A stretch of DNA of 64,000 bases from Periplaneta americana (Eukaryota; Arthropoda; Insecta; Blattodea; Blattidae), in contig NC_091122.1 of assembly GCF_040183065.1 (NCBI RefSeq), positions 155,642,455-155,706,454 of the forward strand. Direction: 5' to 3'. Positions 1 to 64,000 of the stretch are shown one piece after another; positions within the stretch are counted from its first letter, which is position 1; each line of letters begins with the position of its first letter. Under the pieces are notes generated by a model. That model was not told where the DNA came from, did no database searches, and saw nothing but the letters and a program-made list of their open reading frames with translations. A program made the translations under genes and the position numbers.

Positions 1-228
1 TTTAGTGCATCTGGAGACTGGGGACAGAGATTTTAAATTTCCTTGTGAACTCTTGTACCTTTCAATGGAACACGAAAGCTAATGTTGCTTATGAATAGGC
101 ACTGTACTAAAAAAAGAAAGATTTAAGACTTTATAAAATCCAATTTAGGACTTTTAGGAGTTTTTATAAAATTAACTATTAATAATTTTAATTTTACTAA
201 ATATTCCATTTTAGGTGGAAGTTTATGA

Positions 229-350
229 ACAGACCCAGAAACAAAGTTTGGGCCACCTGAATGGTCAAAGTTCCAGTTACAATATACTGCACAAAACTGA
301 GCATGTGCAGTGGAAAAATTCAGGTGGCCCAATTTTGTTTCTGGGTCTGT
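229..350. repeat. Short MITE, family M1, copy 1
   Basis: About 122 bp with long inverted ends: ACAGACCCAGAAACAAA on the left is answered by TTTGTTTCTGGGTCTGT on the right, and the pairing continues through GGGCCACCTGAAT. There is no coding capacity. A second full copy lies at 3215-3319 and a half copy at 4161-4213. The superfamily is not recognised. Confidence 0.7.
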
Positions 351-714
351 ATAAAGAACTGGTGCTCACAATATGCGTCATTAAACTGAAGACTCAAATT
401 CTACCAGTGAGACTGATAGCTGAATGGTCGGTTTCATTTCACATAATGGAGTTGCACTGACGCGAAAACTAATTTGTAAGCTCTTGGCTAACCTGAACAA
501 TCTATCGGCCCTTTTATGCTAGAATGGACATTTCCAAACGAAATTCGGTTCCAGGAATTTGGGTTAAATCTTCTTCCCTCCCCTTCTAACACCAATATGA
601 AACGAACTTGCCAGACCAGTGTTTGTCTGCAAGACGATTTTTTTAATAGTATTTTTTGTAGTTTTTTGGACATTTTTGCATTTGTAATACGGTATCAGTA
701 TTATAATTTTTTAA

Positions 715-1005
715 GGCAGTTGAGTAGCTCAGCTCGTAGAGCAACTGGTTATGTACTGGAAGGCCCGGGGTTTGATTCCGGGTGATGACGGGATTTTGTA
801 GTTGCCAAACTTCCAGAATGGCCCCAAGGTTCACTCAGCCTCCTATCAAATTGAATATTGGGTCTTTCTCGGGGGTAAAAGGCAGTCAGAGCGTGGTGCT
901 GACCACACTACCTCATTATAGTGCCGAGGTCAAGAAAGCATAGGGCTGTAACTCTATAATTCCAAGTGCCTTCATAAGATGTGTAGGGGTTACCATTACC
1001 TTTAT
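715..1005 (+). repeat. tRNA-derived SINE, family S1
   Basis: The head has an A-box-like TAGCTCAGCTCGTAGAGCA (722-740) and a B-box-like GGTTTGATTCC (768-778), followed by a non-tRNA body ending in an AT-rich tail near 1005. A tRNA-like head joined to an unrelated body is the SINE layout. It is not a functional tRNA, because the stems are imperfect and no mature 3' end is visible. Confidence 0.65.
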
Positions 1006-1762
1006 TTTAATTTAAATATACACATAATATTCAAAGGCATTTTTTAAGCACAAACATAGTTTTTAGGCATTTACAGGACTTCATGGATCATTTAGGCATT
1101 ACAGGTGCTATAGAATTTTAATAGGAAGATCCTGCATAAACAAAACGTACAGATATCTGAATAACATATGTCTAGGACGCAGCAAACTAGAAATCTCTTC
1201 CCTACTTATGAAATCGCAAATTATATCACCTTTGAGGACCTTGCATAAGAAGTGATAATCGAATTCATGGCGTCTAGCATATAAGCTTCGACAACTAAAT
1301 ACACTTTATCTCATAGCTACACTGAGAATCATTGGACAGAAATCTATGAACGTAAGGATAGTGGCATTGGCAGTAACAATGGTAATGGTAGTGGTAGTCA
1401 TAACATTAATAATAGTAGCAGAAGCAGTAAAAGATAAAATGGATTGCAAGGGTTCCATGGTAGCACTATAGATTAAAAGGGATTCAACAGTGGAAAAAAT
1501 TTGAGAAACACTGAACAATAGAACATGTAGAATTATTGCATACTCAAGTACTATATAGACCACATTATGACATTAAATTCAAACCACAGTCTATCAGTAA
1601 CAATATAGTGGAGCTTCTATTATCGTCAAAATTCTGTTTATTGCTTTTCCTGAATCATATTTCCTAAATCACAAATATTTGTACAATGTCAAGTATCCAG
1701 TCACTTGCCCAATTGTGTCGTATTGTTGCGACGTTCAAGAGCAGATCAAAATATGACCAATT

Positions 1763-2096
1763 CTTATATATATGTTACCGTTAAAAACCAAAATCCATCA
1801 AAACCAGTTTCAACTAGTAAGAAGTAGTTTTAAAATTGCAGATAGAAGCGAGTTTTCGTAAGATCTAGAATCAATGACAGGTTAGGTTTGGTTTGTTTAG
1901 GTTTTTGATTTATTTTGGTTTTTACCAAACTAAAATCTAAACAAACCAAACCTAACCTGTCACTGATTCTAGATCTTACGAAAACTCGCTTTCTACCTAC
2001 CTACATTTGCTTCAGCTAGTTTTTACTAGTTGAAACTGGTTTTGATGGATTTTGGGTTTTAACGGTAACATATATATATATATATATATATAGGAA
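1763..2096. repeat. Foldback MITE with about 140-bp inverted arms
   Basis: The left arm (about 1765-1905) and right arm (about 1930-2085) are near-perfect reverse complements, including GTTACCGTTAAAA against TTTTAACGGTAAC and AGATCTAGAATCA against TGATTCTAGATCT. Only about 25 bp separates them. The ends are TATATATA runs, consistent with insertion into a TA microsatellite. It is non-coding. Confidence 0.8.
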
Positions 2097-2428
2097 ACAT
2101 TCTGTTTCGTAGTTACAAGCCTTACTGTGTGTAGTCAGGTTGCTATCTGTATCATATTGGTAAATCACAGCATTTAATTCTTAAAAACGAGTAAGGGGCT
2201 ATAATAAATAATTGTTGTTGTTTTTTTTTAAGGATACACTGAGGTGAAATATCATTTTTTGTGAAAAAAACTCGATTTTTCGTTTCCAACATTAAAAAAT
2301 TGTAGCATGGTTCAGAGAAAATCTCCATAAGTTTTCATGCAGGTTTCTTCAATCAGCTGTTTTGGGCCGCCATTTTTAAAAGCTGTATGCTCTAAATGGC
2401 CCTTTAAATGCTACAATCCTTATTTCTT
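2097..2428. other. Non-coding stretch, possible MITE remnant
   Basis: No gene is visible. The segment starting near 2231 (AAGGATACACTGAGGTGAAAT) has a weaker reverse-complement relative at about 4945-4980, suggesting a diverged repeat whose ends I could not define. Confidence 0.3.
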
Positions 2429-2444
2429 ACATATTAGGTCTGTT

Positions 2445-2706
2445 AATTCCCAATTTACCACGAAAATCGTCTGTAGCTGCATTTAGATTGGCAACAGGCC
2501 ATGATTGTTTGGCCAAACACCTGCACAGAATTGGAATATATCAGTCCCCTAACTGTCCATTGTGCAACTCAAACCAAGAAATGGATTCGGAACACCTCAA
2601 AATCTGTGCTTCAGTGGCTGGTCATGATAATATCTTTGAAAAATATTGGAGTGCAAGAGGTCAAATGACTTTATTGTCAAACACCCGGCATTAGAAAACA
2701 ACAACA
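2445..2706 (+). mobile_element. LINE-A 3' fragment (I/Jockey-like), copy 1
   Basis: A 5'-truncated non-LTR retrotransposon fragment. It encodes the C-terminal Cys/His knuckle region of an ORF2 protein, with motif CPLCNSNQEMDSEHLKIC and preceding residues LATGHDCLAKHLHRIG. The tail is (AAC)n. It is flanked by a perfect 16-bp target duplication, ACATATTAGGTCTGTT, at 2429-2444 and 2707-2722, so the insertion is precisely delimited. The reading frame ends in TAG just before the tail. Other copies lie at 40729-41047 and, as the recipient of a nested insertion, at about 62364-63340. Confidence 0.9.
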
Positions 2707-3214
2707 ACATATTAGGTCTGTTTCTGCGAGATTGTGATTGCTTGACAACTATTTGAATATTTCCAACCTCAACTATTGTGCATGATCATCAATGATCAAT
2801 TTTAAATTAATTTCAAACCATCCCTGCACAAATAATCATGTACTGTAAAATAATTTACTAATCTCATATATTAAAGATGTAATTAAATTTCACAGTATAT
2901 TTTAATAACCAATATAGGTAAGCATGGAAACATAAAATATTAATGCAAAAAGTACGTGTGTGCCAGTTCAGGGGGTAAAGGTGAAGCATAATTATCTTAA
3001 TGCTTATGCATCAATGTGATTTGAGATTGGTTTGCGCTTGATCCACAAATCTTCCCGATCATCAGGAAAGAGTCTGACTTTAATCAACTAGTTTGAAGTT
3101 ATCGCTGCACAAACAGGAAAGTTGATGTGTGCATGCTCATGATAGTTGCAAACAGAAGCTGCTGCATAAACAAACCTATTGCTTTACTAAAAATAACACT
3201 CCTCCAAATGTTGT

Positions 3215-3319
3215 ACAGATCCAGAAACAAACTCTGAGCCATCTGAACTCAGCATGCATAGTATGTTATAACTGTAACTTGGAAAATTCAGGTGGCCCAA
3301 ATTTTGTTTCTAGGTCTGT
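3215..3319. repeat. Short MITE, family M1, copy 2
   Basis: Diverged copy of the 229-350 element. The left end is ACAGATCCAGAAACAAA and the right end TTTTGTTTCTAGGTCTGT, with TA on both sides as a possible target duplication. Its last 40 bp plus about 40 bp of flank are repeated directly at 4161-4238. Confidence 0.65.
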
Positions 3320-3351
3320 ACTATGTGCATGATTTCTTTTTTTGCATCTTC

Positions 3352-4160
3352 TTAAGGGGACACTCCACTAAAAATGACAACTTTTCCCCTAATCATTTTT
3401 AACCAAATTTTGAGAGCATGTTTACTATTTAAAGGACTAACAAAATCCAAATTTTGAACTCCCAAATGTTTTTGACTTTAGATTTTTCCTATTTTTTTTT
3501 TTTAAAGAAATATTTTCAAACTTAAGTTTTTAGTAGAAGATCTTAACTTTTAAGCTTCCTTTTTTTTTTTTACATTCATAAGACATAGAGAAACATTTCC
3601 ATGCATTCATTTCATGAAATATCTCATTTATTCACTTTCAAAAACTGTCTGAAGTTTTGAAAATGCTATTTTTCTATAATTCATAAAATAAAATAATAAA
3701 ATAAACTAGCAGCATCTCTTACAAAATAAACACACAGAATCATGCATCTACCTCATAAATACTTGCAGTAAAAATTTCATCCAGATTGATTAATAAAAAG
3801 GTTGGTGTTGAATCAAGAAAAATAAACTGACGGAAAAATGGATTTGAAAGTAAAATGAATATTTATGTAACACATATCTATTAAAATTCTCCTCTGCTAC
3901 ATTCATCTAGTAACTTCAGGGAGCCAACTTTAGAACGAAAAGTTACTAGATTTGTAATCAGAAATTTGTAAAAAAGAATTCTTTGATGAAAAAAATAATT
4001 TTGACAGCTCTTTAAATGCCATGCCATAGTCTTAATAAAAAAATGTAAACACATTTTGTAATCAGAATTGGGGTATGAAAATATACATTCTAAAAAAAGT
4101 GAAATAGTCAATAAAAATATTATGAAAAATTTTCATAATTTTCAGTGGTCTCCCTTTAAG
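3352..4160. mobile_element. TIR element with TTAA ends (piggyBac-type MITE candidate)
   Basis: About 0.8 kb, AT-rich and non-coding. The left end GGGGACACTCCACTAAAAAT pairs imperfectly with the right end AATTTTCAGTGGTCTCCCT, and TTAA stands at both borders. A TTAA duplication is the hallmark of piggyBac targeting, but no transposase remains and TTAA is common in AT-rich DNA. Confidence 0.5.
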
Positions 4161-4238
4161 AAACTTGGAAAAACTGAGGTGGCCAACATTTTGTTTCTGG
4201 TGTGTACTAAGTGCATGATTTCTTTTTGTGGGTCCTCT

Positions 4239-4664
4239 TAAAAGTCTGCTTAACAAAAAAAAACTTGCTATCAGGATTTTCTTTAAGCCTCAAGATTTTT
4301 AGTGGAAATATTTTTTTCTGTTAGACATAATAATTTTTACCTGCTTTTATTTTTGACTACATAAAATAATTTTTTCTTAGCTCTTGAGTAATAAGCTGAA
4401 AAAAAAAAATAGCAAGTTTTGTTTCAGGGAGTCTCCAAGCTAATAGAAATTCAGATATAATTAATACAGAAAAACTAATAAAATTATAAATACACATAAT
4501 AATCCATATCAGTAGGTACATCGCTAAGAATATTAATTTGTGCCGAAATTGGTCAACCCGGTTCACTAATTGGAAATGATGAAATTTATAATGTAAATGT
4601 TAGCTATGTGGAGCAAATTTCAGGCAACAATTTTGAAATTTGTAGGAGTAATTTTTCAAAATAT
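4239..4664. other. AT-rich geneless stretch
   Basis: Only short meaningless open frames; no repeat family could be assigned. Confidence 0.4.
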
Positions 4665-4669
4665 GTGTG

Positions 4670-4809
4670 TGTATCTAATGCTCTGGATTTAACAATGAAG
4701 TCATCATCCTTCTTGCTTCCCAATATTTTGATGGAAGGTCCACAAATGTCCTAAGAGTTTCACAATTAGCCAGGTGCTCCATCTCCATGTCCTCTTCTCT
4801 GGTGCACAG
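4670..4809 (-). mobile_element. LINE-B 3' end, severely 5'-truncated
   Basis: About 140 bp nearly identical to 62436-62578. On the minus strand it gives the final residues of a LINE ORF2 (CTREEDMEMEHLANC and a terminal LLNPEH-type ending) followed by a short (CA)n tail (GTGTGTGTATCTAATG on the plus strand). It is a typical dead-on-arrival 5' truncation. Confidence 0.8.
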
Positions 4810-5393
4810 TACTATTTAAATTTACGAAAATTTTAATGATTCATATAATTCTGGACCATATGAGATGAAACTTTGTACAAAGGCCATTTACATGCAGCAT
4901 TATATCTGTATAAATGTTTAAAGATCTAGCTCACATGGTTAAAAAAATTCAAATTTCACCTCACTGTAACCTTTCATTAATATAAGCTTTTATGTTGCCC
5001 TGTTAAAGCTGTGAACATTACAATGTTTGTGCAAATACTGCACAGAACCTTGTTTTGAGCATATATTATAACAGTCAGGTGGCATTGAACTCAAAACTAG
5101 TACACTGGCTCGTAGAACTTTTGTCCTATGAAATAATGTGGAAGTGAACTTTGTGAGATATTATGTTGGAAATATGTCTACATATTCCACTCCAGATGTC
5201 GTCCTGGGAAGGGAAGTATTTGAGTTCAAAGTTGCAGGAATATACCCAGCTAATCGAACCAAAGACAAACTTTCAGAACAATAACGGTATATGTAGCCGA
5301 CAGGAGTAAAACATTGAGTCCATTTTGCACAAAAATGTTTAAAACATGTTTATTTCTCTTGAGTATTAGGTTGTATCAGATATGGTTCCAATA

Positions 5394-6408
5394 CAGTGGC
5401 GGTGCGTCAATAAGAGCACAAGAGCACGTGAACACCTTGTTTCCATTAATGCACGACTAGTTTTATTATTTAATACCGTATTGACGTAGTGGGGATGTAT
5501 AATATCAGAATCCAGTATTTTAAACTTCCCGCATCTTGCATAAACTTCTTATGTAAACTTGGCAACATCCGTTCACGTACAAGCCGTGCTCTTTTCAAGA
5601 AGGTTACAGGAATTTCACGCATGTGCGGGAGAAAAGTGTTTTTCGCTGGCCGCTTATGACTCGTCAAGAGCACAAAGCGTTAAGTGAACAGTGAATCTAT
5701 CCTACAGATGTCAGGTGCATTGACCCCTATCGTTCACGTGCCATATCTCGAGGAGGAAATTTAATAGTCTATAGGTGTCAGCATCTCACTGTCAGAACGT
5801 TTACTTCATGTGGGTGTGTGTACAGTGCTGCTACGAGAGTGTATTTTGTGAATTACTATACTATAGCATAGTTTGGCTTTCAAACAAGTGCTGGCTGAAT
5901 GTGATGGTGGTATGAATTTAAATATATGAATGTGGTGTATATTATTTAAGAATAATATTTACTGGCATGTATTTATAGAAATCAATCTATGCGAATGGGA
6001 TTACAGTACTAGTATAGGCTACAGTGTATCAGTGTGTTGTGAATCAAAATATATTACTGAACACACGCGTTTGTAAATAACGGCACTGTGGTATGTATTA
6101 ATTTTTAACAAACGTAAACAATGAACTCTGTTCAAGTAATTTTGAATAGTAAAGAACTGGGTAAACTGGCTTACCAGGAAAAATTGGAAATAAAAAGACT
6201 GGGTTTCATCATCATCATTATTATTATTATTATTATTATTATCATTATTATTATTACATGTTGTTTTGAATTTATATACGGTTTTTCGCTAGTGAAATAT
6301 TGGAATCATGACATTTCACATTAGGCTAAAAGTACGATTTCTAACTCTCTTCGATTTTGGAACACAAAATTGTGAACACACGCAATATTTTATCACGAGC
6401 CGCCACTG
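5394..6408. mobile_element. Non-autonomous hAT element
   Basis: The terminal inverted repeats start CAGTGGCGG and end CCGCCACTG, the CAGTG-type terminus common in hAT transposons. A perfect 8-bp target duplication TTCCAATA lies at 5386-5393 and 6409-6416, the length expected for hAT. The 1015-bp interior has no transposase but carries an (ATT)n microsatellite. Flanking sequence (TTGTATCAGATATG, then TGTTTGGTGTTGAAA) recurs uninterrupted at 6861-6898, giving a paralogous empty site. Confidence 0.88.
6207..6255. repeat. (ATT)n microsatellite
   Basis: About 16 ATT/ATC triplets inside the hAT element. It accounts for an apparent polyisoleucine reading frame. Confidence 0.95.
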
Positions 6409-7199
6409 TTCCAATATCATGTTTGGTGTTGAAATCACAGGAAAATTTTTCATCTTCCCTGCACATATAAATACCATGTTGGATCATAAACATAGAATAG
6501 ATCACATCGCGTTTTGACAAGAATATTACGAGTATCCATGGGAAAATGTAGTATTTTCAGATTAAAAGATTTTCTCGAACACCAGACATAGGCCTAATCA
6601 GTTATTTCGTCCTATTGGATCCAAAAGGTTCCAGTCAGAATTATGTAACATCAACACAACATAGTGGACGTATTTCTGTCGCGTTTGGAGATGGATTTCC
6701 TGGCTATGAGGAGGAACTCTATGTAAAATTGAAGAGAATTTGACTTCCCAGCAATATATCCACATCCTGAAAAATACTGTATGCTACCTAGCATACGCAT
6801 GTTGCAACCTGATATAATTATATTTTTTCAACAGGACAATTCATCCATCTACACATCTTTGTTGTATCAGATATGCTTCCAATATGTTTGGTGTTGAAAG
6901 CACAGACATTTGCTATTTCTATATGTTTTGATTATTTTTTAGTTTGTTATCCACATTTTCGTTCCATTACTATATGAGAGTAATACGCAAATCTTTTTTT
7001 ATGTGTGCAAAATATAAATTAAACTGCTTTATCCTACGGGATTTAATTGACAATCAAGTTTTAAATTATACACATACCCATAAAAATTTTTCTAATAAAA
7101 CTATTTACCCGATTTTTTTAGAATATTAATCTAATGATTGTTAGTGGCACTTTTAATCAATATAATTTTATTAACGTAGTGTTATTACCAATGACAACA

Positions 7200-7863
7200 T
7201 CTTACTTACTTACAAATGGCTTTTAAGGAACCCGAAGGTTCATTGCCGCCCTCACATAAGCCCGCCATCGGTCCCTATCCTGTGCAAGATTAATCCATTC
7301 TCTATCATCATATCCCACCTCCCTCAAATCCATTTTAATATTATCCTCCCATCTACGTCTCGGCCTCCCTAAAGGTCTTTTTCCCTCCGGTCTCCCAACT
7401 AACACTCTATATGCATTTCTGGATTCGCCCATACGTGCTACATGTCCTGCCCATCTCAAACGTCTGGATTTAATGTTCCTAATTATGTCAGGTGAAGAAT
7501 ACAATGCGTGCAGCTCTGTGTTGTGTAACTTTCTCCATTCTCCTGTAACTTCATCCCGCTTAGCCCCAAATATTTTCCTAAGTACCTTATTCTCAAACAC
7601 CCTTAACCTATGTTCCTCTCCCAGAGTGAGAGTCCAAGTTTCACAACCATACAGAAGAACCGGTAATATAACTGTTTTATAAATTCTAACTTTCAGATTT
7701 TTGGACAGCAGACTGGATGATAAGAGCTTCTCAACCGAATAATAACACGCATTTCCCATATTTATTCTGCGTTTAATTTCCTCCCGAGTGTCATTTATAT
7801 TTGTTACTGTTGCTCCAAGATATTTGAATTTTTCCACCTCTTCAATGGATAAATCTCCAATTT
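7200..7863 (-). mobile_element. RTE-type LINE 3' fragment, copy a
   Basis: The minus strand encodes the C-terminal part of a LINE reverse transcriptase: [15 protein letters not shown], then [20 protein letters not shown], then [20 protein letters not shown]. The catalytic palm with YADD is missing through 5' truncation. The frame is open for 218 codons to the normal stop. The tail is (GTAA)n. A perfect 18-bp target duplication TTATTACCAATGACAACA lies at 7182-7199 and 7864-7881. The clade (RTE/BovB-like) is judged from the C-terminal YGCETW and GRPRRRW motifs. Confidence 0.92.
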
Positions 7864-8375
7864 TTATTACCAATGACAACAGCCAAAGAAAAATAAGCTA
7901 TATGCGCATAATAATGCAAAGAACCGTGGCATGAGGAGGAGCTACAAAATGCCGTGTTTATTAAATTTATCTACTGTATATCACTAGACCACTAAGTAAA
8001 CATATTCTCTTTGAGTTTACTAAGTAGCTTGGTTCAACCTTTCTGTTGTGAGGAGGAGTGGTATGTTACCTGCGGGGAGACTACCTGCCGCCTACGCTAC
8101 TGTCCTGGAGTGAGTACAAATACCAACTTAAGAACGAGAAAAACTGTATTGTATATCGGACAAAAGTTTTGCGAGCCAGTGTACAATGAAACCTCACCTC
8201 ACTTTAAATGCAGATCCCTTGTATATGATGATAGGCTTGTTATTATGGAAAAATTTAATTAAGATAACTTGCTGATATGCATTTCATTTATGGAAGAGCA
8301 TATGGAAATGGAAGGAAAAACCTTGTTTAGAACACACCAATCACATAGGAAGAGGACTTTGTAACAAGAATCCCA

Positions 8376-8971
8376 TGAGATGATTCAAAAAGTAACATAA
8401 CAAAAGCTCTCACATATTTCCCCTCATGTTCGAATTTTCTGGCAGGACCACAGCAACAGACACAGCTTTATCATGCAGCTATTAGATGGCGCATATGTTG
8501 CGTCAGACCCTCGCAATATCAATTGTAAGATGGCTGCACGCCCAGAAATATGATCAAACATGGAAGTGTGTAGTGTGATATGGTTTTTTCGTCTGAAGGG
8601 CACCTCACTAGCAGAAATCCGTCAACTTATTGAAGTGCACGGTGCAAAATGGTGCTTCTGGTGGGAGAGGTACTGGACGAGCCTCCCTACAGCTCCGATC
8701 TGGCACCCAGTGATTTCCATTTCTTCGGACTATTGAAGAAGCACTCAGAGGTAAGCGATTCAACAACTGATACAATCATTCAGCAAGCCATCAAGATGTG
8801 GCTTCAGGAACTTAATGTAGATTTCTTCTATACCAGTATTGATGGCTTGGTCTACAGTTGGAACAAGTGTTTGGACAAGTGTCCTACTACTGTGTATCAG
8901 TATATCTGCCTATGAAATAAAGTTTGTCCATGAGAACTCTTGTTACCTTACTTTTTGAAGCGCCCTCGTAA
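8376..8971 (+). mobile_element. mariner deletion derivative
   Basis: Inverted ends share TTCAAAAAGTAA (left at 8384-8395, right as TTACTTTTTGAAG near 8947). On the plus strand the N-terminal helix-turn-helix start (MEVCSVIWFFRLKGTSLAEI, 8560-8619) is followed within a few codons by the C-terminal PPYSSDLAPSDFHFFGLLKK (about 8676-8735) with the third catalytic D region. About 200 central residues are missing. This is an internally deleted, inactive mariner copy. Confidence 0.8.
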
Positions 8972-8974
8972 TTA

Positions 8975-10258
8975 CCTGTGACACCATCTTTAAATGGATG
9001 CAACAATTGATGGAACAGCAATGTACAGCCAGTGGCAAGGCTGGTGGAAGACATTTTTGAACACTTGCTGTAATGAGTACTGTCAGAAATTATTAAAACT
9101 GTAATATCCTTTAAGTTACATGCATTCATTAAAAGTTCATAATTATATAATCAAAGGTTTCAGTTATCTTGCAGTGATACTTACAATGTTAGCACACACA
9201 TCAACACTTGTAACTACCAAACAGAACATTCCTGGACATGTTCCTGTATGGAAATTGTTTGCACTGTTCACCTCTACTATCCGTAAAAGTTTGTAACAAA
9301 GTCACGATCACACCCTGAATACATAGTGATCAAGTGGTCAATATGATACAAGATCACTCCTCAATAAAAATCCAATTTTAACAGGAAAGATTCATAAATC
9401 TTCACTGTTCCTATCAGGAATGAAATCAGGTTTTCAGCATTATGCACATTATGAACTCTCCTTCATCAATATGTGCAAAGAGGAAGAAGGGGATAGATGG
9501 AAAATTGAAAGACAAAGGAGGATACTCAAAACACATGTCCTTTGTTATCAAATAATATACAAAGACTGTTATGAATAACTTATGTTCCAGATTAATTGTC
9601 TTCTGTGATTTGCCATGTGTGCCACTGAACCATAGTTTACAGTTCAAACTTCAGCAATAGTGATGGGCCTAAGAGAAACGGAGCACATCTTATGTTAAAA
9701 TTGAACTATTTTTAATACATTCAACAGGCTTCTTTAAAAACAGGATATTCTGCATTGTATATTCCGAAAAACATAGCCTCTAATAAGACAAAACTTGTGC
9801 AATGTGAACAAATTCTCTAGCCTAGCAGACAGAAGATGCATTACGGTATTATTTTATATATTGCGAAATGGAAAACAATAATTACGACTTTATCAGAATC
9901 TACTTACGTACTGTGGAAAAAAAAATTAAAACTTACATGTACTGAATTTTTGTATATCCTACCTTTTACTATTTAGTCTGAGAATTAGAAAGATCATGAG
10001 TGTCAGACTTCCATGTTGAAGTTTAGATTTAAATCCCATACAGTCCAATTCAATTTGTCATGTAGAAAGAGGATGTTGGATACAATGATCATTATTACTG
10101 ACCTCTAATGCCAATCAAGTAGTATAATGCCTAATAGTTAAGTGACAGAGAGAGAGGAAAAGGAGATTAACGTATCCAACTTGTAAAAGAAACTGTTATT
10201 AGCCCAAACTAGAGTATTTTAAATACCTATGTAGTATAGTGAAATATCGTGTAATAAT
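8975..10258. other. Geneless stretch
   Basis: AT-rich DNA with no credible coding region and no repeat I can assign. Confidence 0.4.
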
Positions 10259-10372
10259 AATAATGTGAAGAACCTCCTACTGAAGGATGCATTGGAAGAA
10301 ATGGTGTACAGGAAAAGAGTTCGGGGCAGAAGAAGACGAGATTAAGATATATGTATCATATATGGACTCTAA
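10259..10372 (+). mobile_element. RTE-like LINE tail, left part (second subfamily)
   Basis: Encodes a degenerate LLLKDALEEMV and RVRGRRRR, the very C-terminus of a BovB/RTE-type ORF. It is interrupted at 10373 by a Harbinger element and continues at 11765. Confidence 0.7.
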
Positions 10373-10610
10373 AGGTGCGTACACACTTAGTGAACGAACA
10401 ACGAACGAATGACAAATGAATGCATTTGCTGACTGAAATCAGAACGTGTGTACGTTGCAGCAAAGGCAAACCGATCGTTTGGTTTGTCTTCAGAAGTGAT
10501 CTGTCGCTTTGTCAGTACATCAAAGGAAGTTGGTATTCGTTGTGGACGGGATTTGCCATTAGCTTGTAGTTCGTAGCAGAATGCAGCGCTTAATTCAATT
10601 TCACCAACAG

Positions 10611-11015
10611 GATGTCGAAACTGGAGTGGACGGAAGACGCTGTTATAAATCTTATTAATGCATATGGGAGCAGGAAACTTTATGGAATCCCAAGCATCCT
10701 ACTTACCACAATAAAGTAAGAAAACATGATGTTTGGGAAGCTGTTGGAAAGATGTTCAGCTGTAAATTAGGCGAGCTAAACATGCAAAATTTGAAAATTA
10801 TTTTTGTTCATTTATTTTCAGTGGATACATATTTTTTGTTTATTGTAGGGAGCAGAAGTCAAAAAGAAAACTGAGTCCCTACTGATATCATCCCGGAGGG
10901 AAAGGCAGAAGTCCACAAAATGATCTGGAATGGGGAGTGATGAAGTGTATGAGTCAACTTGGTTCGCGTATAAACATATGTCGTTCCTTTTGGACAAATT
11001 GACGCCCAGAAAAAA
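10611..11015 (+). pseudogene. Harbinger MADF-domain protein, broken
   Basis: Starts MSKLEWTEDAVINLINAYGS, then after a 2-base shift continues WNPKHPTYHNKVRKHDVWEA and KMFSCKLGELNMQNLK. This is a classic MADF (Myb/SANT-like DNA-binding) pattern with W, LWNPKHP and KHDVW landmarks. After an AT-rich gap, possibly an intron (about 10800-10850), come SLLISSRRERQKS and GMGSDEVYESTWFAY, typical of the second half of the Harbinger accessory protein. The frame is broken, so it is not functional. In intact elements this partner binds element DNA and brings the transposase to the nucleus. Confidence 0.75.
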
Positions 11016-11149
11016 ACAAAGCTCCAACCTTGTGCATACAAAATAAATTATTGGCACTGAAAAATGCCTTTTCGTGAGCATGATGCGCATTCGACAAACA
11101 CAGAAAAATCTCTCTTTTTAGTATTTTAAGATAATTATTGTCAGTGAGG

Positions 11150-11624
11150 TATCCGTATATTGAAACTTTCCCCTGTCTTGCAGTCTTCCCTTAATAAAAT
11201 CTTCCAGTTTCTCAATTATGGCTGTACATACTTCTGGAACAATCCTGCTAATCAGCTGTTTCGACACTTGGAATAAATACATTAAACTTGTAAACAAATC
11301 TCCTGTATCAATATATCGAAGTGTTAATGCCAGCCTTTCCTGAATAGGTATTGCTTTTCGTCAGCCTGTGTCTTTCTTGGAAATTTTTGGCCCTATTTTG
11401 CACAGTTATACTTCGAAGTCTGTTTCTGAAATGTGACAGAAATTATGAAACTGTCCCGATTCCATTCGACATAAATCATGAAGCAAGTCAGTGCCTCTAT
11501 ATTGATTGCGACTTTCGTAGAGTGGCGTCTGCCACCATCGCTTTTTGTTTTTTATCTTTCTTTTTATTAAACTGCCTATAATAACAACGGCTGTGCTTGG
11601 TATAATTATATTTTCGTCTGCCAT
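11150..11624 (-). pseudogene. Harbinger transposase N-terminal remnant
   Basis: Minus-strand start MADENIIIPSTAVVIIGSLI, then KKRRWWQTPLYESRNQYRG-type residues and CHISETDFEV. After frameshifts come YIDTGDLFTSLMYLFQVSK and IPEVCTAIIEKLEDF-like segments. The spacing fits the N-terminal half of a PIF/Harbinger nuclease; the DDE domain is not present. Inactive. Confidence 0.7.
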
Positions 11625-11764
11625 TATTGCGGATAATCAGTGAACGTGAATGTTTTCTGACCATTTGCTGATGATTTGTACGTTGCTCCAAATAGCGAAC
11701 GAACAACGAAATTTCGCTTCATCATTTGTTCGTTGTTCGTTCGCTAAGTGTGTACGCACCTTAA

Positions 11765-11862
11765 GAGAAAGGCAGAAAACAGGAAAGACTGGAGAATGCT
11801 GGGTTTGCAGTGAAAGACCTGCTCTGGATCAGAACACTATGAATGAATGAAGACTAATGAAC
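11765..11862 (+). mobile_element. RTE-like LINE tail, right part
   Basis: Continuation of the LINE interrupted by the Harbinger element. It encodes the final residues RKDWRMLGLQ followed by a (GAAT)n-like tail. It matches 12900-12996 and 13880-13960. Confidence 0.7.
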
Positions 11863-11874
11863 TATAATAATAAC

Positions 11875-11936
<62 letters not shown>

Positions 11937-11965
11937 CAACAACAACAACAATAATAATAATAATG
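11863..11965. repeat. (AAT)n/(AAC)n microsatellite
   Basis: About 100 bp of AAT triplets with an internal AAC block (about 11932-11950). It generates spurious polyasparagine and polytyrosine frames. Confidence 0.97.
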
Positions 11966-12825
11966 TACATGACTACCACTTTGCAAATGCAGCTGTAATG
12001 CGCATGTGCTACTCTCCCCAGTCACAATTCTTGGTCACAGCGAACGCGTGAATGTACAAGTCCAGTGCTGAATTCCTAAGAGAGTACAAGCATGCCAAAT
12101 GAATTGAAATGGAGTGAAGTGCAAAATAAATTAATCGATAATAGTAATAGTGTTCCACAATACATGTAGACGTATGTATATTATAAGTTATAACCAGAAT
12201 ATTGGCACATCTTCACATGAGATAGAACGTTTGCTCATAAAACCAATCGATGAATATTCCCCCAAAAATTAGAGGAAATATTGTGAGCATATACATAAAA
12301 TAGAGAACAAATATCTTGATCAGAAGTGTATGGTTGAAGCTGAAGTAAACAACGTAATTATCTCCTTATCCAATGATAATAGCAGGTCTAGTGCTGCCAA
12401 CCTGAGTTCCGAGACAGATTCTAATTGATGATCAATGGCGGGGAATGTACAGTGAGTGTGGGGGGCAAGAAAATGACTTAAGGTTTCTGCCATAACAGTT
12501 TTTTGTAAGTGGTCTAGCTATAATAACATATGTACATCACTTATGTATATCAGTCACTATTACCAAGCTTCTTTCAAACGGGTATGTAATAATTTTATGT
12601 AATATACGAGTATTCCCATAAAATTTCTCAAGACTTAGTTTTACTGTATAAATTTATTATATTTTTACTTATTTCACAATTACCTCTTCCACAATTCAAG
12701 AACAGTTACGTCAGATAATGATCTAAAATTTTCATTTCATTGTATGATATATAAAGTGTAATAGACACATAATTTCTCGTATCACATATTGAATATATTA
12801 CTATACGTCTACTATACTTCACAAT

Positions 12826-12996
12826 GAAGAGTTCGGTGCAGAAGAAGATATCAGATGATAGACGGCATTAAGATATATGGATCATATGAAGAGACAAAGA
12901 GGAAGGCAGAAAATAGGAAAGACTGGAGAATGCTGGGTTTGCAGTGAAAGACCTGCCCTTGGACAAAACACTATGAATGAATGAATGAATGAAGGA
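12826..12996 (+). mobile_element. RTE-like LINE tail
   Basis: Degenerate C-terminus (RRRYQMIDGIKIYGSYEE, then RKDWRMLGLQ) ending in (GAAT)n. Same subfamily as 10259-11862; it provides the uninterrupted reference for the Harbinger insertion site. Confidence 0.7.
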
Positions 12997-13034
12997 ATAC
13001 TTCACAAAATAAGAAATAAAGCTAAGCCAGGAAG

Positions 13035-13190
13035 GGATGAAGAAAAATTATTCTAAAACTGATCAGGAAGAGAAAAAAGAAATTGGGCGGGTCACTGGCT
13101 AAGAACAAACTGCCTACAGAAGGACACACTGAAAGAAACGGCGACTCAAAAAAAGTCTGGGACAGAAGAATGTACAGGATGAACCGTAAG
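13035..13190 (+). mobile_element. RTE-like LINE fragment
   Basis: Encodes KRNWAGHWLRTNCLQKD, the conserved C-terminal GHWLR block of RTE/BovB-type LINEs, with stops. Confidence 0.6.
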
Positions 13191-13877
13191 TAATGCCATT
13201 AATTTCAAGGGGTTATTCTTTGAGATATTCCAAACAGAAAATACAATTTTGTTCGTTTTTGCTTCCTTTCCGAGAAAAAAAAAATTATGTGAAACATTTA
13301 ATAGTGTATTTTGAGAAAAATATTGAATTTAACAGGGCAGTGTATTATGATAATAGATGATTGAAAGAATTTTAAGTTTTATCCTTCAAATGTGCAGAAA
13401 TTTGATCTGAACAAATGTAAGTTTTCGTTTTGAAAAGGAATTTTCATATCCAAGGAATGGGTGTGACAACAAAAAATGTAAACATAATACAATTCCTTTT
13501 GAAGATATCAAAGGATATCTGATTTCTTGTATATAAGTTTACTGGTACTTAATTAAAAAATTAAAGTGGGAGGGAACTATTTCCAATTGGCTGAAGAAAG
13601 TGCTTGTAGTACGACAAACTGAGATTTTTTAAATCATTAATGAGATTTGTATAATGTAAAATAAGGTTTTCTTATTGCCTGCCTTCACTGAATATTTAAT
13701 TAAAAGTAAATCGAAGAGTTTAAAAATAATATTTTTACTTTTGTTCATTACTTTAATTAAAATAAATATATCATATTTTTATTTTTTCCTTTAGAGTTTT
13801 AAATATTTTAAAATTTTGTTTTTATGACATGAAATAAGCATAATTATCATTTACGATCTCTAGAATATTTAATTGAA

Positions 13878-13978
13878 ATAGGGAGAGAAGACTGAAAATG
13901 CTGGGTTTGCAATGAAAGACCTTTTCTTGGGCAGAAAACTATGAATGATTGAACGAACGAACTAACGAACGAATTAAT
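13878..13978 (+). mobile_element. RTE-like LINE tail
   Basis: Short match to the LINE 3' end (CTGGGTTTGCAATGAAAGACC) followed by a GAAC/GAAT-type simple tail. It lies just beyond the NPAT-like stop codon, within its possible 3' untranslated region. Confidence 0.6.
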
Positions 13979-13998
13979 AACAGTATCACATATTGATT

Positions 13999-14264
13999 TC
14001 ATAAAAATGGTGTTCTACCTGAAGAACTGCTTGAAGGTACATCAACTTTGCGTTGTCTTGCACTTCGGAGTCTCTGTTTGAGGGGCACATCACTGCTCTC
14101 AAGATTCTGTTCTTCATGAGGATGCTGACTTGCTACTACTTTCTTGTGATGAGTATGAAGGCTACCCTTAGTTTGTTTTGGAGGAGGTGCAAGGTCTGGC
14201 ACAGCATCATCTCCCTCACTCTGATTCTCCGCTGGGCTTGGTGTCATTTCGTCATCCAGTGGAC
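13999..14264 (-). CDS. NPAT-like gene, exon 8 (terminal)
   Basis: The acceptor TTGCAG precedes 14264, entering in phase 1. It encodes [20 protein letters not shown] then a Lys/Arg-rich segment ([16 protein letters not shown]) and stops at TGA 14001-13999. A cryptic donor GTAGAA lies 18 nt before the stop, so a further exon cannot be excluded. An AATAAA on this strand lies at 13783-13778 and could serve as poly(A) signal. Confidence 0.6.
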
Positions 14265-17200
14265 CTGCAACAGACAGGATAATGTGAAAACATTTTTCTC
14301 AATCTCACGAACTCAAAATTTCTATTACAGGCAAACATTAACTATCCTATAAGTTTTAAAGGGTCATTCCATACAAAATTTTAAGAATATGCCAGCGATG
14401 TCATGAATTATTTTGGGATTTTAATATAATAATGTTATTATGAAAATAAATTAAACTGCCAACTATGACCACCATATCATTAATATTGTAGTCAAATGGA
14501 TGACTGAAAAATGGGTGGCAGTTATATGTTATCAATCATTTAAAATATTCTAGACACCCTAAATGAAGTGTCATCGAAACTAAACAGACGCCATTGTAAA
14601 CCTGAATAACCATATTTTAATACCTTAAAGACTAATCCGAATAAAAACACCTCATTGAAAAAAAAGAAATAGTTTTATATTCGAATGCAACAAATTATGC
14701 AAGTCTCATTCGTATTAAAGAAAATCTTATTCCTAATCCATCTCCCAAGTTTTATGATATTATCTCAAAAAACCTGTGAATAATTAAATTAATAAAATTA
14801 TTAATTTTTGTTCCAATGGTTGAAAATCGCTTGCTACGTGTAGCGGTCACAGCATTCACGAGACTTCATAACGATGAGTAATCTTAAATGTCCGTCTCCC
14901 TGACCTTGATCGCGCAACATTCTGTACGACGGGAGAGCCTACCTGCTGAGCTAATTTGTTCCGGTGAGTTATTTTTATTAAAAACTGACATGATATTTAA
15001 GTCTGCATTCTGAAATTTTCACAGTGGAATCAATATACCCTAAAGAATTAAACACATGTTTTTTTCGTCTGTAAAAATGAATTGCATTTTGTGTTCTATA
15101 TTTTTTTAAATTATTTTACAGTGGGTAACTATTTAAAAAATTATATATTTTTTTCATTTTATGGGCCTTTATAAACAAGGCTCTCCTTTTTCGAATTGCA
15201 TTGAAATCACTTTTCCATTTCCTTTACATAGTAAGGAAACTCCAATGAATGAAACTGTGTTCTTTGTTAAACCAATATTTTAAATTCTGATTGCTGCCAA
15301 ACTATGAAAGATATAAATATAGAATTGCTTGAAATTCATATTTAGAACATACAAAATAACCTACTACAATATTTTTAACTTTTGAAACATCATGGTTCAA
15401 AACATACATTTTTTGCATGGAATGACCCTAAAGCTATTTGTCTAAAGAGAACATTACTAACTTCTATATCTCTTTCGTGCACAGACACCAAAAATACCCA
15501 TAAAGTACATATTTAATACATAAGAAATGTGTATACTAGTAAAAAGAAAACGTTACACAGAGTGGAAGTGAAATAATCCTGCAGACTGAAAGGGACGATA
15601 GGGTACACTTAAATGAATAGAAAACCTATATTACATTTTGTGATTAAATGCACGGTTAATTAGAAAATTAAGTTGGAAGTTTCAGCAGTCCGGGACATCG
15701 CCGCTAACACACTGCTCTTCTTCCTCCTAATACAGATGTAAGAGGTTAACGAACTCAATACAGCTAAAAACCACTTTTGCAGTATGATGTATACTGAAAA
15801 CGTGGACTTCCAAGACAAATCTCGTAACTGACGTTTTCTTTTCAGCATCACAATTCTTTTTCTTTATACTTCATATGCAATAATAACGAAGTAAAATATC
15901 GTGGAGTCATGCTGGAATAGTCTGGTCGCGTCAGGGTGTTGCACGCGCATCTAGCGAGAAGGAAGGCGCGGGGAAATGGGCACTCGAGCTTCGGTAGGAG
16001 CTGTAGCACAGTATAGCTCGCGCAAGGAACGATTACCGAAAAGCAATGGTGGCGTTGCTGTTTGTTTTGACGTGTGTATAAAGGCATGCTGAGGGAACAA
16101 GAGATGCAGGCCGATGTAAGTACTGTCTCTTTCAAGAAGATGAACAAATGAGGACATCGCTGTGGAAATAAAGAACGTAGCAAGAGAAAAATTCTAACCT
16201 AATTAAACGCGCAACATATGTTTACGAATGAAATAATATCGTGTGATACAAGACACGTATTCACATGCAATGGAACAAACTAAAGTCGTAATATAACTAT
16301 CACAACGCAAGACTGATTCTATCGATGATGTTTCCCTTCCGCCTGTACTCTTGAATATCATTCAAGTTATCTCGTGACCTTTCCTGTTGCTTGCTCATCT
16401 TTATCGCATTGTTTCATTTGCATTCCTTCCGTCGGTATTCCCTGCTTGCGAGACCTATACAGAGTAAGGGGAGGAGAACTACGGTGACAGCGCGGAGCGG
16501 AGAGAGCAAGGGAAGCATCAAGAAGCGTAATTTTCTCGAAGAGTCTAAAAGCCACGCGAATCGAAGATTCCAGATCATGTGACTGACCATTCAGTCTTCG
16601 GAAGTCTTCGGTCAGCCTTCAAGTCTTGTCTTGGACAGCAGCAAGCAAGGGGGACTAGAGTTCGACGTGAAGTGAACTTGAGTTCGTAACTGTGGCAGTA
16701 TCCAGGAGAGTGTGACGCATCCAGAGGACCTGAGTTCGACGTACAGTGAATTTGAGTCCATAACTGTGGCAGTGTTCAGGCGAGTGTGACGCATCTGGAA
16801 GACCTGAGTTCGACGTGCAGTGAACTTGAACAGTGATCTAGAAGAACTGGCCAAGATAAGCGAACTGTGAACTAGAACTGACAGTTTTGTTCTGCACATA
16901 GTGCTTTGTGAACATTAATTGAAATTAGGAGTACATTGTTGTTCTTCTCAATAATACACGTGTATTGTCATTGTTGCTGTGTGGAGTGCAATAACGACTA
17001 TTGTGTTGCTGTGTTGAGTGGAATACCCATTGTTGTAGGGTGAACTATTAAGAATAAAAGTCACGTTGCTGACAGGTGTGTGGTGGTAAAAGTAGAAATA
17101 AAAGTCACAATATTTATAACTGCATTAACATAAATTTGTAAAACTGTTTTTAGTTTGTACCTAGTTCAACTATTATGTAACTTTAATAGAACTACAGTAC

Positions 17201-20200
17201 AAAAATAGAAAATGAGGTTTAAGAAACAATCTCACATACAGACACGTACCTATAATTTCTTCCAGGAACCTCTCAAATACAGGATCTTGTTGCGTCTCAT
17301 CCACAATAGTTTTGATGGCATGGTTCAGTTCATGGAGCATCATGTCACTCGCAGAAGCTGGTGCTGATGATCCTGCTATGATCGGCGATACTTCTGTACT
17401 GCTTGGCTCAACAGCAGCTGTTGTGGATGCATTGTTTTCTACATTTTCCAAACCTTCTCCTGGTCCTGTATTTCGGATCACTCTGTTAATATTCTCCGCA
17501 ATCTTTTCGTGCAACTCCTTGTTATCCAAAAGAGCCCTCGTGAGAACCTAGGCAGTAGAATATTGTTTCTATGTTGTATTACATATTCCTTTAAATATTA
17601 CAGTAATTACTCTGCACAAAATGTGAAATACGAATAAAAAAATAGGATAGCAGTAGAAAATATGTCTACTATAATGTTCTGGAAATATTTTATGAAGAAA
17701 AAGAAACCAACTTACTTCTTAACAATAAGTGAAGCTACTTCATTTTGGAGATGTGTAATGCAAGCAAGTGTACTTATCAATTAATTAAAATTTAAGGGGA
17801 AGAGCCTACAGCAATGACCAAATACGTGTCAAAATTAACATTCTTTAATTTGATCTTAGAAATACTTCATAGTATTGACTTCATTTGAGCGACATTTCAA
17901 GGTCGTTAGAAATAAAATGATTGCTTTTACGCCATTTTTAAATAGCCACTGCACTCCAGTCCCTTTACTCTGTGCTCAATTTTTCAACATTTAATAATAT
18001 AATTGAAGAGCTCACGGGAAAAACGATGAATGTCACATTTCTGTTAAGGATTAGATAATGATTAATTGAGTCTATAACTGCAAGATGTAGTGCTGTTTCT
18101 ATATAAAATAAAGGAAAGGATTACTGTATTTGTGGTGATAATTCTCCTTTTACCATTTTTCATAAGAACAACATTAAATTTCGTAGTGATCCATTGAATT
18201 AGATAATGACATCAACCTTAACAAAACTGTGACATTCATTGTTTTTCCCGCGAACTCTTCATATGTAATATCTCACGCAGAAAAAGCCTAACATTCCAGC
18301 CTTTAGCCTTTACAGAGAGGGCAGCAGAAATGGGGTGGGGAAAATCGAGATGCGACATAGGCACTTGGGCAGACAGTGCAAGGAGATCAAGGGCAAGACA
18401 AGGATAAGAAGGGAAATACAAGGATATCAAGGGCAAGAAAGGAGAACTAGGGAAATACAAGGAAAAAAAGGCAAAACAAAAGCAAGACAAGGAGAACAAA
18501 GGAAACTGAGGGGCAACAAGGGGAACGAGTGGAATACAAGGAGAACAAGGGGAATACGAGGATAACAAGGGAAAGACAAGGAGAACAAGGGGAATACGAT
18601 AACAAGGGAAAGATAAGGAGAATAAGGGGAATACGAAGATAACATGGGAAAGACAAGGAGAACAAGGAAAAGACAAGGAGAACAAGGGAAATACAAGAAA
18701 AACAAGGACAAGATAAAGCGAACAAGAGGAATACAAGGAGAACAAGGACAAGACAGAGGGTACAAGAGCAAGTTAAAGAAAACAGGTGCAAGACAAGGAG
18801 AATAAAGGAAAACGGGAATTCAAGAATAACAAGGGAAATAAAGAAAAACAAGGGCAAGATAAGGCGAACAAGAGGAATACAAGGAGAACAAGGACAAGAC
18901 AGAGAGAACAAGGGCAAGAAAACAAGTTCACGGCAAGGAGAATAAAGGAAAATGAGGGAAAACAAGGAGAATACAAGTGAAAAAAGCAGAATACAATGAG
19001 AACAAGGACAAGACTAGGAGAATGATAGCAAGACAAGAAGAACAAGAGAAATATGGATAGGCAAGGAGAACAAGGTAAAAACAAAGAGACCAAAGGGAAA
19101 TAAGGAACAACGAGGGGAATACAAGAAGAACGAGACAATAAGGGAAAGAGAACAAGGTGAAAACAAGGAGAACAAGAGAAATATGAGAAAAACAAGACGA
19201 ATTCGAGAACAAAACGAATACAAGAGAAAAGGAAGATAAAGACAAAGGGCAAAAAACAAGGAGGAGAGTAAGGTTAAGACAAGTTGCATTTTCATGTGGC
19301 AGTCAATTTCCAAGTTACCTTCCATAACTAGCAAGCAGAAAGCAATACCTCTACACTAAACATTCACTAGATCTACTAAGTAACATGTAATACAAACTTA
19401 CTGAGAAGTCGAGACTTTCACTGGAATCGTTGTCATCAGAATGTGACCTTCGTACCTTACTTGGAGACAAATTCTTTACTGGAGTGACACCTTTCACTGG
19501 GGTGGGGTTAGCACATTTCCTCTTTGAACTGTTAAGTCTAAAAAGAATAATCGTAATATGTAAAATAAATGAGAACAAACTGATACGTCACTTTTAAACT
19601 ATATCATTCTATAAGAGGATCATTCTATGAGTAGAGAGACAAATAACTAGAACATAAAATGTGTAGGCTGTTCAATAATGAATAATTCTGATTTTATTAC
19701 TAGCACAGTTTTGAATTTCATGTTATATTTTTATTATAACATCTCGTATATTATGTAACAATGATATAATTTTCCGATTTTAACCTGCAACAATCATGTT
19801 GAGACATGTTTAGTTTCGCCTACAGCACAATGGAGTTGACGCATTAAGAACAATATGCTGCTCTGAAATTTTGCTTGTGTCTTAAAAAAATAGTGTAATG
19901 AGACATATGAAATGTTACAGCAAGCTTGTGAGTAATCTGTTCCACGAGCTACACTATTGCTTGTAGGTGGTGTACAAGATGTTCAAAAACAGAGGGCAAT
20001 CATCATCAAAAGACACTCAGGGTCGATTTCTAAAATGAGGTCTAGGCCACGGCCATGGCTTTAAACCATGTTCATATTTATAAAACAAGGTCTCATTCAT
20101 TTCTTTGAGCCATGGTTCGAAACCATGGTCTCAAACAGAGACCACAGCTGGTACCCAGATAAGACTGATGTCCTATATATAGGACACCGGACGTTTTATT

Positions 20201-23200
20201 TTTTTTTAACATTGTTGTGTAAGATTTTCATAGTCGGCAATCATGATACCATAATACTTAAGTGTTATAAATTGCCTCCAATTTTTTTATTATGTTCAGT
20301 CTTGTCATAGTCATTGTTGTTAACATATTTGTGTGAGTCATGGATGTGGGCAGAACATGTTGTTCTCGAAGTAGGTATATATCACATGCTATAGATATAA
20401 TGCTTTTGATATTGATAGGGCACACTCGTATGATGTACTTCGTATATAATAATTCATAATTAGATTCAATTTTATATTTAGTGTTATGCCATATCATTGT
20501 AAAGTTAGGCGTACTACATGTAGTACATCAGTCATAAGAGGGGAGATTTCGTGAGACTGATGGTACTCATATTATTATAGGGGGTTTTCACTAAATGAAG
20601 CCTTACAAATGATTCAGGACGACTAAGTTGCTATACCTAAGTGCAATAACATTTCCATCACCATTTTTTCACCAAAAAATGCGTGTGGTAATGTAACTGA
20701 TGAGGATTCTGGTGATGAAAATAACCCTACAATTGACAATATGCCTGGTAGTCAGTTGCGAGCTGAGACGGAAGTAACCCTCAACACACAAGGAGAGGGA
20801 ATGGATGATTATAATGACGAAAGTTATAATGGTGATGATGAACATAGTAAAGGCAATGGTGAGAATGGCAGTAGAAATACTAGTGATTGAGCAACCGATA
20901 TACAGATGAAGAGAAAGAATAATAAATTTCAATTGGGAAGAAGTTGACATACAGCAGGGAAATACTATATTTTTCAATTTCCGTGGACACAGTTTCAAGA
21001 TACTCTAGAAATTTGAAGAAGAAAATATCAGTGAAATAGCCCAATAATCTGTACAAACATCTATTAGAAGCAAGAAATGGTACTTTAGTCTGCATTAACG
21101 TAGCAGAACAAAATGCATGGTAGCTAGACAAGATAAACTCCAACGAAAAACTCGATCATCTTGCATTTCGCAAATGTCTTGTCTTATCTGTTCTCAAATC
21201 CACTGCTCGACATGTACAGTCAAGCGGTAGACCAGCAGTCGTCAACTCACTGCACTCTCGGGCTATCGTCTCTTACCCACAGGTGCATTTGTGGCTGCTG
21301 GCAGGTATGCTCTCTACCTAATCCAGCTACACTTACCAGTTACCCATTTCAGCGAATGCTGAAGACCACTGTGGTAGACCATCTCATTTAAGACTGAACA
21401 AAAAAATTCAAGGTTTGATGGAAGTAATCATTTTGTGGTATCTCAAGAAAAACAAACTCCATGCAAACAGTGTCACACAAAGACAACAATAACATGTATG
21501 AAGTGTGATGTTGGTGTACATGTAAAATGTTTTATCACGTATCACACACCATAAACATTCTCGAAAAATACAACAATCTTATTATGTGTGAGTGATATTA
21601 TAATTTTATGTTAATTTGATGTATTGTTAAGCTAAACAATTTATATATATTAGTGCTAAAACGACTTATGTCATATAATGTTTTTTGCATGGGAATATGA
21701 CTGATATCCTATATATAGGACACTGAAAATCTCGGATACTATCAACATAAATTTAAAAACAGCTTTGTTATGTTATATCAATTATAATTAAATAATTCAT
21801 ACAAAAAAAATTGTATTTTTTTTAACAAAAAATAATTCAGTCTTATCTGGGTTAAAACTGCAGCTTCGTATGTACAAAATGGACTTAGTGTATCAGCTGG
21901 ATGATTATCTTCTTTCCTAATATCATTAAACCCCCGATTAGTGTTGAGAAACAGGAATAATCCTTTAGAATTACATAGCAGCGATAATTTCAGGCAAAAA
22001 TTTCTATTTTGGAAGGAATCAACGCAACATTTAGCAAGAATGCTAAATAATGACCTACAACGAAGTGCAGTTTTATTACAGTTTCTTGTTGCTTTGAGGT
22101 AAGGTACAATACTTACTTACTTACAAATGGCTTTTAAGGAACCCAAACGTTCATTGCCGCTCTCACATAAGCCCGCCATCGGTCCCTATCCTGTGCAAGA
22201 TTAAACCAGTCCCTATCATCATACCCCACCTCCCTCAAATCCATTTTAATAATATCCTCCCATCTACGTCTCGGCCTCCCTAAAGGTCTTTTTCCCTCCG
22301 GTCTCCCAACTAACACTCTATATGCATTTCTGGATTCGCCCATACGTGCTACATGCCCTGCCCATCTCAAACGTATGGATATAATGTTCCTAATTATGTC
22401 AGGTGAAGAATACAATGCGTACAGTTCCGCGTTGTGTAAATTTCTCCATTCCCCTGTAATTTCATCCCGCTTAGCCCCAAATATTTTCCTAAGCACCTTA
22501 TTCTCAAACACCCTTAACCTATGTTCCTCTCTCAGAGTGAGAGTCCAAGTTTCACAACCATACAGAACAACCGGTAATATAACTGTTTTATAAATTCTAA
22601 CTTTCAGATTTTTTGACAGCAGACTGGTTGATAAAAGCTTCTCAACCGAATAATAACATGCATTTCCCATATTTATTCTGCGTTTAATTTCCTCCCGAGT
22701 GTCATTTATATTTGTTACTGTTGCTCCAAGATATTTGAATTTTTCCACCTCTTCGAAGGATAAATCTCCAAATTTTATATTTCCATTTCGTACAATATTC
22801 TGGTCACGAGACATAATCATATACTTTGTCTTTTCGGGATTTACTTCCAAACCGATCGCTTTACTTGCTTCAAGTAAAATTTCCGTGTTTTCCCTAGTCG
22901 TTTGTGTATTTTCTCCTAACATATTCACGTTATCCGCATAGACAAGAAGCTGATGTAACCCGTTCAATTAAGGTACAATATTCTATATTAATTATAAGTT
23001 ATATATGCCTATAAGACAATGTAAGTCCATTCATACTCTTTACAATACATTTGAAAATTATATTGAAATTGATGTTGGCCTTCAATAGTACCAAGCAAAC
23101 GTGATTTTTTATATTAGGTTTTATGCTACTTGGGCTTTCTACGAAGTCGTGTATTTGAAAATATAGGCTAATCATAATGCATTTAGTTTTAATTGAAATT

Positions 23201-26200
23201 TTAATCCATACTGTATAACCTGAGAACAGGTTTTCAGGTATTTAAATGTTAGTTAGCAGGCTAATAGTTATGAATGAAGGGTAAACAGCAACATCATAAA
23301 TGCTCAACTTTTGCCAATTATTTGGTCAACATTTATTTTAATTTTGGCACTTAAAAATACGTTGCCTTTTAAATACCAAGTAATTCTAGTATTTTAAACG
23401 CATATATTTTCTGTAAATTAGTAAATGTAATAATAGCTTACCTCAGAACAAAAAAAAATATACTGCAGTTTGATAAAAATATTAATTCCGATGTTCATTT
23501 CTTCCTAATATCGACTGTTGATGAGGAATAAAGATCGATTCTCTACTGCATTGCCATATATAAAAATCATGAACCGTGGTCTCTTCACAAACCGTCTCAA
23601 CTTCGTTTTGTAAATTGCACAAGGATTCAGATCTTGATCGCAGATTAAAAGATGCGGCTTGAAACCATGATTTCGTCAGTGTTTTAGAAATCGATCCTCA
23701 AAGTTCCAACCAGAGCTCTTACAGACGTAAACATTAACACTGCTGCTGCAATTGTGAAGGAAGATAGTTGAATACCATTAAGAAAGCTGTTAGAGATCCT
23801 CGACATTTCGTTTGGTGTCATCCATACAATGGCAACAGAAAAATGCACATGATACGCATTTCAACAATGCTTATTTCCAATCTGGAAGTTCACATACAAT
23901 AGATGAAGAAGGTGAAGGGTTTCTTTCGGAGATCATAACCGAAGATGAGATTTGGTTGTATCAATTTGAACCTAAGAGTAAGCAACAGAGATCTGTGTGG
24001 AAATCTCCATCATTACCCCACACCAAAAAATGCCAGAGTAATGGCATCAGGAGGGACGGTCAAGGTGATTTCATATGACATTCAAAGAATAATTTTCAGC
24101 ATGTTGTACTAGGACACACAACTGCGGCAGAAAAATATTACAAAAGTGTACTCAAAAATCTTGAACAATCATGTAAGACGAAAATAACCAGCAACAGAGT
24201 GGATGCTGCACCACGATAATGCAAGAACCTAAATTTCAAATCAGTCATACAGTACCTCACCAATATAAGACTGAAATGCGACAACTTCATGATCTCTTTG
24301 ATAAAGTTGCTTCCAAGATAAGGTTTCCCTTATGAAACAAACTCATCAGCATTGCTGCAGTGTTACCAACATCAAGAGTATCACACAAAAGGAAATTTTG
24401 TGTTATAAATCTACTAAAAAATAAAATCAGATCTTCTTTACTACAAATAGCATGTATCATTTAATGATGATTTAGCGCAGTTTGTATAGTGCTGGTCTTC
24501 TGTGCTCGAGGTTCCGCGTTCGATCCCAGCCCAGGTCGATGGCATTTAAGTGTACTTAAATGTGACAGGCTCATATCAGTAGATTTACTGCCATGTAAAA
24601 GAACTCCTGCAGGACAAAATTTCAGCACACTGGCGACGCTGATATAACCTCGGCAGTTGCGAGCGTCGTTAAATAAAACATAATTTAAAAATCTTTTAAT
24701 GATTATTATGAATGGTCTAAGCCTTGAATATTTCGAGCCAATATGATCAGTAGACACGGTATTTTCAAACTAAAAAATATGACACATTAAGAGAAAACAA
24801 TAAGGAGAAAGCTAAGCTGAATGCTGCGAGATTCAACTGAATTGCATTCTAGAGGAAGAAATTGAATTATGTTATTATTTTCTGCCTGGCTCCTAAATGT
24901 GTACCCAATTTGTCCAGCTCTGGTGTAAGTAATGAAAAAATAATCACACCTCCAAAATAGAGTTCAGTACAAATGTTATGTTTTATTTAACGACGCTCGC
25001 AACTGCAGAGGTTATATCAGCATCGCCGGATGTGCCAGAATTTTGTCCTGCAGGAGTTCTTTTACATGCCAGTAAATCTACTGACATGAGCGTGTCGCAT
25101 TTATGCACACTTAAATGCCATCGACCTGGCCCGGGATCGAACCCGCAACCTTGGGCATAGATGGCCAGCACTATACCATATCACCAACCAGCTCGACTAG
25201 AGTTCAGTAACCTAGAATATATGGAAGATGCTCACGATTTTCGCTTTGGAGATGAAGTGAAGATTGGTCCGTCTTCACAAAGGCTACTGTTGTGTACATC
25301 TACTGTTGAGGATGAATTGGTTCTTGAATATGATGTATTTTGGTATTTTGAAGTCCTGTCTCTATCAGAACACTTTTTACACTGTGATGAAGAGCATGGA
25401 CACACTTTTGAAGCATTTTCACATGGTGCATCAGGATGTTCACAGAGATCAGATTCTGCTGTCTGGTCATCATTTGAAGATCTCTTTTCACGTTCACAAT
25501 CTTCACTGTTCCCATTTTCCTGGACAGTCTGCGTGCTTTGAGTGTCAAGAGTTCCAGACATGCCAGGGAGGCTTTCCAAAGGAGTGGCTTCTACTAGCAG
25601 CATGCTACCTGCAATGTCGAAAAAACAGTTCTGTATATAATGAATCTGCATGTCTAATCTAGAAACACAACAATTACACAGGCCTGCGACGATTTTGCAA
25701 CACAAAATGTTTTATGTCATAAAAGGTCAAATCGAATTAAATTCAATAAGCTCCTATGAAAACTAATAAAATATAATTTAATTTATGAATTAAAACAATA
25801 ATTTCATCTATACAATCACATTCAAATTTATACAGATGGATCTCTAAATCCCAATAATGGGACATCAGGAGCAGGGTATTATATTCCAAAATATCAAGAA
25901 AGTTATTTCATACCATGTTCATCCTCCTCCAGTCTTGACACTGAATTGCTAGCTATTGATGCTGCTTTTCAGTGTGTTAGTCAAATTTCTGAAAAATCTA
26001 TTTGCATACTTACCGACTCCAAGGGGGCTATATTTAATATAATTAAATATGTACCAAACCTATACCCACATAGAATTATTCCACTTCAGAAACAACTAAG
26101 TAAACTAAAAGAACTCCAAAAGGAAGTAACATTTCAATGGATACCTAGTCATTGTGGTATACCTGGAAACGAGAAAGTCGATAATATTGCAAAACAGGCA

Positions 26201-29200
26201 ACATATTTGCAACCAAGACCTCTTCAAGTGATATCTCTATCCAATGCTTTTGCTTCAGTCAAGTCTCATTTTGCAAACCTATGGATCAACAATTGGCTCT
26301 GTTCTGACAAAGGAAAAATTTTACAGTCTGTACAAAAGAACCCAAATGACCTGGAAATGTACAAAAACTTGCCCAGACATGTTCAAACATTTTTAACAAG
26401 AGTCAGAACAAGTCACATTGTCACACAATTGTACCTACACCGATTTCACATTTCTGATAATCCTACTTGTCTGTGGTGTAATAATCATGATGAAGATCTG
26501 GAACACATTCTTCTATACTGTCCATCCATAAACCACAAAAGAAGTAAATTAAACTCATCAATACCGGTTGCAGAAGATACAGCCCTGCAGTATATATTGA
26601 CTACACCCCAACTCTGGCTACTAGCAACAGGCATCTATAATGAACACCGATCAAAATACCCCTCATTTCTCGTGAAAAACAACAACTGAATAGACTACAG
26701 TGGACTATAGTGGACTTTATGTTGTCAGCAAACAGCTGGATACATTAAGAAGATTGATTGATTGATCTATACAATCATACATAGGCTACCCTACATAAAA
26801 AAAACAAACTAAGCTACTATTAAAACTACTTACTTACTTACAAATGGCTTTTAAGGAACCCGAACGTTCATTGCCGCCCTCACATAAGCCCGCCATCGGT
26901 CCCTATCCTGTGCAAGATTAATCCAGTCTCTATCATCATACCCCACCTCCCTCAAATCCATTTTAATATTATCCTCCCATCTACGTCTCGGCCTCCCTAA
27001 AGGTCTTTTTCCCTCCGGTCTCTCAACTAACACTCTATATGCATTTCTGGATTCGCCCATACGTGCTACATGCCCTGCCCATCTCAAACATCTGGATTTT
27101 AAGTTCCTAATTATGTCAGGTGAAGAATACAATGCGTGCAGTTCTGTGTTGTGTAACTTTCTCCATTCTCCTGTAACTTCATCCCGCTTAGCCCCAAATA
27201 TTTTCCTAAGCACCTTATTCTCAAACACCCTTAACCTATGTTCCTCTCTCAGAGTGAGAGTCCAAGTTTCACAACCATACAGAAGAACCGGTAATATAAC
27301 TGTTTTATAAATTCTAACTTTCAGTTTTTTTGACAGCAGACTGGATGATAAGAGCTTCTCAAACGAATAATAACACGCATTTCCCATATTTATTCTGCGT
27401 TTAATTTCCTCTTGAGTGTCATTTATATTTGTTACTGTTGCTCCAAGATATTTGAATTTTTCCACCTCTTCGAAGGATAAATCTCCAAATTTTATATTTC
27501 CATTTCGTACAATATTCTGGTCACGAGACATTATCATATACTTTGTCTTTTCGGGATTTACTTCCAAACCGATCGTTTTACTTGCTTCAAGTAAAATTTC
27601 CGTGTTTTCCCTAATCGTTTGTGTATTTTCTCCTAACATATTCACGTCATCTGCATAGAAAAGAAGCTGATGTAACCCGTTCAATTCCAAACCTTGCCTA
27701 TTATCCTGAACTTTCCTAATGGCATATTAGGAAAGTTCAGGATAACAGGCAGGGTTTGGAATTGAACGGGTTACAACTAACAAAATATAACTGAATTTAT
27801 TAATTAAAAAATAGTTTCATTTGAATTTATGTTTAGAAACTCTCCAACAGAGTAATTTTAGATAACCAATTATACAATCCTGTTTTGAAACTTTTTTTTT
27901 AACTAATGGCGAGTAGATGACAAAAAGAGGTATATTACTGTTAATAATAAAATTGAATTATATATTCCAGTTAAGAAAATGTGTAGAACAAGTAAAAGCT
28001 GCTAACTTATTACTTTAGCGGTTAAACTCCATTTACATTTCTAATTTATATAGTTTAACAATTTCACAACACTACATTTTCACTGTAGAAATAAAGAAAA
28101 CTTTTATAGATAATACTTAGAGACTTTATAAATCTCATTAACATCTTCAATGTTACGCTCTAATAACATACAAAGTGACTTTATTATTCTGATGTACTTG
28201 TTGTTCAGTTCCACTTTGCTTTCACCACTTCACTGAAATCCCACATCTTCACTTTGAAGAGTATCAGGTCAGTAGAAAAAAAGTCAGGTATTGTAATTAT
28301 TTTAAACAGAGATTTTGTGACATTGTTAATGAGAAATGTAGCAATATAGTCACGACATTGAAATATGTGTGTTTTTGGTGCTAATTGATATTTTGGTTCT
28401 TTGCATTATCAAAGTTTTTCTCTTAGACCTTGAATAGGTGATCACTGATCATTCAGATTTCTGTGGTAAGATGTGCAGTTTTGCATAAGAATGACTCGCA
28501 CTACTTTTTTTGTCATCTGAATCTTGAACTGGTGTGTCAATGTGTCAATTTTCTCAACTTCACTCCTTGTTCCATATGAAAGAATTTCTACCACTTAGTC
28601 TAAAAAAGAATCTTATTCAGACACTTGTAATGCCCCATTTTGATTATTGCGATTCCTTGCTAACTAATGTAAGTTCACTTTTAGCTGAGAGACTACAACG
28701 TGTTCACAATGTGTGCATACGATTCATCTGCAATACTCGTAAATTTGACCATATAACACCTTCCCTCCAGTTACTTTCATTGGTGCGTCTGAAGGAACGA
28801 AGAACAATACATTCACTGTCTCTTCTGTTTAGAATCATGCATACTTCTACTCCGAATTATCTGTTAACGCGCTTTCAATTTCTTACAACTATTCGAAACC
28901 AACTTCTTTCTATCCCTCATCATAGAACGTCTTTATACTCATCTTCCTATACTGTAGAAATACCTCGCCTCTGGAATTCGTTACCTAATGACGTCAGGGA
29001 CTGCCGGACTTCATCACAATTCAAAATTAAATTGGAAAATTTTGTCTCAGTTAATGTTTTTAGGTATTGCTAGAAGTATTCATTGTGTTTTTTTTTTCTT
29101 TTTCTTTTTTAATCTAGATTAAAATTGCAAGTTTCTTGTTTATGTTAGTTAATTAGTTAGGTTACAATTAATTATGATACTTAATCACTCATTTAAAGTT

Positions 29201-29253
29201 TGTGTGACTGCAACCTGTGTATATTTTTGTGTGGCTTTACTTTGTTTATAGTG

Positions 29254-29289
<36 letters not shown>

Positions 29290-32200
29290 ATTTTTTGTGT
29301 AGCTTTATTTTGTATAGTGTTTTTTTCTATGTTTTTCTATATTACTGTATTTGTATTCCTGGTGTTGTGGAAGAGAAGGCCTGCTGGCCTTAACAACACC
29401 AGAATAAATAAATAATAAATAATAAATAAATGTGTGTTTTTGATTTAAAATAAATAACCACGAAAAAATTACGAACAATAAGTTCTTTTTATGTGTTTAG
29501 TTTGGATATTGTGCAAGTCAAGCGAAATATAAAAACTTTGACACTGTAAGAAACAAAAGAAAGACAGGATGGACTACAAGCGCAAAGTAACAATAAAAAA
29601 TAATCTGATACTTACTAGATGTGGAGGGCTGTTTATCATCTGAATCTTTGGTATGTTGCTGTTTCGACTCCTGTGCTGTTCGTACTACATTTCTTTTTCC
29701 TCTGTCAGAAGTGCTGTGTATTCTGGATTTGGTACGGCCTGATAAGATAGAAGTCACACAGCTGTTACTCCCTTGTGGGGATGCACCCTGTTAAAAAAAA
29801 ATTGTTTCATAATTAACTACTTCAGCATATGTCATATCTCTATACAATACAGTAAAACTATTCTAATGTGAAACGAAACATTCCAAATTTTAATTTAAAT
29901 ACTTACAATAAATATATTCCATATCAAAGAAACATTCAACTATTCTAAATGGCATGTGGTTCAGTATAATCTCTTTTATATAAGGAACAAACAATCAAAC
30001 AGTGTTTTCTCTCAAAAGAATGAAAACTGAATTATTCAATCATTATTTTCGGCTTACTAAAGCCTTTCCATCGGTGACGTTAGTTTCATTCTAAATATGA
30101 GTTAGCCCATTGCTGTAGAGTAATGGTTTGTATTTCTGACAGTGAAACGAATGGGTCTGTGCTGAAATCCTTGTTAGGACAAGTTACCTGGTTGATATTT
30201 TTTCTGAGGGTTCCCTCAACCCATTAAGAGGAAATGCTGGGTAACTTTCGTTGTTGAACCCTGGACTCATTTCGCTGGCATTATCACTTTCATTTCACTC
30301 AATGCTAGATAAACATCACAGTTGATAAAGTGTCATAAAATAAACTAATTAATATTGGGGAAACCTGTGAGGGAATGAGTATTTTACAACCAATTTTTTT
30401 TAAATGACATCCATACTGAAATTCAAACTTTTTATTCACAATTTACATTTTTAAATACAGACTTTTTTCATGATTTACATATTTCAATAACTACTTTTTC
30501 ACGATTTACATATTTAAATAACGACTTTTCCACGAATTATAGTAGTTTTATTTAAAGACTTTGATGTATTTTACTCACTGTTTTACAGTGTCCCTAGCCA
30601 TCTGTGCCAAAGTACTATAGTCACGATGCTGTTATTCCCGGCGTGACTACTCCTCTTTGCTTACGTCTTAGGAAGTGAAGCTCTATAAAGTCTAGGTAGG
30701 TAGTATCGTTCGCCATTTTTGTCCTTTCGTTGCCGAGCTACCATACGAGGAATCTATTTGCCACACCGTTAAACATTATCATGTCGTAGCTCCTATGATA
30801 ATAAATCAAACGCACTGTAATTCAGCAAATAACTGAGCGGCATGTCTTCGTGTGCTTTCTGTGAATGCCAACGAAAGAGCCAAAATGGCGGGCAATTATA
30901 TTAAGTATTTATCGAGCCTTAAGAAATGAATGACGTCTTCATCAGTGAATCACAAGACGCACACATTTAAATGTAGCCGAACTGCAATGCGATTGGCTAC
31001 CGGAAATTAGAGCAACGGGACTATAGCAGACAATACGAACTTCACATGACAAACAATAAGTGCCGAAAATGTATTAAATATTATGTGGATAAGCATTTGT
31101 TGTAGAAAACCACTCAATTTGTTATGCAGTACGTAATGTTCTCTAATTTCAGATACAGATTTGTTGAAAAACAAATGAGGACTTCGTAACTTAGAAAATA
31201 AAACTTCTCACTATCCAAGTTCCATGTCACAATGAAGAAAATCACAGAAAGAATACAATAATGTAAATTGTAAAAGTCTAACATAACCCTTAACATTTCA
31301 TTAAAACAGGTCATTTTGTAGTGTACTTGATGGATACAATGAATGACATTACTTTATAATTTAAATTTCTCCGATTATAAAAGTATAATTGATTTTGGGC
31401 CCAATCAAATTAAAATTTCAGTTACAGTTAATGGTTTTAACACGTTGAAAACACACCACTTTGTCATCAAGGTCAAAATTCTATAACATTCACATAAGCT
31501 GAGAAAAAAATATCTGATTGAAGTATAGTGAAGAGGCCTTAGATTTATTACTGCTAGTTTCTTCTGCTGGAAAACACAAAAATTGTAACTAATGAAATTA
31601 AATAAATAAACATTAATCAATTGAACAAAATATTAATTCAATAACAACAGAACTCATTCTAAAAAAATACTCTTATATACATCAACAAAATCGTTAACTT
31701 TCACATAATTTTTTTATGAAAACTCAGAGGTGTTTTTTGTATGGGCCGAATCTTGTAAAGTTGCTCACCTGTGGTGGCACTGTAATGCTTACAAGCAAGG
31801 TCTGTCCCGATCTTGTAGCATCAATCAGGTAACGCAACTGTCCAATCAGGCTACCACTTTGTCGAAGTTTCTCAGCTGAATTCTCTGGGAGTCTTTGTAT
31901 TCGTTCGGAAACTGAAAATAATACATTTACTCAATCAAACTTTGCTTTCATTATACAGCCTCTTTCATAAATCCCTGAAACATTTTAGAAATTCACCAAA
32001 ATAAACTATGCAATGGATACCAAATTTTATTACACTGAAATAAAGGGAAACTCGTAAATTTTTTTTTTTTTTTTTTTACATATTTCACAGAGTTGAAGAT
32101 TAGTAGGGAGCAAACCCACAAAGACAGTATCCTTCACAAACCTCAACAAGAAAAAGTCACGGGGTTAAATCCGGGGACCGGGGTGGCCACGAAATAACCG

Positions 32201-34746
32201 TATTATCTTCTTGTTCTGTGCAAATTTTGAATGAGATATTTTCGTACATGTTTGTGGTAGTGAGCCAGACAGCTATCTTGTTGAAAGATGTAATCATAAC
32301 CCTATCTTCATTCAGCTGTGGCATCATGTAAATCTGGAATTTCTCGTACCACTTCTTGATATTGTTAAAAACAGATACTGCCTTCTGGAATTCTGCTCGA
32401 AATCATCGCTGTACAGTCATAATGGACGAGACTCTTGAGTAGAAATTGCAACACAAAAATGATTGCTTATGTTTACTGAACGTCATTTTTGTTACTAGTG
32501 TCTCCTAGCAGCAAACTAGCGGGCTTTTTCTTAAAAGAAAACTTGGAGAGTTTCTCCCTCAATCGGTGTAAGAATTACCATCATCTGTTGTGTAGTTAAT
32601 TTTTGTTAGATTTCTAAAATGTTTCACGGACTTATGAAAGACTGTGTACAGCTAACTCCTGTTAATCATTGGTGTAAGTAAGCCTTAGGGTTCCTCCTCT
32701 GTGCAAGTGTAAAAAAAAAAAAAGTAGCTAAACCGTGCAGCAAAGTTGCGAGAAATCAAGGCCAACTGTACAGAGAAGTTTGTAAAGTAATCATTCCAGG
32801 GAAAATACTTCCCTTTCATTCACTGATTTTTTTTGGTGCAAGAGAAAGTACAATTTGTTTATCCAGGAGCAATACTCGTCTTTAATTGCTGATTAAAAGC
32901 ATTACTCATTTTAACTTGATATTTTGTAACATCTGCCAAGCTAGTCAATATGGTTCAGAGATAATTATTCAGAAAACATTGCATAGCAATCTTTACTGAT
33001 CTTCACTTGTTTTTTCTCTCTTTTCGTACTATGTTTAACACAGCATGGTCACAAATGCTGGAACTGTTAGCTCTCACCTGTATTCTAAAGTTTAGCTTTT
33101 TTTTTTTTTTAGTTTATTTAGACAATTTTTCTACATAGTAGATCAACTGTGTCATTAAAAACAAACAAACAATAAACTGAAACATGTGTTGAGGTTGACA
33201 TTCATTGATGTTCTGCAAGGCACGAAAATAGTATTTGAATGCATTGAGAATTGGCTGTGTGTAAGCTTTTTGTAGGCCAATTTACTTATCTCACGTTGCT
33301 ATAGAAACATGTACATTGTTGCAATAAATAAAGTTTAGATAAACTCACTAATGTAGCCTTGAATATTTTTGTTAAAAGATTTAATCACTTATATTTATTA
33401 TATTACTTACATCATGGCTGATATGATCGTCAGTAATAATGTATATGCTGAAATACTCGAAAATGAAGAAGCAGAAGTGGTGTGGAAGTTTGATCGCAAT
33501 TCATTAGTGCTTCAAGAATTTAAAATTAAGGTAGGCCTATGAAAAGACACACAAGTTTAAACAATGGCTAATTAAAAAACAGGGTACGGTAATTAATAAG
33601 AAACTGTTGTTGGTTTATTTTGTGCAAAGGAATAATATGCCTAACTTTCCCGGAAGTTTATAGACTTATTATTCAATGCTCAGAACCATGATAAATCTGA
33701 ACGATAGTACCTGTACTGTATTAATACTGCCCAATTTCATAAATCATTGGCATATTTAAAGAAAAGAAGTGTTGGGCATAAACCTAAAAGCCGAAAGTTT
33801 TCATAAGATAAGCTTAAGATTTAAATAGGCTAATATTTTTAATGAAAACTCCTGACAATACAGTAATTATTTATAATGACATTAATGACTTAATTTACTA
33901 ATATCGGTAGGTCTATTAATTTCATCATATGTATAACCAACAACAATTAAATCACAGTCCGTTGCTCGAGTAATTCCTCCTGAACCTTCATCAATTTCAT
34001 CATCATATAATAATTAAGTAGCCTATATGGTCAATTGGTCAACTGCTTGAGTAATTTCTCCAGGACATCTTGTAGCAGTGACACCACAGTCTTTATACAA
34101 AAATTATAATCTGGAGTAGAACCCAAGGACGTAAATACATTAAATTTGTACTCTAACGTGGTAACGCAATAGTAAAGAAATACCAATAAGCCTATTTGCA
34201 AACATCTTAATTTTAATTCAATAGGCTAACATACTCTTATTCAGTTACTTTGTTAACACCAAATGTGGCTAGACTTAATCGTACTTTCCTAGCTTTTTCT
34301 AGATGCAAAAAGAATAAAAATATATGGCATAGCTAAAATGTACGCATTAGGTTGGAGACAACTTTCTGGACAATGACAGTAGGCTACTCACCCAAACTTC
34401 GAATTTCACAATACTCGTCCAAAATGTCTTGTAGCGAGTATCCCCCAGGTTTTGTGTTAAATCCCCTGCCTTCTTTAAAAACTGCCAAGCACTCGGAGAG
34501 ATGGGGAGACTTCTCAAGAAAATTACGAGCAGCATCATTACACTTTGCACTTTCCAAGTATCCTACAATTAGACAAATTCATTAATACTGAAGGAAAAAC
34601 ATAATAAATATCTCAATATTTCCCGCCAGTTAGGTTAGCTAACTAGCTAATATAGGCTAGTTTAACTTAATTGTACATTATATTAAAAGATCATATTTAT
34701 TACCATAAACAAGTCTGGCGACTTCAGATGGTAAGAATGATTCCAT
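13999..34746 (-). CDS. NPAT/Mxc-like LisH-domain protein, eight-exon gene model
   Basis: Exons in coding order: 34746-34704, 34562-34392, 31911-31769, 29787-29616, 25608-25236, 19534-19402, 17547-17250, 14264-13999. All junctions are GT-AG and phases agree, giving 532 residues. Residues 5-30 contain [15 protein letters not shown], a LisH dimerisation motif very like the start of NPAT; in that family it is needed for histone locus body formation and S-phase histone gene activation in the nucleus. Residues 177-345 are Ser-rich and charged, with several TPVK/SPSK-type sites resembling CDK targets. Residues 346-445 hold two acidic amphipathic blocks, and the C-terminus is basic. Human NPAT and fly Mxc are far longer (well over 1,000 residues), so exons may be missing from this model or the gene is shorter here. 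Identity rests mainly on exons 1-2; linkage of later exons is inferred from phase and strand. Confidence 0.7.
14360..15431. mobile_element. 1.07-kb TIR element, non-coding
   Basis: The left end AGGGTCATTCCATACAAAA mirrors the right end TTTTTTGCATGGAATGACCCT. TAAA flanks both sides as a probable target duplication. The interior is AT-rich without a transposase. It sits in the last intron of the NPAT-like gene, about 95 bp upstream of the exon 8 acceptor. Confidence 0.75.
16018..16312 (+). repeat. Dispersed duplicate of 35215-36433, without later insertions
   Basis: It shares GGAACGATTACCGAAAAGCA, GTTTTGACGTGTGTA, AAGATGAACAAATGAGGACA and GTCGTAATATAACTATCACAA in the same order and strand as 35228-36433. 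That second copy is much longer, because at least a MITE and a LINE are inserted there. No convincing protein is encoded. The copy lies in the last NPAT-like intron. Confidence 0.75.
16658..16835. repeat. 74-bp minisatellite, about 2.4 units
   Basis: GAGTTCGACGT recurs at 16658, 16732 and 16806, each followed by an AGTGAACTTGAG-like and GTGTGACGCAT-like segment. It is GC-richer than its surroundings. A part of a larger unrecognised element (about 16330-17110) is possible. Confidence 0.75.
17250..17547 (-). CDS. NPAT-like gene, exon 7
   Basis: The acceptor CTGCCTAG precedes 17547 and the donor GTACGT follows 17250. It encodes 99 residues: [20 protein letters not shown], then a Ser/Ala/Pro-rich linker, then [18 protein letters not shown] and [10 protein letters not shown]. 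The two amphipathic acidic helices flanking a low-complexity linker look like a conserved protein-interaction module. I cannot name the domain with certainty. Confidence 0.7.
18004..18260. repeat. Foldback repeat
   Basis: GAAGAGCTCACGGGAAAAAC at 18005 is answered by GTTTTTCCCGCGAACTCTTC ending at 18260. Pairing runs about 48 bp on each side (also GAATGTCACA / TGTGACATTC), with a central spacer of about 155 bp. Confidence 0.75.
18355..19275. repeat. Purine-rich degenerate minisatellite, about 0.9 kb
   Basis: The plus strand is almost pure A/G with scattered C and T, built from variants of AAGGAGAACAAGGG and GAAATACAAGGAGA. The minus strand, sense for the NPAT-like gene, is therefore a pyrimidine-rich tract inside its intron between exons 6 and 7. 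It produces several overlapping spurious frames rich in [10 protein letters not shown]-like repeats. Such tracts can adopt triplex (H-DNA) structures or mimic splice acceptors; that is inference. Confidence 0.9.
19402..19534 (-). CDS. NPAT-like gene, exon 6
   Basis: The acceptor TTTTTAG precedes 19534 and the donor GTAAGT follows 19402. It encodes [35 protein letters not shown] and [18 protein letters not shown] and SPSK look like proline-directed phosphorylation sites; KRK and KVRR may be part of a nuclear localisation signal. Confidence 0.7.
19830..20019 (+). pseudogene. mariner-like transposase, 5' part (split)
   Basis: A degenerate N-terminus: start [19 protein letters not shown] and [12 protein letters not shown], the helix-turn-helix region of mariner transposases. 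It is cut at 20019 by a 3.7-kb insertion and resumes at 23701; joining at the TCA duplication restores the reading frame across the break. Confidence 0.65.
20154..21851 (+). mobile_element. piggyBac-like element, degenerate
   Basis: Ends CCCAGATAAGACTGA and TCAGTCTTATCTGGG are perfect 15-bp inverted repeats starting with the CCC typical of piggyBac. The right border is TTAA (21852-21855); the left has mutated to GGTA. Subterminal palindromes TCCTATATATAGGA stand near each end (20171-20184 and about 21707-21720). The plus strand encodes an acidic N-terminal-like segment ([20 protein letters not shown], about 20765) and a C-terminal Cys-rich domain ([20 protein letters not shown], then CFITYH, about 21456-21545). 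The DDD core is missing or decayed. Confidence 0.82.
22112..22969 (-). mobile_element. RTE-type LINE 3' fragment, copy b
   Basis: An open frame of 277 codons on the minus strand begins [20 protein letters not shown]; the catalytic YADD has become YADN, abolishing one of the two metal-binding aspartates. It then runs through [33 protein letters not shown] and [15 protein letters not shown] to the stop. The tail is (GTAA)n. A perfect 11-bp target duplication AAGGTACAATA lies at 22101-22111 and 22970-22980. It is nested in the 20020-23697 element. Confidence 0.93.
23701..24345 (+). pseudogene. mariner-like transposase, 3' part (split)
   Basis: Continues from 20019 with [17 protein letters not shown] and [20 protein letters not shown], then [20 protein letters not shown] (first catalytic D in the TEDE/TGDE position, about 23918-23977), then [11 protein letters not shown] (second catalytic D region, about 24193-24225). 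The C-terminal part is decayed and the third acidic site is not recognisable. DD34D mariner family; inactive. Confidence 0.75.
24455..24690 (+). repeat. tRNA-derived SINE, family S2, plus orientation
   Basis: The tRNA-like head (TATAGTGCTGGTCTTCTGTG, then B box GCGTTCGATCCC) is followed by a body containing CCAGGTCGATGGCATTTAAG and CTGCAGGACAAAATTTCAGC, ending AAATAAAACAT. An inverted partner lies at 24968-25196. Confidence 0.8.
24968..25196 (-). repeat. tRNA-derived SINE, family S2, minus orientation
   Basis: Reverse-oriented copy of the 24455-24690 element. The minus strand reads TATAGTGCTGGCCATCTATG and GGGTTCGATCCCGG, then the same body. It lies 40 bp from the 3' border of exon 5 of the NPAT-like gene. 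The inverted pair, 280 bp apart, could form an intronic RNA duplex. Confidence 0.85.
25236..25608 (-). CDS. NPAT-like gene, exon 5 (largest)
   Basis: The acceptor CATTGCAG precedes 25608 and the donor GTGAGC follows 25236. It encodes about 124 residues: [18 protein letters not shown], an acidic/Ser-rich stretch, a Cys-rich cluster [11 protein letters not shown], and [12 protein letters not shown]. Without splicing the frame would stop 1 codon later (TGA), so splicing is required to continue. Composition (Ser, Asp, Glu, Asn) suggests disorder. Confidence 0.68.
25819..26764 (+). mobile_element. LINE-C fragment with RNase H domain (I/Jockey-like), copy 1
   Basis: An open frame from the left edge to 26689 encodes an RNase H domain: [12 protein letters not shown] (first D), [11 protein letters not shown] (E), [10 protein letters not shown] (D), [20 protein letters not shown] (final H...D). 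A C-terminal Cys/His knuckle [18 protein letters not shown] follows. The tail is (GATT)n. A perfect 13-bp target duplication ATCTATACAATCA lies at 25806-25818 and 26765-26777. All four RNase H acidic residues are retained although the reverse transcriptase part is absent. Confidence 0.93.
26826..27727 (-). mobile_element. RTE-type LINE 3' fragment, copy c, with intact YADD
   Basis: The minus strand begins with a segment readable as [19 protein letters not shown], then [15 protein letters not shown] with the catalytic YADD intact, [33 protein letters not shown] and [15 protein letters not shown] to the normal stop (279 codons from Met). The tail is (GTAA)n. Its 5' end is fused to an inverted copy of itself (27728-27773). 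A possible short 5-bp flank repeat AACTA is seen, but no long target duplication. Confidence 0.92.
27674..27773. repeat. Near-perfect palindrome at the LINE 5' junction
   Basis: GTAACCCGTTCAATTCCAAA at 27675 is mirrored by TTTGGAATTGAACGGGTTAC ending at 27773, about 48 bp per arm with almost no loop (centre near 27724). The right arm is an inverted extra copy of the first 46 bp of LINE copy c. Confidence 0.93.
28378..29429 (+). mobile_element. CR1/Jockey-like LINE 3' fragment
   Basis: Encodes the reverse transcriptase C-terminal part: [58 protein letters not shown], and a final [20 protein letters not shown] block. The open frame is 28534-29073. The 3' region contains (TC)n (29258-29287), a GGCCTGCTGGCC motif and an (AATAAAT)n tail. 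A perfect 13-bp target duplication ATGTGTGTTTTTG lies at 28365-28377 and 29430-29442. Confidence 0.88.
29616..29787 (-). CDS. NPAT-like gene, exon 4
   Basis: The acceptor TTTTTAACAG precedes 29787 and the donor GTAAGTATC follows 29616. It encodes [40 protein letters not shown] and [16 protein letters not shown]. Low-complexity, basic then acidic; no domain recognised. Confidence 0.7.
30100..30360 (+). repeat. tRNA-derived SINE, family S3, plus orientation
   Basis: Body shared with 55735-55992 (reverse): AAGTTACCTGGTTGA, GGGTTCCCTCAACCC-like, GAAATGCTGGGTAACTTTCG and CATTTCGCTGGCATTATCAC. The head is degenerate but shows GCTGTAGAGTAATGG, an A-box-like stretch. Confidence 0.75.
30429..30562. 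repeat. 37-bp minisatellite, about 3.5 degenerate units
   Basis: The unit pattern is ACTTTTTCACGATTTACATA then TTTAAATAACG, repeated from about 30429 with point variation. Confidence 0.7.
31769..31911 (-). CDS. NPAT-like gene, exon 3
   Basis: The acceptor TTTTCAG precedes 31911 and the donor GTGAGC follows 31769. It encodes [38 protein letters not shown] and [11 protein letters not shown] helical start following the LisH region fits continuation of a dimerisation or interaction region. Confidence 0.75.
31956..32646 (-). mobile_element. Tc1/mariner-type deletion derivative
   Basis: TA flanks both ends. The left end carries CTTTCATAAATCCCTGAAAC and the right end GTTTCACGGACTTATGAAAG, imperfect inverted repeats of about 30 bp that also include ATTTTAGAAAT. 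On the minus strand a decayed transposase core reads [20 protein letters not shown] (second D) and then DFFL-like and [18 protein letters not shown] residues (32090-32330), a DDE-type C-terminal block. The element starts 44 bp upstream of the exon 3 splice acceptor of the NPAT-like gene. Confidence 0.78.
33414..33530 (+). CDS. Candidate isolated coding exon, unknown
   Basis: ATG at 33414 opens 39 codons, [20 protein letters not shown] then [19 protein letters not shown], ending at a donor-like GTAGGC. The coding-like composition stands out in AT-rich intron DNA, opposite the NPAT-like gene. No downstream exon was found and the family is not recognised; it could be chance or a transposon relic. 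Confidence 0.3.
33531..34391. other. Intronic DNA without recognised features
   Basis: AT-rich; several GTAGGCCTAT-type motifs. No repeat ends or coding sequence seen. Confidence 0.4.
34392..34562 (-). CDS. NPAT-like gene, exon 2
   Basis: The acceptor AATTGTAG precedes 34562 and the donor GTGAGT follows 34392; both ends split a Gly or Val codon after its first base. It encodes [39 protein letters not shown] and [16 protein letters not shown]. With exon 1 it completes the LisH motif and the helix that follows in NPAT proteins. Confidence 0.8.
34704..34746 (-). CDS. NPAT-like gene, exon 1 (start)
   Basis: ATG at 34746-34744 begins [14 protein letters not shown]; the donor GTAATA follows 34704. 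The start is chosen because LPSEVARLV lies at the extreme N-terminus in NPAT as well. The exon has only 43 coding bases. Confidence 0.8.
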
Positions 34747-35085
34747 TTCTCTACGTATGTACAAACTCTATTTGATAGAAATACTTCAAACGCTAAATAA
34801 CTAAGCACAAAAACAAATCTAAATTCTTCTGCCATCGGTGAAACTAATTCATCCAGTTCGTGCTTATTTTTTGTAGTACTTTTACACTGCTGCCAACTGC
34901 TGCTGGATGAGATGTGGAAACGAGCCAAATACAAACAAAACACTGCGTATATAATTTTGTTGTTTACCACGTCTGTAATGTTGTGCCTTTTGAATAGGGT
35001 ATTTAATAATAAGAACTGTTTTCAGAACATGGGAGGAGTGAAAGTAGGAGGATGAAAAATAAAGTACATAAGATTTGCTGATAAT
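34747..35085. promoter_or_regulatory. Possible bidirectional promoter
   Basis: A 339-bp interval between the NPAT-like start codon (minus) and a candidate first exon (plus, 35086). It is free of recognised repeats, unlike nearly all surrounding DNA. No TATA box is evident. Inference from layout only. Confidence 0.4.
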
Positions 35086-35197
35086 ATGGCGTTGTTAACA
35101 GAAGATGAGATGATAGTAAGGGATATTCTACTGGAGCTAAATGAAGATCAATGTCAACAAGACGAAGACCATAGCCATAGGAAGAAAAGTAAAGCAG
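35086..35197 (+). CDS. Candidate first exon of a divergent gene
   Basis: ATG at 35086 opens MALLTEDEMIVRDILLELNE, DQCQQDEDHSHRKKSKAG and meets a good donor, GGTAAAG, after 35197 (37 codons plus 1 base). The acidic helix followed by a basic HRKKSK cluster suggests a nuclear protein, but I do not recognise the family. Downstream exons were not identified; reading through would continue open to 35295. Confidence 0.4.
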
Positions 35198-35257
35198 GTA
35201 AAGTTCGCGCAAGCAATGACTTTATAGGAACGATTACCGAAAAGCAATGGTGGCGTC

Positions 35258-35446
35258 ACAGTCTAGTATATACAGTCGCGAAGCTCAATACGTAGTAAAT
35301 ATGCAAACATTAGATAGTTGCTCACCACTAGGATCGCAAATATCGCCTCATTACAGGCAATGCAAAATAGAACCATCACAGTCTATTGTTTCTACCACCC
35401 TCAAAACTCAAGCTTCGTGACTATATATAGTAGACTGTGGTGGCGT
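35258..35446. mobile_element. MITE, about 190 bp, with empty-site proof
   Basis: The left end CACAGTCTAGTATATACAGT mirrors the right end ACTATATATAGTAGACTGTG; CGCGAAGCT/AGCTTCGTG continues the pairing. GGTGGCGT (7-8 bp) flanks both sides, and the paralogue at 16044-16056 shows a single GGTGGCGTTGCTG without insertion. A duplication of this length is compatible with hAT. Confidence 0.85.
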
Positions 35447-35874
35447 TGCTGTCTGTTTTGACGTGTGTACGTAGCGTTGCTTATGAAAGTATACAAGCTG
35501 GCGCATAGCGCTTGAAATACGGGTCTGAAGTGATTCCCTCGTAATACCAATTCCGCCGCTCGGAGCGCTGTTCTATACTAAATATTCATAGAACACTTAA
35601 ATGACATTGACATTTGGGACATTTAAAGGACTCACCAATGCTTATTAAATGATTCGTACAATATTTTATGGACAATAGACGTAATTTCCGAACTTCTACG
35701 TCTCAATTATATTACAATAAAAGGCTGTCATTCTTGATATTAAAAGATATTACATATTATAAACTAAGGTACTACCTTTCTGTTGTTCAATTCATACACC
35801 GTACCTTTTCGGAAATAATGAAAGAAACTTAATATCTTTTACATGAACACTATTACGTGCTCCATATAACTTAT

Positions 35875-36228
35875 CTTAATGTCGTCTATCATCTGATCTC
35901 TTCTTCTGCCCCGAATTCTTCTCCTTTTCATATTCCTTCCAGTGCATCTTTCAGAAGGTAGTTTTTTCTCAGCCAGTGACCCAGTCAATTCCTTTTTATC
36001 TTCCTGATCAGTTTTAAAGTCATTCTTTCTTCAGCCATTCTTTCCAACACAGCTTCGTTTCTTATTCTGTCTGTCCATTTCACACTCTCCATTCTTCTCC
36101 ATATCCACATTTCAAATGCTTCTCTTCGCTTCGTCGTAATGTCCATTTTTCTGTCCCATACAATGCTACATTCCACAAAAAGCACTTCACCAATCTCTTC
36201 CTTAATTATTTTTCCAGAGGACCGCAGA
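35875..36228 (-). mobile_element. RTE/BovB-like LINE fragment
   Basis: The minus strand encodes GKIIKEEIGEVLFVECSIV, KRREAFEMWIWRRMESVKWT, DRIRNEAVLERMAEER and LKLIRK, then a shifted GHWLRKNYLLKDALEGM. This is the diagnostic C-terminal block of RTE/BovB ORFs and the same subfamily as the fragments at 10-14 kb. Confidence 0.8.
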
Positions 36229-36663
36229 AGATGCCGATGGAATTCAGTCTCTTCAAAGAAGATGAACAAATGAGGACATCGCTGTGGAAATAAAGAACGT
36301 AGCAAGAGAACAATTCGAAGCTAATTAATCGCGCAAAATATGTTTACGATTGAAATAATAATACCGTGTGATACAAGACACGTATTCCCATGCAATGGAA
36401 CAAACTAAAGTCGTAATATAACTATCACAAGTAAGTTGTTATTTCTTTACAAGTATGCATATATGCTCACTGATTAGCTAAACATTAAATAAAACAAATT
36501 TCACTTGTAGTTTGTGTGTTATTAATTTTTAAAACTATTGGACGTAAGTCCTTTCTGCAATAAACAGACATTAATAATTTTAGCTGCTTAATTATGTTTG
36601 TAAAAGTACATGAAATATGCAATAAGAAGTATATTCAAGTACTGTATGTTATCTAACATTAAA

Positions 36664-37692
36664 TAAGAGCCGAATTCATAGTCAACACTTATCGTAAGCA
36701 GTTGCTTATAATAATTTCCAATTCATAAATCCCATTAAAGTGAACACTTATTCAAATAAGGTACCTTGTCAGTTTACGCAAGTGTTTCCTCATATGCATT
36801 GTAATCAGCTGATTCGGTATACAATAGATGATGATTATGATTTAATTTAATTTATTGAGTTCTGTAATTAAAATGAAAATGAGTGTCGGCAAGCAAAAGA
36901 TATATCAGAGATATGGAAAATCCTTTAGAGATGTATAATGATCAACAATTTAAGAGGAGATATCGTTTCGACAAGAACACTGTTGTGAATATTCTGGTGT
37001 CTCTCATTAAAATTCATGAGGCTTACCGATTTCGCCACTGCTGAAAGTACTGGTTGCTTTGAGATTTTATGATACAGCAGCATTTCAGGTAGATTTAAAG
37101 TGGCATTTTTTTGAAAAGTATTCACGTCCAAACAAAGTGTTATTTGCATTTTTGTTTGTATTCTACTCAAGGAATAAGCTGTTAAAATTTGCCTAATTAT
37201 ATCATTTTCACTTTGTTTAGCATAAAAATAAATGAAAAATAAATTAAAATGATTTACTTACAGGAATATTTCCGGAGTTTGCATTAAACTCAACTGCAAT
37301 TTTGTTCCATGTCAATTTCTAATTTTGGAGAGAACAATTATTATAATTTTTTTTTTACTTTGGACGATATCTCCATATTTAATAACTAGTTAACTTAGCT
37401 CACTTCTTTCTTTTTTGTAAAATGCTTTCTGGACATCTTGTATAATTTTTAGCTCTATAATATTTACTTGTGTATGACAATAATGCCGACTTAACAAATT
37501 GAAGGCGCTGGAAAACAATTGAATGTAGGAAAGTGCTCACGTCTAGCCACGTTGCCATATTTCTTTCGATGTCAAGGGAATGCTCAGGGCATATGAATGA
37601 GTAGCGTCTCTGCAATACGATCTGAAATAAGTGCTAAGGAAATGCTAGTGTTTCCTCATTTTATAAGTGACGACTATGAATTCGACCCTTAA
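36664..37692 (+). mobile_element. PIF/Harbinger relic, second family
   Basis: The left end GAGCCGAATTCATAGTC mirrors the right end GACTATGAATTCGACCC; TAA is present at both borders as a plausible 3-bp duplication. The plus strand (about 36914-37170) carries a decayed transposase N-terminus: EMYNDQQFKRRYRFDKNTVV, NILVSLIKIHE and, shifted, LKVLVALRFYDTAAFQVD-like residues, matching the ALRFYATG region of Harbinger nucleases. The DDE core is missing. Confidence 0.72.
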
Positions 37693-38133
37693 TCTCTTTT
37701 TCAACAATGAAACAGAATGATTGCTTTTTAATATTACACCGTAGGAATACACAAAGACGTTATAATAGTATACTAGACTCACACAGAGCGCTGGTGTGCT
37801 GTCCAAAATTGAAACCAGTCTGCGCATGTTTACGCCGCCATGCTACTGGTAGAAATAGAGCGGTAAACACGACTGTCATACTTGTCCTTTGTTTTGTCTC
37901 GGGTGTTTTTAATGAATAGTGTGAAAGTAATGGCAATGTAATTTTTAAAGATGATATATTATCGCCGCGGACTCATGCTTAACATGTCGGCATCATACAA
38001 TAACGTGCGGTGTGGTTTAAAAAAATAATTTTGCCGACCGATTGTTGCTCTGTAGGTTTCACTCTAAGCGTCACGTTGTCACGTCTACTTTCTCGATAAG
38101 AATAAGCACTAGTTTGTTATATTGTTAAATGGC

Positions 38134-38182
<49 letters not shown>

Positions 38183-40130
38183 TCATATACGAGTACGTTG
38201 GCTTTCTTAACTCTTAATAATAACTCTTTAATAATAATTTTTAATCACATACCTTAATGTTCGTCCTCAGCACAAGACATTGCAACCTCGGGTTTAGTCT
38301 ACGTGGATTAGACAAGTAAGTGTCATTTAATAATAATTGAAGAAGCTTATTGGTTGCATTATTGAAATTGAGGCGAGTGATTGGAGCGGCGACACAAGAA
38401 ATTGAAAACAATAATACAATTAAATTTCAAAGACCTGCCGAAATCATGAGGCCGCTCAAAGAACTGCCGGATGTTAACCATGAGAGCGCGGCGATAATAC
38501 CATCCCTGTTTAATTTTCCAAGCTATTTGCAAAAGGTACGATGTAATATTATCTCTGTTGTTACAATATCAATATCATTAAAAATCAATCAGTAGTTTAC
38601 GACAATAAAGAATACTTAATTGTTAGTACAGGTATATCAGACTGTAGAGAAATCCCACTGAGTGAATTATTTAGACTTACACATCAGATATTAAAACATT
38701 AGTGGAAAGATAACTTTTTGTTTTTATTATGTAAATGAATTTATCTGCAAGATAATAAACTTTCATTCAAGATCCATATATGGATAAATAAATATACAGA
38801 TAATAAATAAATAAATAGCTATAATAGCTAAGCCTCCTTTGTGAATTTATGATTCAGAGTTCACCTATAAATAACTCTTTTACATTTTGCCGGATATATT
38901 TTATTAACAAAAGCAAGGAATGGCATCTTATTGATATTGCATATGTGCATAAAAATTATGTACCATCACTCCGCAAGCAATGATAATATATCTATTTTAT
39001 TTATTTAAAATAAAAATACAATATGTAAAAAATCCACACATAAAAAGTATGTGGTTTTTTTTTATCTTGCATAAAGTGTTTGTTTAGTTTTTAGGTCTTC
39101 ACGTTACCTATTGTTTGCAATGTATTAGGTACCGATACTTTTTATAATTGATAGCATTCCCTTTATTAATTGAAGAATGAATTCAATGTAATTTGGCTAC
39201 CTTCGCATATTATATTTTGCCAGATTACCTATGTTCTGTGGTCTAAAAGTACCGGTAATATAATTTATTTTTGATTCTCCAAAACTTAACAACAAGTCTA
39301 TACTGATTATCGCATATTTATTTCACTTAGGAATTTGATTATAACAAGAAGTTGTGTAATCAAGGTGCATATATTTATGTCTTGTGATCTAAGAGTTAAT
39401 ATGTTAATATAATTTTAGATTCTCTGAAACCTAACAATTTGCTGATTATCGTAAAATTATACAATATATAATGTGTATTGTGTAGGCCTATTTATGGATG
39501 TATCAGTATGTTTTCTATAAATTGCTGCATACGTATTTTCTTTTCTTTAATGTTCTAACACATATCAATGAAACTTTGAATATGTTTATTTCGTCCTAAT
39601 TTTACGTTAAACGTCGAAAATGGCCATAATATGTCAATTTTAGATCATCACAGCGTTAAATTGCGTGATTTACGCACTGCTATTATTTGTCTGCGCTCCA
39701 ACAATATGGCGGCAAGCGCAGCGTTCAATTTGCCCCGGTTTCCTCGTTTCGCGCAGCCGAGACTGTAGGGGCTTGGGAATACATGAGGACTCTAGAATCA
39801 TAACCCACAATATTAAAAAAAATATTTAGTCTTTAACATTACTTATAATACGATACAACAAACGATTTTACTTTGAAACAGTTAGGCCTATTAATATTTA
39901 GGATTACAATAGATGGCATATTTAAAATAATTCTGCCAAATGATAGTTTTTGGATATCGTGAGTAATGACTTCAGATTCTAGAGGACTCGCATGTTTGCC
40001 AACATTTTATTGCAGGCCAGTACTCCAGTTCTGGACTGCATAACTTTCTGCGCTCAACGGGAAAAAAGAGAATAGAATTTCACACATTAGAAACGCTGAA
40101 CTGAGTTTTCTTTCTGTGCTCATATACTTC
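37693..40130. other. Largely geneless stretch
   Basis: Contains an (ATT)n microsatellite (38131-38181). A weak exon-like frame at 38392-38535 (PAEIMRPLKELPDVNHE, then PSLFNFPSYLQK before a GTACGA donor) cannot be connected to anything. A short GC-rich island with the Met codon of a 21-codon frame lies at 39704. No gene can be supported. Confidence 0.4.
38131..38181. repeat. (ATT)n microsatellite
   Basis: About 16 uninterrupted ATT triplets. Confidence 0.97.
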
Positions 40131-40530
40131 ATATACAGGTGTTTCCGGGCTAGTGTTACAAACTTTCAGGAATGATGGTGAAGGGCACATGTATCAATTT
40201 GAGATAAGGAACCCTGGTCCGGAAATGACTGAGTCGAAAGTTACAAGCAAAAATAGTTCTGTGGAAATGAAATAATTTCATTCCTCTGTACACCTTATTT
40301 ATGTGTATTTATCTGTACATCTTACACATACTGTATTCATCTGACGTTGTTTACGTTGTCTACCTACAGTATTCCATTCAGTGCAGTCTGGGGGGTGGGG
40401 ACAGGAAACTACACTAAAGCAATGCATATAGCGTAATGTGTAACGGACATGGTCGGTCCTGATATGCACGTCTGTAGACAGCAGTGTATGTGTACAAGTT
40501 GCGGTGTCCAGTCGATCAGTTCTAGTGAAA

Positions 40531-40716
40531 TGGAGGAGTACACGAGAGAGGAATATGCAGACATTATTTTCGAATACGGGTGAGCCAATGGGAACAGTAG
40601 ACAAGGTCACAGATTGTATAGGGACAAGTACCCACGTAGGAGACATCCGGCCCATACCATTTTTCCACGACTGTTCCAAAGGTTAAGGGAAGGAGGGCAC
40701 GTGGTGCGAAATTACA
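40531..40716 (+). pseudogene. DUF4817 helix-turn-helix, transposase N-terminus
   Basis: The plus strand reads MEEYTREEYADIIFEYG, a stop, ANGNSRQGHRLYRDKYPRRR, HPAHTIFPRLFQRLREGG, HVVRNY. The pattern (D.I..YG.ANGN...A.RLY...YP.RR.P....F.RL...L...G) matches the DUF4817 domain found at the start of many arthropod mariner-superfamily transposases. An in-frame stop and loss of the catalytic part make it non-functional. Confidence 0.75.
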
Positions 40717-40728
40717 ATTCCATTTCCA

Positions 40729-41047
40729 TTTGATAACTCAATCCCAAGGGAAAAAATGGAAATCCCTGCATCAAAATCCACAGTTAATTCCCGATTTACC
40801 ACGAAAATCGTCTGTAATTGCATTTAGATTGGCAACAGGCCATGATTGTTTGGCCAAACACCTGCATAGAATTGGAATATATCAGTCCCCTAACTGCCCA
40901 TTGTGCAACTCAAACCAAGAAATGGATTCGGAACACCTCAAAATCTGTGCTTCAGTGGCTGGTCATGATAATATCTTTGAAAAATATTGGAGTGCAAGAG
41001 GTCAAATGACTTTATTGTCAAACGCCTGGCATTAGAAAACAACAACA
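40729..41047 (+). mobile_element. LINE-A 3' fragment, copy 2 (nested)
   Basis: Encodes KWKSLHQNPQLIPDLPRKSS, FRLATGHDCLAKHLHRIG and CPLCNSNQEMDSEHLKIC, then stop and (AAC)n tail. A 15-bp target duplication ACAATTCCATTTCCA lies at 40714-40728 and 41048-41062 inside the DUF4817 transposon. Confidence 0.92.
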
Positions 41048-41696
41048 ACAATTCCATTTCCACACAACTATTTTTGCTTATAACTTTCGACTCGGTCATT
41101 TCCGGACCAGGGTTCCTTATCTCAGATTGATACATGTGCCCTTCCCCATCATCCCAGAAAGTTTGTAACACCAGCCCGGAAATACCCTGTATATTAAATG
41201 CGGTCTGAAGACACATCTTTAGTAAACATTATTACTAATTTTGACATTTAAATTAGTAATGTTTATTAGAGATGTGTCATGTAAAAATTAGCAATAATGT
41301 TTACTAGAGATATCTTCGGTCAGCGTTCTAGGGGCAGAGAATTGCAACACAGGGATACATATTTCGATATGCATTACTCATACGTGGGATTTATTACACC
41401 AATCTTGTAAGATAACGTAAGCAATGTTCGTAATCATGATAACTGATAAGTACAGACATATTATAGCAATTTGAACTTCTATATGCCGCTGGAACTGTTA
41501 TCACTTTTCTTAGAGGTATCATACGTTAACATTTTCTTCGTTTCCTATAACCAGGCGTGTCATGCCACTTTTTTTTAGCGCCCCACTTCTGTATTTTTAC
41601 TTTTTGAAATAATAATGCCCTTACTTGCGTCTTACTGAAACTTTTAATGACAAACAACATTACATAATGTTACCTCATAAATGACTCATTAACATA

Positions 41697-42485
41697 TCAT
41701 CATCATCATCACCACCATATTCCAGGCACGAAATTAGGCCATTGTCGGCCTGTTTCGGTTCCAGCTATACAGGATCCAATAGACGTTTCTGTGGACGTCC
41801 AGGTCGTCGTCGTCCTTGAGGGTGGTATTTTAGCATTTCTTGGGGTGTCCGGCCAGCTTCCATACGAGAAATGTGTTCAAGGCATCTATTTCTGTATTCT
41901 GTAATTTTTTCTTCTAATGATTGAATGTTGAGTTCCTGCAGTATATCCTCGTTCCTCTTGTGGTCCAGAAGTGTGTATCCTGCAGTTCGTCGCAGATATT
42001 TCATTTCAGCTGCTCTTAATCTGCTGATATATCTTTGTTTCAGAACTCAAATTTCGCTTCCATAGAGGAGAGTTGGTAGTGCAAGGGTTTTATATAGCCT
42101 AGCTTTATTCTGGAATGTTTCTGTACTAAACTTGGTTTTAGGGTATGGTTTAGCAGTCCTTAATATTTGTAAAAATTTGTTAATTTTTCTGCTTACATCA
42201 TTCTCTCCTTCGTATGATATATTACATCCCAAGTATGAAAAGGAATTTATCTGTTCTAAAATCACATTTTCAACAACAATTTTGCTTCGGATTGGGTTTG
42301 TACGTTCAAATGCCATTATTTTTTTTTTTTTTCCTGGTGAAATCTTTATGCCATGTTCTTCTATGATTTTATTTAGTTTAAATATACCCATCTGTAAATT
42401 GTCTTCGAAGTTTGCAACTAATACTTGGTCGTCCGCGAAAAGAACTGTGTTTAGTCCTATGGAACTTGAAATTTGAATTCGTAAT
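41697..42485 (-). mobile_element. RTE-like LINE-D 3' fragment
   Basis: The minus strand carries TVLFADDQVLVANFEDNLQ with the catalytic FADD at about 42430-42441, then IIEEHGIKISPGKKKK, SFSYLGCNISYEGENDV, LPTLLYGSEI, an in-frame stop, AAEMKYLRRTAGYTLLDHKR and GRRRPGRPQKRL. It ends in a (GATGAT)n-like tail at 41697-41715. A different LINE lineage from copies a-d; inactive because of the internal stop. Confidence 0.83.
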
Positions 42486-42607
42486 TTGTATTCCTCACAC
42501 CAAAGGCGTATTACATACCAAATTATATAATACGCACTTTATTTTAGTTATAAAAAATCGAGTGTTGTAAAATAAATATCGTAAAAATATCGCAAATATA
42601 TAGGCCT

Positions 42608-43075
42608 TTGAAAGAGTAATGGAACGGAGAAAAATTCTCTCCGGCGCCGGGATTTGAACCCGGGTTTTCAGCTCTACGTGCTGATGCTTTATCCACTAAG
42701 CCACACCGGATACCACCCCGGCGTCGGACAGAATCGTCTCAGTTTTAAGTTCCAACTCTTGGGTTCCCTCTAGTGGCCGCCCTCTGCACTACGTCATAGA
42801 TGTCTATGAACGAAGGACTGAAGTCCACACATGTGCTGAGGTGCACTCGTTATGAGTGACTAGTTGGCCGGGATCCGACGGAATAAGCGCCGTCTTAAAT
42901 CACAAGTGATTTACGCATATCTATTATTTAATGTACCGAAATACATATGATATTTCCATGCAGATATTCTGCGTCATCATGCGAATTTTTCTCCGTTCCA
43001 TTACTCTTTCATCGTATGATGACGCAGAATATCTGCATGGAAATATCATATGTACTTCGGTACATTAAATAATAT
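42608..43075 (-). repeat. tRNA-derived SINE-like foldback, family S4
   Basis: The minus strand has a tRNA-like head: TGGCTTAGTGGATAAAGCAT (A box) and GGGTTCAAATCCCGGCGCC (B box), at about 42638-42710. A 27-bp terminal inverted pair begins GAAAGAGTAATGGAACGGAG (42610-42636) and is mirrored at 42984-43010. Inside that, 42923-42983 and 43014-43074 form a second inverted pair of about 61 bp around the right copy. It is a composite or foldback SINE rather than a tRNA gene. Confidence 0.75.
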
Positions 43076-43550
43076 AGGCCTTTGTTTTTAATATTAGCCA
43101 AAACCAACACTTTAAAACGTAAATAACGCACTAAAATAAAATTTCTCTCACATATGGTATGCAAAAGCCAAACAAATAGCACTTGCAAAGAGACATTGAG
43201 AAATTCCTAAGCTTGAACATGGTGCGGTCCAATGCTTTGTCTGCAATGTAGTGAGTGCACGTATTTCTAATATTCTATGTGCGATGAAGAAAAGAGCTTT
43301 GTACGTAGTGATCGAAAATGAAAACGAGCGCCGCAAACAATGTGCTCACAATTTCGACTCTAATAACGCAGTCGTGTCCAAAGGAATAGGTAGCGCCGAA
43401 ATACTGCTGAATGCAACCCGCAGCACTTCAGTCTATGTTTGAGGATTGGGGATGGAGAGGTAGCTCATGCAAATCACACAAAGTGTGTCAGTAGTGGATT
43501 GCTTCATTTAGCTGTTACCAATGGCTATTTATTTATCGAATTATCTATAG

Positions 43551-43645
43551 TAATGTCACAAGAGGTCTGAGATTCGCCGATAAATCCACGAGCGAAGCGA
43601 ATGGATTTATTTGAGAAATCTCAGACCTCGAGTGACATTTATTAG
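43551..43645. repeat. Hairpin repeat
   Basis: AATGTCACAAGAGGTCTGAG at 43551 pairs with CTCAGACCTCGAGTGACATT ending near 43640. ATAAATCCA/TGGATTTAT extends the stem around a GAGCGAAGCGAA loop. Probably the end of a MITE whose other end I could not fix. Confidence 0.7.
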
Positions 43646-44260
43646 GACTATTTCGTGAATAAAATAAAAATGTAAATAATATATCTCTTAAATTCACTCA
43701 CAAAATGTTAATAATTATATATTTATGAATATTTAACCTATTCAGACATTGTGAAGTCGAAATAGATGAATAACGATCACTGCAATAAATAAATTGAATG
43801 TTATTCAGTAATGTCAATCGAGAAAAGCGAAATACAATTTTAAAAATGTTTATTACATATACTGCGCTTTTCTCTTGTTATAACAAATACGTTTTCATTA
43901 TCTGCTGAAATTATAATTTAATTTAAACATTTTATAGTATAATTACAAATAACCTGATTAATACATTAATTAAATATTGTTATGAAGATGTAGATGTAGA
44001 AGTAGGATTTCGCACTTTATTTAGTACAATGCTCATCGATTTACGTGGAGAAAGTTGGCGACACTGACTAAACAAAACAACGACCATGCGATAAATTGAT
44101 AGTGATAAATCGAGCTACAGAAATTATCGCGATGTAAGCCTGTGATTGGTTGGAATTGAAAATTTCATTACACTTAATTGGCCGAAAATAGAATGACGTC
44201 ATATAAACAAAATATTCAACATAAATAATACATATTTCCACCAAATTATTCCATGAAATA

Positions 44261-45605
44261 CAGTAGCGTGCAAATTAATCCGAACACAACATATTTTTAC
44301 ATTTTCTGTCATTGTTGGCCTCACAGCTGCTCATACCGCATTCATTGACATCTGTAGTACGTGTAATTCCATTGTTGAAGGTCTGTCATTATTTTTTTAT
44401 AACATGTGATATTTTGCCTGTCGTTTTGTACTTATAAGCATTTCAGTTGTGTTGAAGACTTAATACTGCAATCCTGTGTACATTCTGTCGTCTTCACAAA
44501 TGGATACAACTCCACGAAAACGGTCTAAAATTATAACATTAGCAGAGCATTCTTCTATGACACAGAGGCAAATTGCTGCAGAATGTCACATCGGTTTGGC
44601 TACTGTTAATTTGATCATAAAACGATACAGGGAGACTGGATCCATCACACCCCAGAAAAAAGGAAACTGTGGTCGGAAAAGGAAGACTTCACCTGCAGAT
44701 GATCGTTTAATTGTCAGGAAAAGTAAATTAAATCCTAGACTAACTGCTGTCGACTTAACCCGCGAGTTAATGGCTACCACTGGGGCGAATATTCACGTCA
44801 CAACAGTGCGGCGTAGGCTTTTGGAAGCTGGACGAAGGGCTCGTAAGCCCATTAAGAAGCAACTGCTAACCCCTGTTATGTGCAAAAAACGCTTAATGTG
44901 GGCAAAATTACATCAACACTGGACAGTGAATGACTGCAAGAATGTACTTTTTTCCGATGAGTCTCATTTCGAGGTCCACGGCCACCGTGTTTCTTACGTA
45001 CGGAAAGGATCCGAAAAAGTAACAGCAGCTCATCTCCAACAAGCACCCAAATACCCCCTAAAGCAATGTTTTGGGGTTGTTTTACACATGAAGGGCCTGG
45101 AGCATTAATACCTATCAAGGGAATGATGAATTCTGACAAATATATTCACTTATTGGAAACCAGAATCGTACCCCAGCTGCAAAAATCATTTCCGGATGGC
45201 AGAGGTGTGTTCCAACAAGACCTGGCACCATGTCATACGTCTCGAAAAACTACAGAATTCTTCAACAAGAAGAATATTCAGGTACTCTCCTGGCCAGGCA
45301 ACTCACCCGACATCAACCCCATTGAGAACTTGTGGTCAATTTGCAAAAGAAGAATGCAAAAAATGGATTGTTCTACAAAGGAGAAGATGATTTCTGCCCT
45401 CATTGGTGTATGGTTTCGCGAGAAGAAATTAAGAATATTTGTGGGAAATTAGTGGAATCCATGCCAAATCGTCTCAGAGCTGTTATTAGGAACAAGGGAG
45501 GCCACATAGATTACTGAGGTATGTCTTAGATCCTTTTTTTTTTTATCCCGTTTGAGTGTTTTTGCATAAGTAATTACGTTGTTCGGATTAATTTGCACGC
45601 TACTG
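44261..45605 (+). mobile_element. Tc1-like transposon, nearly complete
   Basis: 1345 bp with inverted ends CAGTAGCGTGCAAATTAATC at the left and GATTAATTTGCACGCTACTG at the right, matching for about 27 bp, and the TA target duplication at 44259-44260 and 45606-45607. It contains one transposase gene of full length broken by two single-base frameshifts. The near-identical ends suggest a comparatively recent insertion. Confidence 0.95.
44500..45517 (+). pseudogene. Tc1-family DD34E transposase, two frameshifts
   Basis: Start MDTTPRKRSKIITLAEHSSM. First helix-turn-helix about residues 15-45 (TQRQIAAECHIGLATVNLII); GRKRK (AT-hook-like) near 68; second HTH near 95-115. Catalytic residues: D in LFSDESHFEVHG (about 44955), D in VFQQDLAPCHTS (about 45218), E in SPDINPIENLWS (about 45326), with exactly 34 residues between the last two: the DD34E signature. 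A base is missing near 45064 (CTAAAGCAATG) and another near 45415 (GTTTCGCGAGAAG). Total length, about 338 codons, is normal for Tc1. Not functional without both repairs. Confidence 0.93.
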
Positions 45606-45733
45606 TATTTCTCTGCAGTTACTTTTTCAATAACACAATCAACATTTGTTTGAAAATCGATATAATGTACCGGTATGTTACTCTCTTCAGTGAGCCACTG
45701 TATAATGCTTGTTGTAATATAGCATTTAATATA

Positions 45734-46277
45734 ATGGGTTGGTGCATAAGTTCCTAGCGTTTTTTCATAAGTTTATTAAACACATCAGATACACATAAGA
45801 GAGAAGTTAATAATCAACAATATATTTCCCTTCACTATTTACAACAATCTGCCAACGCTGGAGTAGTTTTTAGATTCCACGTCTGTAGAAATCGCGTGAT
45901 TTCGAGTTAAAGAATTCGTCAAGCCATGTTCGGAGCACATTTTCATCCGGAAAGGAAGTTCCTTGAAGGTTGTTCGATAGAGAGCGGAAAGGGTGAAAAT
46001 CTGAGGGCGCAAGATCAGGTGAATAAGGTGGATGCGGAATGACTTCCCAACTCAACTCCTGGATAGTGTTTTGTGTCAGGTTAGCAGAGTGCGTGATGGC
46101 ATTATCGTGGAGTAGCATCACTTCACGCAGTCTTGTTGGTCGTTTTTCTTGGATTGCGTGTGAAAGACGTCTCAATTGGTGGCAATAAATGTTGGCAGCG
46201 ATGGTTACACCTCGGGGAAGTAATTCGTAGTACAGCACACCCTCGCAGGTACACCTGGTGCATAACATTATCATTCT
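45734..46277 (-). pseudogene. mariner transposase, C-terminal half
   Basis: A minus-strand frame (46274-45870) encodes GVLYYELLPRGVTIAANIYC, LREVMLLHDNAITHSANLTQ (second catalytic D), VIPHPPYSPDLAPSDFHPF (third catalytic D) and ENVLRTWLDEFFNSKSRDFY. The 3' terminus at 45734-45760 (GGTTGGTGCATAAGTTCCTA) is the inverted repeat of this mariner group. The N-terminal half with the first D and the other end is missing. Confidence 0.9.
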
Positions 46278-46322
46278 AGTCTGAAGGCAGACGCGCTACC
46301 ACAGAGCTAACTCGGCGGACTG
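46270..46322 (-). repeat. tRNA-like SINE head fragment
   Basis: The minus strand reads GCCGAGTTAGCTCTGTGGTA, GCGCGTCTGCCTTCAGACTA: an A-box and anticodon-arm-like stretch with no B box or body. It directly abuts the truncated mariner. Confidence 0.5.
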
Positions 46323-46324
46323 AA

Positions 46325-48111
46325 AATATGATTCATTGTAAGACTTGATGTACCCGGCAAACACCTATAAAATACTTTTTTTCTCTCTAAAGAATAAAGT
46401 AGACCATACCAGTACTGTAAATGTTTTTTATGTATTACATAATGAGATAATACTGTATTACTGTTCATGAATGATGTAATTCAACAAGAAAATGGTAGGC
46501 CTAACAGATACTGTATATACGAGCTATTCCATCTCAAATCGACCGAAATATAGAGAAAATTGACCTTACAATTTCTAAATACAATAAAACTTTTTTTGTA
46601 CGTAGAGAACTGTGATACAATTCTTTGTGCAAAGTTTGAGGCATCAGAACTTCATAGTGTTTAAATTAAAAATATTTAAATTTATCGTATTTTCATAAAA
46701 TTTGCAACTTTAAACTGTTGTAGCTCCGAAACCCTTTCACCCAATGATCAAAATCATGGTTTATTTTGATGCTGAGAAATTAAAGTTTATATTCACATAT
46801 AAACAGATTTTCTTACTTTTTATGGAAATGGAAAATTTCAGATTTTTCCTCATTAAGACGCCTTTGCCACCGAAAAAATACTTTAAAAATATATAGTTAG
46901 ATTCCGCATTGAAAGTAGAAATAAACACATTTTTTACTGATGGCACGTTGATAAGAAAGTATTGAAAATATCAAATAAAGAAAATAAATAGTACGCGCGT
47001 GAACTAACCAGCTGACTGTGAGGCGGGAGATAGCCGAGGCAAGCAAGGCCAGGAGACATAAACACGTGATGTTTCGTATAGTAGCGCATAGCTGGGCTAG
47101 TTTTAGCACAGGTTTTCATAAACACAGGAGTAAAATGACGCCCAACGCTCGCTTATCTTCAACTCTCGGCCAGTGCGTGCGGTACTGCGCCGTTCAAGTC
47201 TAGGCGTGTGAAAATAATTTATTTAATACCCTCGAAACTTATTGCCGAGCCATTAAGCAAACAATGCCGAATCTCTCTTAATAATGCAAGTTTTTCTCAA
47301 TATTTTTTTACACTTTTACAAATGGGCAAAAAGCCTAAAACTAAGTAAACTCAGATTATCTGTCTCTCTGTGTACAATAAAAATAAGGATTACTTCTTAA
47401 CATAACCTACCATAGTCAGCTTCAAAATAAGCTCCCGTTCAATGTTCTGCAGTAAACAGTTCCAGAGTTCTGAGCGCTGAAAAAGGTTTGTTTTTATAAA
47501 ATACGCTAAATTTGTCGCCCAATAATACGAAAACCGTTTGACTTTCGATAGTATATTTTCGAAAATGCACTCTCCTCGGCACCTTGTATAAATAGGGAAA
47601 AAATTAGAGTATAAAAAATGCGAGGTTTTTTTACTGATCGATTTCATATGGAATAGACCATACACAAGTTAAAATTAGAATACTCGCCTAATAGGCTGAA
47701 CTGTTGTGAAACGAATGAAATGCATAATAAAGCATTTATTTGCCGTTGGACAGTAAAAACAGTCTTGATGGCCGTAAATGATTCGCGGACCTCAGTTTTC
47801 TCATCCCTGCTCTAGAAAGACAATTCCGTCATTCACGAAGTAATAACTACTTCAAGGATGCAACCTTGTGCAGGTTTTCAATGAGCGTCGGTGCCGGATT
47901 TGTCGTTTGCTGAGTGAAGAGGAACGCGATCGTGTTCCACAGCTTGAGAAACAGTGACCGCACAATGACAGAGCGTTCTTGGGCTACAATACGTAACATC
48001 TGCAATTTACGAGCAGATAAAGACGTGACAAGAGGTTTGATATGAATTACGAGTGCCTTGGTTGTTATACTTGTACCTGTCTCCCTGCTATAAGCGAGTA
48101 GAGTTGTGGCA
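46325..48111. other. Geneless stretch upstream of the MFSD9-like gene
   Basis: AT-rich to 46980, then a GC-richer block (46995-47210) and more AT-rich DNA. The last few hundred bases before 48112 presumably contain the MFSD9-like promoter; no TATA box or other named element is evident. Confidence 0.4.
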
Positions 48112-48159
48112 ATGGCTGATCAGTCGGCATTGAAGGCTTTGTACGTAGTAGGATGTCTG
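48112..48159 (+). CDS. MFSD9-like gene, exon 1
   Basis: Encodes MADQSALKALYVVGCL and ends in phase 0 at the donor GTACGT. Only 16 codons; supported by how well it completes TM1 when joined to exon 2. Confidence 0.75.
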
Positions 48160-51100
48160 GTACGTACACAAGGATTAATTTCTTACTCAAATCTTATACT
48201 AAAAGAAACAGCAAGGTACTATAGGGATGACAATATCCATAACAGAAAGTTATCTTTTTTATACACTTGCTATAGGCTGAAATTAGTGTTGTGTACCTAT
48301 AGAGGAGGTCCGAATTTCGAATCTTGGAGAGATCATTGATAGGTCTCATGCATTTAAAGCGTGTTTTCATAGGAGTTCGTGAAATAAATTATCGAGACTG
48401 CATATTATTCATTGTTCAATATCGTTCTCATAATATTTTATTATCCTTACTTTCTTGATTATATAATAGGCCTATATACACACAATAATTAACACAATGT
48501 TATAATATCTCTTTTCATGCCACTTAGTTCATGGAGGGTGAGGCTTTTTTGCTGCCCAGAACAAGCCATTCGCGCTTAAGCAATTTAGCCTAATTGTATT
48601 GTTTAGAATCAGTCGCTGTAGTAATGGTAAGTTCAATATTACACGCATCCAGACAAAATATTGAAGCCACGAAGAAGATGAGACGTATAGATTGCCGCAT
48701 GAGAATCAGTATGCTGACATTGAATACACAACAGTCAACACACACACGATTCAGTGTAGTAAATGCCGCGCGAATTGGAGTCACATGGTTATATCGGTCC
48801 AGTCATGGCCATCGTGACAATCGCGCAATATAAATACATGTTCAAAGTTCTATTAAAAAAAAAAAAGGAAGGAAGGAATTTATATATTAAACTCATGTTA
48901 AACATACATTTATACACAGTGGGCCAAAAAAAAAAAAGGCACCAAATTAGAAATACTCTATTTTCGGAAATACATAACATTAATTTATAATGAATACACT
49001 GTTGAAAAGAGTAGACTTTAAAGATGAGCAGGACTTTTTATTATGTTTTTTTAGACTCAATTAAAATCTTATGGAGGTCAATACACAATGACGCGAAAAA
49101 TGTGGTTTTTAAAGAGAATTTATTAGGCTACTTCAAAATGCAGAAACTGAATGTTGGTAAAATTAATAATAATTAATTATCTTCCAAATAATCAAAATTA
49201 AAAATGATGCTCTATGTGACTGTCATTTGCCCGCACAACCATTTGTAAGTGTCTTCTCCATTGTCCAATAGCACTGGATATCTGTCTTTGATCAAGCCGG
49301 TCCCAACATTCAAGAAGGCGTTGTCTTATATGTTCAATATTGCGAATTCTTGTTTTGTAGTAACTGCTTTTTGTAGTTGACTCCATACAAAATAGTCCAT
49401 AGGATTAAGATCTCGTTTGAAACTCCAGCGGAAACCATCAGAGAATCTGAGAAATGCGATCTTTCACGCAATAATCTCTCAGGAGGGACAACATGTCCGT
49501 ATCTTGCTAATCGTTATACACTTGAAATAGACCATTCTCGCTGAGCGTAGTTCCTTATAATATGACGGGCAGATAAATTATCATATTGGTGCAAATGTTT
49601 AATGAAAATCTTGTCTTCATTAAGCAACATTCCCAAAATGAGAATTCAAAACGAAAGAAAACAAATGATGATAGCACAACAAAGACTTTGCCTGCTGAAC
49701 TCGTAAGACCATAATGCTTAGGTCGGCATAAACGATCGATTTTGCATTGCCTTACAAAAAATAAAAAAAAAAATAATAATGTTTAATAAATGGTAAAAAA
49801 TTAAATATTACATTACTTTCCCGGTCTACAAGGACTGTGAAATAAACTTTCAAGTGCAATCATTAGCTACTGAAATATAACCATTTAAATTTTGTGTCTT
49901 TTTTTTTTTGGTCCACTGTGTAGGCCTATATATTTATTGTTATATTAATTCACGAATCATCCATCTACTGTACTTCTTTGGTTATTATCTCCAATAGGCT
50001 TAATATAGTCTCGTAGACTGTTCACTGAATTCTGTCAAGTTTGTACGGTACATTTTTACTTTTTCTCTGCCGAACACCAGATGAGCATGGTGTAAGTGTA
50101 GGGTTGGTATAGTGCTTAACCTCCATCAGAGAATACACTAGACATCACGAATAGTACATTATGGAACGAGCCTATAATGGTAGTAATTAAGACGCGAGTA
50201 TGTTTATGAAATGAGCGCAAGCGAGTTTCATAATTTTCATACGAGCGTCTTAATTACCATTATAGGCAAGTTTCATACCACTTTTTATGCTCGGCCATAT
50301 TTCTAACTTGAAATTATTCATAAATATTCATATTGTTCTTATCTGACTGGGGAGCGGAAGTGACCTTGTGCAATATCTCGTAAATTGTGAGATGTGCGCA
50401 GACGCGAAAGTATTGATTTTTTTCCGAGGAACAAATGTTATTGACCTTGATATAATCTAGAGAGTAAAATGAACATTAATCTTGATATAACCTGGAAATT
50501 GATTTAGACATTGAAAAACGAGATGACAAATTGAATTTATTTGAATATTATTTACAATTAACGCTAATTATTATAGTAACAGAACATAACCTTCTGCGAC
50601 AGTATTGGATTTCCAGCCTCGGTGACGTTTCGCTAGTTGTCTTTAGATTGCATATCCGAGAATAATCGATACTTGCGCTTTCATATTGCTTTCTGATTGG
50701 TAGAAAACCTGAACTTTAATGAATAGGTGTACTTTAATGAGGTCCATTAAAGGACTGCTAACAGGTGTATAATTACTACATTTCGGCATGGTCGAGCATA
50801 AAAATATTAAGAGTACCGGTAGTAAGAGCTATAGTTGCAATTTTCATTAATGACAAAAGACGTGGAAACTCCAGTTCCAGTGCCCCTATTTATGGACTGT
50901 AAAATCACGAATTGAAATGTAAACAAAACAGAATTTTTTTTTTAAATTGCATGCCAGAATTCTTTTCGAGATTCCAATTTTATTTAGTCTTTTCTTGCTA
51001 TGTTATAACTAAAATCAGCTTAATTTCATGTTTTCTATTGAATGCTGCAAAAGTACTTGAAAAACCACACATAGATACGAATGTATGTATTTCTACAATC

Positions 51101-54100
51101 TTCAAAATATGATATTATCAAACATGTAATATTTATTTGTTCATCTTGATTACACAACTTTTAACACTGTATCATTTCGGAATATGTATGATAAGTCTTT
51201 CTTGTGTTAAATTTTAACGTACCTTGTTAACATGTTTCGACCTATTTTGGGTCATCATCAGAACTGGTCGTTGTTGGTGACAACACACATGCACAACACA
51301 TCCAACCATCCCACACAATACAAACAAGCTGCATTCCGAATAATGGTACACAGACTACTCAACATACCAATGAACCAACAGGATTACAAAGAAAAACTAA
51401 ACACAATCAAATACATAACACAAGAAAAGGATACAACCCCAACATAATAGACAACATAATACGTAAGACAAAACAAAAGCACAGAAAACAGAAAAATACA
51501 ACACAAACACAAGAACACAAAAAATACATCACATTAACATACGAAAACAAAAACACACATAAAACTGCAACCTCATTCAAGAAATTAAATTACAACATCG
51601 CATACAGAACAAATAACACCTACAAAAACATCTCAACACACAAACAACACAAACAAATACAACCACATAGGCGTATACAAACTCAAATGCAACACCTGCA
51701 ACAACTTCTACATAGGACAGACAGGCAGATCATTTCAAACATATTACAAAGAGCACATCATAGCCATAATAAAATTACAAAACACCTCCACATATGCAGA
51801 ACACATCACAAATGCCAACCACACCTACAGAGACATCAACACAGACATGGAAATACTACACATCCAACCAAAAAGCCAGAAACTCAACACACTAGAACAA
51901 TATGAAATATACAGACACACAAAAACACACCCCAATGATATTGTCAACATACAACTCAATTTCAAAACACATACACTCTTTGACTCTACACTACGAACGC
52001 ACCCACACAGGAAACAAGAGGCGCCAATACCAACAACGACCAGTTCTGAAGATGACCCAAAATAGGTCGAAACTTGTTAACACAAGGTACATTAAAATTT
52101 AACACAAGAAAGACTTATCATACATATTCCGAATTTATTTGTTGTTTGTTTGTCTTTTGTTACAATATTTATGACATTAATTTCAGGATATGCTTGCCTG
52201 CAGTTTGTATCTACCTCTAATGGTTGATCACCTGAGGTCTTTAGGATTGTCTTACTTCTCTATTGGAGTCTTGGGATCTCTGTATTCAGGAGTGCAGCTA
52301 GTTTCCAGCCCAATTATAGTACGTATTGTTGTAATCAGAATACACAATGTGACTAAAAACACTGTATACATCCTGCATGTGTAATAAATGTTTTAATTGA
52401 GATTGATAACAATGCAGAAATATGTGTGTTGGTTTGTAAGTGCCCCAGAAAAATTATATACCCAACAGAATAGGCGATCCCTTTGGTCTTGCCTATCTGC
52501 TCTGATGATGGAACCTGTATGAGTCTAAGCTTATTTCCGAAATGTTCGAAATGTTAAATTTCAGGACATGGTGGAATACTCAAAACTATATTTCTATTTC
52601 TGAACGACTTCATAAGAATTAATGAAGGCGAGAACAGTCTGAGTTCCTATTTATTTTTCTGTTCTAACTAGTATTCAAAATTGACATATTTTTTTTAATT
52701 ATAAATCTGTTACAAAAATACCAGTAGGGCCTACACTTAAATGATAAACACTAACACAATTCTCGTAAACAATGTTGGTAACCCTCCCATAAGATTCTAT
52801 GCCACGGAAAAAAAAATGTGTCATCAGGACATATGCTGCCTATGTTGTACATTTAGCAACTCCAATAAAAAACTTAACTTTAATTTGAGGAGCATCGTTT
52901 CAAAACGTATTAAGTCCAACAGTGGACGAAATTGAAGTTGTTACTTTCTACTTCTTTATCTTTCATGCTGTGAAGTCTGATGGTTCCAAGTCGTCATATT
53001 TGTAAACTGTGAAACAAGTACTTAAAAATTGTTTTGTGTAGTGTTTTGAAAACTTGTCCAGTTTACGAGTACCGGTAATTCAGTTTTTCGTCATTCGTGT
53101 AAAAAAAATTCTATATTGGACTTAATACGATTTGAAACGATGCTTCTCAAATGTAATCTTCATCTTACGATGTTTGGTGACGTGCTTCTCATTTAATGTT
53201 GATTATCTTAGCATACATCCAAATCACATTTCAAATTTTAAGTCAAACTAATTTGGTCACTTTTTAAATTGTCAAAATTGGTAAACAGCAAATTAAGAGT
53301 TAATATGTTCTGGTAGTCACAAGCATCAACATTTTGATTTGATAACTTTTAGCAACTGACACTAGTATTGTCAGATATCGCAATTAAATTTTTAAACATG
53401 TATTTATCTCGAAATCCGGCTTTCTTTACACATATGGCCTATTTTTAACATAGTCATAGACCTCATTATGTCACATATTGAAATTTAGTTTCACCTGGAA
53501 TTCTGCTTTCATCTGATTACCCTATCACTTAGTCTGCTTATGTAGTCTGTAAACTAAAACTAAAAATCATCTCATATTAGGCCTAACAATAGGCGTTGAC
53601 AAACAAAAGAAATTAGTTTTAAAAGTTCCATATATTCAGGAGTTAAAAATAAAAAGACAATTTTTTTCAGTCATCTTTATTGAGAGTATCTACCAGTAGT
53701 GACATTTTTGGAATGAAAATTTGTTTTTGCAGGTTATTTACATGGATACTGAGCTGAAGACCATTAACTAAGATTTCTAGGTCACTCCATGTAGGTAGAA
53801 TTTTCAAATAAAAAAAATATTTAAAAAAAGAAACTAACAATCCAAAATTATATCAATTTGAAGGATTTTGTAAAGCTTTGTCAGAAAGAAGAGATGCACT
53901 TGACTCAATCTTCTTTCTGTCTACCACACCCATGCTCGAAAACTGTTGCTAATAGAAAATTATTCCAATTCCGGAATTTTTGCCATCTTAGTGAAGCAAA
54001 AATTTCCTCTGGGACATCCTGGACAGTTGGAAACCCTATGCACGGTATTATTTTAGTTCATATCACTCAAATTACGCCATTCTTTCTAAATGGTACTACA

Positions 54101-57100
54101 GACGTGGACAAATTATTAGCAAAATTGACGATTTTTATGGAATATTTTTACAAAATTTAACTCTTCAATTTAAACTACAACTAACATTTCTGCACATTTC
54201 TATCATTATAGTACACAGAAGTATATATAAAAATGTCAACTGTAGTCTAAATTGAGAAGTCAAATTTTGTAAAAGTATATCATAAAAATATTCAATTATG
54301 CTAATAATAATTCGTCCATGTCTGAATGCTTGCTACACAATCAATGTCTTTCACTTAATACTATATTACTCTCTGTACTTAGTCTCCTAACCATTCCGTT
54401 TTTTTTTTTTTTTTTTGTTTTTTTGCATTTTTCCTCGCTTATTGTATGTTAAGTCGAGTATTTTCTTTAAGGGTTTAGTACCAGTTTGTGATATAATTCA
54501 TTTTCTCTTCTAAATAATTTTCAACTGGCTAATCTAACTCACAGCTTCATACTTTAATCTTTTTAATTGTTTTAGTTTCACAATTTTATTGAAGAGAATG
54601 ATGTTATTTTATATTTCAGGGCAGTTGGAGTGACATTAGAGGTCATCGTTCTGTTCTGCAGCTCACATTACTCGTTTCATCTACCTTTTATTTTGTATTG
54701 GGTGCTGCTACAACTTTTCCACTTATCTTCATAGCAAGGTTTTTTCAAGGTAATCATAACTATATAATACAAAACTGGGAATTTATCCTTTGAAGAGGTG
54801 CAAAATTCAAATATCTTGGAGCAACAGTAACAAATATAAATGACACTCGGGAGGAAATTAAACACAGAATAAATATGGGAAATGCCTGTTATTATTCGGT
54901 TGAGAAGCTTTTATCATCTAGTCTGCTCTCAAAAAACCTGAAAGTTAGAATTTATAAAACAGTTATATTACCGGTTCTTCTGTATGGTTGTGAAACTTGG
55001 ACTCTCACTTTGAGAGGGGAACAGTCGTTAAGGGTTTTGAGAATAAGGTGCTTAGGAAAATATTTGGGGCTAAGAGGGATGAAGTTACAGGATAATGGAG
55101 AAAGTTACATAACGCAGAACTGTATGCATTTTATTCTTCACCTGACATAATTAGGAACATTAAATCCAGACGTTTGAGATGGGCAGGGCATGTAGCATGT
55201 ATGGGCGAATCCAGAAATACATATAGAGTGTTAGTTTGGAGGCTGGAGGGAATAATATCTTTGGGGAGGCCAAGACGTAGATAGGAGAATAATATAAAAA
55301 TGGATTTGAGGGAGGTGGGATATGATGGCAGAGACTGGATTAATCTTGCTCAGAATAGCAACCAATGTCAGGCTTATTTGAGGGTGGCAATGAACCTCCG
55401 GGTTCTTTAAAAGCTTTAAGTAAGTAACCATCAATAAATTATACAATGAACGATCACTGATGCATGGGAGTGGAAATTTTTAGTTTCCGCGGGAAATTCC
55501 TCCCTGACTTCATCACTATATTCCGAAATGAGACTATTTCCAATATGAAACAAAACTACAAGAATGTCATAATTTCTGATCATTGCATTCCCATTCCAAA
55601 AGAAACTATTGTGATGTCCCTTCATATTTTCTAAATTTCTTGAATGATTGTAATGAATTATTTTACAAACATTTTTTGAGCTTAACTGTACAAACTTGTT
55701 TCCATCTTGTAGGCCTATATTATTCAATAGAAAGATTTATTTTATTGGGTTATTTTACGACGCTGTATCAACATCTAAGGTTATTTAGCGTCTGAATGAA
55801 ATGAAGGTGATAATGCCAGTGAAATGAGTCCGGGGTCCAGCACCGAAAGTTACCCAGCATTTGCTCGTATTGGGTTGAGGGAAAACCCCGGAAAAAACCT
55901 CAACCAGGTAACTTGCCCCGACTGGGATTCGAACCCGGGCCACCTGGTTTTGCAGCCAGACGCGCTGACCGTTACTCCACAGGTGTGGACTTCAATAGAA
56001 AGAAATGCAGCCCAAAAATAAAGAGAAAACATTAGCATACCGTACTGTTGTTAATTAATATAATCACCGATAACTTTGTAACTTCTTTACTGTGTTAATA
56101 TGAGACCTCTTCAAGTGAAATCTCTATCCAGTGCTTTTGCTTCAGTAAAGTCTCATTTTATAAACCTATGGATCAACAATTGGCTCTCTTCTGACAAAGG
56201 AAAACTTTTACATTCTGTACAAAAGAAACCAAATGACCTGGAAATGTGCAAAAACTTGCCCAGACATGTTCAAACATTTTTAACAAGAGCCAGAACAGGT
56301 CACATTGTCACTCAATTGTACCTACACCAATTTCACATTTCTGATAATCCTACTTGTCTGTGGTGTAATAATCATGATGAAGATCTGGAACACATTCTTC
56401 TATATTTACTGTCCATCCATAAACCACAAAAGAAGTAAATTAAAATCATCAGTACCAGTTGCAGAAGACACAGTCCTGAGGTATATATTGACAACACCCC
56501 AACTCTGGCTACTAGCAATATGCATCTATAATGAACACCGATCAAAATACCCCTCATTTCTCGTGAAAAACAACAACTGAATAGACTACAGTGGACTATA
56601 GTGGACTTTATGTTGTCAGCAAACAGCTGGATACATTAAGAAGATTGATTGATTGATTGATTGCTTGATTAATATGAGGAATTTTACCTGGCTGACTAGT
56701 TTCAAAGTGGTATTCTTCATTATCCGAAGCCTAATAATATAAGTCCAATTTAGTCCTTTGAGATAAATGGTTCATTATTTATCACTTGTTACGAGAATTG
56801 AGGACTGTTTTTTGCAAAACTTGCTAACTGCAAAATTTTCAAAATCGAGATTTTGGTGGATTAGCTAACAGAAGACAGGCCTCTACATGATGCTAAAGGC
56901 TTCTTAGGAAAATATTATTTCCTTCACAGTAGTGTGTCAAAGTGTGATCGTTTTTTCAAAACTTGCTTTCTGCTATGTGAGAGCTATAGCAAAACTTGCA
57001 GTTATTTCAGTTTTTTGTGTTTCCTATAAAATTTAGTTTTTGCAGTTAGCAAGTTTTGCAAAAATAGTCCTCAGTTATACTAATCGTGTAATACAATGAA

Positions 57101-60100
57101 AGCAACATGATGTAATTATAATTTATTATAATAACTCATCAGTTGATTTAAATATAACTTCCCTGTAAAATGTTAATTGACAGTAAAGGAAATATTCTAT
57201 ACAGTCGAATGTTCTAACATTTAAAAATCAGTAACACTGACATGAAAGTTTTATTGTTTTTCAGCACCTATGTTTCCTTTGCAGGTATATCTGAACACAC
57301 ACAAGTGCTATGTGGATCATTGCTGGCTGGAGTGGTTCCCTCTGACAAACAATCAGAAGTTCAAGGTCACTTTGCTTCTTTTGGAGGACTGGGCTTCATT
57401 ATTGGGCCCATAATTGGTGGACATTTAATAGAATATGACAATGGCTTCCAACATGTCTGCTCCATAATTGCATTTGTATCTATTATCAATTTTGGTAAGT
57501 ATACATAGGCTACACAAGTAACGTAAAATTAATATTAAAGGAAGAGAGTAATCAAATTTGGAATTTTTTTCCAATTTGACGAAAAAAAAAAATGTGTGTG
57601 GAAATTTCATAGCAGTATTGCGCATCTTAAACGTGTTAGAATGAAAGAAAAGCAATTTGGAGGGCCCAAGGTTTGAAGAATAGTACCCTAATATAGTAAA
57701 TCATTAAAACTGATGTATTTACTAATTATTCATCTTTAAATATTTTACTCTTACATACATGTTCGTCAAATTTTCTGCATCAGAATTTAGATTTGTATAA
57801 TCAATTACATATATTGCAAGAATAAATTTTAGTTTTTCTTTTATAAAAATGAACATACATAAATATATATTATATACATTTTTTTCTAGCAATATAGCAA
57901 AAAGTGAAGTTATGGGGAACTCCAATCAATTGTAGGAGTGAAATTCTTACCTTTCTTCTTATTATGATTTCACTAGCACTCCATTATGAATTGAGGACCG
58001 TTTTTGCAAAACTTGCTAACTGCAAAATTTTCAAAATTGAGATTTTGGTGGATTAGTTAACATAAGACAGGCCTCTACATGATGCTAAAGGCTTCTTAGG
58101 AAAATCTTATTATTTCCTTCACAGTAGTGTGTCAAAGTGTGATCGTTTTTTCAAAACTCGCTTTCTGCTATGTGAGAGCTATAGCAAAACTTGCAGTTAT
58201 TTCAGTTTTTTGTGTTTCCTATAAAATTTAGTTTTTACAGTTAGCAAGTTCTGCAAAAACGGTCCTCAATTGTAACACATCAAAACATTATAATATATAC
58301 ACCATTATCTCGCATATACAACGCCAACTGAAGTTTATGCTATAATCACTAAGCATTGAATGCAAACTGCATCAGATCTAATCTAAAATTGAATATGTGC
58401 ACTGCTTAGAAGCCCAACTAAATTACGTATTATTATTATTATTCAGATATTTTCCATGGTTAGATACAGAAAATTATATTCACAGCGTCTGTTACACATA
58501 AAATAAATCCAGTAGAGTAGGTGTCTTTGTAATAAATGCTAAATAATGTTGCACTGTCTAAACTCAGGCAGCAAAACCTGAAAGCTTCATTAAATTCCCA
58601 ATTTTTTATAATATCAGTTTTCTGTATTATTACCATTCTACAGAGTGTTCGAGCCAAGATGTCCACTCACTACTGGTGGTGCACGGCCTGCGTATGCTAC
58701 TCGGGTCGTCCGTCTCTCGCCAAACGTTGACCATAATTTGCGGCAAAATAAAACTCATAATACTGAAATAAAAGACTTATCTTATTATAGTAATTGCTGG
58801 AAATGGTTACCTTCGGCATTCAAGCAAGCTTGACATCACTTCAGGACATTCTCGAATAATTTATGAAGTTCATTCTCAATTATGGAATGCACTACACGAA
58901 TTTTGTATGGTTTTAACTTCAACAATTTAGGGTCGACAGCAATTCGGAAGGCGTTAGTCTGCTAGCGTTTACGTCGAGAGAGACAGATAGATAGAGCAAG
59001 GCAGCGTACAATATTGCCACATCGTACTTCACACACACGTGCAATACAAATAGCGTAGGAGAGAATTTAAATTATCAAAAGACAATAATGACCTTAGCCA
59101 TTGATTGCTGTAAGCATGACACCAAACAAACCCTCTTCCTTCACTAACAATATTCTTTGCACGGTTCTCAATCCCACAACACATACTTCTGCAGTCGTTT
59201 CTTGCACGTTGGCAACGTTGCAGTCAGCATCAAGATGGCTGGCAGCATTCTGCTCGTCAACGTTTTTAAAATAATTATACACCTTAAACACTATTTTCCG
59301 CGCCTGCTTGTGCAATACTTGTCTTTTTACACTCTCTTATTCCATTTATTTATCTCACACACAGTAAATGTTAGTTTTACTTATTCAATGCATTGAAACA
59401 CTCACACGTGAACAAACGCATTCAGGAAGTACTTGTTATAGACTGATTCCGATTGGTACAAGCTTGTGACATCACATATCAGAAATGCTACGGTGCATAT
59501 AGCAGCCGACTGCCTTCCGAAATGCCATCTAGTCTAGTGGCGTATTGAACTGAGGTTTCTGACACCCCTACTTCCTGGGCTAATCTGCGCAAAGATTTCC
59601 GAGGACTTCGTTCTAATCGAAAACCTATTTCATCTCAGTTTCCTCAGTTAAGATTCGTTTATTCACTTGATGCTTCTTATTTTGAACCTAGCCTGTCTCA
59701 TTACATTTCTTTACGAGTCTGTATATTGTTTTCTTGTTTGGCACAGGACCATTGGGGAAACGTCTGAATTTACAGCAACACGTTCTCCACGATATTTCAT
59801 GAAACTCTTGCATATAAAAATGCGTTGTTCTATACTGTACATCACAACACAAACGCACACAATAGAGACTCCACGATATTTCATGAAACTCTTGCATATA
59901 AAAATGCGTTGTTCTATACTGTACATCACAACACAAACGCGCACAATAGAGATTCCACGATATTTCACGAAACTCTTGCATATAAAAATGCGTTGTTCTA
60001 TACTGTACATCACAACACAAACGCGCACAATAGAGATTCCACGATATTTCACGAAACTCTTGCATATAAAAATGCGTTGTTCTATACTGTACATCACAAC

Positions 60101-62248
60101 ACAAACGCGCACAATAGAGATTCCACGATATTTCACGAAACTCTTGCATATAAAAATGCGTTGTTCTATACTGTACATCACAACACAAACGCACACAATA
60201 GAGATTCCACGATATTTCACGAAACTCTTGCATATAAAAATGCGTTGTTCTATACTGTACATCACAACACAAACGCGCACAATAGAGATTCCACGATATT
60301 TCACGAAACTCTTGCATATAAAAATGCGTTGTTCTATACTGTACATCACAACACAAACGCGCACAATAGAGATTCCACGATATTTCACGAAACTCTTGCA
60401 TATAAAAATGCGTTGTTCTATACTGTACATCACAACACAAACGCACACAATAGAGACTCCACGATATTTCACGAAACTCTTGCATATAAAAATGCGTTGT
60501 TCTATACTGTACATCACAACACAAACGCGCACAATAGAGATTCCACGATATTTCACGAAACTCTTGCATATAAAAATGCGTTGTTCTATACTGTACATCA
60601 CAACACAAACGCACACAATAGAGACTCCACGATATTTCACGAAACTCTTGCATATAAAAATGCGTTGTTCTATACTGTACATCACAACACAAACGCACAC
60701 AATAGAGACTCCACGATATTTCACGAAACTCTTGCATATAAAAATGCGTTGTTCTATACTGTACATCACAACACAAACGCGCACAATAGAGATTCCACGA
60801 TATTTCACGAAACTCTTGCATATAAAAATGCATTGTTCTATACTGTACATCACAACACAAACGCACACAATAGAGACTCCACGATATTTCACGAAACTCT
60901 TGCATATAAAAATGCGTTGTTCTATACTGTACATCACAACACAAACGCACACAATAGAGACTCCACGATATTTCACGAAACTCTTGCATATAAAAATGCG
61001 TTGTTCTATACTGTACATCACAACACAAACGCGCACAATAGAGACTCCACGATATTTCACGAAACTCTTGCATATAAAAATGCGTTGTTCTATACTGTAC
61101 ATCACAACACAAACGCACACAATAGAGACTCCACGATATTTCACGAAACTCTTGCATATAAAAATGCGTTGTTCTATACTGTACATCACAACACAAACGC
61201 GCACAATAGAGACACACTGAATATTGACTTGAATCTATCATATTAGCAGGTGGCTTAATGCCAGAACTTGCATCATTCCTGCCCTCCAACCAGTTTTCTT
61301 GGTAAGGGGGACATCTTGACTCCAATGCCCTTGTATATTGCTGCATAATCATCTTATCATCTTTTCACTGCTTCTGAGAAAAAATCTGAAATTTAAGAAG
61401 TTGCTAATATATAAATGTGTTACATTAAATTTTCTCTTTTTACAGTACTGGTATATATTTTAATACCAAACATACAACCATCAAGTAACAAGAAGAATAA
61501 AAATACTGCTGAAGAATATGATGTTCGTCATCCATCTACACCGTCTACAACAGAAAATATTAATTCCTCAGAAAGAAGAAGTAATGATAAAGCGGACATA
61601 AAGTCTACTTCAAGATTGAAAGAAGTCTCTCCACGTTATGAAATTTTTCAAGCAGTATCAGAGCTGTTGAATATAAACTGGAAGTTGTACTGGGATGTAT
61701 TTCTTTTAAAATTTTTTTCTGACGTCACTCTCAGTCTACATTACCAGAACGTCGTTATTATTCTAAAAGAAGTGCACAATCTTAGTCCTACATGGATTGG
61801 ATACACTATGTCTTTAATGGCAGTGGTTGGCGTTGCAGCGAGTTCTCTGACAGGTTTAATCAGCAGATTATACAAGAATGATGGAACCCATGCCAAAAGA
61901 ACGCTTCATGCCTGCATACTCTTCGTGTTTCCGTTCCTCCTCCTTTGCATCACGTCTAATTTGTCTCTCATGATTACTTGTTTTATGCTGATAAGTGCTA
62001 CTTACTCACTTCTAAGAATTACAATATCGGAGATAATCCTGCAAAGGACATCTGCAGATCAGATGGGATCGTTAGTTGGTTGTGCACAGAGTATGTTTTC
62101 GTTATCTCATCTCGTAAGTCCCATAACATCAGGAGTAGCCCATGAACTCTACGGTTTTCAAGGCCCAACAGTATTGAAAGCCATTACAGCACTGATCACA
62201 TTGTCTGCTTCTTGTTCGTTGTTCAGACATAAAGTGAAAAACGTGTGA
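48112..62248 (+). CDS. MFSD9-like major facilitator transporter, five-exon gene model
   Basis: Exons: 48112-48159, 52187-52318, 54620-54749, 57285-57494, 61446-62248. Every junction is GT-AG with matching phase, giving 440 residues and a TGA stop. The start is chosen because YVVGCL joined to DMLACSLYLPLM reproduces the first transmembrane helix. Loop 2-3 has the MFS signature GSWSDIRGHRS (motif A). RFFQGISEHTQV and GLGFIIGPIIGGHLIE (TM5 motif C-like) match MFSD9 most closely of the families I know. A hydrophilic central loop of about 65 residues (about 180-245) separates two six-helix bundles, as in MFS proteins. Substrate unknown; MFSD9 is an orphan membrane transporter. Length is close to human MFSD9 (somewhat over 470). 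The introns are packed with TEs, but the coding sequence is unbroken. Confidence 0.85.
48915..49920 (-). mobile_element. mariner-superfamily element, decayed
   Basis: Ends CACAGTGGGCC and GGTCCACTGTG are inverted repeats extending into A/T runs (AAAAAAAAAAAGGCACCAAA against TTTGTGTCTTTTTTTTTTT), with TA duplicated at 48913-48914 and 49921-49922. The minus strand gives RDLNPMDYFVW (third catalytic D region, about 49400) and IEHIRQRLLECWDRLDQRQI, QWRRHLQMVVRANDSHIEHHF-like C-terminus (49386-49198). The N-terminal half is unrecognisable. In intron 1 of the MFSD9-like gene. Confidence 0.87.
50171..50800. repeat. Foldback element with 41-bp hairpin
   Basis: The left arm 50171-50211 (CCTATAATGGTAGTAATTAA...) is mirrored at 50226-50266, loop GAGCGCAAGCGAG. 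A further inverted pair, TTTTTATGCTCGGCCAT at 50281-50297 against ATGGTCGAGCATAAAAA at 50784-50800, may mark the element's outer body. Non-coding. Confidence 0.65.
51234..51261 (-). ncRNA. Hammerhead-ribozyme-like core, minus strand
   Basis: Reading the minus strand: CTGATGA (51261-51255), stem II GACC...GGTC with an A-rich loop, GAAAC (51238-51234), then a TGTTAACA palindrome as a possible stem III loop and AGGTAC. CUGAUGA and GAAA are the invariant hammerhead elements, and PLEs are known carriers. Stem I pairing was not confirmed by eye. Confidence 0.6.
51670..52065 (+). pseudogene. PLE GIY-YIG endonuclease, 3' part of ORF
   Basis: Encodes GVYKLKCNTCNNFYIGQTGR (the GIY and YIG motifs), SFQTYYKEHIIA, STYAEHITNANHTY, then LNTLEQYEIYRH (conserved E) and a Lys/His-rich tail ending TAG at 52063-52065. 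The layout (GIY-YIG, linker CxxC, NTLEQ) is that of Penelope/Neptune-type PLEs. Upstream the frame is broken by stops and the reverse transcriptase is absent. In active PLEs this nuclease nicks the target for primed reverse transcription. Confidence 0.85.
52046..52073 (+). ncRNA. Hammerhead-ribozyme-like core, plus strand
   Basis: CTGAAGA (52046-52052), stem II GACC (52054-52057) with GGTC (52065-52068), GAAAC (52069-52073), then TTGT-TAAC-ACAA as stem III. The CUGANGA consensus is met. The stop codon of the GIY-YIG frame sits in the stem II loop region. Confidence 0.6.
52187..52318 (+). CDS. MFSD9-like gene, exon 2
   Basis: Acceptor TTTCAG, donor GTACGT, phase 0 to 0. It encodes DMLACSLYLPLMVDHLRSLG, LSYFSIGVLGSLYSGVQL and VSSPII: the end of TM1, a loop and TM2. 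Confidence 0.85.
52886..53153. repeat. Inverted repeat, 38-bp arms
   Basis: GAGGAGCATCGTTTCAAAAC at 52889 is mirrored by GATTTGAAACGATGCTTCTC near 53130-53149, with TATTAAGTCCAA/TTGGACTTAATA extending the pair. In intron 2 of the MFSD9-like gene. Confidence 0.7.
53154..54619. other. Intron 2 remainder, nothing recognised
   Basis: AT-rich; a 100-codon frame at 53858-54160 has no recognisable family and no splice context. Confidence 0.4.
54620..54749 (+). CDS. MFSD9-like gene, exon 3
   Basis: Acceptor TTTCAG, donor GTAATC, phase 0 in and 1 out. It encodes GSWSDIRGHRSVLQLTLLVS then TFYFVLGAATTFPLIFIARF: MFS motif A, TM3 and the start of TM4. Confidence 0.85.
54765..55425 (+). mobile_element. 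RTE-type LINE 3' fragment, copy d, degenerate
   Basis: Same family as copies a-c, in plus orientation: [38 protein letters not shown], then frameshifts and mutated [10 protein letters not shown] and GRPRR regions, ending AAAAGCTTTAAGTAAGTAA. It starts only about 16 bp after the exon 3 donor. Confidence 0.88.
55735..55992 (-). repeat. tRNA-derived SINE, family S3, minus orientation
   Basis: The minus strand starts with a tRNA-like head (ACCTGTGGAGTAACGGTCAG, B box GGGTTCGAATCCC) and continues into the S3 body shared with 30100-30360. It ends in ACGTCGTAAAATAACCC, a common insect SINE tail. Confidence 0.85.
56105..56668 (+). mobile_element. LINE-C 3' fragment, copy 2
   Basis: Encodes [40 protein letters not shown] and [17 protein letters not shown] small insertion (CTATATTTACTG) then breaks the frame before the C-terminus. 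(GATT)n tail. Target duplication TTAATATGAG at 56095-56104 and 56669-56678. Confidence 0.92.
56797..57075. mobile_element. MITE family M2, copy 1
   Basis: About 277 bp; TIRs of about 40 bp (TTGAGGACTGTTTTTTGCAA..., then CTTGCTAACTGCAAAA) mirrored at the right end. A near-identical copy lies at 57990-58270; the two flank exon 4 of the MFSD9-like gene in the same orientation. Confidence 0.9.
57285..57494 (+). CDS. MFSD9-like gene, exon 4
   Basis: Acceptor TTTGCAG, donor GTAAGT, phase 1 in and 1 out. It encodes ISEHTQVLCGSLLAGVVPSD, GHFASFGGLGFIIGPIIGGH and LIEYDNGFQHVCSIIAFVS. It includes the Gly-rich TM5 signature and TM6. Confidence 0.88.
57990..58270. mobile_element. MITE family M2, copy 2
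   Basis: Second copy of the 56797-57075 element, same orientation, with a small indel (CTTATTATT) and few substitutions. The TIRs here match even better (GAGGACCG / CGGTCCTC). Confidence 0.9.
59094..59315 (-). pseudogene. Transposase-associated N-terminal domain fragment
   Basis: A minus-strand frame with KQARKIVFKVYNYFKNVDEQ and QETTAEVCVVGLRTVQRIL. The KIVF.VYNYF...TAE..GV...TVQRI pattern resembles a helix-turn-helix module at the start of certain insect DDE transposases. No catalytic part is present. Confidence 0.5.
59515..59784 (-). pseudogene. DDE transposase N-terminal region, downstream of the 84-bp array
   Basis: The minus strand gives, after a one-base shift at about 59776, FRRFPNGPVPNKKTIYRLVK KCNETG (59770-59690), then lost frame, then LRKSLRRLAQEVGVSETSVQ and YATRLDG (about 59612-59540). 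These are the paired helix-turn-helix landmarks (PVPNKKTIYRLV.KF.ETGSV and PRKSLRRLAQE..VS..SVQ) of a mariner-superfamily transposase. Its extreme N-terminus, MYSIEQRIFICKSFMKYRG, is the part multiplied in the adjacent array. Confidence 0.78.
59785..61213 (-). repeat. 84-bp tandem array, 17 units, derived from a transposase 5' end
   Basis: Periodicity is exactly 84 bp (GATATTTCA at 59791, 59875, 59959 and so on), about 17 units, nearly identical. On the minus strand each unit is a 27-bp leader ending GTTTGTGTTGTG plus ATG and 18 further codons, MYSIEQRIFICKSFVKYRG. Because 84 is divisible by 3, several frames on both strands stay open for 470-550 codons; these are artefacts of the repeat. Variants are few: CGCGCAC/CGCACAC, GATTCC/GACTCC, TTTCACG/TTTCATG, GCGTTG/GCATTG. 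It lies in intron 4 of the MFSD9-like gene, ending 232 bp before exon 5. Confidence 0.97.
61446..62248 (+). CDS. MFSD9-like gene, exon 5 (terminal)
   Basis: The acceptor TTTTTACAG is followed by 266 codons and TGA. It begins VLVYILIPNIQPSSNKKNKN, has a long charged cytoplasmic loop, then helices including VFLLKFFSDVTLSLHYQ, IGYTMSLMAVVGVAASSLTG, CILFVFPFLLLCITSNLSL and MITCFMLISATYSLLRITI. It ends SASCSLFRHKVKNV. This is the entire C-terminal half of the transporter. Confidence 0.9.
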
Positions 62249-62265
62249 TAGATAATATAACACAA

Positions 62266-62271
62266 AATAAA
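62266..62271 (+). terminator. Polyadenylation signal AATAAA of the MFSD9-like gene
   Basis: A canonical AATAAA 18 nt after the stop codon. A very short 3' untranslated region is implied; a second AATAAA at 62401 belongs to a LINE fragment. Confidence 0.6.
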
Positions 62272-62404
62272 GTCGTAAACTGATGCGCTGATATAAAAAA
62301 CGGGACTTATCATCAATTTTGGGGTTCATGTTGAATCTTTCGTACACTACTTTTAACACTTGAATATGTTGTTGTTGTTTTCTAATGCCAAGCGTTTGAC
62401 AATA

Positions 62405-62406
<2 letters not shown>

Positions 62407-62438
<32 letters not shown>
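62407..62438. repeat. (GT)n microsatellite, LINE-B tail
   Basis: About 16 GT repeats at the 3' end of LINE-B; the 4670-4809 copy has a shorter run at the same position, so it is part of the LINE tail. Confidence 0.95.
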
Positions 62439-62440
<2 letters not shown>

Positions 62441-63092
62441 CTAATGCTCTGGATTTAACAATGAAGTCATCATCCTTCTTGCTTCCCAATATTTTGATGG
62501 AAGGTCCACAAATGTGCTAAGAGTTTCACAATTAGCCAGGTGCTCCATCTCCATGTCCTCTTCTCTGGTGCACAGTAAGCATTTAGGTGAATTCAGTACT
62601 CCAATACGATGGAGGTGTTTACTGAGGCAATCATGACCAGTAATCAATCTAAACATGGCCACGGCAGATTTTCGAGGTAGATCAGGAATTAGTTTTGGAT
62701 CTTTGAATGATTCTTTCCATTTTGAATTTTGATGTTTTGCCTGTTCGCTGTAACTTATTCTTTTTATGACTCGCTTTATTGATTCATATGGGAACTTGAA
62801 ATTTGTTTTTAAGTTGATACAAGTTCCTTTCTTTGCTAACATATCTGCTTTCTCGTTACCGTTCAGTCCACAGTGGGCCGGGATCCATTGGAAGACCACT
62901 TTTTTATTTAGCATTTGAATTTGTTTTACCATGCAATGAATTTCTTTTACTTTTTCCATTTTAGGGGATGTAGTTGAGCTGATGGACTGGATTGCAGCTT
63001 TGGAGTCAGACAGGATGACTATGCTTTTGCACTGGTTTAGCCAAACAAATACATTTTGAAGTGATGTATAAATGGCTTCAACTTCGCCATCA
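62409..63092 (-). mobile_element. LINE-B 5'-truncated insertion with RNase H
   Basis: The minus-strand frame reads DGEVEAIYTSLQNVFVWLNQ (RNase H E), IVILSDSKAAIQSIS (D), FQWIPAHCGLNGNEKADMLA (H, D), then CLLCTREEDMEMEHLANCET and LLNPEH before the stop, with a (CA)n tail of about 16 repeats (62407-62438). The first RNase H aspartate is lost by truncation. The insertion joins in frame with LINE-A, giving one apparent 272-codon frame. Confidence 0.92.
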
Positions 63093-63480
63093 AATAAAGT
63101 CATTTGACCTCTTGCACTCCAATATGTTTCAAAGATATTGTCATGGTTAGCCACTGACGCACAGATTTTGAGATGTTCTGAATCCATTTCTTGATTTGAG
63201 TTACACAGTGGACAGTTAGGAGACTGATATATTCCAATTCTATGCAGATGCTTGGCCAAACAGTCATGGCCTGTTGCAAATCTAAATGCAGCTACAGACG
63301 ATTTTCGTGGTAAATCGGGAATTAGCTGATGTTATACCGCCAGCATTCCATTGAAAGATGTTTAGTTGGTTCTGTACCATTAAAGTAGTCCCCGCCCAGA
63401 GATCCGAGTGGGGGACTGTTTTATCTCCGGATAATTTTACCTTAATGGTACTCATTTCATATTGGAGTGAAAATGGCAAG

Positions 63481-64000
63481 TTGTAGCCGATTTAAGTGAA
63501 CACCATATTTTAACGTTTTGGTAACTACTTCATTCACACACAACCCCCAGAATGTCTGGAGGACCACACCTGCTGTTGGTCGACGGGTCCATTGGACCTA
63601 GCTGGGAGATCTTGTTGATCACAGCTTTCCCTCCTTAAGCCACTGGAGGATGACTTTAGTGCCATAGCAGATCAGCACTAGGAACAGAAAAGTAGAAAGA
63701 GGAGGAAGGAAAGTGAAATGAACCCCTAGGCCTCGAATGCTCTAATGCCGTCGGGGTCGAAGAAAGTAAGAGTTCAGTCAGAGGACTGGGTAGGAAAGGG
63801 TAAAGAGGGAATTAGGTATTGAATAGAGGAAAATTATACCAAATTCAGTCATTAACTCATCAAGCTGACCAGTGCTAATTGATGAGTAGCCCCTCCCTTT
63901 AGTTCAGCTTGTAAAATTATGCTTACTAACAGCTGCACCACGGGAAGGTAGGGATGGGACATTGGGTATTTGTCCAGGTTGGTTCCTTAAAGCCTTCTAT
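63481..64000 (-). mobile_element. LINE-A 5' untranslated or ORF1-proximal region, running off the window
   Basis: No long frame. It is GC-richer than its surroundings and directly upstream, on the minus strand, of the ORF2 start at 63446-63386. Probably the LINE 5' region, which is rarely preserved. Its left limit is beyond the window. Confidence 0.55.

Follow-up and report, generated by a model that had tools for sequence, protein, structure and literature searches.

How did the start of a transposase gene come to be repeated 17 times, head to tail, at one place in the genome of Periplaneta americana? The repeats occupy 59785..61213, on the minus strand, of the stretch of contig NC_091122.1 analysed here (the window, 64,000 nt in length). 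TRF reported a period of 84, 17.0 copies, 98% matches, 0% indels and a score of 2725 at 59785-61213. On the minus strand the units run from 61213 to 59786, with one further base shared at 59785, and 17/17 are 84 bp long. The sequence-only reading, which had announced an 84-bp minisatellite of 17 units here, was thus exact as to position, and its description of every unit as a 27-bp leader followed by ATG and 18 codons holds in all 17. Being homogeneous and arranged head to tail, the 17 x 84 bp form a minisatellite, and such an array cannot have arisen by chance. The unit peptide is MYSIEQRIFICKSFVKYRG in 14 of the 17 units; M replaces V in two and C replaces R in one. Four columns vary: column 1 (G in 9 units, A in 8), column 13 (C in 9, T in 8), column 46 (one T) and column 70 (two A). 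Three of the four, columns 13, 46 and 70, are CpG transitions. No clear higher-order structure was detected among the 17 units, with 5 adjacent identical haplotypes against a shuffle mean of 5.04, and no further copies of the array were found within the 64-kb window.

The array is known from one assembly only, and long near-identical arrays are error-prone, which would fit a shorter repeat whose copies were collapsed or expanded in assembly. However, the units carry distinct variant combinations in irregular order, and the flanks on both sides of the array each occur once in the window, inside a 188-Mb contig; an assembly artefact is therefore extremely unlikely. The reading that we favor, with a probability of roughly 0.92, is that a minisatellite grew up locally within a single fixed, decayed, internally deleted copy of a Tc1/mariner-like element.

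Indeed, the array lies wholly between the two ends of a transposon copy that spans 58639..61335 on the minus strand, including a TA at both ends, and that is internally deleted; it was delimited by inverted arms and by ends that coincide with those of family copies. The 5' terminal inverted repeat with its TA is at 61309..61335 (minus) and the 3' one, likewise with TA, at 58639..58664 (plus). The arms at 58648-58664 and 61309-61325 are complementary at 15 of 17 bases. In a shuffle test that took in wider flanks the inverted ends were weak, their score being reached by 3 of 1000 shuffles. In position, the ends are those of the other family copies, which have a TACAG-like end on both sides in 19 of 39 cases, on one side in 18 and on neither in 2. 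With terminal inverted repeats and a TA at each end, as a TA target-site duplication would leave, the host element is Tc1/mariner-like. Counting one unit and leaving out a nested insert, it measures about 745 bp and is presumably non-autonomous. An alternative 5' end at the CAGTGTG beside the first unit was ruled out by the outer inverted repeat and by the family copies, which put the end near 61335. A blastn of 61214-61445, which takes in the leader of the element upstream of the array (61214..61308, minus), found a counterpart in 38 of 39 other copies.

Inside the host element sits a second transposon of about 605 bp (58928..59536, minus strand), with its own inverted ends and TA at both ends. 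Its arms are 37 bp long with 27 matching positions, a score reached by 0 of 1000 shuffles. A genome search with the 605 bp returned 2707 candidates, and the 40 that were scored comprise this copy and 39 others at 90-92% identity. The insertion site is spanned in one aligned piece, insert absent, by 33 of the 39 host family copies. The nested transposon has an 80-codon open stretch at 59097-59336 on the minus strand, for which no Pfam match was obtained. The sequence-only reading had overlooked this arrangement, namely an array within an element that has both ends, is internally deleted and has a nested transposon inside it.

Coding remnants lie 3' of the array in the same orientation, among them the GPVPNKKTIYRLVKK and SPRKSLRRLAQE blocks, which are in different frames. 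The first is a decayed, frame-broken helix-turn-helix part of the transposase N terminus, DUF4817-like (Pfam PF16087), at 59535..59784 (minus), reaching to the nested insert. The last unit had been said to run on into transposase blocks extending over 59784-59515. The last unit does continue into the GPVPNKKTIYRLV and SPRKSLRRLAQE blocks, but these are in other frames, and the limit at 59515 enters the nested transposon by about 20 bp, the element's own part ending at about 59535. Against PF16087, 59691-59783 alone scored 20.0 bits (E 5.5e-4), short of the gathering score of 22.6. Prefixing the unit codons spread the match over them without raising it (19.9 bits, again under 22.6). Two family copies, L024 and L016, scored 14.5 and 14.8 bits, also below the gathering score. 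We therefore read PF16087 as a resemblance of the array flank only, one that lends the unit no independent support; the transposase origin of the unit rests on the genome copies, not on Pfam. The remnant beside the array is similar to helix-turn-helix proteins of the DUF4817 group, and the similar stretch can cover the unit codons. Unlike those proteins, the window copy is frame-broken, has no visible catalytic core and stays under the gathering score in all of its matches.

Closer to the 3' end, at 58788..58929 (minus; reading stretch 58961-58788), the translation of a second remnant (LKLKPYKIRVVH... CQACLNAEGNHFQQLL) resembles a transposase end that we take to be C-terminal. Its DNA is matched in other copies, this 3' part in 38 of 39. 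No Pfam match was obtained for 58839-58961, and no DDE/D catalytic core was seen in the window copy of the host element. L016 is a longer copy, and two pieces of it are likewise without a match to any Pfam family; one of them aligned with a mariner fragment of the window over 13 residues, 7 of them identical, at an E of 6e-4 that applies to a single comparison only. No relatives of the N-terminal peptide were confirmed in viral and prokaryote collections.

The origin of the unit was read from the rest of the genome (3.23 Gb, 91 contigs). With the last unit and the coding part as query, 435 candidates were returned; scoring covered 40 of them, namely the window copy and 39 others, all 39 of which were read. 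Each of the 39 holds one match to the 84-bp segment, 84.3-97.4% identical and covering at least 70 of the 84 bases in 36 copies, and in every one the segment directly precedes the same helix-turn-helix remnant. That 39/39 copies have this single match before the same coding remnant shows the 84-bp segment to belong to the element itself. A majority consensus built from them runs from M-Y-S-I-E-Q-R onward through the helix-turn-helix region in a single frame, which includes the coding part of the segment, and the ATG of the first unit (unit at 61130..61213, minus; ATG at 61186-61184) occupies the family start codon position. The proposal that the 5' leader and first codons of a transposase gene gave rise to the unit is thus upheld, and relatives lacking the N-terminal segment were not encountered among the 39 other copies scored. 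Since 22 of the 39 copies span 720-771 bp, the remainder ranging from 342 to 2046 bp, the internally deleted form is the most frequent one. The family has a MITE-like character: many short copies, a common internal deletion and intact ends.

The repeated segment, made up of 27 bp of leader and 57 bp from the beginning of the transposase reading frame, is thus present 17 times here and as a single match in the other copies. TRF reported no array over the segment at the 39 other loci. Arrays of other kinds were noted at two of these loci: one of 130 bp x 4 at 339-854 of L011, outside the element, and one of 49 bp x 3 at 481-629 of L026, within the span of that long copy. A query made of a 168-bp dimer gave 123 candidates, of which 40 were scored, with 49 matches. 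Ten of these span two units, all within this array, and the 39 elsewhere are single-unit matches. Twenty loci from the dimer search were examined and have one unit each, 14 of the 20 being at places of the first search. Moreover, the 21-bp unit junction, allowing up to 3 mismatches, has 57 matches genome-wide. Sixteen are exact and correspond one to one to the internal junctions of this array; no exact match lies elsewhere. The other 41 have 2-3 mismatches and are fewer than the 67 obtained with a reversed control pattern. Neither the dimer search, with 40 of 123 candidates scored, nor the fixed junction pattern found a second array, and in particular none standing elsewhere without a transposase, the case that had been singled out as a check. 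With 40/435 and 40/123 candidates scored, these searches could miss strongly diverged arrays that have another junction. The many or long arrays of a classical satellite were not seen, a single array of 1.4 kb having been found.

These results bear on the possibility that the array was already present in a progenitor element and was brought here by transposition, the repeats being part of the mobile element, as in MITEs such as miDNA4 whose internal satellites vary. Its position, wholly between the two element ends, would agree with such an origin. However, none of the 39 other copies has more than one unit match or a TRF array over the segment, and the junction is found only here; the divergence among units is also much smaller than that of the element and of the nested transposon from their consensus, although homogenisation could cause that as well. 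We consider transposition of a ready-made array very unlikely.

How might local amplification have started? The suggestion that the array was seeded exactly at a translation start was not borne out, the upstream breakpoint of the repeat being 27 bp away from the ATG on its 5' side. Successive units meet with a one-base overlap. We propose that one tandem duplication linked this leader position to one immediately after codon 19, the two sharing 1 bp. Slippage or end joining would be the most likely route for this first duplication, which, given the one-base overlap, need not have involved long homology. Later unequal exchange, slippage or conversion would have multiplied and homogenised the units. 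The 9:8 split at two columns, with variants mixed along the array, suggests several rounds of exchange or conversion.

In comparison with the family consensus, all units share two substitutions and one missing base, the latter near the unit end, where 17/17 units are one base shorter. The loss of several bases at the array end was considered and ruled out by the family consensus, which shows one missing. Because of this missing base, the RG of KYRG falls outside the reading frame of the family protein. Each of the three shared features also occurs in another copy (the substitutions as an A in L051 and a G in L069; L009 and L051 are likewise one base shorter at the same place), so that they could come from a subfamily and are no proof that the seed decayed in place.

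The sequence-only reading had attached meaning to the amplification being in frame (84 = 28 codons). We do not, with units one base short of the consensus and the array open in 4/6 frames. In 2000 shuffles of the unit the mean number of open frames was 0.89, only 0.1% of shuffles reached four, and 64% had at least one. Four open frames exceed what composition predicts, and behind them is one stop-poor unit that favors no frame; any unit that lacks stops and is divisible by three in length keeps its frames open over any number of copies. That length, the excess of open frames and a minus-strand frame open across 59711-61234 are nevertheless what one might cite for selection on the repeated peptide or on the start codons, as in a repeat protein or a translation-start array. 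So is the match of the array translation to Pfam DUF4278, at 44.4 bits over a cut-off of 25.3, which in our judgement is driven by repetition, a short peptide being scored repeatedly, and which we set aside. In contrast, the openness of 4/6 frames singles out none, at least one open frame is common in shuffles, the unit end has left the frame of the family consensus, and the CpG transitions that make up most of the variable columns are as expected in neutral decay. The coding reading of the array was rejected, and selection is the least probable explanation that we considered, to the point of being negligible. Nothing was found to indicate a function for the array, and its 17 ATGs are inherited passively with the segment amplified.

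Divergence gives some indication of when the array grew. K2P distances were taken to the family consensus; the consensus of the nested transposon was built from 20 of its 39 other scored copies. With CpG sites excluded, the coding part beside the array is 0.042 from its consensus (221 sites; mean of other copies, 0.060), and the nested transposon is also 0.042 from its own (539 sites; mean of other copies, 0.032). Nesting gives the order of the two insertions; the equal distances give none. With the same exclusion, the units differ pairwise by a mean of 0.007 (74 sites), i.e., 0.7%. With CpG sites included, the values are 0.0635 for the coding part, 0.0555 for the nested transposon and 0.0166 for the units. 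The leader beside the array stands far above unit and coding part, at 0.22 (other copies' mean, 0.165), a discrepancy that weighs against the favored reading. Judged by units 0.7% apart against 4.2% from consensus for both the coding remnant and the nested transposon, the growth or last homogenisation of the array came well after the arrival of the element and after its death, and probably later than the nested insertion. The low unit divergence dates the last turnover and not the first duplication, since an old array may appear young once homogenised. The earlier idea that amplification possibly followed the death of the element is supported within that limit.

Tandem amplification of transposon parts into repeats and satellites is a known phenomenon (PMC12628747), and repeats derived from 5' UTRs and ORFs are among those described, as in ENSAT1 from an En/Spm-like 5' UTR and PROsat from LINE-1 ORF2 (PMC9659126). 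The present case is alike in that part of a transposon has been amplified, and unlike in that the part is the leader and gene start of a Tc1/mariner-like element and the product is one short array. A closer parallel is miDNA4, a Tc1/mariner MITE of Xenopus whose internal satellite varies in copy number (PMC12628747; PMC9659126). Both are tandem arrays inside a non-autonomous Tc1/mariner element, but the miDNA4 repeat is described as occurring as a monomer or an array across the family, whereas the 39 other copies here have single matches.

The locus is thus an ordinary, small, single-locus case of known transposon-derived tandem repeats. Its use is as a clean example of the birth of a tandem repeat from a dead transposon: one array locus amid many single-unit copies, with both breakpoints visible and with the host element and nested insertion as time markers. 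It informs on minisatellite birth and leaves accepted views unchanged. No published report of the array was seen by title or abstract start among the open-licence matches listed, and for Periplaneta americana itself open-licence papers yielded none that combined a tandem repeat with a mariner transposase.

The host element probably sits in an intron of an MFS-type gene, as MFS-type stretches on the plus strand lie to both sides of it. The upstream one, a probable transporter exon at 57218..57505, matches Pfam MFS_1 at E 1.3e-7 (31.3 bits, under the cut-off of 33.4). The downstream one, a probable exon of the same type at 61446..62245, starts where a ttttacag acceptor was taken to place it (E 2.7e-13 to MFS_1 for 61415-62245). 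One might imagine an intrinsic tendency of the 84-bp segment to amplify, the array being a hypervariable intronic VNTR, differing between individuals and affecting the MFS-type gene, an idea to which we give very little weight. The same presumed intron holds a 39-nt inverted repeat, perhaps a short MITE, with arms 95% complementary and 205 nt apart (57989-58271).

Other repeats were noted in the window. A Tc1-like transposase remnant at 44464-45452 (plus) runs in two overlapping frames (HTH_Tnp_Tc3_2, E 1e-17, for 44464-45105), and a mariner-type transposase fragment is at 45870-46295 (minus; Transposase_1, E 3.8e-11). Similar open stretches at 7223-7897, 22134-22967, 26851-27726 and 54794-55150 share a protein segment, and these we take to resemble tails of non-LTR retroelements. 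Decayed 20-bp tandem repeats, CAAGGAGAACAAGGGCAAGA-like, fill 18379-19176, with 27 copies at 68% matches over 18379-18919 and several frames open. Finally, a 148-bp stretch at 62430-62577 occurs again at 4664-4811 with 99.3% identity.
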